IMG/VR virus record: IMGVR_UViG_3300021962_000227
Span: 1 to 41,416 of that record
Strand: one strand, 5' to 3'
From: a virus
Length of the DNA: 41,416 nucleotides
Shown here: piece after piece, positions 1 to 41,416 of the stretch
Layout of the letters: each line of letters opens with the position of its first letter
Position numbering within the stretch: position 1 is the stretch's first letter
The notes under the pieces: model-generated
The model's input: the letters and a program-made list of their open reading frames with translations, nothing else
What the model was told of the DNA's origin: nothing
The model's database searches: none
Translations under genes and position numbers: made by a program

Positions 1-1537
1 AGGTACTGGAGTTGGCTATTCGGTCCAACAACATCAAATTGAAAAACTACCTGAGATTAGAAAACCTAATTATGATCGTAAGAAAAGGTATGTCGTGCAA
101 GACAGTATTATCGGATGGGCAGACGCCATCAAAACCTTATTTAAATCGTACACGGGAGAATTAACTTCGCATGTTCAATTTGATCTATCCGATATTAGAC
201 AGAAGGGAGCATTGCTTGTAACAGCTGGAGGTAAAGCACCAGGACCAGAACCATTAAGATTAGCATTAGTAAAAATAGAAGCTATATTACGTGAAAAAGA
301 AGATAGATCAAAACTTACGGATATTGAGTGCCATGACATTCAATGTCACATTGCGGATGCAGTATTGGCTGGAGGTATTAGGCGTGCTGCCATGATCAGT
401 TTATTTGATCTTGACTCTGATGCAATGTTAAACTGTAAAGCTGGTAACTGGTGGGAGAACAATCCACAAAGAGGTAGAGCTAATAACTCTGTTGTTTTAT
501 TACGCCATAAGATTGATAAGAAAACATTTGATAAAGTATGGGAACGTATTGAGGCATCAGGATCTGGTGAACCTGGAATTTATTTAACTAATGATAAAGA
601 TTGGGGAACTAATCCATGTTGCGAGATTGCACTCCGCCCATATCAGTTTTGTAATTTAACTGAGATCAATATGGCTGATATTGAAAGTCAAGAAGATTTT
701 AATGCAAGAGCATCAGCCGCATCATTCTTAGGTACATTGCAAGCATCATACTCAGACTTCCATTATCTACGTGATATATGGAGAAAGAATACAGAAAAAG
801 ACGCATTACTTGGAGTATCAATGACAGGTATTGCTTCAAAGTCTAACTTAGAATTAAATTATGAAGAAGCTGCACAAGTTGTTAAAGACACAAACAATGT
901 TATTTCTGCTGCGCTTGGAATTAATAAAGCTGCGCGTACAACCGCTGTTAAACCAGCTGGGACAACTTCTCTGGTACTTGGCACTAGTAGTGGGATTCAC
1001 GCTTGGCATAATGATTATTATATTCGCCGTATGCGATTAGGCAAGAATGAAGCAATCTATTCTTATCTTGCAATAAACCATCCAGAACTGTTAGAAGATG
1101 AATATTTTAATCCAACATCGCAGTCAGTTATTTCTGTTCCACAGAAGTCTCCAGATGGAGCTATAACAAGACATGAGTCTACATTAGATCTATTAGAAAG
1201 AGTTAAGCTAATCTCTAAAGATTGGGTTAAACAAGGACATTCAAAAGGCAATAATACACATAATGTTTCATGTACTGTTTCTGTTCGTGATGATGAATGG
1301 AAAATTATTGGTGAATGGATGTGGGCAAATAAGGAATACTATAATGGATTATCTGTATTGCCGTATCATGGTGGAACATACAAGCAAACTCCATTTGAAG
1401 ATTGTACCAAAGAAGTTTACGAAGAAATGATGGCTACATTAAAGAATGTAGATCTTTCAAAAGTAATTGAGATTCAAGACAATACTAACTTTGTTGACGC
1501 TGCTGCTTGTGGCGGTGGTAATTGCGAAATAACTTAA
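1..1537 (+). CDS. nrdJ: Adenosylcobalamin-dependent (class II) ribonucleoside-triphosphate reductase, 5'-truncated
   Basis: It reduces ribonucleotides to deoxyribonucleotides for phage DNA synthesis. The frame is open from base 2, beginning GTGVGYSV, so the true start lies outside the window; the GTG at 95 is internal. The core motif NPCCEI (Cys codon 617-619, Glu codon 623-625) and the Cys of FCNLTEIN (650-652) have the same 11-residue spacing as C408 and C419 of the Lactobacillus leichmannii enzyme, with Glu in the E410 place. The usual Gly after the first Cys is Cys here. Further family landmarks are GGIRRAAMISLFD, KPAGTTSLVLGTSSGIHAWH and a C-terminal CX4C pair (CGGGNC) that would relay electrons from thioredoxin. 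It is the first visible gene of a short plus-strand operon. The N-terminal partner cysteine lies outside the window and cannot be checked. Confidence 0.95.
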   Translation, partial: GTGVGYSVQQHQIEKLPEIRKPNYDRKKRYVVQDSIIGWADAIKTLFKSYTGELTSHVQFDLSDIRQKGALLVTAGGKAPGPEPLRLALVKIEAILREKEDRSKLTDIECHDIQCHIADAVLAGGIRRAAMISLFDLDSDAMLNCKAGNWWENNPQRGRANNSVVLLRHKIDKKTFDKVWERIEASGSGEPGIYLTNDKDWGTNPCCEIALRPYQFCNLTEINMADIESQEDFNARASAASFLGTLQASYSDFHYLRDIWRKNTEKDALLGVSMTGIASKSNLELNYEEAAQVVKDTNNVISAALGINKAARTTAVKPAGTTSLVLGTSSGIHAWHNDYYIRRMRLGKNEAIYSYLAINHPELLEDEYFNPTSQSVISVPQKSPDGAITRHESTLDLLERVKLISKDWVKQGHSKGNNTHNVSCTVSVRDDEWKIIGEWMWANKEYYNGLSVLPYHGGTYKQTPFEDCTKEVYEEMMATLKNVDLSKVIEIQDNTNFVDAAACGGGNCEIT

Positions 1538-1539
1538 TC

Positions 1540-2103
1540 ATGATATATATAAAAGATGATTTCCTAGATGAGGAATTAATTGATTTCTTAAATAAAGATC
1601 AAAGTGAATTTCAAAAAGTTGAGATGCCCGGTAAATCTTTTTGGGTAAAGGTTCCAAGTGAAGAGTTTATAAAAACTGTTTGTGATGGCGTTTCAATTAT
1701 AGAGCACTCTAAGGTAACCCCTGTTTTGGGGTTCTTTAGAGAAGCTAAAGAAGGTCAAGATAATGATTGGCGTATACATAATGATTCTATAATAGAAGGT
1801 CAACAACCTGATAGAGCTGCTGTATTGTATATATCAGATAGTAACCATGACAGCATAAATGGCACCGCGTTTTGGGAGCACAAACTTTATGGGGAAAAAC
1901 TAAAAGATATATCACCGGAAAAGTTTGATAAATTAATAAATGAAGATTCAAACGACTTGGACAAATGGATATTAAAATCTGTTATTGGTCATAAAAAAAA
2001 CCGTTTAATATCATATCCTTGTAATTATTTTCATAGTAAATTCCCAAATGAATTTATTAAAAGTAGAAAAGTATTCGTAATGTTTTATAAAATAGAAAAA
2101 TGA
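1540..2103 (+). CDS. 2-oxoglutarate/Fe(II)-dependent oxygenase-like protein
   Basis: This is a 187-residue protein. The ATG at 1540, two bases after the nrdJ stop, is preferred over a TTG at 1522 that lies inside nrdJ. The facial-triad pattern of the 2OG-Fe(II) dioxygenase fold can be read: H80-x-D82 in WRIHNDS, H165 in YFHSKFP, and an Arg at 176 in KSRKVFV where 2-oxoglutarate would be bound. Strand-like segments RAAVLYIS and GTAFWEH lie between them, as in small phage members of the prolyl-hydroxylase-like group. The substrate cannot be told from sequence; protein side chains or nucleic acid bases are both possible. It is tightly linked to nrdJ upstream and overlaps the next gene by four bases. 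Confidence 0.7.
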   Translation: MIYIKDDFLDEELIDFLNKDQSEFQKVEMPGKSFWVKVPSEEFIKTVCDGVSIIEHSKVTPVLGFFREAKEGQDNDWRIHNDSIIEGQQPDRAAVLYISDSNHDSINGTAFWEHKLYGEKLKDISPEKFDKLINEDSNDLDKWILKSVIGHKKNRLISYPCNYFHSKFPNEFIKSRKVFVMFYKIEK

Positions 2104-2324
2104 AAGAACAAAGTTTAATTGAAATGAAAAACAAAATTGAGGCATTGATTAGAGTGCTTCAACAAATAATGAGTGAACAGCAACATCTTACTACATTAGC
2201 GGCTGGTACATTAGAAGCCGTTAAGTTAATGCCTGGATATGATGAAGCCATTCAAAAATTAACAGAAAAAGCAAAGGAAAACCTTGAAGAAAAGGTCAGC
2301 GATGACCCTAAACTAGAAATTTAA
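2100..2324 (+). CDS. Small helical/coiled-coil protein, unknown function
   Basis: This 74-residue protein starts at an ATGA overlap with the stop of the oxygenase gene, indicating translational coupling. It is almost entirely predicted helix, with heptad-like spacing of Leu and Ile over residues 5-45 and a charged acidic tail. No enzymatic motif is seen. It is the last gene of the plus-strand operon and is followed within 10 bases by a strong terminator. I do not recognise the family. Confidence 0.75.
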   Translation: MKEQSLIEMKNKIEALIRVLQQIMSEQQHLTTLAAGTLEAVKLMPGYDEAIQKLTEKAKENLEEKVSDDPKLEI

Positions 2325-2332
2325 TTAAATAA

Positions 2333-2364
2333 AAAAAGGGAGGCTAATTACAGCTTCCCTTTTT
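2333..2364. terminator. Bidirectional intrinsic terminator between convergent operons
   Basis: A 13-bp stem (arms 2333-2345 and 2352-2364, one G-T mismatch or wobble) encloses a 6-base loop. The stem is GC-rich in the centre (GGGA/TCCC), with A-tracts on the left and T-tracts on the right. Read on plus it ends in TTTTT after the nrdJ operon. Read on minus it ends in seven T after the giant protein gene. It sits in the only convergent intergenic region of the window. Confidence 0.9.
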
Positions 2365-2398
2365 ATTTATGGGTAATTAGGTATGTTGCCTATTATTG

Positions 2399-5300
2399 TC
2401 AACCCATTTTCCTTTTAGATCTATTTTCTTTCCATTTCTTATGTCTTTCATATCGCAGTCTTCTTTTTTCTTCCGGAGGTAAATTTCTTATAGAATCTCT
2501 TTTTCTTTCTCTAGACTCTTCGGCTTTTATTTTGCCTTCCTCTTTTCTTTTAGTTTTGCCTTCTGCTTCTATTTTTAAATCTCCAGGAGTACCTTCAACC
2601 CCCACACTATACGGGGTCCACCCCATTCCAATCATAATCCTTTGCCATGCTTGGTTTTGAGAATTCATAGCTTGTGATACGTTTTCAATTTTATTAACTA
2701 AACGGTCCATTGGTAGATTTGTAGTTGCCTCTACAACTTTTCCGCTAACAGAATACATTGGGCCAAGATGAACTCTTCCGTCTTGCATTACTCCCCAACC
2801 TCTTTCTTTTATAAGATCTTTGTCGTATTTAGTCAACTCTAATCCTCTATATAATTTCTTAAGTTTAGATCCAATCGGAGGAGATATGTTAGTTCCTTCA
2901 AATACAACTTGAGCATAATCAGGTTGTTTCTTTTCAACCTCTTCAAGGTACTTAAGTATCATGTTTTTTAATGTAGCTGTTATTCCACCTACAAATCCTG
3001 ATCCACGTAATATAGTATCTAATACATCATCTGCAACTGATATTGCTTTTTCAGTCTGTGTCTTTTGTCTTTTAGCTTTTTCTTTTTCGTCATCGTCATC
3101 ATCGCCTCCAAATGCAACAGCAAATAATCCTTGTTGCAATCCAGCAAATAATAAATTCTGAACAGTAAGATAATAGATTATTTTAGATATATTTGTCTTA
3201 TCATCTCCTCTGCGGTTTTTAAGATCTAAAAACGCTTTCTTAACAATACGAGCTTGTTGCATTGAGGTATTTTGGAATGTTAATAACAACCTACCTGCTG
3301 GACTTGCCTGTTGTTTAGATATATCCCTAGGGTCTCCAGATTGCTGTGTTTCATCAGATACTTTAGTAAAGTCATTCCAAGCTTTAGCTTCTGCTTCTGC
3401 CTCTGTTAAACCTTCTTTTAAGTAAGACTTGATTCTATTTCTATAGAATGGAGCACCTCCTGATGCAATAGCAAAACTATCTGCTAATTGTGTTGGTGTA
3501 TATCCAATCTTTAATAAATAAGAAACAACCGCATTCACTTTATTTTTACTACCCGCAGCAGCGTTAGCAATCTCAGCAGCAGCAACATCCTCTTTTAAAC
3601 CACCACGTCTTTCTTTCATCTTATCTGAATTCCAAATACGAGCCCAGTCTTTCCAATATTGCGGTTGATTAGCAAAAGCAGCAGCTGCGGCAACGGGATT
3701 GTTATCTCTAAAGTTCAAGAAGTTGATTGACCCAAGTAACTGTAGCACCGCAGATCTTGTGTTCAAGAACATAATAGTTCCAGTAGATCCGTTTACCCAA
3801 TTATTCCATCTTGTTGTTTCCTTATCGTTACCAGCACTTTTGTTTTTACCAGTAGTCATTCTATAAAGAATATCTTCCAATGCTTCCCTAACAGGTGTAC
3901 CATATAATGCCTCAACCTTATTCATGTTAGGTCCAGTTAATCTTCCGTTATTCCATGTACCAAATATTTCTTCTACATTAGCAATGAATTCACCTAAGAA
4001 TTTTTTTCTTCCAGCGCCTTCAGTAAGATTATGTAAGTCAGATATAATTGTATTAGCGTCCCAATGTTCCTCCGGTGTAACCCATCCTTTACCTTGTCTA
4101 CCCGTAACAATTAATCCATTCTTGAAAGCATTTAATTGAGCGTCGTCATTAACAAGTTTTGTTAACTTAGCGATATCTCTTTTAGATATACCTGGAATTT
4201 CTACATCAGATTCATTCCATATTGCAACACGAATTGCTTGATCATAAGTAAAGTCCCCATCTGGAGTTAAACTTTCTAATTTTTTATCAATATCAGGAAA
4301 TGAATTAAGTAAAGCTTTATAGTTTTTCTTAATAGATTGTCTAGCCGCATCCATTAAATCATTACCATTTGTATAAGGTATTAAGAATGCTTCAGCAAAG
4401 AATTTTTTATGTTGTTCCCCTTTAGATCCTTTACCCATAAAGTTATATAATAATAACTCAAAGTCAGCGGCCGAAGCTGGAACATAGAAATCAAACTTTC
4501 CTTTCTTAGCTCCTCTTCTTCTCGCAACAATATCAGAAAATACTTTAAATCTTTCTGTGCCTGTGTTTTCTTCAAGGATTCTATTAAAATCATAGTTCAT
4601 AGATTTACTAAACTTCGCACGAGCTTGTTGAATTTTAGACTTAACATCTAATACATCTAAGGCATTTTTGACAGCGTTTACGTTTGGTAAATGGTCATCA
4701 GCAAAATAGAAATCATTATATCCATCATTTGCTTTTTGAACAATCCAGTCAGCTTTTGCTTGTGGACTACTATTGCCTAATCCAGTTATATTTTCCAATG
4801 GAATATTTATGTCTATAGAATCTAAAAATTCTTTAATAGGCAATGCTGAATCAGCTGGTCTTGCTGTAAGTATAAAGAAATTTTCTGCACCAAACTTGCC
4901 AATCATTTTCTTCATCTTTTCAACCATTGGACCAGGTCTACCTTCAACCACTTTACTAAATTCAGAAAAATCAAATACAGCTCCTTCTTCTAATAGTTTA
5001 GATCCATTCTTTGCAAACTCCGCTCCGTTTAATTTACCAGTAGAGCCGCCAGGCATTGTGTATAGCACATTGCTCTTTGTTAATCCAACGGTATCGTCAA
5101 AGTCAAATACGGAAATTCCTTTTGATTTTTTACCAGTTTGTAATGAAATTAAAACAGCGTTAGATGTTTCATTATTTTTTTTAGCTTCTACAAATTCATT
5201 AGAAGCCTTAACAAAATCTTCTCCTATTATCTGACCTTTATCTTTTGGATCAAGACTCTCAATTGCAAACATATTAGGATTGCCAAAAGTAGCATAATTG

Positions 5301-8300
5301 TAGTATCTACTCCAGGTAGGCATTCCTTTTTCCCAACCAGGATTCATTTTTGATTTTAATCCGGCTGCATTTAGGTTATTGTCCATTGAAACAGGTATAA
5401 CTGCCGCGGTATAAGTTTCCCATATAGAATCAAGAACATCTTTAGGCACGTCTCCATTATATTTCTTGTATGCTGACAAAATTTCAGCGGCTACTTGAGA
5501 AGCCGGCCTTGTGTGCTCATAACGAAGATCCCCTACATTCATGTTAGAAGGATTGGTAAATACATGGGTAAATACAGCTGATTTTCTTATTGCCGTTTCC
5601 ATGTTGCTTCCCATTTGTATAATCATTATAGCTTTTGAAGCAGGGGAAACATTATTATCAGGTGTAAAATAATATTTAAAAGTATTTTCAACTATATTTT
5701 GATATTTTTCTGATTGTTTCTTTCTGCCTTCAAAATCTCTATCTTTAAAAGATCCGCTTGCACTATCCCTTTTTCGTTCAGGAGCAGTTTCTTTTTTTAC
5801 CTCATCTAATAATTTAATATTTTCAGATGATTTACCACCTGGTAAAGCTCTATAAACAATATTGTCCCAATAATCCTCAGCATTTTGAGTAATTTGATTT
5901 GACTTTCTACCTTCTTTTCCGGTTTCAATCACAATGCCGTTTTCAATAGCAAGTCCCGTTCTATTACCTATTGCTGAATTACTTTTAAATGTACCTCCAC
6001 TATAGATCATCATTTCTATAGCTTTTTTCTTACCAAATTCTTCTACCCAGTTAGAAAACATGTCTATAGTTGTTTCCCTTGCAGCAGCTACATTAGCTTT
6101 TGAAAATAAAGTTTCGTGACTTTCAGATATTTTTAAAACATCTAAAACGCCTTCTTCGTACATTGAAGCTACATCCTTTAAAAATGTATTTAAATTAAAA
6201 TTTCTATCTTCTATATATAAAGATCCAGTTTTAGTTATATCTCTAATTTGTCTAAGCCATGGGGTAAAGTCTTTAACCAGCCCTGAAATTTGCTCTTTAG
6301 AAAAATCATCTCCAAAAATGTTTCTAAATATTCTACCTATAGTTTCATTATTTTTAGTGTCAATTAAATAAGGATTTAAAGCATTGCTTAATTCATTTAT
6401 TTTACTGTCAAATAATGATTTTTCGTCTTGATTAAAATTATTATAAGTTTTAGAATACTTAACATTACCTCTTTCTGCTTGTCTAGCCATTTCATTTACA
6501 AACGCATCAGTAACTTCATATCCTAATCTTTCTTGATTTTTTGATAGGGCGTCGTATATTTCTCCTTCGCCTTCTAAATCTTTTAATATAATGTCAAATG
6601 CCGATTCCTCTGAAACAGCCTTTGCTAAAGATTCTTTTCTACCTCGTATAGGGTTACCATCAGGGCCAACAACTTGCCCTAAATAATCTTCATTAGATAC
6701 ATTATTAAATACATTAGGTAATCTTCTAACTAATTCTGCGCCAGATGTTCTACCCGCATTATCAGTTGAAACAGCTTCTCTATCTATTTTTTGATCAACC
6801 CAATCAGGATAACTAACCCATTTGCCATCTATTCTTTTTTGTATTGCTTGAGGTATACCACCTTGTCCATTAGCTCCCATTAACCACGTTGTAGTCATAT
6901 TTTCAAGGACATAACGTTTATTCTTTAAAAGCCAATTAACTAATTGCCCGTCTTTTTTACCCCCCATTGCTGTTTTAACGTCAATGTCCAATTGTTTGCC
7001 AATTGCATCTCTAATTTCTGCAATCAATGGAGTAACTGTACGATTTAATGATATAGGCTCATCAATACGGGATTTTAATGTACGAAGCTGAGTTACGATC
7101 TTGTCAGACATTGTTTTTAAGACCGTAGGCTCAAAAACATTTGACTCTAATGCGTTTTTATACTTTGGCTTTTCTTTTGTCTCAGAAATAGTTTCTTCAG
7201 CCATTAAACCTTTCTCTTCTGTAACGTCTTTCTTAAAGTCTCCTTCTAATACTCTTCTAGAGGCAGCAATAGCTCTTAGAGGTAATTGTCTGTTTATGTA
7301 AGCAGCTAAAGGGACCCCTTTTTCTCCTACATAACTTTTAATAAGATCTAATATACCACCAGATCCAGTTTCAATTTCATCAGTAAGTAATTCTCTATCA
7401 AAACCTGGCGCATCTCTACGTTTATCTACTATTCTTTTTGTAATAGGTTTAAATAAATTAATAATATCTTGCGCAGCGGCTAATCCTTTTTCTTCATATA
7501 GTTTTTGAACTTTCTCAGAAGCTACAGATCCTTTTTCGGATCTAACAATTTCTTTAACCTCGTCTTCGTCTGACACCTCTTTTTTAACTGTAGGTTTTAC
7601 TTCTGTCTTTTCTTTTTCAATTGCTCTTTTGATCTTAGCTTTTAAATTATCTACTTGTTGATCAAAATCATCTGGATCATAATCACCTTCATTATCTTCA
7701 AGTTCCTCTAGTTTTTCTTTTAATAAGTCAACTTCAGATTTTGATCTTCTTGGCTCTTGGCTAACAGATTTTGTTGGTGTTTCTTTTATTAATTCTCCAG
7801 CTACTTTACCTTGCGCAGCAGCTTCAACAATGTCAGATCTTTTAGATTTACTATAAGACTCATTATAAGCGGTGATAAAGTTAAACATATCCTTAGCATT
7901 GTTGATTATTACATTGCCATCGCTATCAAACTTTAAGTTTTCCGCGTTTGATTTGTCTATTTTAATATCACCATCGATTAAAGACTCCGTTAATATTGTA
8001 GAAACTTCCTCGTTAGCAATGTTTTCTTTTTGTCTAACTTGAGCATTATATTCTTTAGATGTAATTTTTCCCGCTTCTTTTTGAGAATCTAATTTTTCAA
8101 TATCTTTAGCCAAATCATCAAACTCTCTTTGCATTCTTTTTGCAAATTTGGTGTCATCAAATTTAGTATCTCCAATATGCTGTTCTTTAACAAATGAGTA
8201 TAAAGATTTACCGATATCTCCCATATTACCAGCAAAGTTTTCTATAACCTTATGGAATACTTCGTGTCTAGCGGTAGTAAATGTTTTATTTCTAAGAGCA

Positions 8301-11059
8301 GTATCCTTATTAACGTAGATCGTGTTAGTTCTATCGTCATACATACCGTTCTCTTTTACTTGATTGGCAGCTATAGAGCGCATGATCAATGACTTCTGCT
8401 CTGGAGAATAAGTTTCATTAGTATCCGTTACAAAAGCATTATATTCGTTATTAATTATTTTTGAATATACTGGATTTACTAATGCTTTATCTATAAGTTC
8501 CTTATTTGATGCCGCAACGTATTTTACATCTTTTCCAGTTGCCATTACAGTAGCTAAATAATTTCTACCTAAGTTTATGTCAGACTTTAATTTTCTGGTA
8601 TTTGACCAAGTAGCAACTTTTTTGTTTGCTTGTTCTGCGCGGTAAATATTATCTAATACTCTATTGTATCTAGTGGTTGTGTCTAATCGTTGAGCGGCCA
8701 TATCAGATAATAACTGATCTTTTTGATCTTGATTAAGGTTGCTACTATTATTAATAGTATTGGCTTGCTTTCTTATATCAATAATGTCCCTGCTTAATTT
8801 ATCTATATCTAATAATGTAGTTGTATCTGCTGCTCCAATTGATTCAGCAACATCATTAATCATTTTTGTAGAACTATCTTTTATTGACTTTACTTTATCA
8901 TCAATTATAGTTTTCTCTTCAGGCGATAAATTCTCATAATCTACTCCCTTAAGTATATCAGCTACTCTATTGTTGTTTTCAACAAGTTTTTTTGCGTAGG
9001 TCGCGGGTATAAATGGTCTATAAACTGCACCAGCAATATGTGGAGCAGTAGCAAACAATGTGGATACCACCGCAGTATCAAATATTGTTTCGGGAACCCC
9101 GTCAAGTAAATTTTTATCTTTTTTACCTAACAATGTTTTATCCGTGAAGTTTCCAAGTACAGTATTAAATACCTCAGCTGGAATTTCTTCACCGTAGTTT
9201 TGAAATAAGTTTTTAGAAAACTCTTCTGCTTTTTTAGTAATAGTAGTTCTGGTTGCTCCAAGAATACTTTCTAATTCTGGTTTAGTTGCTTTGCCAAACA
9301 TTTTTTGCATTCTACCAATAGCTCGACCGCCTACATATTCAGATCCACCTTCATATAGTCCAAATAATGCAGGAACAGAAAATAATTGTGTTACTGAATA
9401 GTCTGGCTTTTTTATAATACCATCTTCATCCGGTATGCCAGTCATTTGCTCACCAATCATCTCAGTATACTTAGCACCTGTTCCGGTAATACCACCAGAT
9501 ACAAGTCCTACGATTTCAGGAGCGTAAGCTTCGGGAGCTAATGCAATGGTTATTATTTGAGGTAGTTGGCTAATTACGGCATCGGCCGCATTCTCCATAA
9601 ATGCCTCAGGGCTTGTAAAAGTACCTCTATTAGGAGCCATTTTAGATTCGTAGGCTTCCTTGTTTTCTTGTTTCATTCTGGCAACATCTTTGCCAACCCG
9701 ATTATCCCAAGATCCTCTAGTAACTGTATCCATTAGTAAATCATCAGCATAAGCTAATGCTCCGGCTACACTTCCTCCAAACTCATTAACGTAAGAGTTC
9801 CATATTTTTCTACCTGTTCTTGACCACCAATTCCAGTCTTTCTTTTGCAATTCTATATCTTTCTCTAAAGATGTTGATGCATTTTCTAAAACAGCTTCGT
9901 TATTTGATAACTTGTCATAATACTTTATATTATCACTAATCTCTTTTTTATTAAGGTTAATCTGACCTATTAAAGCATTTTGCTCATCAATCTCCTGTTG
10001 TGTCTTATATTCATACCCAGCAGGTTTTAATTTCTTTTTTAAATCTTCTATAGTTGATACAGAATGTTCCAATGCTTTTTGAGTGTAAACTTTCTGTGCA
10101 TTTGTTTTAGCTAAATCATTATCAGCAACTGTTTTTTTACTAATATCATAATCAATAAAAAACTTTTTAACCTCATCGCCATAACCATCAAGATTTTCTA
10201 AAGCATCCCATTTTTGAGAGTATAGTTTTTCTTCTACTTTATTTTGTTTATATATTTCCGCTGCTCTATTAAGAACTTCCTGTTCTGTAGGGACTTTTTT
10301 TATTTTTTTAAATTCATTTAAAGCTTGCTTTCTTTCGTTTTCAAAAGCTGTAAATTTCTTTTTTATTTCGGTATTTGCTCCCCCGCCTATATAACCTATT
10401 CCGCCTGGCGTTTGGTATTCTGTATATTCTTTTCCGTTTCTTTCTTTTTGAGAATTTATTTCATTATTTAGTTCATCCTCAAATTCCTTAGGCAAAATAG
10501 CGGCTTGGTTTAGCAACTCGCTGGCTTCTTTATAAGTTTTGTCGTTTCTTATAGTTGTTTCTTTTAACCTTATATCTCCTTTGGCAAGATCTATTTTTTC
10601 TTGTTCTTTTTGCTTAGCCAAATTATCTGCATCCACTTTTTCAAGCATTATACTTCTTTGAGTAGATGGATTAGTTTGCCCTGTTATCTTGCTTGTTAGG
10701 TCAGCCCTTGAGCTTCTTAGCGATTTTTCTAAATCATATGCAATTTTTTCCTTTTCTTTTTGAGTTTTTATCGCTTTATTTGCCGATTCCTCAAAAGAAG
10801 GCGTTTCTATTGCTTGATCAAAAAACGATTTACGCTTTTTGGAATCCGAAAAAGTAGGAGCCGATTTGGATGCCATATTTGGTGCCGTTGCATTTGCATC
10901 CTTTTTTGCAACGGTTTTTTCCTTTCCCGGCTTTTTATCTTCTTTTCTTTCAATACCAAATTTATTAAGATATGAATCTATGTCCATGTCTTTTTCTTGG
11001 GCTCTAATTGCTACTTCTTCCTCTGAAAATTCTGTTCCGTTATAAATGTATGTAGGCAT
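2399..11059 (-). CDS. Giant multidomain internal virion/ejection protein (metallopeptidase-like and HAD phosphatase-like segments)
   Basis: This 2886-residue protein is the last gene of the late module. Its short N-terminal domain (YIYNGTEFSEEEVA, residues 3-35) is followed by a long charged helical region to about 430 and then hydrophobic stretches at about 490-525. An HExxH zinc-protease motif, HEVFH, is at 932-936. A segment around 1215-1280 contains KGVPLAAYIN (Lys1247) and resembles sigma-70 region 2. A complete HAD motif set follows: DFDDT at 1986-1990, Thr2065 in FILTARP, a Lys in QAKADW, and the DD pair 2121-2122. The C-terminal 500 residues are helical with a hydrophobic patch before a run of five Asp (about 2650) and a very basic tail. 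Size and position match the T7 gp16-type proteins ejected into the host. No lysozyme or RNA polymerase motif is seen. The ejection role is inferred; the motifs are seen directly. Confidence 0.8.
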   Translation of the reverse strand: MPTYIYNGTEFSEEEVAIRAQEKDMDIDSYLNKFGIERKEDKKPGKEKTVAKKDANATAPNMASKSAPTFSDSKKRKSFFDQAIETPSFEESANKAIKTQKEKEKIAYDLEKSLRSSRADLTSKITGQTNPSTQRSIMLEKVDADNLAKQKEQEKIDLAKGDIRLKETTIRNDKTYKEASELLNQAAILPKEFEDELNNEINSQKERNGKEYTEYQTPGGIGYIGGGANTEIKKKFTAFENERKQALNEFKKIKKVPTEQEVLNRAAEIYKQNKVEEKLYSQKWDALENLDGYGDEVKKFFIDYDISKKTVADNDLAKTNAQKVYTQKALEHSVSTIEDLKKKLKPAGYEYKTQQEIDEQNALIGQINLNKKEISDNIKYYDKLSNNEAVLENASTSLEKDIELQKKDWNWWSRTGRKIWNSYVNEFGGSVAGALAYADDLLMDTVTRGSWDNRVGKDVARMKQENKEAYESKMAPNRGTFTSPEAFMENAADAVISQLPQIITIALAPEAYAPEIVGLVSGGITGTGAKYTEMIGEQMTGIPDEDGIIKKPDYSVTQLFSVPALFGLYEGGSEYVGGRAIGRMQKMFGKATKPELESILGATRTTITKKAEEFSKNLFQNYGEEIPAEVFNTVLGNFTDKTLLGKKDKNLLDGVPETIFDTAVVSTLFATAPHIAGAVYRPFIPATYAKKLVENNNRVADILKGVDYENLSPEEKTIIDDKVKSIKDSSTKMINDVAESIGAADTTTLLDIDKLSRDIIDIRKQANTINNSSNLNQDQKDQLLSDMAAQRLDTTTRYNRVLDNIYRAEQANKKVATWSNTRKLKSDINLGRNYLATVMATGKDVKYVAASNKELIDKALVNPVYSKIINNEYNAFVTDTNETYSPEQKSLIMRSIAANQVKENGMYDDRTNTIYVNKDTALRNKTFTTARHEVFHKVIENFAGNMGDIGKSLYSFVKEQHIGDTKFDDTKFAKRMQREFDDLAKDIEKLDSQKEAGKITSKEYNAQVRQKENIANEEVSTILTESLIDGDIKIDKSNAENLKFDSDGNVIINNAKDMFNFITAYNESYSKSKRSDIVEAAAQGKVAGELIKETPTKSVSQEPRRSKSEVDLLKEKLEELEDNEGDYDPDDFDQQVDNLKAKIKRAIEKEKTEVKPTVKKEVSDEDEVKEIVRSEKGSVASEKVQKLYEEKGLAAAQDIINLFKPITKRIVDKRRDAPGFDRELLTDEIETGSGGILDLIKSYVGEKGVPLAAYINRQLPLRAIAASRRVLEGDFKKDVTEEKGLMAEETISETKEKPKYKNALESNVFEPTVLKTMSDKIVTQLRTLKSRIDEPISLNRTVTPLIAEIRDAIGKQLDIDVKTAMGGKKDGQLVNWLLKNKRYVLENMTTTWLMGANGQGGIPQAIQKRIDGKWVSYPDWVDQKIDREAVSTDNAGRTSGAELVRRLPNVFNNVSNEDYLGQVVGPDGNPIRGRKESLAKAVSEESAFDIILKDLEGEGEIYDALSKNQERLGYEVTDAFVNEMARQAERGNVKYSKTYNNFNQDEKSLFDSKINELSNALNPYLIDTKNNETIGRIFRNIFGDDFSKEQISGLVKDFTPWLRQIRDITKTGSLYIEDRNFNLNTFLKDVASMYEEGVLDVLKISESHETLFSKANVAAARETTIDMFSNWVEEFGKKKAIEMMIYSGGTFKSNSAIGNRTGLAIENGIVIETGKEGRKSNQITQNAEDYWDNIVYRALPGGKSSENIKLLDEVKKETAPERKRDSASGSFKDRDFEGRKKQSEKYQNIVENTFKYYFTPDNNVSPASKAIMIIQMGSNMETAIRKSAVFTHVFTNPSNMNVGDLRYEHTRPASQVAAEILSAYKKYNGDVPKDVLDSIWETYTAAVIPVSMDNNLNAAGLKSKMNPGWEKGMPTWSRYYNYATFGNPNMFAIESLDPKDKGQIIGEDFVKASNEFVEAKKNNETSNAVLISLQTGKKSKGISVFDFDDTVGLTKSNVLYTMPGGSTGKLNGAEFAKNGSKLLEEGAVFDFSEFSKVVEGRPGPMVEKMKKMIGKFGAENFFILTARPADSALPIKEFLDSIDINIPLENITGLGNSSPQAKADWIVQKANDGYNDFYFADDHLPNVNAVKNALDVLDVKSKIQQARAKFSKSMNYDFNRILEENTGTERFKVFSDIVARRRGAKKGKFDFYVPASAADFELLLYNFMGKGSKGEQHKKFFAEAFLIPYTNGNDLMDAARQSIKKNYKALLNSFPDIDKKLESLTPDGDFTYDQAIRVAIWNESDVEIPGISKRDIAKLTKLVNDDAQLNAFKNGLIVTGRQGKGWVTPEEHWDANTIISDLHNLTEGAGRKKFLGEFIANVEEIFGTWNNGRLTGPNMNKVEALYGTPVREALEDILYRMTTGKNKSAGNDKETTRWNNWVNGSTGTIMFLNTRSAVLQLLGSINFLNFRDNNPVAAAAAFANQPQYWKDWARIWNSDKMKERRGGLKEDVAAAEIANAAAGSKNKVNAVVSYLLKIGYTPTQLADSFAIASGGAPFYRNRIKSYLKEGLTEAEAEAKAWNDFTKVSDETQQSGDPRDISKQQASPAGRLLLTFQNTSMQQARIVKKAFLDLKNRRGDDKTNISKIIYYLTVQNLLFAGLQQGLFAVAFGGDDDDDEKEKAKRQKTQTEKAISVADDVLDTILRGSGFVGGITATLKNMILKYLEEVEKKQPDYAQVVFEGTNISPPIGSKLKKLYRGLELTKYDKDLIKERGWGVMQDGRVHLGPMYSVSGKVVEATTNLPMDRLVNKIENVSQAMNSQNQAWQRIMIGMGWTPYSVGVEGTPGDLKIEAEGKTKRKEEGKIKAEESRERKRDSIRNLPPEEKRRLRYERHKKWKENRSKRKMG

Positions 11060-11075
11060 ATTTTTTTATTTTATA

Positions 11076-12524
11076 TTAAGGTAATGTTGGTAATGTTCCA
11101 CCTATAAAAGATGACAATTCAGTTGGATTAGTTATCCCTTCAGTTCCAGGTACAGGGTCTCCATATTTGTCCCACACCGACCATCTACCATTTTTCAATC
11201 CAAATGTATAACCTCCTTTAGTTACAACTCCTTTTTTACTTTTAATTACATTTCTTATTCTATCATTAAAAGCTTTTTGATTTTTTTGTGTTGCTGTTTC
11301 GCTTTCTTCACCTTTTCCACCTTTACCACCTTTGTTAGAATTATATATTGTTCTATCTTCTACCTTAGTATCTTTATCCCAATATACAGTTTTATCTCCT
11401 TCTTTCGTTTTATGTAAGTTAGAGGTAACTTTACCCCAAGCATCTTCAACCAATAGGTTTGTTAAAATTTCTTTTTTATTTGGGCTAGTTTTAAAGGTTT
11501 CGTCATAGTAGTGCACGTCTTTACCTAATGTGCAATTAACAAAAGCTCTTAAGTCGGCTTCTTTACCAGCTTTTAAGAATGCGGATGCTTTAATCTCGGC
11601 TTGTTTGCTAAGTTCATGTTTTATGCCGTCTTCATCTAGCCTTTGACCTTCTCCTAATTGGTATTGGCCAACGTCTTTTCCGGACTTATCTAACACAGTA
11701 AGTTTTACCTTTTCTACATCCTGTTTTAAATATTTTTGCAATATTTTATCGGATTTTTCATCGTAGAATACTTTATTAGCAGTTTTAACCCACTCGTCGT
11801 TGTTTATTACTTTTTGTAAATATGTACCAGCGCCACCTTCATCGGACGCAAGATAAGAAGAAGCATCAACTATATTCTCATATTGTTCTCCATTAGCTCC
11901 CTCTGCTTTAATACGTAATTTAAATGTGTCACCTAAATCTTCAATGTCAATAGAATGGCTTTTATATTTTTGACTAGTACCGCTCATGACATCTAGAGCC
12001 ATAGTTCTATGCGGGATTTCATCAGGAGAACCATTTACAACCATTCCACCAGGGGTGCCATAAGCTTCTGGACTTAAGTTGTCTCTATAAGAAGCAGTTT
12101 CCCCAGCAAATGTTTGAGCAAATTTGCCAGCATTGTTCATAAATGAATCTGCTTGCCTAATAGTATCTAAATACAATGATCGTTTTGATGGGTTAGTTTC
12201 GTTCAAAAGAGCAATCCTAGCATCTGCGGCAGCTGCAATTTTGGTTTGTATTAATCCCCTTATCTTATCATCTACCTCTTTGTTAGATACTTTATTTTTT
12301 TCAGACCAGTTTGATAATTTGTCATTGTACAAAAGATCTGTTTCGTTCTTTTGCTGTTGAAGTTTCTTAAGCGATAATCGTTCTTCTTTCTCCTCTTCTC
12401 TTCTTCTTTCGCCTGCTGTTATTAAACCTTGAGCGATTGATTGAGACATATTTAATATACCCTGAGATAACTTGTCGTACCCAGCGTTCATATTTATTAT
12501 AGGAGGATTTTCATAATATCCCAT
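11076..12524 (-). CDS. Putative internal virion protein (T7 gp15-like by position)
   Basis: This 482-residue protein has a helical N-terminal half. A strongly charged coiled coil with several Arg/Glu runs covers residues 35-100 (ERRREEEKEERLSL). A mixed, more strand-like domain and a Gly/Lys-rich linker (GGKGGKGEE) precede a short C-terminal domain. No signal peptide, transmembrane segment or catalytic motif is seen. It lies between the 223-aa protein and the giant protein, with gaps of 16 to 18 bases, so all three are probably co-transcribed. In T7-type phages the three proteins in this order build the ejection channel. Sequence similarity to gp15 is not visible by eye, so the role rests on context. 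Confidence 0.6.
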   Translation of the reverse strand: MGYYENPPIINMNAGYDKLSQGILNMSQSIAQGLITAGERRREEEKEERLSLKKLQQQKNETDLLYNDKLSNWSEKNKVSNKEVDDKIRGLIQTKIAAAADARIALLNETNPSKRSLYLDTIRQADSFMNNAGKFAQTFAGETASYRDNLSPEAYGTPGGMVVNGSPDEIPHRTMALDVMSGTSQKYKSHSIDIEDLGDTFKLRIKAEGANGEQYENIVDASSYLASDEGGAGTYLQKVINNDEWVKTANKVFYDEKSDKILQKYLKQDVEKVKLTVLDKSGKDVGQYQLGEGQRLDEDGIKHELSKQAEIKASAFLKAGKEADLRAFVNCTLGKDVHYYDETFKTSPNKKEILTNLLVEDAWGKVTSNLHKTKEGDKTVYWDKDTKVEDRTIYNSNKGGKGGKGEESETATQKNQKAFNDRIRNVIKSKKGVVTKGGYTFGLKNGRWSVWDKYGDPVPGTEGITNPTELSSFIGGTLPTLP

Positions 12525-12542
12525 TTGCTATTTTTTTAATTA

Positions 12543-13214
12543 TTATTTTTTACCACCACTAATCATACCGCCAGCTATATTACCAATCCCACTGAATATG
12601 GAACCATAAGCTGCGTTTTCAGAATTTTTAGCAGATGTTGCATTTGCGGTTGCTTGCGCTTGTTGCCCCGACAATCTATTCAATTTAGCAATATCCCTAG
12701 ACTCTTGTTCGCCATATTTAAACTTAATGCCTTCTGCTGTTAAAGCTTGAACCCTTTGTTCATCTTGCAATATCATTTGGTTAAGGTTTTCTTGTCCTTC
12801 TGCTTTTAATTGCTCGTTTTTAGCTTCTTGTTGTTCAATACTAGCAGAAACACCTTTCTTACTTTGCAATGCCGCCTGAGCTAAAGCTGTTGCACCACCG
12901 GCACTTGCTCCAGTAGATTTTAATAAATCTAAAGTATTAGCTAAAGATATATCAGCTTCTTCAGCTTGCATCTCAGCCGCTTTTGTTGAAACACCCATAT
13001 TTGCATACGGATTGCTAAATGTATTAGCTATACTTTTTACGCCTTCATAGGGATTAGGAATTTTTTGGCGATTTGCCTCTATTTGTTCTATCTCCCATGC
13101 TTTTCGCTCCGCCTCATTAGCAAAGCCTCTAGCGGCCTGTCTTGCTTGATTCGCATTGACTAAACCCCCAGCTACTACCGCTGCTCCAGCAACGCACGCT
13201 GTTACTACTGCCAT
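12543..13214 (-). CDS. Putative internal virion protein (T7 gp14-like by position and composition)
   Basis: This 223-residue, Ala/Gln/Gly-rich protein has a hydrophobic N-terminal segment (AVVTACVAGAAVVAGGLV, residues 2-19) and a glycine-rich, weakly hydrophobic C-terminus (SIFSGIGNIAGGMISGGKK). A long Gln- and Ala-rich helix fills the middle. This resembles gp14-type proteins, which are small, membrane-seeking and exported first to form the outer-membrane part of the channel. It is the first of three consecutive genes of rising size (223, 482, 2886 aa). It begins four bases after the acetyltransferase-like gene ends. The function is inferred. Confidence 0.65.
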   Translation of the reverse strand: MAVVTACVAGAAVVAGGLVNANQARQAARGFANEAERKAWEIEQIEANRQKIPNPYEGVKSIANTFSNPYANMGVSTKAAEMQAEEADISLANTLDLLKSTGASAGGATALAQAALQSKKGVSASIEQQEAKNEQLKAEGQENLNQMILQDEQRVQALTAEGIKFKYGEQESRDIAKLNRLSGQQAQATANATSAKNSENAAYGSIFSGIGNIAGGMISGGKK

Positions 13215-13217
13215 ATT

Positions 13218-13628
13218 TTATATTTTTTTTGAAATTTCGTATGAGGGAGTTTCATCAATTGCGTAACCCATGCTCCCATGTATTTTTAATAAACTTTTAT
13301 TTTTAGCAACACTAAATATCATTCCTGCTCCTGTGCTTTTAGCGACATCTTCTAGGGATTTTATTAATAGTTCAATTGCTTCTTTCTTATTTGACCCCGT
13401 ATACTCTTTATCGGATATTATCCATTCTAACCAAGCAATTTTTGAATTTGTTAAGTATAAAAATCCAGCAACAATAGGATTTCCATTATCTTCTATCATT
13501 AAACCGCCTGTTCCATTTAATGGCAACATTTCTTGGGATGGATATACACCCCATTCTTCCCAGGAATTCCACCAATTTACTAATGTTTCCCAGTCTGTCT
13601 CTTGTAATGCTCTTGCTTTTAATTCCAT
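13218..13628 (-). CDS. GNAT-family N-acetyltransferase-like protein
   Basis: This 136-residue protein has a GNAT-like order of elements. An N-terminal helix pair (residues 8-25, DWETLVNWWNSWEEWG) is followed by strand segments (GGLMIEDNGNPIVAGFLYL, then KIAWLEWIISD). A long helix (KKEAIELLIKSLEDVAKSTG) and a last strand-helix (MIFSVAKNKSLLKIHGSMGY) resemble motif B and the C-terminal part of the fold. A canonical Q/RxxGxG/A acetyl-CoA loop is not obvious; YTGSNKKEA may take its place. It is embedded between nozzle and ejection genes, so it may be packaged or may act on virion proteins, but its substrate is unknown. Confidence 0.6.
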   Translation of the reverse strand: MELKARALQETDWETLVNWWNSWEEWGVYPSQEMLPLNGTGGLMIEDNGNPIVAGFLYLTNSKIAWLEWIISDKEYTGSNKKEAIELLIKSLEDVAKSTGAGMIFSVAKNKSLLKIHGSMGYAIDETPSYEISKKI

Positions 13629-13648
13629 TTAATTTAATTATATTTATT

Positions 13649-15220
13649 TTAGTATGATGATTCCACATATTCCGTAGAGCAAGCATATACTTCGCCTTGG
13701 TATGTGTAAAACGAATTATTTAGACTTAGTGTGCAGGTTGCATAGATGCCTTTAATACCGGACATTGACTGACCCCACACTATATCTCCATTTCCAGGAG
13801 ATGTATTATTAAATATATTTGCAAAATACTTGCTTTCTTTTTGTTTAAAATTATTAGTAAACAAAGAAAGTTCTATTGACGCTAAAGACTGCGAGGTAGT
13901 CGCAGGCAATATAGGAATAGCTGTATCGGTGTTTGTTGTTAAGGAAGACACTTCCCACCCAGGAGTACCTTCATAGTTTATAGTATTAAAATTCTTTATA
14001 GCGGAAGGGTTAGCATTGAATACGAACTTAACATATGAATCGTAAATTGTGCCGTAGAAACTTCCTCTATTTACATTAACAGAATAATGTTTCCATATAT
14101 TCCCAGATTTAAATGAATAGTAATTATTTAATAGCCCGTCCATATAATTTGGTATATAACTAAAGAAACTTGTCCACCCTAAAGAGTCTTCATCAAAAGC
14201 TAAGGTGTAATTAGGTAGTTTTTCTCCTCTGCCAAATGGCGAATATGCATTTGGTTGTATTGAAACTACATATTGTTTATTATGTATATCCCATCCACCA
14301 ATAATACGACCAGACGAACTAACCGATCCTAATTTATCTCTAAAAAAGTCAAGCATCCCATAAGATGAAATTTCTGTAATACCATCTTGTGATAATCTTA
14401 AAACTACATTTCTATTTTTATCAACAAAATATTTTCTATATCCATAAACCGCAAAACTTTCTGGATTCTTTGATATACCATAATTCCCAGCATAAGATTG
14501 TATTTGCCCAATTACTTGAGCACCAGAAGTGGTCATTGGTTGTCCATCTGCTGAATATACCGCGTCTTTATCTATTAAAGCTCTGCTAACCTTCATTTCT
14601 TGGAATATTATAAGGTTTGTATCTTCCGCATATAGCTTTTGAATACTACCATTTACCGGGTCAACAGATCTTGTTATATCTTCCGCAACAGAAAATTGGT
14701 TTGTATTATTTACACCAGTTCTAGAATTAAATATACCGGAATATATTAAGGATGTTGGTCTATTTAATTGAAAATTATTGTCCTCAACTATATAAGCTTT
14801 TACTCCGAAGTCTACACTTGTATTATTGTATCCTCCTCTGATTCTTGCTTCTTCGATATACCAATCATTTCCTAAATCATCATAAGCCGCAGGCACATAA
14901 GTAAAGTTAGTAATATCTCCAAACGTAAATAATGTCCCTGCTGCAATCGTAGTTTCAGTAGGGAACATTAAAGTTACATTTGCCCCAATAATTTGTTTTA
15001 TAATTAATGTATATGATTCTCCAAGATATGTGTAATATATTGCTTGCCCAGGTCCAGTATTTGCTTGAGCACTAGCTAAGACTATTGAAGTAACTCCAAC
15101 GCCAACCGCAGTAAGCAAACTGTTATCTCCAGAAGTTGGGCTAGGAAGCACGTCAACAACTGATTGCATTTTCTTTAACCAAAAAGAATTGAAATATTTT
15201 AATTCTATTGTTGCACTCAT
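13649..15220 (-). CDS. Tail nozzle/stabilization-type structural protein
   Basis: This 523-residue protein is rich in Asn, Ser, Tyr and beta-strand. Residues 170-370 contain repeated blade-like units, each pairing a strand with an aromatic turn, such as FAVYGYRKYFVDKNRNVV, GGWDIHNKQYVVSIQ and LAFDEDSLGWTSFFSY, suggesting a beta-propeller. This is the build of T7 gp12-type nozzle proteins. It has no signal peptide or catalytic motif. It follows the 1376-aa protein after a 32-base gap. The 1376-aa protein has the typical nozzle N-terminus, so the two may be successive parts of one nozzle. Confidence is high that it is a virion protein and moderate for the exact role. Confidence 0.65.
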   Translation of the reverse strand: MSATIELKYFNSFWLKKMQSVVDVLPSPTSGDNSLLTAVGVGVTSIVLASAQANTGPGQAIYYTYLGESYTLIIKQIIGANVTLMFPTETTIAAGTLFTFGDITNFTYVPAAYDDLGNDWYIEEARIRGGYNNTSVDFGVKAYIVEDNNFQLNRPTSLIYSGIFNSRTGVNNTNQFSVAEDITRSVDPVNGSIQKLYAEDTNLIIFQEMKVSRALIDKDAVYSADGQPMTTSGAQVIGQIQSYAGNYGISKNPESFAVYGYRKYFVDKNRNVVLRLSQDGITEISSYGMLDFFRDKLGSVSSSGRIIGGWDIHNKQYVVSIQPNAYSPFGRGEKLPNYTLAFDEDSLGWTSFFSYIPNYMDGLLNNYYSFKSGNIWKHYSVNVNRGSFYGTIYDSYVKFVFNANPSAIKNFNTINYEGTPGWEVSSLTTNTDTAIPILPATTSQSLASIELSLFTNNFKQKESKYFANIFNNTSPGNGDIVWGQSMSGIKGIYATCTLSLNNSFYTYQGEVYACSTEYVESSY

Positions 15221-15252
15221 ATATTATAATTACTTGTTTTATTTATTTTTTA

Positions 15253-18200
15253 TTAATAACAATCAGAAGACCTAAAATATCCTTCATACGTTGGTCCGCT
15301 TGCTCCACCAGCTGTAACTGTTGTTACATTGCCCGCTACATCTAAAAAAGTGCAATTAACATAATCCCCACTAGTCCAGCATTGGTCTGCAACACCGTAG
15401 TCGTCTATAAACCTTACTGAATACCCATTTTTAAGACCCCCAGTAACGGGAATTTGATTAAATTTATCATTACTGTCATAACTCAGAACAATGCCAGGCC
15501 CCCAGTCATTTGCAGTCCAAAAAGCCGCTATTTGACCAAATCCTTCAAATGTTCCGTCTTCTTTCACATATCCACCTGGGTAAGCGTTAAACCCGCTGCT
15601 ATTATCAGCACCCGTATTAGGGGCTTGCCAATAACCTGTTCCTGGAATTTTCATGTTACCACCTGAAATACAGTTAAGATTACAGCGTTCCCCAGTCCAT
15701 GGAATTCTCCAACCACCAGGTGTAAATACTTTTGTAGGCAGAGAAGGATTCCATCCGGCATACTCGCCTCTTATAGCATATCCATTATATAATTTTCCGT
15801 AAATAGCCTCATTTGCTGGATTAAAATTATAATAACACCAAGCAGCCGAAGTTACATTTGCCCAGTCGGTAGCATTTGTTATTTGTGGAATTTCCGATCC
15901 ATCTTGAAAATACCTACTATTGTAGTTTGCTGTAGTCCATTTTCTACCATTACAAGAAGTAATATTGCCTAAAGATACATTAACTTGACAGGTAGCTTCT
16001 CTAGATCTATATTTTATAGAGGAATTCGTAACGGGGTTCCCACTTGTTGAAACAGCGTCTTGAACCTGTACTACCAAATTAAATACTGCTGGTAAGGCCG
16101 GTAAGGCATTTGTCAAATATATTTCACCTGCTTTAGTTGTTGGATTAGTAGTTATACTAAAATAATTTTGCCACCCGCTAGTCGATCCAGAATTCAATAT
16201 GGTCCATCTAAGTTCCTCTTTTTTCAATGGAGTATGATATGCCCCATTTACTGCAGTAAGCGTATATATAGGCCCAGGAATCGGAGAAGAAGAAGTTAAA
16301 AAAACGTCTACAGGACAAGTAAATGGAGAGGTTATCACTGGAGCAACATTTTCTAACCGTCCATTAAATGAATATGAAACCGGTACAGTTTCGTTTTCAG
16401 GTATTAATGATAATGTAAATACAAAACTAGTGGCATTTGTATCATTTAAAAATACAAAATTAGTAGTTATATAAATCTTGTATTCATAATAGGGACTAAT
16501 TCCAGGAACTAAATTTGCCTCTAATCCAAAACTAGCGTCGCAATTAATTCCATTTAAATTAACCACTGAAAGGGTTGCCCCTGAAGAATTTATTGGAACA
16601 CCCGTTAAAGACAATGGATAGAATTCACCTGATATATATTTTGACGAATCATTTGGATTAGCCGACTCTTTGAATCCTACCCAACTTATTTCAGAAAGGC
16701 CAACAGCTCCTTCAAATCCTGTTAAAACGTCTGAATTTAAATCAGATATTAATCCGCTTGTCGATGTCTCCCAAAACAAATCCAATAAAGAATAATCTGG
16801 TTTTGTTTCGTAAACACTTAAGTAAGGTCGCATGTTGTTTGGATCCGTAGTATAATCTGGCGGAACTGGGTCTGGTATATTTTCTAAAGCTATCACCCCA
16901 ATACTATCTGTTGTTGAAATCCTAGCTACTAATGGATGTGTTTCTAATTGATAAAAATTATAAGCAGCAGATCCTTTTGGATTATCAATAGTGGTTGGTA
17001 AAAAACTTAAATCTGTAGATGTTGCAATAGCAATTGCAGTATCCGCTTTTTTAGATGGAAAATATTGTTGGTTATTTGGATTTGTAGAACCTATTGTTGG
17101 TCCCGAAACTAAATTGTTCTCAACTCTACCAAATAATTGAACGCTACTTCTATATAATTTCTGATCTGGTCCAACCTCTACTAAATCTCTTGGTATTTTA
17201 TTTATATTATCGTTTATTAGTACAATATGCGCAACACGACCATCCTCGTTTGTAGGGAAAATAGTAGTGTTTATTCCATTTTCGGTAGTGGCAGTTGACC
17301 CCGTATATTTAACTTCTGACCCATAGGTTTGCCCTTTTGGATAGCCGTTTAGCATACCGGGTAAATAAACATTATAATAATCTTGTTCTTGTTGTCTAAC
17401 AACAACCTTATAAGAATACCATCCTAATGGGTTTAAAGTATATACATATTTAATGTCATTTGGATCATTACCTGTGTCTCTTAGATATATATTATTTACC
17501 CTACCTGATGTTGTCAAAGTATATTGAGTACCATAAGCAGGAGGATTTGGGGACGGATCCGGTGATATATTTGTAATCTCAACATAATCAGTATATTGTC
17601 CTCTTAAGAATTCGTTCTTATTTGGCAAAGTTCCAGCATTAGCTGTAAACACATATGTTGTGTCTGTTATTGTAGTTGTGCCAGTTAGTGTAAATCCTGT
17701 AATTGATGTAGATTGAGCATATAGCCCAGGCTCTCCAATTGCTGGTTGTGGCGAAGCGTTAATAGGATATATAGTGCTATTAACTAAAACCGATATTGCA
17801 TTACCAAACCAGTCTTTTACAATTGGAGCATCTCCGCTGCTATAATAAGGTGAATATACGGTTGATCCACCATATACAATACCATTTGCACTTGTATTAC
17901 TAGTATCTAATGAAGACAAAATGACTGATGATTGTCTACCATATTTATCTGATAATACAAATCCAATCTGATACGTTCTATTTTGTTTTACGGTATGATT
18001 TGGGTACTCTATAAAGTTATAAGAATAATCTTGTTTTCTTGTTACAGAGACTTGATAATTTAATGATTTTGGGGCAGTGTGATTTTTTAAAAAATTCCCA
18101 TATACAATTCTATTACTAATAGATTCTTGAGCTAATGCTTTCACAGGAACCATGTCGTAAACTCTGGCCGTTTGATCTGTAGGTAAAGTTTTATATGGCT

Positions 18201-19383
18201 TCCTTGATTGGTAATCGTATATGTATATATTGTCTGTAGTATTATTTGAAAAGTCAGAATAAGGTATTGTCTCTACAGTTTGTATAGTCAAAGAGTCGGA
18301 CTCTTTATATAAAATATCAACAGCTTGAATCTTATATGATTGATTAGAGTTAGAAAGAATATCTGGGAATGATATTAATAGTTTTGCGTTGTTTATATTA
18401 TTTTCAAACCATTTTACAACAGTGCTTCGATATGCATCATCCTCATTGCCTTCAATAAAATATCCTTTTTGATTTGGAACATATGCTATTTGGGTAAACG
18501 GAGCCATTAATGAATATTCTCCATCGTCATATCTAAATCTATAGCTAAATCTAACGTATTTAGCTTTTAAGAATGACGGATCGCCTGGCCACAATGGATC
18601 ATCAGCTTTATCGCTCATTGTGGATATTAAGAAGGTTAGCTCTGAATTTATAGGAATGCTTACAGTAGCTGATACTACAACGCTACTTGAGCCTATGCTT
18701 TCGACTATTATAAAATCGTTACTGGTTATCCCTCCTCCAATTAAAGTCATTCCAATTTCTATCCCAGCTATACTTGCAACTGGTATTGTTACTTGCGCCG
18801 CTACAGCCGAAGTATTTTTAGTTTTTGCTACTTTTACTAAGGATATAGGGTCAACTGGCGCATATCTAGCTACCGATATTTGTTCTTCTCTTGTATAATA
18901 TGGTGATGTACTATCCGCGGGAAACGATAAAGCTGATTCAACATTTATTTTTCTTGGTTGATTATTATAATCTGTCCAAAAAAGTAAATTTTCAACTAAA
19001 TTAATCCCCGTTATAGGAGACGACTTAATAAAGTTTAAAAATGCGCCTTCCACTAGTATAGTATATAAGTTTGACTTAAAGTCATATACGGTTATTCTGT
19101 GGACAATAGGAGCGTTCACAATATTTCCTTCTGTTGTAATAAACTGAAATATACGGTTATTATTATTATCCATAAAATAACCAATACATTCAGCGCCAGT
19201 TAGAATATTAGGCGGATCTACCATCTCATTTCCAAGGATGTTCTGTAGAGTACCTATATCGCTATTCTCTGACTTTCCAATAGAAACATTTAAAGCTTCT
19301 CTATATTCCCCATTTGGTATAAGCCTATCGTCTAAATCTTGATTCATTTTAGACGATAGAAAACTATTTTTTATTTCTGCCAT
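15253..19383 (-). CDS. Large tail nozzle-type protein with cadherin-like and C-terminal FISUMP domain
   Basis: This is a 1376-residue protein. The N-terminus (residues 1-50: RLIPNGEYREALNVSIGKSE, then a GTLQNILGN segment) is the signature start of phage nozzle proteins. Propeller-like blades such as LLFWTDYNNQPRKIN follow. The middle is a long series of strand-rich domains. Residues about 1012-1135 look cadherin/Ig-like (APVITSPFTCPV to QVNVSLG). Residues about 1140-1330 match the Fibrobacter succinogenes major paralogous (FISUMP) pattern: AWCYYNFNPANEAIYGKLYN, GGWRIPWTGERC, GYWQAPNTGADNSSGFNAYP, GYSVRFIDD. This C-type-lectin-like domain is a good candidate for receptor binding at the tail tip. 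The last about 45 residues are Cys/Gly-rich. The gene is six bases from the gene before it. Confidence 0.75.
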   Translation of the reverse strand: MAEIKNSFLSSKMNQDLDDRLIPNGEYREALNVSIGKSENSDIGTLQNILGNEMVDPPNILTGAECIGYFMDNNNNRIFQFITTEGNIVNAPIVHRITVYDFKSNLYTILVEGAFLNFIKSSPITGINLVENLLFWTDYNNQPRKINVESALSFPADSTSPYYTREEQISVARYAPVDPISLVKVAKTKNTSAVAAQVTIPVASIAGIEIGMTLIGGGITSNDFIIVESIGSSSVVVSATVSIPINSELTFLISTMSDKADDPLWPGDPSFLKAKYVRFSYRFRYDDGEYSLMAPFTQIAYVPNQKGYFIEGNEDDAYRSTVVKWFENNINNAKLLISFPDILSNSNQSYKIQAVDILYKESDSLTIQTVETIPYSDFSNNTTDNIYIYDYQSRKPYKTLPTDQTARVYDMVPVKALAQESISNRIVYGNFLKNHTAPKSLNYQVSVTRKQDYSYNFIEYPNHTVKQNRTYQIGFVLSDKYGRQSSVILSSLDTSNTSANGIVYGGSTVYSPYYSSGDAPIVKDWFGNAISVLVNSTIYPINASPQPAIGEPGLYAQSTSITGFTLTGTTTITDTTYVFTANAGTLPNKNEFLRGQYTDYVEITNISPDPSPNPPAYGTQYTLTTSGRVNNIYLRDTGNDPNDIKYVYTLNPLGWYSYKVVVRQQEQDYYNVYLPGMLNGYPKGQTYGSEVKYTGSTATTENGINTTIFPTNEDGRVAHIVLINDNINKIPRDLVEVGPDQKLYRSSVQLFGRVENNLVSGPTIGSTNPNNQQYFPSKKADTAIAIATSTDLSFLPTTIDNPKGSAAYNFYQLETHPLVARISTTDSIGVIALENIPDPVPPDYTTDPNNMRPYLSVYETKPDYSLLDLFWETSTSGLISDLNSDVLTGFEGAVGLSEISWVGFKESANPNDSSKYISGEFYPLSLTGVPINSSGATLSVVNLNGINCDASFGLEANLVPGISPYYEYKIYITTNFVFLNDTNATSFVFTLSLIPENETVPVSYSFNGRLENVAPVITSPFTCPVDVFLTSSSPIPGPIYTLTAVNGAYHTPLKKEELRWTILNSGSTSGWQNYFSITTNPTTKAGEIYLTNALPALPAVFNLVVQVQDAVSTSGNPVTNSSIKYRSREATCQVNVSLGNITSCNGRKWTTANYNSRYFQDGSEIPQITNATDWANVTSAAWCYYNFNPANEAIYGKLYNGYAIRGEYAGWNPSLPTKVFTPGGWRIPWTGERCNLNCISGGNMKIPGTGYWQAPNTGADNSSGFNAYPGGYVKEDGTFEGFGQIAAFWTANDWGPGIVLSYDSNDKFNQIPVTGGLKNGYSVRFIDDYGVADQCWTSGDYVNCTFLDVAGNVTTVTAGGASGPTYEGYFRSSDCY

Positions 19384-19388
19384 TATTA

Positions 19389-20621
19389 TTAGTGTTTAAT
19401 CCATTTAGATTGTCCTCTTAATGTTTGGATAATCTCGTCTAGTTTGATATTTGATAATCTAATTTTAGCATTTCTTAATTTAGCGTTCTTCTCTTGCCTT
19501 AGTCTTTGAACAATATATTCTGGTTGATTTGCTCTTGTGGAAATAAGAGCATGCAATATATATGCATACATAGCCTCCTCTGCCATTTTAGGCACTCTAG
19601 AGTCTAAATCATAAGCTAATCCATCAGATATATATTCTAATACTATTAACTTACCAACTAAATCACTGCTAAAAGATATTTTGCCCTCTCTGTCGTTTAT
19701 AGTAAACCAACCATTCACATTAGCGTATTGTGTATCCATGCCATATCTTCTACCATAGAATGCATTTTGCACCCACATGTCCCCATTATACCAATCTCCT
19801 ACAAAATTATTATAATCAAAACTAAGTGATTCGTAATTATTGTGATCCCAACGGTATTCTGTTATTGATGTCCCGTCTATATTTGATCCAAAGTTATCCT
19901 GAATTGGCACACCTGTTGCATCTTGTAATGGTGATTCATATGGATTTATAGTTATATTATTTGCTGGAAATATTGGATGTTTAATACCTTGATGGTCGAT
20001 CCAAGACATTTTTACGTAATTAACGTAATCTTGAGGCATAACAACGCTTAAACTAGGAGGAATATTTAATTCTTGAGACTTAATACTTTTCAATGTATCA
20101 TAGCTAAACTCCTGCAGGCTGCGCTTTGCATGGAAAATTACATCTGTTCTTTTTGCAGCACCTATTAATTTTCCTGTACCAACATATCCAACCATGAAGT
20201 TGTTAACAATGTCATTTAATGATACATAAGCATAGGACCCATAGTTTTCTTCAGTTGTAAGTCCATATGCGTAACTACCAGGGTTTGAATGGGTTCCATA
20301 ATTTCCACCATCAGATGTTTTTAATTGAACAACCACATATGTACCCTGAGTAAATGGTGTTTGAAAAATTATTAGGTTATCAATAACGTTATATTGTGAA
20401 GTATATTCAATAAATGATCCAGGTCCACCAGTAGAACTGTAATATATTTTAAAATTATTTAACCCATAGTCTGGAGACGTTGGGCTAAAATTTCCAAATA
20501 TTAAATTTGTATTGAATGTAGTCAAGAACTCTAATTGACCAGCCGCAGCTATAAAGCCTTGTGCTCCTTCATAATATTGTCTATTTGTTTCGGTTATTAA
20601 ACCGTTATTTGGTGTTGGCAT
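19389..20621 (-). CDS. Virion structural protein, probable head-tail adaptor/tail component
   Basis: This 410-residue protein has an N-terminal strand-rich domain (to about residue 125), then a helical segment (NDIVNNFMVGYVGTGKL, about 140-185), a second strand-rich part with many aromatic residues, and a C-terminal helical domain full of Arg/Lys (residues 345-405). Nothing suggests an enzyme. It sits between the 241-aa and 1376-aa structural genes, with gaps of six and five bases, a place usually held by connector or upper-tail proteins. The exact role is inferred from position. Confidence 0.6.
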   Translation of the reverse strand: MPTPNNGLITETNRQYYEGAQGFIAAAGQLEFLTTFNTNLIFGNFSPTSPDYGLNNFKIYYSSTGGPGSFIEYTSQYNVIDNLIIFQTPFTQGTYVVVQLKTSDGGNYGTHSNPGSYAYGLTTEENYGSYAYVSLNDIVNNFMVGYVGTGKLIGAAKRTDVIFHAKRSLQEFSYDTLKSIKSQELNIPPSLSVVMPQDYVNYVKMSWIDHQGIKHPIFPANNITINPYESPLQDATGVPIQDNFGSNIDGTSITEYRWDHNNYESLSFDYNNFVGDWYNGDMWVQNAFYGRRYGMDTQYANVNGWFTINDREGKISFSSDLVGKLIVLEYISDGLAYDLDSRVPKMAEEAMYAYILHALISTRANQPEYIVQRLRQEKNAKLRNAKIRLSNIKLDEIIQTLRGQSKWIKH

Positions 20622-20627
20622 ACTTTA

Positions 20628-21353
20628 TTAGCTTTTTGAATTAATACTTTCTGATTGTACCTGCTGTGCAGCTAATTGTACAACCTGAGGGTCTTTTATT
20701 ATTACTCCGGAATAAAGTAATATTCTAGTAATAATGTTTACTTGTTCTGTAGGGTGTAATTCAAAATTTGTAGAACCAGCAGGATTAGACACAGGGTCAT
20801 ATGTGGATGGATTAAATACATACTGATAGCTAGGTGGAGATGAAGTAAAATTCCATAATGGATCAGCAGGTTGCCTAATATAGGTGCATGTTAAGCCAGA
20901 TTGTATCGTTTTTGGGTAAACATATATTAATGGCCATCTGTAGTCATAAACAGGCCAATATGTAGATGGTTTTGTTAATGGAGACAGATTAAGCTCAAGC
21001 AATTCATTTGGCTGAACGTATTGGACCTCTTTCTCTTCATTGTAAATTACAGTACCAATTTTATAAAAATTTGGTATATTAGCTACACTAAAGCTACCAG
21101 CAGAATATGGAAGCGCATTAGACGTTGATAAAAATGGAGAAATTTTTTCTTCTAAATTTTTTACACGATTAGCAAACTCGTTATCATTTTCTGGAACTCT
21201 AAGTTGCTGATTCAAGTCTTCAAAATATTCATTAAAAATTTCAAGTTGGACTTGAGTTGCTGTTTTATTAAATTCATCTGGGGTCAAGTAACCTCTTTGC
21301 TCTTTATTCAGAATTAATAAAACTGTTCTATAAACTGTATTTACACTTACCAT
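20628..21353 (-). CDS. Probable head-tail connector/adaptor protein
   Basis: This 241-residue protein begins MVSVNTVYRTVLLILNKEQR, then FNKTATQVQLEIFNEYFEDL. The helical N-terminal domain is followed by a mixed domain with Pro- and Tyr-rich segments (WPVYDYRWPLIYVYPKTI) and a final helical stretch (VNIITRILLYSGVIIKDPQV). This layout of N-terminal helices, a beta domain and C-terminal helices is common in connector-ring proteins of short-tailed phages. It follows a terminator-like hairpin and starts the run of nozzle genes. It has no catalytic motif. The assignment is by position and general shape. Confidence 0.55.
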   Translation of the reverse strand: MVSVNTVYRTVLLILNKEQRGYLTPDEFNKTATQVQLEIFNEYFEDLNQQLRVPENDNEFANRVKNLEEKISPFLSTSNALPYSAGSFSVANIPNFYKIGTVIYNEEKEVQYVQPNELLELNLSPLTKPSTYWPVYDYRWPLIYVYPKTIQSGLTCTYIRQPADPLWNFTSSPPSYQYVFNPSTYDPVSNPAGSTNFELHPTEQVNIITRILLYSGVIIKDPQVVQLAAQQVQSESINSKS

Positions 21354-21378
21354 TTGTTATATTTATTATAATATTAAA

Positions 21379-21410
21379 GCGGTTATTGCAGTTTTAAGTA
21401 CAATAACCGC
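21379..21410 (-). terminator. Terminator-like hairpin downstream of the 284-aa gene
   Basis: A perfect 10-bp stem, GCGGTTATTG (21379-21388) with CAATAACCGC (21401-21410), encloses a 12-base loop. On the minus strand it is followed by TTTAATATTATAAT, an AT-rich but imperfect T-tract. It lies in the 77-base gap between the 284-aa gene and the 241-aa gene. It could be a weak terminator, a step-down attenuator or an RNA-processing site. Confidence 0.65.
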
Positions 21411-21430
21411 CTTAGCATTATTATTACGTA

Positions 21431-22285
21431 TTATTTAAGTTTTTTCTCTATAGATCTTAAAACCGTAATTCCTTCATCCGTTTTGAAAAACGCCGCCATA
21501 GCTGAGTATGGATTTTCATCAAAAGGAATGGTGATTAATTTTCTATCATTTTCTCCCCACATAAATGTTCTATTGTCATGGGATAGTTTTATAATACCTT
21601 GTTCTGTTGCTTTGATAGCTATATTACGAAGATGTACATTATCGTCATTCGCTAATTCTAAGAATAAATAAGGATTTTTTCTAGCAAATAATAACAAGTC
21701 TCTTTTTATTTCTTTAGAACTCATCTTATTCACTCTAGAACCTACTTCTACTCTCACTATTGCTTCTGCGTCATCGATGTCCATTGCAAAGGCTGCATTT
21801 AATGCTTCCATTTCAACCTCTAGGTAATCTAAATCATCTTCAGCCTCTATTACCTCATCAAACTCCAAATATTTTTTTCCTAAATCAGGATGGTATAAAG
21901 ATAATAATTTTTGCAAATTCTGCTTTTCTCTGGAAACATGCAATACACCATTTTCAAATACAATATGCCCCAAAGTAACTTGCCCTTTTTGTTCAGAAAC
22001 TAATGGCGAGTTTTGATTTGTAGCATATCTTAATTCTTCTTGATTTCCAGTTTCTTTATTAAACCATAATAAAGGATATCTTAAAGTATGTTTTCCCTGC
22101 AAGGTATAAGTTAGTGGTGTATTACCATCAGATATAATATAAGTTCTATCCTTAATAACCCACTCTGGTTTTTGTGGTGCTTTTTTTACCGGTGTTACTT
22201 TTTCAACCACTTCGGTATATTCTTGTGTTGCGATCTCTTCGTCAACTAAAATTTCTTTTGCTTTTGTGTTTGGTCTTGTTGCCAT
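21431..22285 (-). CDS. Conserved-looking phage protein next to the capsid gene, function unknown
   Basis: This is a 284-residue protein. An N-terminal acidic and Lys/Pro-rich tail (residues 1-45) precedes a strand-rich domain (TYIISDGNTPLTYTLQGK, RYPLLWFNKETGN, VTLGHIVFENGVLHV). A helical acidic region (about 120-185) and a C-terminal helical domain (KEIKRDLLLFARKNPYLF, NIAIKATEQGIIKL) follow. No enzyme motif or membrane segment is seen. It lies alone between two terminator-like hairpins immediately after the major capsid gene. This spot often holds a head-completion, decoration or assembly factor, but the sequence does not decide among these. Confidence 0.6.
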   Translation of the reverse strand: MATRPNTKAKEILVDEEIATQEYTEVVEKVTPVKKAPQKPEWVIKDRTYIISDGNTPLTYTLQGKHTLRYPLLWFNKETGNQEELRYATNQNSPLVSEQKGQVTLGHIVFENGVLHVSREKQNLQKLLSLYHPDLGKKYLEFDEVIEAEDDLDYLEVEMEALNAAFAMDIDDAEAIVRVEVGSRVNKMSSKEIKRDLLLFARKNPYLFLELANDDNVHLRNIAIKATEQGIIKLSHDNRTFMWGENDRKLITIPFDENPYSAMAAFFKTDEGITVLRSIEKKLK

Positions 22286-22322
22286 AATATAATATAATTT
22301 AATAATTTTTAATAAAGGTAAT

Positions 22323-22353
22323 AACTACCCCCACCAGTTCAGTGAGGGTAATT
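22323..22353 (-). terminator. Terminator-like hairpin downstream of the major capsid gene
   Basis: A 12-bp stem (22323-22334 with 22342-22353, containing two G-U type pairs on the RNA) closes a 7-base loop. Its core is a run of Cs facing Gs. It lies just after the capsid stop codon on the minus strand. The following T-tract is weak (TTATTACCTTTATTAAA), so partial termination or 3'-end protection of the capsid message is more likely than full stop. Confidence 0.65.
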
Positions 22354-22364
22354 ACTACTAGGTA

Positions 22365-23870
22365 TTATACAGTTGCTGTAAACAATACGAAATTGTTAGC
22401 AGCTTGAGTCACTAAACATCTTTCTGATAAGAAGTGAACCTGCATTGCATCTAAATCAGATGTGTAAGCTCCTCCAACAGATCCAGTGATCCAAGTTTTC
22501 ATACGTCTGTCATCAGCTTGGTTAGCTCTATAACGAACGTGTAAGAATGGACGACGGATGTTTGTTCCTAATTGTTGATCATAAACAGTAGTTGTACCAG
22601 CAGGGATAAGAACACCATCAATAGAAGTGTTAGCCATACCTCCACGAGTAGAAGCGTCATTTAAGTATTTCCAATCAGTTTTATAGAAATCGTAAGATCC
22701 TCTTCTAAATCCAGAGAAACCTAAGTTTAAAGCCATTTGCTCAGAGTTTTCAAATAACCCGTAAGCAACACCACCAGCAGCGCCAGCAGATAAAGAAGCT
22801 AACATATCATCAAAATCTAATGAGGTAGCTCTGTTTAAGAAGAACATGTTTTCTTCAATAGCTCCTTGAGTATCTAATCCTTTTAAGATAGAGTCAAAAT
22901 CATTTAATCCAGAAGCAGCTGTAAAGTTATTTACAATATTACCTCTTTGTTTAATTGCAGAGAAAAGACCTTGAGATCCATTATAAGCACTACCAGGAGT
23001 AACTGCAACACCGTTGAATGTTGTAACTCCAGCCACACCGGATCCCGCCGCTACTGGCTCAGCTTCAATCATTGCCATCTCTAAATAATCTTCAAAACGT
23101 AATCTTGTTTCAGATTCTGCTTTTAAATACCATAAGTATCCAGAAGTACCCTCTTCTGTAGCAACTTCAACCCATCCAATTTGAGCGGTATCAGACCCAG
23201 AGATTTGATATTTTTCTTTAATGATAATAGGAGAATTACTAAATTGAGAGAATGATGGAGTTACTGAATTAATTGCAGCATCTCCAGTTCCTTTTTTCCA
23301 CTCAGAACCATAAACAAAGATTTTAAGGTTTGTATCTGCAGCAGAGAATACAGATCCAGTATAAAGGTTAGCTTGAGTATAAGTAGCAACAGTTAAAGTA
23401 GCTGTAGCAAGTCCACTAGTATAAGCCCCTGTAACAGAATCAGTTACTAAAACTTTAAGTTCTTTTCCTGTTGTAGGGCTCATAACTACTAAAGTTTGAC
23501 CAGGAGAAACAACGTTTGCTACAAAGTTTGGACCAGGAGTTGAGTTACATTGGAAAGTTAAAGTTGTAGAAGTAGCAGAAGTTACATTGTTATAAGCAAT
23601 ATGTAATCTGTTTTGTTCAGACCAAACGATTTGATCAGAAGACATTGGCATTTCAGCTCCAACCATTCTTAAAAATCCAGAAAGTGTTCTATTTCCATAA
23701 CGCTCTACTTCAGCTTCATAGATCTCTGGTAAATATTGTTGAGCAAAGTTGTTAGCATCACTACCTGTAGTAGTAAAATTTAAATAGTTAGTTTCTAACG
23801 CTTGTTGTTTTTGAGACGGTTTAATTGAACCGTACTGAGTTCCCGTAAGGGAGTTAATCATGTTTGACAT
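22365..23870 (-). CDS. Major capsid protein (HK97-like fold expected)
   Basis: This 501-residue protein follows a scaffold-like gene and a portal gene, the classic position. The N-terminal segment (residues 35-75, YLPEIYEAEVERYGNRTLSG and the MVGAEMPMSSDQIVW region) looks like the N-arm and entry to the fold. A strand-rich insertion (about 100-200, Thr/Ser/Ala-rich) may be a surface domain. A helix RLRFEDYLEMAMIEAEPVA (about 257-275) would form the spine helix. The C-terminal part is rich in Gly and Ala with strand elements. Low charge and Ala/Gly/Thr-rich composition agree with an abundant shell protein. The leader is AT-rich without a Shine-Dalgarno sequence. A hairpin follows the gene. Confidence 0.88.
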   Translation of the reverse strand: MSNMINSLTGTQYGSIKPSQKQQALETNYLNFTTTGSDANNFAQQYLPEIYEAEVERYGNRTLSGFLRMVGAEMPMSSDQIVWSEQNRLHIAYNNVTSATSTTLTFQCNSTPGPNFVANVVSPGQTLVVMSPTTGKELKVLVTDSVTGAYTSGLATATLTVATYTQANLYTGSVFSAADTNLKIFVYGSEWKKGTGDAAINSVTPSFSQFSNSPIIIKEKYQISGSDTAQIGWVEVATEEGTSGYLWYLKAESETRLRFEDYLEMAMIEAEPVAAGSGVAGVTTFNGVAVTPGSAYNGSQGLFSAIKQRGNIVNNFTAASGLNDFDSILKGLDTQGAIEENMFFLNRATSLDFDDMLASLSAGAAGGVAYGLFENSEQMALNLGFSGFRRGSYDFYKTDWKYLNDASTRGGMANTSIDGVLIPAGTTTVYDQQLGTNIRRPFLHVRYRANQADDRRMKTWITGSVGGAYTSDLDAMQVHFLSERCLVTQAANNFVLFTATV

Positions 23871-23889
23871 AATTGTGTGTTTTTAATTG

Positions 23890-25068
23890 TTAAAATTTCT
23901 TAGTTTGTATTCTTAATTTAGAAGAATCAAATCCGCTAATTGCTTTAACTTTTAATCCATTTACAAATACATCACCAGGAGCCTGTCTAGGTTGACCTGT
24001 ACTTGGATTTTTAGAATTATTAATCACCTCTTTAACTGCATCAGCTTTTCCTTGTTCGTAAAAGTGCTGTGCTATTTTATCGGCATTCATAGCGGAATAA
24101 AGGGCTTTGTGGTAACCTTGTGCATCAGCAATATTTCCATCTTGGTCAAGGAACTTCCCTATAAAATTGCTAATGTCAGATTGTTTTTCTGCAACTTGGT
24201 CTGGATTCTGTACACCATATCTAAATTTTTTTTCTCCTAAACTATATTCAAAACCTTTGAAATCTTGGGAAAATAAATTTTTAGTTGTTTGTTTGAATCG
24301 CTCATGTTGATTTTTAGTCTGCTCTTCATTTTTTTTGTAACGATTGAAAAAATCATAAGCTTCTTGTTGATCTCTTGATACGCTCGGCCTCAACTTGATT
24401 TCGTCGTAGTATTTCATTTTAAGATCTTCAAGGAAGTTTTTTGCTTTTGCAACCTCTTCTTTAAATGCGAGTTTTTTCTTTCTGATGTCTCGCTCATCAT
24501 CTTCGTCTTCATCGTAACTAAATTCATCCTCCATAAGAAATTGTATTTCTTCGGCATCCAAATGCGGTCTTGATTTTTTATAATATTCTTTTAACAATGC
24601 CTCATTATTAATAGATGAATAATCAGCATTCAAACGAACATAATCCTCCACAGTTCCTCCTGTCTCCTCCATAAATGAAACTAGTTTCTCTATATTTTCA
24701 GGTAATGGTTTCCCTGTATTGGCTTGTTCTGTTATATGTTCTTTAAGTTCTTGGACAACTTCTTTTACTTCTTGCTTAACTTCTTGTTCTGTAATCTCTT
24801 GAATAACATTTTCAAAGGACCCTTCGTTTCCTTGTCCCATTTCTGACAATCCCAATTCGGGTTGTTCTGCGCGTAACACGCTTTCCTCTGTTCTTTGCTC
24901 TTGAATGGCATCTTCTTGCGGTTTAGGGATTACTACTTTTACTGGTTCCTCTGCTTCTTTCTTTGCAGATAAATCTACTTTTGTTACTTTTGCCTCTGCA
25001 TTTAAGCTTTTTGGTCTTTTAGGTTTTTGGATTTTAAAGTCTCCCTCTTGTTTAATTTGTTCTGACAT
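23890..25068 (-). CDS. Capsid scaffolding protein
   Basis: This 392-residue protein is strongly charged. The N-terminal half is acidic and probably unfolded (many Glu/Gln, residues 1-130), with a helical EQEVKQEVKEVVQELKEHI segment near 95-115. An Asp/Glu run (YDEDEDDERD) lies near residue 183. The second half is helical with Lys/Glu pairs (KKKLAFKEEVAKAKNFLEDL). The C-terminus is short and basic (SSKLRIQTKKF), as expected for a scaffold tail that docks to the capsid protein. It is the gene immediately before the capsid gene, after the portal. No prohead protease is present nearby. Confidence 0.82.
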   Translation of the reverse strand: MSEQIKQEGDFKIQKPKRPKSLNAEAKVTKVDLSAKKEAEEPVKVVIPKPQEDAIQEQRTEESVLRAEQPELGLSEMGQGNEGSFENVIQEITEQEVKQEVKEVVQELKEHITEQANTGKPLPENIEKLVSFMEETGGTVEDYVRLNADYSSINNEALLKEYYKKSRPHLDAEEIQFLMEDEFSYDEDEDDERDIRKKKLAFKEEVAKAKNFLEDLKMKYYDEIKLRPSVSRDQQEAYDFFNRYKKNEEQTKNQHERFKQTTKNLFSQDFKGFEYSLGEKKFRYGVQNPDQVAEKQSDISNFIGKFLDQDGNIADAQGYHKALYSAMNADKIAQHFYEQGKADAVKEVINNSKNPSTGQPRQAPGDVFVNGLKVKAISGFDSSKLRIQTKKF

Positions 25069-25099
25069 GATATAATAATATAAAATTGGTTAATCTATT

Positions 25100-27505
25100 T
25101 TACTCGCCTAGCATTTTATTAAAGTCTCCCATAATATCTTGATTTGAGGTTTCAAAATCCTGAGGCATAGTATTGTTTTTTCTTTGGTCAATTAATGCTG
25201 ATTGCTGAGTAGCTTGAATTTTTGTTCTATTATCTTTTCTATCTTCAGCTTCTTGCGCATTTTTATTAATAACCTGTTCTTTCAATTGAGCTAATTGCAT
25301 ATCAAATTGAAATTGCATTTGCATTAATTGTTTTTTAAGCTCTGCTTCCATTTGCAATCTTTGGATCTCAAATTGAGACTTTGCTTGTTCAATGTTAACA
25401 GTTTCTTGCGTTAAAGCTTGTTGTTTTTGAACTTCAAAGTATGCTGCTTTTTCTGCAGTTTCTTGATTAGCTTGAGCTTGGGCTTGAATGTTAGCCATCT
25501 GAGCGTCCTGTTCAGCTTTTAATTTCTTTTTCTTTCTGTACTTTAAAGTTTGATTTGCGAGCTTTAAGTTTCTAATTTGACGAATATCAATCGCATCATC
25601 TAAATCAATTCCTCCAGTCTGTAAAGCAACTTGTATATTTTGTTCTAATAAAGCTTTTTCCTCTTCATCTGGTTCTAAATCTAAAAAAATTCCAAACTCG
25701 TATAGGTTTAAATTCTTTATTTCTTTTAAGGTAGTAACATTATATGTTGTAATACTATCTTCCATTACTTTCGCAAGTAACGGGTAATCAAGGCAATCAG
25801 CAATTCTTAAAGAGATGTTTTCGCAAGCTCTAAGAGTTAAAAACAAACTCGCTTGTAATATGTGCTTTGTTGCCGTATTTGATGCGTTAGCAGCCATCTT
25901 TTGCAATCCTACTAATGTATCTTGTTCTGGCATACTTCCGTCTCTTGCCTCATTAAGACCGGTTACGTCCCGTATAAGTTGTAAATAATATTGGTATGTT
26001 TGAATAAGCGAAGCAATTTTTGCTTGACCAGATGAGCTTGTTAATTCTTGAATAGGAATTTTACCTTGGTTCATTCCACCATCTTGAGACATAGATCTAC
26101 CTACAATACTACCGGTTTGGAAATACATATTTAATGCTTCTGCGGCATTATAATTTGTACCATTACCTAAATCGACTTCAGCTAAACCATCAACGTCTAC
26201 GAATACACCATCAGGTATCATCTTAGACATTACTTGTTGTAACTTTAAATGAGTCAATTGAATCATATCAGCAAACCCTGTAATTCTATTAACAATAGAA
26301 TCAATTCGTCCTTTATACATTCTAGGAGCTGTAATGACATAATTCATCTCCACCTTAGTCATATTGCCATGAGGACGAGACATATTTTCAGAAAGCTTCC
26401 ACTCTAGCATTGTATTAGTACCTAATACTTTTGCTCCAGTATATAAAACTTCTATTGTTCTTGACACCTTGTCAAATTTATCACTTGGTGGCGGATTAAA
26501 ATCATCTGTTTTTTCAATAACTTTTTCTAACCCGTTTTCACCATATTTTATTTTGAATACTTGGTTCATATATGTTTTATATTCAAAATATAAAATCTGA
26601 ACAGTATTCTCGTCATAATTTCCCCAGCCAGTTATATACTGTCTATTGCCAGGCATTTGTTGGATTTTGTATAATTCTTCTTCCGAAATATGAGGAAATT
26701 GTACTTTTAATTCCGGTATGGTTACAGCTTTTACTTCTCCAACATAATATATATCTTCAAAGTTAGGATCCTCTGTGTAAGAATAAACCAGATAAGCTGG
26801 ATCAACGTATTCTGTTTTAATTCCTTCGCTTACATTAAAATTAGTTTTTACGCAAGCAATTCCCAACACAGTTAAGTCGTAATTCAATCTACGTCTTACT
26901 AAGTCCCATTTGTTTTGCGCTAATATAGTATTAATGGCTTCTTCTTCAGCAATCTCAACGGACTGCTTATAAGATAGTTGCATATGTAGCTCTAATTCTT
27001 CTTTTGTTTCTGGTAATTCATTAGCCGCTAATGTAGAGCTAGCAAAGTCTAAACCGGTTAAAGCATTAGCTTTTTGCACTAGATCTTTAGAGTACATATC
27101 TCTTAAGATGGCTTGAGCGTAGTTTGTTTTTTCTTTTACAGATTCTGGGTCTTGAGCATACGCTTTTATGTCATACCCTTTTTGCGACATCCCATTTACA
27201 ACAATGTCCACAAATTTTGAAACTACAGGTACCGGTTTCCAATCTAAATTTAAATAAGAAATATCACCGTTTACGGCTAACTCATCTTTGTATTTCTGTA
27301 CTGACTGTTCACCTCTAGCATATAATCTTAACTGATGGAAGTTATTCCAATTTGTTAAATACCTATTTTGTGTGGTTCTTCCTTGGTCAAACCATTCTTG
27401 TTCTATAGCACGTGATACTTGTAACCCATATTCCTCAGATGCTTTAACTGAATCAGGTACTACCTGACTTGGAAATGCACTGTTTGTATTTGTGTATATA
27501 TTCAT
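25100..27505 (-). CDS. Portal protein with long C-terminal coiled coil
   Basis: This 801-residue protein forms the ring through which DNA enters and leaves the head. It directly abuts terL (terL stop and portal start are contiguous) and precedes the scaffold. The N-terminus (residues 20-110: SRAIEQEWFDQGRTTQNRYL, then NLDWKPVPVVSKFVDIVVNG) and the middle segments (MYKGRIDSIVNRITGFADMI, GLNEARDGSMPEQD) are typical of podovirus portals of this size. From about residue 660 a Gln-, Ala- and Lys-rich coiled coil of more than 100 residues (KKKKLKAEQDAQ onward) extends the protein, probably forming a barrel inside the head. The acidic C-terminus is short. Confidence 0.88.
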   Translation of the reverse strand: MNIYTNTNSAFPSQVVPDSVKASEEYGLQVSRAIEQEWFDQGRTTQNRYLTNWNNFHQLRLYARGEQSVQKYKDELAVNGDISYLNLDWKPVPVVSKFVDIVVNGMSQKGYDIKAYAQDPESVKEKTNYAQAILRDMYSKDLVQKANALTGLDFASSTLAANELPETKEELELHMQLSYKQSVEIAEEEAINTILAQNKWDLVRRRLNYDLTVLGIACVKTNFNVSEGIKTEYVDPAYLVYSYTEDPNFEDIYYVGEVKAVTIPELKVQFPHISEEELYKIQQMPGNRQYITGWGNYDENTVQILYFEYKTYMNQVFKIKYGENGLEKVIEKTDDFNPPPSDKFDKVSRTIEVLYTGAKVLGTNTMLEWKLSENMSRPHGNMTKVEMNYVITAPRMYKGRIDSIVNRITGFADMIQLTHLKLQQVMSKMIPDGVFVDVDGLAEVDLGNGTNYNAAEALNMYFQTGSIVGRSMSQDGGMNQGKIPIQELTSSSGQAKIASLIQTYQYYLQLIRDVTGLNEARDGSMPEQDTLVGLQKMAANASNTATKHILQASLFLTLRACENISLRIADCLDYPLLAKVMEDSITTYNVTTLKEIKNLNLYEFGIFLDLEPDEEEKALLEQNIQVALQTGGIDLDDAIDIRQIRNLKLANQTLKYRKKKKLKAEQDAQMANIQAQAQANQETAEKAAYFEVQKQQALTQETVNIEQAKSQFEIQRLQMEAELKKQLMQMQFQFDMQLAQLKEQVINKNAQEAEDRKDNRTKIQATQQSALIDQRKNNTMPQDFETSNQDIMGDFNKMLGE

Positions 27506-29731
27506 CTATTTTTGTATTTTTGATAAAGAACCTGTATTATCATATTTTTTAAATCCTAACTCAAATTTTGGTTTTTCATATGGAGTAGTAGGTACATACA
27601 AATGTTTATTACATGCCATTATTGCTAACCCTGAACTAATAGAAGCATCATGCTTTGTTCTATTATTTATGTTAAATCTTGCCCAGTCTTCTAACGTTTT
27701 CTGAAAATACATATTTCCATAAGTTTCATCATTAAAACCTACATGGTTCTCTATATACGTTTCAATAGCCGAAGCGTGTGCTTGCATTATATCTTGTGAG
27801 GAGTTTGGTATTCCACCAATTTCTTTTTCTGCTGGTGATAATTTGTTCCAAACTTTATCGGGTCTATTCATTGAATAACCTCTATAACCTCTTCTTTTTA
27901 AATAATATAAAAGTCTTGGTTTATTGTTCTCCGCAAGTATTGGCATGCCATAAAATACTAATGCCATTAATACATCCTCAAAGAATATCTCTGCTGTTTG
28001 AGGTCTTGCAATATATTCTAGAAAGAATTGATTAGGTGGAACATCCTCCATTGAGAATTTCGTTAATCCATGAAGCGCCCCGTTAGATCCTCTGCTTATA
28101 TCTACAGTCCCCGATATATCGTAACTATCACATCCAAAAGCTCCACAGTGTTCATTTCCTGGATATTTAAGTCCATTCTTTATAATTACATGGTTTTGGA
28201 GATGTTTAGGTGGAACCCAAGAAATTAAAAATCTTCCATCCTTATGCGGATAAAAAACTACTTGAGAGTCTTGTCTACCGTTTTCCCATTGAAAACTACC
28301 TCTTGTTAAAACATTTGAATTTCTAAGATCATCATTGTAATCTATTTGCTCGTATATTTTAGTAAGATTAAACAAGGATTGTTTTGCCTCGTCTCTAAAT
28401 GCGTGTTGCTCTGTTCTAGGGAACTGACGGTAGTATTCATTTAAACCATCTTGATCGCTCTTTAATCCATCAACCTCATTTTGCCAGTGCTCGATAACAC
28501 CGTATTCAATCCAGTTTCCATCTACTCCTTTTATCGGGGCTTTTGGAGTGTCGAATACAGGTAGGCCATGAGAATCAATGAATCCTTCGTACGACCATTC
28601 CATAGGTATGAACAAACTATATAATCCTGAGCTAGTCTGTCCATTGCGGTTTCTTTTCGTGACGTCGGAATCATAATATAATTTTTTAAAATTGTCTCCT
28701 CCTTTATCTAAAGCATTTGATGTTGATCCCATCATACACTTACCAATAATCCGGCTACCTAAACGTAAACACGTTTTAGTAACACGCCAGTTATTTAATA
28801 TATTGTCTGGTTTCAACCATTTACCACTTTCATCATGGACAAGTAATTTTAACTTCTCTCCATCATAAGAGTTATCTCCGGTATTTTTCCAGTCGATTGT
28901 AGTGTCTAATCCCTCTAATTCAATTACCGTTTCATTACTATCTAGCTTTCTTCTTGTAAATTTAGAAGCAGGTATACGATAAGCTAATTCGGTTTTTGGA
29001 CGGTCCATACCGTCTTGGATTGGTTTGAAAAAGAAAGGATAGTTAATAGAAATCGGAACTACTTTATCTGTAAACATTGTTTTAGCATCAGCTCCTGATT
29101 TTGAAAGTATGCCAAATCTTGAGTCACTTGATATAGTTGCTTGATTTACTAATTCTGCAGATGACATAAATGAAAATCCAGAACGTCTATTCTTTAAATA
29201 GCACATTCCGTAGCATCTTGTATCTGCTTTACAAGCTTCCCAAAATATAAAAAACAATCTATTTGATTCCCTAAAGTCTGGCGCACCAACGTCTATCTTG
29301 CTCCATTGCAAGTACATATAGTGGGATCCGGTCATATAAGTGGGAATGCCATTGTTATTAAAGAAAATTCCTTCCTCCCTGTATTTAAATTCAGCATCTA
29401 CATAATCGTACCACTGTTCTTTAAAATGATCAGGATATTTATTCCAGTCAAATACATTTTTTATTTTGTCCAGTTCTTTAGGGTACTCTATCTTTTCCCA
29501 ATATTGCTCCTCTTTTTTACTAGATCTAGAATATACCTCTTCGGCCAGTGGCAAAGCAATCTTTAAATTTTGGATCTCAATGATTTCACCAATCTTTCCA
29601 GTCTTACTAATAACAACCACATCATGGTCTTTATTATACCCATAGGTCCATTTTTTATTACGATTGTTTTGCTTTATTACGCTTTGCTTAATGTAATTAG
29701 GGACGACTCTATATAAACTTTGTTCATACAT
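27506..29731 (-). CDS. terL: Terminase large subunit
   Basis: This 741-residue ATPase-nuclease drives DNA packaging. The ATPase domain carries a terminase-type Walker A, KNRRSGFS (residues 180-187), with basic residues at the start and Phe where a standard P-loop has Lys. The Walker B is LKLLVHDE with D300-E301, and a coupling-motif-like CMMGSTSN follows. The nuclease domain shows an acidic cluster starting at D535 in GCDSYDISGTVDISRG. The start codon overlaps the upstream stop by one base (TAATG). Its length is on the large side because of an N-terminal extension of about 110 residues before the ATPase core. Confidence 0.92.
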   Translation of the reverse strand: MYEQSLYRVVPNYIKQSVIKQNNRNKKWTYGYNKDHDVVVISKTGKIGEIIEIQNLKIALPLAEEVYSRSSKKEEQYWEKIEYPKELDKIKNVFDWNKYPDHFKEQWYDYVDAEFKYREEGIFFNNNGIPTYMTGSHYMYLQWSKIDVGAPDFRESNRLFFIFWEACKADTRCYGMCYLKNRRSGFSFMSSAELVNQATISSDSRFGILSKSGADAKTMFTDKVVPISINYPFFFKPIQDGMDRPKTELAYRIPASKFTRRKLDSNETVIELEGLDTTIDWKNTGDNSYDGEKLKLLVHDESGKWLKPDNILNNWRVTKTCLRLGSRIIGKCMMGSTSNALDKGGDNFKKLYYDSDVTKRNRNGQTSSGLYSLFIPMEWSYEGFIDSHGLPVFDTPKAPIKGVDGNWIEYGVIEHWQNEVDGLKSDQDGLNEYYRQFPRTEQHAFRDEAKQSLFNLTKIYEQIDYNDDLRNSNVLTRGSFQWENGRQDSQVVFYPHKDGRFLISWVPPKHLQNHVIIKNGLKYPGNEHCGAFGCDSYDISGTVDISRGSNGALHGLTKFSMEDVPPNQFFLEYIARPQTAEIFFEDVLMALVFYGMPILAENNKPRLLYYLKRRGYRGYSMNRPDKVWNKLSPAEKEIGGIPNSSQDIMQAHASAIETYIENHVGFNDETYGNMYFQKTLEDWARFNINNRTKHDASISSGLAIMACNKHLYVPTTPYEKPKFELGFKKYDNTGSLSKIQK

Positions 29732-30012
29732 TATTTTGATCTCCCTTCTGCAAAACCTTTAAATACTTTAGCAGTACTCTCTTTTGCTGTTTCCTCGTCG
29801 TTTAATATTCTTTCTTCGAGTTCAATTCTTGTAAGGATTTCAAATGCATCGAATATTGCAAGTTTTTTTGTGGCTGCCGCATTCTTTAATTTGTCCGCCG
29901 CTAAATCATCTTCTCCATTATCTAGGATTGCTTCTTCAGCTACTTTGATCAACTCCAATACTGCTTTGTGTCCAGCTTGGATTATATTCAGTTTCGTCTC
30001 CTTTATATTCAT
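29731..30012 (-). CDS. Candidate terminase small subunit
   Basis: This 93-residue protein is all-helical and Ala/Glu/Lys-rich (AGHKAVLELIKVAEEAIL, NAAATKKLAIFDAFEILTRI). It is encoded directly upstream of terL with a TAATG overlap, and its size and position fit a T7 gp18-like small terminase. No helix-turn-helix is evident, so the assignment is by context. Its first 77 bases overlap the end of the tandem-Cpn10 gene in another frame. No later in-frame ATG near the start would avoid this overlap, so it appears real. Confidence 0.6.
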   Translation of the reverse strand: MNIKETKLNIIQAGHKAVLELIKVAEEAILDNGEDDLAADKLKNAAATKKLAIFDAFEILTRIELEERILNDEETAKESTAKVFKGFAEGRSK

Positions 30013-30568
30013 ATTTAATTACAATATCATTAGATTTCATACAATATAATAATTGCCCATCAATAACAAACTCAAATTCTCCATCAGGAGTATATCCAAC
30101 AAGGTCTCCCTCGTCTATTTTAAGCTTGTTTAAAGAGCTATTTCCATATTTTAATATACCAATAAGGCTTCTTTCTTTTTTTAAGCTTAAATGGTCTGTA
30201 TTATTTAACGGCTTAATAAAACACCTGTCTCCAAATGCCTGCCATTTATCTTCTTTATTACTTTTGTATAAATATATTTGATCTATATCACAAAAATATA
30301 AATTATCTTTAAAGAAGGATCTGCTGTCTTTTTGAAGACCTTTCATGTTGTAGAATCTTCTAAATACATTATGATGTATTATTATTAAATCACCTTCTTT
30401 AATACTCGTCTTATATGCCAATGGTACGGCAATGACTTCTGCTAGATTGTTCACGGATTTAAAGCTTTCTATTCTGGTATTTACTATTAGTTCTTTACCA
30501 TCAATATTTACTTTATTATCGTATCTTTCTCCAACAGGTTTTACAATAAAGCTAAATACACTATTCAT
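29936..30568 (-). CDS. Tandem-duplicated GroES (Cpn10)-like protein
   Basis: This 210-residue protein reads as two consecutive Cpn10 folds. Repeat 1 (about 5-102) has the opening FIVKPVGERY, a long divergent mobile-loop region (16-42), the core SIKEGDLIII (55-64) and a closing NLYFCDIDQIYLY strand pair. Repeat 2 (about 110-186) has FGDRCFIKPL, a short loop, IGILKYG, KIDEGDLVGY (150-159) and VIDGQLLYCMKSNDIVIKY. These follow the GroES order: opening strand, mobile loop, GDxVxF strand, then the SESDIL-type closing strand. The GGIVL tripeptide of the mobile loop is not conserved in either repeat. It is placed immediately before terS and terL, with TAATG coupling to the upstream gene. It may work with the phage GroEL at 36194-37738 or with host GroEL, like T4 gp31 in concept. 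The fold is inferred by eye. Confidence 0.72.
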   Translation of the reverse strand: MNSVFSFIVKPVGERYDNKVNIDGKELIVNTRIESFKSVNNLAEVIAVPLAYKTSIKEGDLIIIHHNVFRRFYNMKGLQKDSRSFFKDNLYFCDIDQIYLYKSNKEDKWQAFGDRCFIKPLNNTDHLSLKKERSLIGILKYGNSSLNKLKIDEGDLVGYTPDGEFEFVIDGQLLYCMKSNDIVIKYEYKGDETEYNPSWTQSSIGVDQSS

Positions 30569-30792
30569 TAATATTCTAAATCATATTCCAATGCAATGGC
30601 CATATTAGAATTAAATTTCTTCCACGGCATTACCTCGTCTAATTTTTTTATATAAATCATACAAGAACTATCGTTGTTTTCAAGTATACAGGCAATCTCA
30701 TGACCGCCGTATACTTGTTGTCCAACTGAATAATGCATTGCTTCATTTTTATAATCAGTACCAATACTAATTTTTCTAATAATAACGTCCAT
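30568..30792 (-). CDS. Small protein, unknown function
   Basis: This 74-residue, mostly strand-like protein contains VGQQVYGGHEIACILENNDS, resembling a short SH3-like or beta-barrel module. There is no signal peptide or catalytic motif. It is joined by TAATG overlaps to the genes on both sides, so it belongs to the same operon as the Cpn10-like gene. I do not recognise the family. Confidence 0.7.
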   Translation of the reverse strand: MDVIIRKISIGTDYKNEAMHYSVGQQVYGGHEIACILENNDSSCMIYIKKLDEVMPWKKFNSNMAIALEYDLEY

Positions 30793-31040
30793 TATTCCTT
30801 TTCTTCCTCTTTGATTTCAGTGTATGAACCATCTTCTAAGTTAATGTTTACTGCACCATATTGCGCTTGTAACTCATTTTTAAATGTCTCGATGGCTTCA
30901 TTAAGATCTCTTAACTGGTGTAAAAATCCATGCTTTTGTGATTCTACAATACCTATGTTTGTAAGCAATGTGTTAAGATCTTTTTGTTGACTTGTAATTG
31001 TTTGTAATTGTTCTGGTGTGATTTGTTTTACTACTTCCAT
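30792..31040 (-). CDS. Small coiled-coil protein, unknown function
   Basis: This 82-residue protein has a coiled coil over residues 9-60 (ITPEQLQTITSQQKDLNTLL, then HQLRDLNEAIETFKNELQAQ) and an acidic C-terminal tail with EEEKE. It is a likely oligomer and possibly an assembly factor or chaperone-like protein. It is coupled to the next gene by a TAATG overlap. No specific function can be given. Confidence 0.7.
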   Translation of the reverse strand: MEVVKQITPEQLQTITSQQKDLNTLLTNIGIVESQKHGFLHQLRDLNEAIETFKNELQAQYGAVNINLEDGSYTEIKEEEKE

Positions 31041-31067
31041 TTTATTTAATTTAATTGTTAATTGTTA

Positions 31068-31430
31068 TTATGATAATGTTAAAAGGTATTTTAATTTTGC
31101 CGTTTCTCCCGATAGTGCTTGAGCCATATTGCATATGTCCCCGTATCCTTTAGATTCACCAAATGTTTCTAAGTCTTTCGAGAATTGCATCACTCTATCA
31201 GCAACATCCATAGCGTCTGCTTTATTTCCAATTAATTCAATTTTCATTGATTGAATTCTTTTACCGGTATATCCCATTAATTTTTCCACCACATCATCTT
31301 TAAAGTCTTGTAGAAATTCATAGAATGATCCTGTAGCTTTATGCTCGGCAAAACTTCTAGTTTGCCAATGTATCATATGGATTTGTTCGTGAAAGAAAGC
31401 TAACTTTCCTGCTATTTCTTCTGTTGTCAT
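31068..31430 (-). CDS. Ferritin-like/Dps-like four-helix protein
   Basis: This 120-residue helical protein begins with a helix carrying FHEQIHMIHWQTRSFAEH (residues 12-29). That recalls the HWxxxxxxxxxxH helix of Dps proteins, whose His and Asp/Glu bind iron. The next helix, SFYEFLQDFKDDVVEKLMGY (34-53), supplies acidic residues in the places where Dps has the DxxxE ligands. The last two helices are amphipathic. It is shorter than true Dps (about 155-170 aa) and may not form a cage. A small phage ferritin-like family is the best match; metal binding is a prediction. It is separated by short AT-rich gaps from both neighbours. Confidence 0.55.
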   Translation of the reverse strand: MTTEEIAGKLAFFHEQIHMIHWQTRSFAEHKATGSFYEFLQDFKDDVVEKLMGYTGKRIQSMKIELIGNKADAMDVADRVMQFSKDLETFGESKGYGDICNMAQALSGETAKLKYLLTLS

Positions 31431-31444
31431 TTTATATTATTTTA

Positions 31445-32167
31445 TTATTGAAAAAGGAATGAACCTGTTGAACTGTCTCCCCAAGGATCGTCCTCTACGT
31501 AACTACAATAATTACCCGTTGTTACATTGTTTCCATTACCGGATAAATCTGTTTTTAATTGGGAAAGACTTAACCCTTGCCCGACTAAAAGTATGGTATC
31601 AACATCAGGTATAAAATTTTCAACTGGTAATGTGAAACTAGAAGCCGTGCTAAATCTACCCACATTACTCCATTCAAAATTTGTAATTTCTCCTAATAAA
31701 ATTCCACCAGTATCCCTAGATCCAATAAATAATGGGTTGCCAAAATTACTGACCGGATCAGCGTTAAAGGTAAAGTTAGATACCCATTGACCATTGAAAG
31801 CAAAACTTATTTTAGGTCCTATTCTTTCTATACAGTAAAAATTCCAACTCTGAGAAACTACTCCAGGAACGGCTACTTGGACGCACAGGGTAGAGTCTAT
31901 ATAATATCTAAATATGTAACTAGGGGAACCTACACTACCTGCATTTAGCAAATAAGCGCTATGCGTTCTTAGATCTGTTCCGCATGAGAAAAATACATTA
32001 ACATTATCTACTGGGTTTGGATTTATTGCCCCACCCCACCACATAATTGTATAATCTCCATTAAGTGTTAAATCTGGACTATTTTGTATAACTGCGGTTA
32101 ATTGAGGTGTAACTCCTCCATTCGGAGTAGTTGCCCAGCCAATACCCATTCCTGCTCCCCATCCCAT
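31445..32167 (-). CDS. LamG/concanavalin A-like surface protein
   Basis: This 240-residue protein is strand-rich and Gly/Asn/Ser-rich. The segment about 25-170 reads as one LamG-type jelly roll: DYTIMWWGGAIN, an FRYYIDSTLCVQVAV strand pair, the characteristic SWNFYCIERIGPKISFAFNG, then GNPLFIGSRDTGGILLGEIT. Such domains bind sugars or form decorations on capsids and fibres. No signal peptide is present, in line with a virion protein. The ATG overlaps the upstream stop (TAATG), pairing it with the spike-base-like gene. Confidence 0.65.
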   Translation of the reverse strand: MGWGAGMGIGWATTPNGGVTPQLTAVIQNSPDLTLNGDYTIMWWGGAINPNPVDNVNVFFSCGTDLRTHSAYLLNAGSVGSPSYIFRYYIDSTLCVQVAVPGVVSQSWNFYCIERIGPKISFAFNGQWVSNFTFNADPVSNFGNPLFIGSRDTGGILLGEITNFEWSNVGRFSTASSFTLPVENFIPDVDTILLVGQGLSLSQLKTDLSGNGNNVTTGNYCSYVEDDPWGDSSTGSFLFQ

Positions 32168-32472
32168 TATCTTAATCCTACTATATCAGATGCTGTCGTA
32201 ACAGGATCGCCTCCGGCTGTATCCCATAAGTATGAAATCATTACGGGCATAAAAGTTCCAGTTGGCACTCCTTTAAACAAAGTTGCCTGTGACCCATAAG
32301 GGCTGCCCTCATCTCCACTAACTACGGTTGCTAATATATCACCCCCGGTTCCAACATACAAAGCGCAAGGAGGATTAATAAGTACTCCTCCAAATTCCGT
32401 TATAGCGTCTCCTTGTGGTACAATAGTTAAAGCTTGTGTTCCAAAATCCGGTTGATTACCAAATTGTCCCAT
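32167..32472 (-). CDS. Spike-base-like structural protein
   Basis: This 101-residue protein has the signature CALYVGTGGDILATVVSGDE (residues 37-56) and then ATLFKGVPTGTFMPVMISYLW, ending in a TASDIVGL strand. This is the pattern of small phage spike-base proteins: strand, GGDxxVT turn, FxxVPxGxxLPVxVxxV, ATDIxxL. It probably forms a trimeric or hexameric beta platform for the LamG-like protein encoded next, to which it is coupled by a TAATG overlap. The family match was made by eye. Confidence 0.6.
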   Translation of the reverse strand: MGQFGNQPDFGTQALTIVPQGDAITEFGGVLINPPCALYVGTGGDILATVVSGDEGSPYGSQATLFKGVPTGTFMPVMISYLWDTAGGDPVTTASDIVGLR

Positions 32473-32475
32473 AAT

Positions 32476-32904
32476 CTATTTATTATAATTCATATTAGCA
32501 GAAGCTTTACGATCATTAAGATAGCTAGCTTTGTTAGCTCTCCTAAAGTCTTGATCTGCTATTTGTTTTTCTGTTTCTCTAATAAAGTTTTTCGCGTCTT
32601 TTGTATTTTTTTTAACGCTAGCTACCGTTTTACCGCCTTGTAATCTATGAATATAATCTCCTGCTATAACGTTTTTAATGTTTGAAGCTTTTCCCTTAAA
32701 TCCAGCTTCTGGATCATACGTGGTTTGGAATTCTTTTGCTTTTTCCACAGGATTAGCATTTAATTCTTTATGTATCTTTTCAGATGCTTTAGTTACAATT
32801 TCGGGTTTTTCTTCTCCTCCGCCGTCCATTTGTTTAAAAGCACTTGGTAAACCATTTCCTGTTTTTGGACTATTACCTCTTCCTGGTTTTTGAATATAAG
32901 CCAT
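32476..32904 (-). CDS. Hypothetical basic phage protein
   Basis: This 142-residue Lys-rich protein has a Gly/Pro-rich disordered start (AYIQKPGRGNSPKTGNGLPS), followed by helical segments with many Lys, Ala and Asn. It has no membrane segment and no recognised motif. The composition suggests a minor virion protein or a nucleic-acid-associated protein. It sits three bases upstream of the spike-base gene and five bases downstream of the exported protein gene. Confidence 0.65.
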   Translation of the reverse strand: MAYIQKPGRGNSPKTGNGLPSAFKQMDGGGEEKPEIVTKASEKIHKELNANPVEKAKEFQTTYDPEAGFKGKASNIKNVIAGDYIHRLQGGKTVASVKKNTKDAKNFIRETEKQIADQDFRRANKASYLNDRKASANMNYNK

Positions 32905-32909
32905 GTTTT

Positions 32910-33272
32910 TTATTGTTTAATTGTTTTTTCGTAATATGATTCATATGTTCCAAGAATATTTGTTGTGGAACATTTTAACATTTTTGTATATTTATCAATT
33001 GAATATACTGATACAGAATACCATTTTGTTGATTCACAAAGTGTTTCAACAGTTAGTTCTTCTCCTGAATTTTTAATAGACAAAACGCTTAATACTTCCC
33101 CATCTCTGGTATCATATTTTTCTGTTTGAATATTATTGTTTTTATCTAACCAAAAAGATACATTTACATAAGTATTACTTGTTGGCTTCCAAAATCCTTC
33201 AAAGTCTGAAACTTTTGTTTGTCCAAATGAAAATGAAACTGTAAGCAGTAAAATTAAAATAAGTTTTTTCAT
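32910..33272 (-). CDS. Exported small protein with Sec signal peptide
   Basis: This 120-residue protein begins with a textbook signal peptide, MKKLILILLLTVSFSFG, predicted to be cut before Gln18, as is common in Flavobacteriia. The mature part (about 100 residues) is strand-rich and starts DFEGFWKP, which recalls lipocalin-like or other small beta-barrel proteins. There is no lipobox Cys, so it should be periplasmic or secreted. Two Cys may form a disulfide. It is unusual within a late virion module; superinfection exclusion or an envelope role are guesses. A perfect AT inverted repeat lies just upstream. Confidence 0.65.
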   Translation of the reverse strand: MKKLILILLLTVSFSFGQTKVSDFEGFWKPTSNTYVNVSFWLDKNNNIQTEKYDTRDGEVLSVLSIKNSGEELTVETLCESTKWYSVSVYSIDKYTKMLKCSTTNILGTYESYYEKTIKQ

Positions 33273-33274
33273 AG

Positions 33275-33304
33275 TAATAATATTAGATTTATATAATATT
33301 ATTA
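33275..33304. repeat. Perfect AT-only inverted repeat in the leader of the exported-protein gene
   Basis: TAATAATATTA (33275-33285) and TAATATTATTA (33294-33304) are exact reverse complements separated by 8 bases. The repeat lies in the 42-base gap in front of the exported protein. It could be an operator, a weak hairpin or a promoter element. In such AT-rich DNA chance occurrence is possible. Confidence 0.4.
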
Positions 33305-33314
33305 TTACGCGAGT

Positions 33315-33629
33315 TTACTGTTTTTTATAAGCTTCTGCTTCCCAAGGTAGTTTTTTCGAGCCTTCTTTCATTTTAGAACGAGAATATTTTTTACCTTTCC
33401 ATATCACATGAGTATCCGTATAGTCCAAATCACCTCGTTTCATTTGATCTATATGGACTTTCTCATGCTCTATAGTTTTATTTTTTGCTAACTCCAATGG
33501 AGAAACATTTTTATTTACAAGAATAGTTCCGTTATTCTGAGCCATCCCCAAAATATTGTCATCCATGTCTACACTATATACTGGTGTGTGATCCGTGTTG
33601 TACGGAGCTCCTTTCATTATGAATGCCAT
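33315..33629 (-). CDS. Small HExxH metallopeptidase-like protein
   Basis: This 104-residue protein carries HEKVH (His55-Glu56-His59) within TIEHEKVHIDQMKRGDLDY. It also has a conserved-looking C-terminal WEAEAY (Glu97, Glu99), one of which could be the third zinc ligand in gluzincin fashion. It has no signal peptide. The N-terminal 45 residues form strand pairs. It is far smaller than normal peptidases, so it would be a minimal catalytic core or a non-catalytic zinc protein. Its first 56 bases overlap the end of the upstream gene. Possible roles in virion maturation or host-protein cleavage are inferences. Confidence 0.6.
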   Translation of the reverse strand: MAFIMKGAPYNTDHTPVYSVDMDDNILGMAQNNGTILVNKNVSPLELAKNKTIEHEKVHIDQMKRGDLDYTDTHVIWKGKKYSRSKMKEGSKKLPWEAEAYKKQ

Positions 33630-33798
33630 CTCTATAGAACATTTTATTTATTAACAAATTGGGGTCATTTAATGCTTCTTGACGCTCTGAACATCCACAG
33701 GGAACGCCCGTAACATCAGATATTTTATCAACTACTTTGTCGATACCCGTAAAAGAAGTTATATTCTTTATAGTGTCGCCTAAGCCAGTCGGTTTCAT
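33574..33798 (-). CDS. Small cysteine-containing protein, unknown
   Basis: This 74-residue protein starts with a helical segment, GLGDTIKNITSFTGIDKVVD, followed by VPCGCSERQEALNDPNLL. The CGC plus SERQ arrangement is a recognisable feature of many small phage proteins of unknown function. There are too few Cys for a zinc finger alone. It overlaps the metallopeptidase-like gene by 56 bases in a different frame. Confidence 0.6.
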   Translation of the reverse strand: MKPTGLGDTIKNITSFTGIDKVVDKISDVTGVPCGCSERQEALNDPNLLINKMFYRDGIHNERSSVQHGSHTSI

Positions 33799-33799
33799 A

Positions 33800-34084
33800 T
33801 TAGCATTTTTTCATTTTAACAGCTGAAGCTTTCTTGTTTTTCATAGCCGCCTGTGCGTTTTCAGCATAATGTTTTCTAGCACCTGGTTTTAACTTTTGAT
33901 TGCTAGCTTCTTTAATATCATAAGCGGTTTTTTTAGATACGCTCATCTTCATTGGAGAACGTTTTACTTTTCCGTATTCTTTCATTTGCTCAGTCTTTGG
34001 TTCTTTTTTTTCGTGTTTAGCCATAGCTGCTTTAGACGCATATTTTTCGCCTGTTTTTTTCTCTACAATTTTTTTAGTTGCCAT
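33800..34084 (-). CDS. Small, strongly basic protein
   Basis: This 94-residue protein has about one third Lys/Arg, few hydrophobic residues and a C-terminus of VKMKKC. It is probably disordered or helical when bound to nucleic acid. It may be a DNA-condensing or internal head protein, but nothing specific identifies it. It is the first gene after the hairpin at 34102-34131 and ends one base before the next gene begins. Confidence 0.65.
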   Translation of the reverse strand: MATKKIVEKKTGEKYASKAAMAKHEKKEPKTEQMKEYGKVKRSPMKMSVSKKTAYDIKEASNQKLKPGARKHYAENAQAAMKNKKASAVKMKKC

Positions 34085-34101
34085 ATTTATGGTATTATTA
34101 A

Positions 34102-34131
34102 ATTCCCTATAAATGTAAATCTATAGGGAAT
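34102..34131. terminator. Perfect 10-bp hairpin between the 93-aa and 94-aa genes
   Basis: ATTCCCTATA (34102-34111) pairs exactly with TATAGGGAAT (34122-34131) around a 10-base loop. It lies 12 bases after the stop of the 93-aa gene on the minus strand. The downstream tract (TTAATAATA) is AT-rich rather than pure T, so it may end or protect the 93-aa message only partly. Confidence 0.55.
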
Positions 34132-34143
34132 CTAAATTAATAA

Positions 34144-34425
34144 TTAGGATGCTACCGGCGCTGCTACTGATACTCCCGCTGGAATTTCAACAGTAATTAC
34201 TGTAGGCCCTGCAGGATTTAAAATAGCCTTGTTAACGTTGTTTACTAATTGGGCTACAAGAGCAGCCGTAGGAGCGCCCCCTACCGTAAAAGTATAAGTT
34301 TTTCCCCCTGCGTAGATTGCAAAAGTTGAAGCGTTTAAGTAAACCACTCCTAAAATATTTGCTACATTAAAAAGAAATGGAGCTGAAGTGCTTAATGAAT
34401 TAGGGATTGAGATAAATTTTACCAT
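34144..34425 (-). CDS. Small hydrophobic/Ala-rich virion-like protein, unknown
   Basis: This 93-residue protein is low in charge and rich in Ala, Val, Thr and Asn, with strand segments FAIYAGGKTYTFTVGGAP and PTVITVEIPAGVSVAAPVAS and a helix AALVAQLVNNVNKAIL. The composition resembles that of the capsid protein. It has its own leader with A-rich repeats (on the mRNA) and a hairpin right after it, suggesting separate, possibly high expression. It may be a capsid decoration or other minor structural protein; this is inference. Confidence 0.65.
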   Translation of the reverse strand: MVKFISIPNSLSTSAPFLFNVANILGVVYLNASTFAIYAGGKTYTFTVGGAPTAALVAQLVNNVNKAILNPAGPTVITVEIPAGVSVAAPVAS

Positions 34426-34472
34426 CGTGTTTAGTTTTAGTTTTAGTTGTTTATTGTTTTTGTTTTTGTTAT

Positions 34473-34877
34473 TTATATTCCTCTTCTAGAGTATTTTTTA
34501 TATGACTGATTAAAAGCATCAGAGGTTTCCATAGCATCAAAGTCATCAGCTATATTTTGTAAGCGAGTTTCTTGATCTTTGCTTTTTTGTTCTTTATCTT
34601 TTTTATCAGCTGCACTTGTTATTTTTTTAAAGTCTTCTAAGCCTTTATCAGTATTCTTCTCAACTTTTGCATCTTCTTTCTTGCTTCTTGAAGATAAAGC
34701 CGCGCCTACAGTTGTGCCTATACTCTTAACGGCTGCATTTGCCGCGTCAAGGTTATATAAAGCGTCAGGATTAAACCCGCCTCTAGCATAGGCTCCGTCT
34801 TCGTCACCTTGAGGAACGATACTCCTTTGTAAATGGAAAGGAGAACTAGTGTTGTTTTTAATTAATTTTAATGACAT
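34473..34877 (-). CDS. Small hydrophilic phage protein, unknown
   Basis: The ATG at 34877 (MSLKLIKNNTSSPFHLQRS) is chosen, giving 134 residues. A longer frame to 34940 would overlap the upstream gene by about 60 bases, while the chosen start lies four bases after that gene's stop. The middle is Ala/Lys-rich and helical (DAANAAVKSIGTTVGAALSS, then a KKDKEQKSKDQ charged run). It has no membrane segment or catalytic motif and is a probable minor structural component. Confidence 0.6.
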   Translation of the reverse strand: MSLKLIKNNTSSPFHLQRSIVPQGDEDGAYARGGFNPDALYNLDAANAAVKSIGTTVGAALSSRSKKEDAKVEKNTDKGLEDFKKITSAADKKDKEQKSKDQETRLQNIADDFDAMETSDAFNQSYKKYSRRGI

Positions 34878-34881
34878 AATA

Positions 34882-35100
34882 CTAAAATCTACCTTTAGCT
34901 TTTTGTGTAATAGGACCAGGAGTGTATGTTGGTTGATCAAATCTTAACTTGATTCCATTCTTTCCAGAGCTCGAACCTTTACCCTTCGGATAACCTGTTG
35001 TGTCAAATGGACCGTCCCAAAGAGCATTTGCTCCAACTCCTGACATTTTAGCCTCTTTATCAAAAGAAGTTACTGGGTGTAATTTTGCGTTTATATTCAT
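34882..35100 (-). CDS. Small Gly/Lys-rich protein, unknown
   Basis: This 72-residue protein is mostly disordered by composition, with KGKGSSSGKNGIKLRFDQ in the middle and a basic end (ITQKAKGRF). It has no recognisable motif. It is closely spaced with the genes on both sides (gap of two bases upstream and four downstream), so it is a member of the small-gene operon. Confidence 0.6.
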   Translation of the reverse strand: MNINAKLHPVTSFDKEAKMSGVGANALWDGPFDTTGYPKGKGSSSGKNGIKLRFDQPTYTPGPITQKAKGRF

Positions 35101-35102
35101 AA

Positions 35103-35486
35103 TTATTGGTTTGAAAGATCATAAAATGGTGTAATCGGTTGCTGCACGCCAGCTGGAGGCGGTACAGGCATTCCTGTACTTGCTTGTAATGCATTAAGAG
35201 TTGGTTGATTAGACATATCTGTCGGATTAACGCCCGGCATATATCCTTGACTTGTCATTCTGCCATCCGCAGCAGATTGCATTAAAGGACTACCCATCAC
35301 ATTTCTAGTATAAGTTCCGGGTACAGCTTGCCCAAACATAGCGTTTATTGTTCCTTGATTTGATAATGCTTTTGGGCTAATCGGTGTTTGTTGTCCAGGC
35401 ATAATTGAAGGCTGTGGGATTGGCGTAATTTGACCAGCCATTCCAGGAACCTCCGAATTTGTTGGAATTGAATTATAGTTCATCAT
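35103..35486 (-). CDS. Pro/Gln/Met-rich disordered protein
   Basis: This 127-residue protein is rich in Pro, Gln, Met, Gly and Ser and low in charge. It has a repeated SNQxTxNA-type unit (SNQGTINAMFGQ near 42-53, SNQPTLNALQAS near 92-103) and ends in YDLSNQ. It is likely disordered and may act as a linker or assembly protein. It begins 14 bases inside the end of the 153-aa gene. Confidence 0.6.
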   Translation of the reverse strand: MMNYNSIPTNSEVPGMAGQITPIPQPSIMPGQQTPISPKALSNQGTINAMFGQAVPGTYTRNVMGSPLMQSAADGRMTSQGYMPGVNPTDMSNQPTLNALQASTGMPVPPPAGVQQPITPFYDLSNQ

Positions 35487-35934
35487 AGTTATTTCTTGTT
35501 TTATCGTTATTTACATGCTCTATCGCTGTGATCATAACATTATCCATATAGGTTTTACCTTTCATAATAACGTTACGGTGCTCACTAGTTGGCAAATCAT
35601 CTTTACCCAGCATTATACGGTACATTTTACTTATTAGTTGTTTACACTTAAATGAAACTTTATATATATTGTATCTTTGGGTTGTATGGTTTCTATTCCT
35701 CCACACTACTATCCACCCTTCTTTTAATAAATTGTTCCAGCGTTTATTGTCCCAACTATACGCGTATGTACCTATTTTATAATCCTGTTTTGTAAAAAAA
35801 TCCATGCAATCAAAGTAGATCAATAACTCTAAGTCTGCATCTGTTAAATTGTTATTTCTACAGGCCCAACGTCTTATTATCCTGTAATGTTTTAATAACC
35901 CAATTTCTTTTATGTCTTTAGGCTCTAATCTCAT
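35473..35934 (-). CDS. Winged-helix (MarR-like) DNA-binding protein candidate
   Basis: This 153-residue protein is helical through about residue 60 (LKHYRIIRRWACRNNNLTDA, then DLELLIYFDCMDFFTKQDY). A recognition-helix and wing-like part follows: SWDNKRWNNLLKEGWIVVWR, then a strand turn RNHTTQRYNIYKVSF. This helix-turn-helix-wing arrangement resembles MarR-type domains. It may be a late regulator, or it could serve as a small terminase subunit because it binds DNA. It is coupled by TAATG to the end of groES upstream. Confidence 0.6.
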   Translation of the reverse strand: MRLEPKDIKEIGLLKHYRIIRRWACRNNNLTDADLELLIYFDCMDFFTKQDYKIGTYAYSWDNKRWNNLLKEGWIVVWRNRNHTTQRYNIYKVSFKCKQLISKMYRIMLGKDDLPTSEHRNVIMKGKTYMDNVMITAIEHVNNDKTRNNYDEL

Positions 35935-36194
35935 TATAATACAACAACTACGTCTCCTAGTCTAATTACCTGATAAGTTTCTTTATCTACTTCTATTTTA
36001 TGACCAGCGTGTCTGTCATAGAATATTTCATCATTTTCTTTAACACCAACAACCTCATCGCCGATTTTAAGAACCTTAGCTCTAATATATCTAATGTCTT
36101 CTCTTTGGCTCTCAGCGAGCATTAACCCGCCTTTAGTTTTTGTGGTGCCTTCTTTTATTTTTTCTATTATCAAACATTTTCCAATCGCTCTCAT
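35934..36194 (-). CDS. groES: Co-chaperonin GroES (Cpn10)
   Basis: This 86-residue protein is a single Cpn10 fold and forms the lid on GroEL. It shows the mobile loop with GGLML (22-26, in place of GGIVL), then VLKIGDEVVGVKENDEIFYD for the central strands and the closing QVIRLGDVVVVL. It is about ten residues shorter than E. coli GroES (97), with a shortened roof hairpin. It lies after groEL, the reverse of the usual groES-groEL order, and is linked to it by a TAATG overlap. Confidence 0.88.
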   Translation of the reverse strand: MRAIGKCLIIEKIKEGTTKTKGGLMLAESQREDIRYIRAKVLKIGDEVVGVKENDEIFYDRHAGHKIEVDKETYQVIRLGDVVVVL

Positions 36195-37738
36195 TATGCT
36201 CTTAAGTTATTAATTACACAATCAGTTGATAATATAGTGGTCGCTACAGATACTGCATTTCTTAATGCGCTTTTTGTAACTAATAATGGATCAATAATAC
36301 CAGCTTCAACCATATTTACGGTTTCACCAGTTATTACATTTAATCCGTAACCTTTTTTAGATATGGATTCTAAAGGGGCGTGCTCTATACCGGCGTTGTC
36401 TAAAATTAATTTAAACGGTGCTCTAATAGCGTCTAGTAATATCACTTGTTCCTCCCCAAAAGCTTCTATATTGTGAGAAGCGTTTAATAATGCAATACCC
36501 CCTCCAGAAACAATACCTTCTTTAATAGCAGCTTTCGTCGCACAAATTGCATCTTCTATTCTGTCTGCTTTTTCTTTTAATTCTATTTCTGAATTAGCAC
36601 CAACTTTTACTATTGCTATTTTAGCTGTTAGTCTTGCTAATCTTTTTTCTAATTTAATAACTGTTCCGGCCGGATTGTTTTCTAATAATGATTTTTTAAT
36701 ATTATCTACAATTCCCATAACCTCTTCAGATGGCTCACCTACGTGTATTACCGTTTCTTCGTGGTTAGTTATACTTTTTACACAAGTACCCAACATTTCA
36801 GGTTGGATTAAATCTAAGTCATCACCTAGATCTTCGTTTATTAAAGTTGCTCCAGTTAATAAAGCCAAATCATCAAAAATTTCTTTTCTATTAATACCAA
36901 AAGTAGGTGCATTAATAACATTTATTTTTAAATTACCTTTTGACTTGTTCATCGCTAATGTTGCTAATGGAATTTGTTCCATATCCGCAACAATTAATAA
37001 TGATTTATTGTTTTTTATAATATATTCTAGCACTGATTGAACTTGCCTAATGTTTTCTATTGGTGTTTCTACTAATAGTACTAAAGGGTTATCAAGTTCT
37101 GCTGTTTTGTTTTTATGGTTTGTTATAAAATGAGAATTTGTTAAGCCCATATTACATTGTACCCCTTCAACAATTTGTAAGTTAGATTCCGCATCTGCTG
37201 ACGTTTCCATCATAACAACACCGGTATTCCCGACTGATCTAAAAGCATCTCCCACTAATTTACCTAGTACAGGATCATTGTTTGTAGATATAGTTGCAAC
37301 TTGGTCAATCATGTCGCCTTCCACTTCTATTTTGTTTTCCTCAAGGTATTCAACGACCTTGTTACACATGATCTCGATACCTTCTTTTACTTTTCTAGAA
37401 TGCGGGTCTTTTGATTTGTATGCCTCACTTAATATAGAATGAGCCAATACAGTAGCAGTAGTAGTTCCGTCGCCAGCTTCTCTAACGGTTTTTCTAGCAG
37501 CTTCTTTTAATAATGTAGCACCCATATTTTCAATAGGATCCAACAAAATAATTGAATCAGCAACTGATACACCGTCTTTTGTAATTACTGGTTTTCCACT
37601 AGAGTCCTCTAATAAAACACATTTACCACTTGCTCCAAGAGTAGAACTAACAGCTCGTGTTAATTTTTCTATTCCTGCAAATACTTTTTCACTAGCTTCT
37701 TTACCAAAGCTTAGGTTTTTAACGATTGCGTCTGACAT
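36194..37738 (-). CDS. groEL: Phage-encoded chaperonin GroEL (Cpn60)
   Basis: This 514-residue protein forms the folding chamber. ATP site: TKDGVSVAD (Asp55), GDGTTTATVLA (Asp90, E. coli D87) and the catalytic Asp396 in RIEDAICATKAAIKEGIV (E. coli D398), followed by SGGGIALL. The apical domain is present (residues about 190-370, with LLIVADMEQIPLATLAMN and NAPTFGINRKEIFDDLALLT). The C-terminus stops at NLRA, so the flexible GGM tail is absent. All three domains are intact, and it should be active. Distance from bacterial GroEL looks large. It precedes groES in one unit and probably folds phage capsid or tail proteins. Confidence 0.93.
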   Translation of the reverse strand: MSDAIVKNLSFGKEASEKVFAGIEKLTRAVSSTLGASGKCVLLEDSSGKPVITKDGVSVADSIILLDPIENMGATLLKEAARKTVREAGDGTTTATVLAHSILSEAYKSKDPHSRKVKEGIEIMCNKVVEYLEENKIEVEGDMIDQVATISTNNDPVLGKLVGDAFRSVGNTGVVMMETSADAESNLQIVEGVQCNMGLTNSHFITNHKNKTAELDNPLVLLVETPIENIRQVQSVLEYIIKNNKSLLIVADMEQIPLATLAMNKSKGNLKINVINAPTFGINRKEIFDDLALLTGATLINEDLGDDLDLIQPEMLGTCVKSITNHEETVIHVGEPSEEVMGIVDNIKKSLLENNPAGTVIKLEKRLARLTAKIAIVKVGANSEIELKEKADRIEDAICATKAAIKEGIVSGGGIALLNASHNIEAFGEEQVILLDAIRAPFKLILDNAGIEHAPLESISKKGYGLNVITGETVNMVEAGIIDPLLVTKSALRNAVSVATTILSTDCVINNLRA

Positions 37739-37796
37739 AATTTAATTTGATTATATTTGATTATATATTGTATATATTACTTATTTTTAGGTGTTT

Positions 37797-37931
37797 TTAC
37801 CTACCTTGCCCTCTATATGCTTTTTTGTAAAGCTTAGACAATTTTGAAGTTGATGTTTTTGTTTTTGCATGCACGCCAGGTCTTGAAATGTTTTTTACAG
37901 CAAGCTTAGTATCCGCCGTTTGTTTCGCCAT
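37797..37931 (-). CDS. Very small basic protein, unknown
   Basis: This 44-residue protein has its start at the ATG at 37931 (MAKQTADTKLAVKN). It is Lys/Thr/Ser-rich with the tail SKLSKLYKKAYRGQGR. A longer frame upstream to 37979 exists but overlaps the spanin gene more deeply and has no better start. Its first 37 bases lie inside the end of the spanin-like gene. It is probably nucleic-acid- or virion-associated; no motif is decisive. Confidence 0.55.
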   Translation of the reverse strand: MAKQTADTKLAVKNISRPGVHAKTKTSTSKLSKLYKKAYRGQGR

Positions 37932-38383
37932 AATAAATATAATATTAAAATTAATAATAATAACCAAAGCAACCACCAATAGTTTGTTTTTTTATCTATT
38001 TTTTTTGCTTTAGTTACAGTGTTTTCTTTTACAGATGTCCTAGACGCGCCTACGGAGTCCGTATGCTTAATATTAGACTCTGTTTTGTTATTTCTATATG
38101 TAGTATTAACCTTATTTTTTTTTATCTTTAAAACTACGTTTTTGTATATCTTCCCATCTACAACCATTTCTTTTGTAGAATTCAAAGGTTCAATACAAAT
38201 CTCATCGGTATTAACTTCTGTAATTATATTTGTTGAATCAGTCTTTTGTTTTATTTCTACTTTTTCAACTATAGCTTTAGTTTCAACTATACTATCCTTT
38301 TTTACTTCTGTTTTACTTATATCAACTTTACGAGCTCCGCAAGATGTAAATATTACTAATAATAATATTATAAGTTTCTTCAT
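37895..38383 (-). CDS. u-spanin-like lipoprotein with C-terminal transmembrane segment
   Basis: This 162-residue protein uses the ATG at 38383, which overlaps the endolysin stop (TAATG). The N-terminus [16 protein letters not shown] is a lipoprotein signal peptide with a lipobox ending FTSC (Cys15). The middle is a charged, Lys/Thr/Val-rich linker of about 115 residues. Near the C-terminus there is one hydrophobic segment, YWWLLWLLLLILILYLL (135-151), followed by basic WRNKRR. Outer-membrane lipid anchor plus inner-membrane segment in one chain is the unimolecular spanin (u-spanin) design, which fuses the two membranes in the last step of lysis. It is adjacent to endolysin and holin candidates. 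The function is inferred from architecture. Confidence 0.75.
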   Translation of the reverse strand: MKKLIILLLVIFTSCGARKVDISKTEVKKDSIVETKAIVEKVEIKQKTDSTNIITEVNTDEICIEPLNSTKEMVVDGKIYKNVVLKIKKNKVNTTYRNNKTESNIKHTDSVGASRTSVKENTVTKAKKIDKKTNYWWLLWLLLLILILYLLWRNKRRILSLL

Positions 38384-38847
38384 TATTCTTTTATTTGAAA
38401 GTGCATCCAATCGTAATTTTTTTCTCGTCCTAACGATATAAACCCATGTTTATAAAATATATCAATCATTGGTTTGTATTCAGGCCTTGCAAATCTTGCA
38501 GTCTTCGATGTTTCTCTTAATTTGTTCCTTGATGGATCTAAGTCTATAGCTATTCCCCAAGAATGAGTTGACCATTCAGTTCCGCCTCTCATTTTTCTAA
38601 AATTAAAACAACCGCCAAATAGATCAATGCCCAATTCTTTTAATTTAGCCATGCCATAGTGTGACAATAGATCATTAAATACTGCTACAAATTTGTCAGC
38701 AACTAATCTATGACATACCATTGTAGAAACCGTATGAGCAGGATCCCAAGCAATTCGCATAGGATATGGTAAGGTTATTCTAGTTAAATAACCTTCTCCA
38801 GTCTCGTTAGGCATTCCGTACTTTTTAATTATATTAGATGTAGTCAT
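38383..38847 (-). CDS. Endolysin, M15-type (VanY-like) peptidase
   Basis: This 154-residue protein digests peptidoglycan cross-bridges. It has the zinc-ligand motif [12 protein letters not shown] (H95, D102) and a third ligand H149 in DWMHFQ, with D146 three residues before it in the place of the catalytic acid. The size is that of a single catalytic domain with no cell-wall-binding part and no signal peptide, so it depends on a holin for release. Holin candidates lie immediately upstream and the spanin-like gene overlaps its stop codon. Confidence 0.9.
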
Positions 38848-38849
38848 AT

Positions 38850-39050
38850 TTATTTTTTAAATTTGTGATGCACACGCATAGCTAGGTAACGCCCTAAATA
38901 CCCAAAGGCACCCCCTATTATACCAAATATGATCACTTTAAGTAGTTCCTCCATTGTGTTTATTGTAGTTGCGTGTTCTGCTAAATATCCGCTTACGGAT
39001 AGACCTGCTCCAAAAAATATAGATAAAAAAGGATAGTTGTGGTGTTCCAT
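38850..39050 (-). CDS. Holin candidate, two transmembrane segments
   Basis: This 66-residue protein has two hydrophobic segments ([18 protein letters not shown], about 8-25; [18 protein letters not shown], about 36-53) and a basic C-terminus (RVHHKFKK). Small size, two membrane passes, a charged tail and a position immediately before the endolysin are typical of class II holins. It has no other motif. Confidence 0.75.
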
Positions 39051-39051
39051 G

Positions 39052-39243
39052 TTAAATTTTCTCTTTAAGTTTCAGCATAGTTTCTGTTATCTTTGTACTA
39101 CCTATATATACCGTAGCAATAGTTATCCATTGTGTTCCGTTTATTTTATCAAAATATAACGAAGCAGTAGCAATTAAAAAAACAAAAAAGGTCTTACTTA
39201 TTGCTTTACCAAAATACTTGTCTATAAATTCTTTATTGCTCAT
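39052..39243 (-). CDS. Second small membrane protein, holin or antiholin candidate
   Basis: The start is taken as the ATG at 39243, which overlaps the fibre gene stop (TAATG), giving 63 residues. It contains two hydrophobic stretches (ISKTFFVFLIATASLYF, about 15-31, and WITIATVYIGSTKI, about 39-52) and a charged end. It lies one base upstream of the other two-TM protein. The pair may act as holin and antiholin, or one may be unrelated; sequence alone does not decide. Confidence 0.6.
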   Translation of the reverse strand: MSNKEFIDKYFGKAISKTFFVFLIATASLYFDKINGTQWITIATVYIGSTKITETMLKLKEKI

Positions 39244-40502
39244 TAGTCTAATTGCTGCCATCCGCCATTTAAATAGCAATATATATGTTTAGTTGTTGTT
39301 CCAACTACAGCTATCATACCTTCTTGCTCTAATCCACCTGTAAATGGAAATGATGCTAATGGAGTAAGTTTTAATACGCTAGTTATATTTACTAATCCTG
39401 TTTGAAAATCTCCTCCAATTAATGGGTTGCCCGGCGAATTAGCTATGTATAACTTATTTGACTCTGTGGTAGTTGTAGTAGGACCTGCGCTATATCCTAT
39501 ATACACATTTTTAGTTGACGCCCCACCAGCAAATCTTCCGCTCCAATATCCAATTGCTGTATTCCCCTGCCCATTGGTAATTGTTGTTAGGGATGAAGAT
39601 CCAATAGCCACATTAGATATACTGGTTGTATTAAATAATGCTCCATTTCCAACCCCTATATTATCACTTACCGCTGTCCCAGCTGATAACACATTAACTC
39701 CAATTGCTACATTATTAGATCCACTTGAATTTGTATATAACGTTCCTGGCCCTAATGCTGTATTGCTTGAACCTAATTGATTTGATTGCAAAGCCGTTGC
39801 TCCTATAGCGGTATTTTGAATTCCTTCTGTATTCCCGTATAACGCTGCCCCTCCATAGGCGGTATTATTAGACCCAGACGTATTAGATCTAAGAGCACTT
39901 ACTCCAAATGACGTATTATTACCTATATTCCCTTTACCGTTATTCCATACAGTTAGATCCGTTTGGTTATATTCTAACCAAGGTATTAATGTTCCAGCTG
40001 GCCCCTGCGGTCCCATTGGCCCTTGAGGCCCTGTAGCACCAGTTGCCCCTGTAGCTCCTTGTGGTCCAGTTGCTCCCGCTGTTCCAGTTGCTCCAGTTGG
40101 TCCTTGCGGTCCCGTTGCTCCTTGAGAAGCTAGTAAGGCCCAGTGAGCAGTATCAGAAGCGGGATTAGTTGTTCCGGATGTTGCTAATATACAGAAGTAA
40201 GAAGCTCCGCCATATCCTACGGCATCATCGGCTACATAAGAAGTTCCTGACGCCCAAGATCCTTGCCAATTTAATCCAGCTGGCCCTATTGGTCCTGGAA
40301 CACCTTGCTCTCCTTGCGGACCCGTTGCTCCTGTTGGCCCTGTTGGACCTTGAGGGCCTGTCACACCTGCGTCCGCTAATAGCGTAATAAAATCAGACAC
40401 AAGGAATGACTTTGTTGGATTACCTGATTCGTTTCTTTTTGTACCAAGCAAAAAGTCATTTGACGCTATTGTCGCTTTTGGATAACTGTATATTATTGCC
40501 AT
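39243..40502 (-). CDS. Collagen-like tail fibre with adhesin-head repeats
   Basis: This is a 419-residue protein. An N-terminal anchor domain (residues 1-48, IYSYPKATIASNDFLLGTKR) is common in marine phage fibres. Two blocks of Gly-X-Y triplets follow (about 49-79 and 130-172), which form collagen-like trimer stalks. Between them is a module with NWQGSWASGTSYVADDAVGY that looks like a CBM5/12-type sugar-binding domain. The second half has about eight copies of a unit like NTAxGxxAL (about 195-320), as in trimeric adhesin heads. The end is a short WQQLD domain. It is likely a receptor-binding or tail-decorating fibre. The start ATG is preceded by an AT-only leader. Confidence 0.8.
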   Translation of the reverse strand: MAIIYSYPKATIASNDFLLGTKRNESGNPTKSFLVSDFITLLADAGVTGPQGPTGPTGATGPQGEQGVPGPIGPAGLNWQGSWASGTSYVADDAVGYGGASYFCILATSGTTNPASDTAHWALLASQGATGPQGPTGATGTAGATGPQGATGATGATGPQGPMGPQGPAGTLIPWLEYNQTDLTVWNNGKGNIGNNTSFGVSALRSNTSGSNNTAYGGAALYGNTEGIQNTAIGATALQSNQLGSSNTALGPGTLYTNSSGSNNVAIGVNVLSAGTAVSDNIGVGNGALFNTTSISNVAIGSSSLTTITNGQGNTAIGYWSGRFAGGASTKNVYIGYSAGPTTTTTESNKLYIANSPGNPLIGGDFQTGLVNITSVLKLTPLASFPFTGGLEQEGMIAVVGTTTKHIYCYLNGGWQQLD

Positions 40503-40529
40503 TTTTTATTTTTATTTATTAGTTGTTTT

Positions 40530-40730
40530 TTATATTATTGTGTTTTCCTCAATGGTGTGCTCCAGTTCTATAGTATTTTCTATAAACTTTTCGCCATCGT
40601 AAATATATCCTAATTTTATTGTTTCATCTACTTCAATACATAGTAAATCAGTCATAAACGAAGGGTCTCCGGTCGCTGCTACAATATTTATAACAATTCC
40701 CTCTTCAATAATCGCGTATTTTTTATTCAT
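40530..40730 (-). CDS. Small tail-fibre-associated protein
   Basis: This 66-residue protein begins KKYAIIEEGIVINIVAAT and continues CIEVDETIKLGYIYDGEKF. This is the pattern of the short N-terminal module of many phage fibre-associated or assembly proteins: YAxIxxGxVxNxI, then GxxYDGxxF. It lies between two fibre genes. It has no membrane segment. Confidence 0.65.
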   Translation of the reverse strand: MNKKYAIIEEGIVINIVAATGDPSFMTDLLCIEVDETIKLGYIYDGEKFIENTIELEHTIEENTII

Positions 40731-40739
40731 GTTATTATA

Positions 40740-41416
40740 TTAAAAATATGTTATTACCATACAGAATCCGTCTCCCCCTCTTCCGCCGGCTCCTGAGTTT
40801 GCTCCATTTGTAGAAGCGCCTCCACCGCCTCCGCCAGCTCCTGGACCACCAGCGCCGCCGGTTCCTCCGGGAATAGTACCTGCCGCATTACCTGAACCTC
40901 CTCCAGCTCCTGCTTGTGCAAAAAATAAATTGGAAGCGTTATTTGTAATAAGACTACCAGCGTCTCCGTTTCCTCCATTGATAGTTCCACCATTAGCAAT
41001 AGAAATAATTTGACCAGTATTAGCGCCTACAATTCTATTAGTTTGGCCTAAATTTACAACGTTTGTAGCGTCTAATCCTCCACCAAAACCACCGTTCATT
41101 AAAGGAGCTAATGCGCCTTGGTTATTCGATGATCCAAACCCATTCGAGTTATTTGTAGCTCTTGAATAACTTGACAAAATGTTAAAAAACCAAGAACTAG
41201 AACCACTGTTACTTCCATTTGAAATGGCCGTCCCCCCCGCAGCTCCAGGTCCGTTCTGCGGACCGGTACTTATTTTTGATGTAACACCTGTGCCTGTGCC
41301 TCCAAAAAACGAAGGTAATCCACTAACGCCAGCGCCACCATTTGTGTCGTTTATTGTTATTCCAGCAGCCCCATTTCCTCCAACTCCAATCCAAATATTT
41401 TCAGTTGATCCTAAAC
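40740..41416 (-). CDS. Glycine-rich fibre/adhesin, N-terminally truncated by window edge
   Basis: The frame stays open from base 40740 to the right end of the window, so the gene continues beyond it; the TTG at 41177 is only an internal codon. The visible part is about 225 residues and Gly/Asn/Ser-rich. The last third has long Gly runs interrupted by Ala, Ser and Pro (GGTGGAGGPGAGGGGGGAST), ending GRGGDGFCMVITYF. Such Gly-rich regions form polyglycine-helix bundles in phage adhesins. It precedes the fibre-associated protein and the collagen-like fibre. It is probably a receptor-binding protein. Confidence 0.7.
   Translation of the reverse strand, partial: LGSTENIWIGVGGNGAAGITINDTNGGAGVSGLPSFFGGTGTGVTSKISTGPQNGPGAAGGTAISNGSNSGSSSWFFNILSSYSRATNNSNGFGSSNNQGALAPLMNGGFGGGLDATNVVNLGQTNRIVGANTGQIISIANGGTINGGNGDAGSLITNNASNLFFAQAGAGGGSGNAAGTIPGGTGGAGGPGAGGGGGGASTNGANSGAGGRGGDGFCMVITYF

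Follow-up and report, generated by a model that had tools for sequence, protein, structure and literature searches.

A FISUMP domain as a probable exchangeable recognition module at the end of the first chain of a two-gene phage muzzle

The window analyzed here (the whole 41,416-nucleotide stretch of virus record IMGVR_UViG_3300021962_000227), from a crAssphage-like virus, encodes a tail muzzle spread over two genes, muzN and muzC, and the first of the two polypeptides ends in a FISUMP domain that probably serves as an exchangeable tail-tip module for receptor recognition. The open reading frame for MuzN (15253-19383, minus strand) comprises 1376 codons and its boundaries are exact. The features of the gene pair are as follows.

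15253..19383, minus strand: muzN, first muzzle polypeptide with a C-terminal FISUMP domain, 1376 aa
18856..19383, minus strand: MuzN aa 1-176, ring-joining segment and first propeller blades (PF25731; hhalign to crAss001 gp44 1-178, probability 93)
18580..18855, minus strand: MuzN aa 177-268, domain at the IG1 position (IG1 of gp44 is 163-292; PMC10172136)
16660..18576, minus strand: MuzN aa 270-908, region matching the IG2/crass domain (placed from the mapped ends)
15970..16659, minus strand: MuzN aa 909-1138, cadherin-like stalk, probably of two domains, with the module junction after it (sequence pattern, Foldseek)
15400..15951, minus strand: MuzN aa 1145-1328, FISUMP (Fib_succ_major) domain (PF09603 and TIGR02145 matches)
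15256..15381, minus strand: MuzN aa 1335-1376, short C-terminal tail (..GN...) common to FISUMP-bearing muzzles (alignments)
15221..15252, minus strand: 32-nt gap from the muzN stop to the muzC start; the frames differ
13649..15220, minus strand: muzC, 523 aa, remaining propeller and C-terminal part (PF25729; hhalign)

By its profile matches, the C-terminal domain of MuzN is a clear member of Fib_succ_major and a divergent FISUMP domain. Against Pfam PF09603 (Fib_succ_major; gathering score 33.9), the whole protein scored 72.8 bits (E 5.6e-20) and its C-terminal 239 aa alone 76.1 bits (E 5.7e-21), the latter running nearly end to end through the profile (positions 4-185 of 187). These scores exclude a chance match, and both the domain that a sequence-only reading of this DNA had placed at this C-terminus and the motifs it had quoted are present. 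The search with TIGR02145 (NCBIfam) that it had proposed also returned a match (33.6 bits, E 6e-08), but one about 8 bits short of the curated cut-off of 41.65. The C-type-lectin fold it had suggested was not confirmed and stays a link from the literature, where Fib_succ_major is connected to DUF1566 and C-type lectins. The C-terminal 239 aa gave no DUF1566 or lectin match in Pfam, and a Foldseek search of the PDB with a model of the FISUMP domain (pLDDT 68, pTM 0.68) had no match at E <= 0.001, its 50 best entries including nothing lectin-like. The model matched only that of another phage's FISUMP domain, in A0A6J5LVS1, a protein of an uncultured Caudovirales phage. The two share the predicted domain fold (35% identity; TM-score 0.62, relative to query length), on a different carrier of 878 aa. 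Sequence searches of the PDB with FISUMP, MuzN and MuzC profiles returned nothing useful.

The carrier of this domain resembles the crassvirus muzzle (crAss001 gp44; PF25731, PF25729) in its N-terminal part, its C-terminal part and its gene order. PF25731 (crAss_MUZ) matched MuzN at its N-terminus only (aa 13-151, 44.7 bits against a cut-off of 27), while PF25729 (crAss_MUZ_C) matched the next gene downstream, at 13649-15220 (aa 384-472, 48.4 bits against a cut-off of 27). Likewise, the start of phrog_14478 (PHROGs, 1474 positions) is matched by MuzN and its positions 923-1257 by MuzC. MuzC aa 172-430 aligns to crAss001 gp44 1034-1290 (hhalign, probability 96), and in a profile alignment with phi40:1, MuzN 1-492 corresponds to 1-397 and MuzC 122-472 to 876-1202. 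As IG2 with the crass domain occupies 318-1021 of gp44 (PMC10172136), the gene break would lie within the part corresponding to the distal IG2/crass insert, a placement that rests on the two mapped ends because the middle part of MuzN cannot be aligned by sequence. Insertions into this IG2/crass region are a described source of variation in muzzle length among crassviruses (PMC10172136).

In crAss001, phi40:1, elemoF and ctfjg026 the muzzle is one gene and one chain, unlike in the window phage, where there are two chains and the FISUMP domain and cadherin-like stalk end the first. Two genes with a short gap encode the muzzle in every relative that has both parts complete, and by parsimony, with the root assumed, the split appears to be derived in the clade of the window phage. 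Joining of the two products by stop-codon readthrough is ruled out by the differing frames on either side of the 32-nt gap and by the conservation of the break. The crassvirus muzzle is defined as a single polypeptide; here there are two genes, in different frames and kept in relatives, and we therefore speak of a split muzzle and not of a plain member of the crassvirus muzzle. The earlier description of the carrier as a tail nozzle protein accordingly holds for the kind of protein, a muzzle or nozzle at the tail tip, but MuzN is only its first part, with PF25729 in the next gene; what had been called the C-terminus of the nozzle is the end of MuzN but an internal point of the single-chain muzzle in other phages. 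In our searches of the open literature, neither a split muzzle nor one with FISUMP turned up.

A model of aa 270-1376 (mean pLDDT 64) was poor in its FISUMP part (pLDDT mostly 30-50) and more confident in the stalk, aa 909-1138 (mostly 70-94). Its best PDB matches by Foldseek were tandem cadherin domains, and aa 1012-1138 carry a cadherin-like sequence pattern; the top 50 PDB matches of the model did not include the crassvirus muzzle.

It is at the end of this stalk that related phages differ. We took as relatives the best 80 of 233 matches; their records are fragments, and 68 complete MuzN proteins could be compared. All 68 align to about residue 1138, after which the tails form groups that show no detectable similarity to one another: 26 tails of 460-826 aa, 17 of about 330 aa, 10 of about 98 aa, 7 of about 250 aa, 6 with FISUMP, and 2 singletons. 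Judged by these alignments, the junction bears at least five unrelated modules, FISUMP among them; representatives of the non-FISUMP modules had no match to any Pfam family. A comparison of C-termini among related phages had been proposed as a check, and it shows swapping: FISUMP is present on only 6 of the 68 complete muzzles, this junction carries at least four further modules unrelated to it in the rest of the set, and the domain is not common to every relative. If anything, FISUMP is over-represented in this set, because the query itself included a FISUMP pattern. On a portal tree (this and the MCP tree were built by a quick method), FISUMP occurs in two well-supported separate clades, one with the window, L003, L005 and L009 and the other with L004 and L069, of which L069 lies inside the clade of the largest module type; placing all modules on the tree needs 8 changes against a minimum of 5.

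Close genome pairs show how localized these differences are, with neighboring proteins 96-99.8% identical in pairs that differ at the module. L069 and L075, which carry FISUMP and the largest module type respectively, share 96% identity in MCP and 98% in the next protein but 34-55% in MuzN, and L030 and L036, also with different modules, share 99.8% in the upstream protein and 47% in the MuzN core. Even where both partners carry FISUMP, as in L069 and L004, DNA identity of about 87% up to muzN codon 920 gives way to a stretch without any blastn match that ends at the stop codon, and 89% identity returns 3 nt after it. FISUMP also changes faster than the muzzle core. Between L003 and L009, dN is 0.26 for FISUMP, 0.07-0.11 for the MuzN core and 0.06 for MuzC, and dN/dS is about 0.2 against 0.07-0.12, values that are rough as dS is near 1. 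A ratio of about 0.2 still represents purifying selection. Variable positions within FISUMP concentrate in two segments of the domain construct, 101-120 and 151-180, which are flanked by conserved framework motifs and also have low model confidence.

FISUMP domains also reach muzzles at other sites. Besides two further C-terminal FISUMP muzzles found in an IMG/VR profile scan (L130, L131), some muzzles have the domain inserted at the IG1 position (L082-L084, L151, L162), and where the muzzle is unsplit it can lie in the following gene, which begins 1-15 nt behind the muzzle stop codon (L137, L138, L145, L146). A 2052-aa virion structural protein (L152) also ends in this domain, and many other phage proteins carry it. 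The eight domains from muzzle C-termini group in a single clade (95*) of a tree built from 97 FISUMP domains, with the IG1-site and next-gene domains elsewhere in the tree, whose deep branches are weak. No other observation argues as strongly for a common function at the muzzle as this repeated arrival of the domain there or next to it. Two of the proteins encoded directly after unsplit muzzles (L137 7017-8891, L145 7509-8576) share an N-terminal motif, VYLD..LT..APDG.Y, perhaps a common attachment domain, and another phage protein (L136 6705-9113, 802 aa) has three consecutive FISUMP domains.

Taken in this light, the receptor binding that had been attributed to the nozzle-borne domain is the best reading, although FISUMP is found in numerous other proteins of phages and bacteria, so that its presence alone does not prove binding. 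MuzN would supply the first blades of the propeller together with the ring-joining segment and the distal IG2/crass region, and the remaining propeller and the C-terminal part would come from MuzC, the two chains presumably co-assembling into one muzzle. With the break in the distal insert, the C-terminus of MuzN would be free and would probably sit at the tail's far end, where a stalk of cadherin-like domains pointing away from the tail would hold an exchangeable tip, FISUMP in the window phage. This tip most likely binds a structure on the Bacteroidota cell surface, and binding may help decide host range and trigger muzzle opening; for the crass domain, contact with the cell and initiation of opening have been proposed (PMC10172136). 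Tail fibers on the docking hubs could nevertheless be the main receptor binders. We suggest more tentatively, and with some doubt, that the gene split made a dedicated socket at the tail tip, where the free end of a chain receives exchangeable, cassette-like recognition modules, so that the muzzle itself binds the receptor and recognition is coupled to channel opening. Host recognition by crassviruses and their relatives is largely open, with contact between muzzle and cell proposed only from structure so far. A clade with exchangeable muzzle ends, one of them a defined domain family, narrows the question to a single testable stretch of protein, and its members, in which the same genome backbone carries different tips, lend themselves naturally to comparison. 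It also suggests a route by which gene splitting inside a large insert gives a conserved machine part a variable end.

Phages commonly bear Ig-like and lectin-like decorations, and the FISUMP tip might accordingly act in non-specific adhesion or decoration (to glycans, mucus or biofilm) or as a muzzle shield, leaving the choice of receptor to the docking-hub tail fibers. The window does encode other candidate binding proteins, one collagen-like with a weak CBM5/12 match and one weakly LamG-like. We nonetheless consider this explanation unlikely, as both the exchange of modules between otherwise near-identical genomes and the faster change of FISUMP relative to the muzzle core are more typical of specific recognition. 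The modules could instead be structural or assembly elements of the muzzle tip that trim or cap the crass region or hold MuzC, their diversity being the product of drift. Some modules are indeed short (about 98 aa), all end at the muzN/muzC boundary, and the gap between the genes is well conserved; on the other hand, modules at one junction that range from 98 to 826 aa without detectable sequence similarity, and the arrival of FISUMP at other muzzle sites too, make such a role quite improbable.

Lectin-type or FISUMP-type domains on phage proteins have precedents. DUF1566/Fib_succ_major targets of diversity-generating retroelements (DGRs) have been linked to tropism in Bacuni phages (PMC8143477), and C-type-lectin tail fibers of Zeta crAss-like phages were linked to tropism by the authors who described them (PMC12386605). 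The window phage is like these in bearing a domain of this kind; the carriers differ, being a DGR-hypermutated other target protein or predicted trimeric fiber in those phages and the muzzle here, with no reverse transcriptase found. That FISUMP is itself a DGR target, as the Bacuni precedent (PMC8143477, PMC4159848) and the concentration of variable positions in two segments might suggest, is very hard to credit given that no reverse transcriptase (PF00078) was found in the 42 records searched (fragments, the window included), that the window has no template/variable repeat pair, and that the differences include indels and framework changes.

As a complete PF09603 domain, the FISUMP of MuzN is like the FISUMP/Fib_succ_major proteins of Bacteroidota and Fibrobacter, and its closest bacterial counterparts in a genome scan were from Bacteroidota, often Flavobacteriales or Chitinophagaceae, at 35-38% identity. 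The bacterial proteins we found are mostly short and frequently stand in tandem arrays, unlike the C-terminal tail-protein module of the window, and the muzzle C-terminal domains form a clade separate from the bacterial ones (100/99* in an unrooted tree). The suggestion that the domain was taken from a host surface protein is thus unproven: the genome scan gave no close bacterial homologue that would indicate recent capture, and at this level of identity, with a separate phage clade in an unrooted tree, an old exchange with Bacteroidota in either direction is plausible.

Several other genes of the window, most of them on the minus strand, deserve mention. Upstream of the muzzle gene pair, 20628-21353 (minus) encodes a 241-aa virion protein (phrog_14543) that is more divergent than its neighbors in several close genome pairs. 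The 482-aa product of 11076-12524 (minus), with a weak FlgD Ig-like match, is possibly another variable adhesin, because it is 48% identical to its L005 counterpart against 92% for the portal. The collagen-like repeats and weak CBM5/12 match belong to a 419-aa protein (39243-40502, minus), and the weak LamG/concanavalin-like match to one of 240 aa (31445-32167, minus). The product of 95-1537 (plus) has a ribonucleotide reductase barrel domain and also matches, below threshold, the insertion domain of B12-dependent enzymes, and 36194-37738 (minus) encodes a 514-aa chaperonin that belongs to the Cpn60/GroEL family (PF00118, 190 bits).
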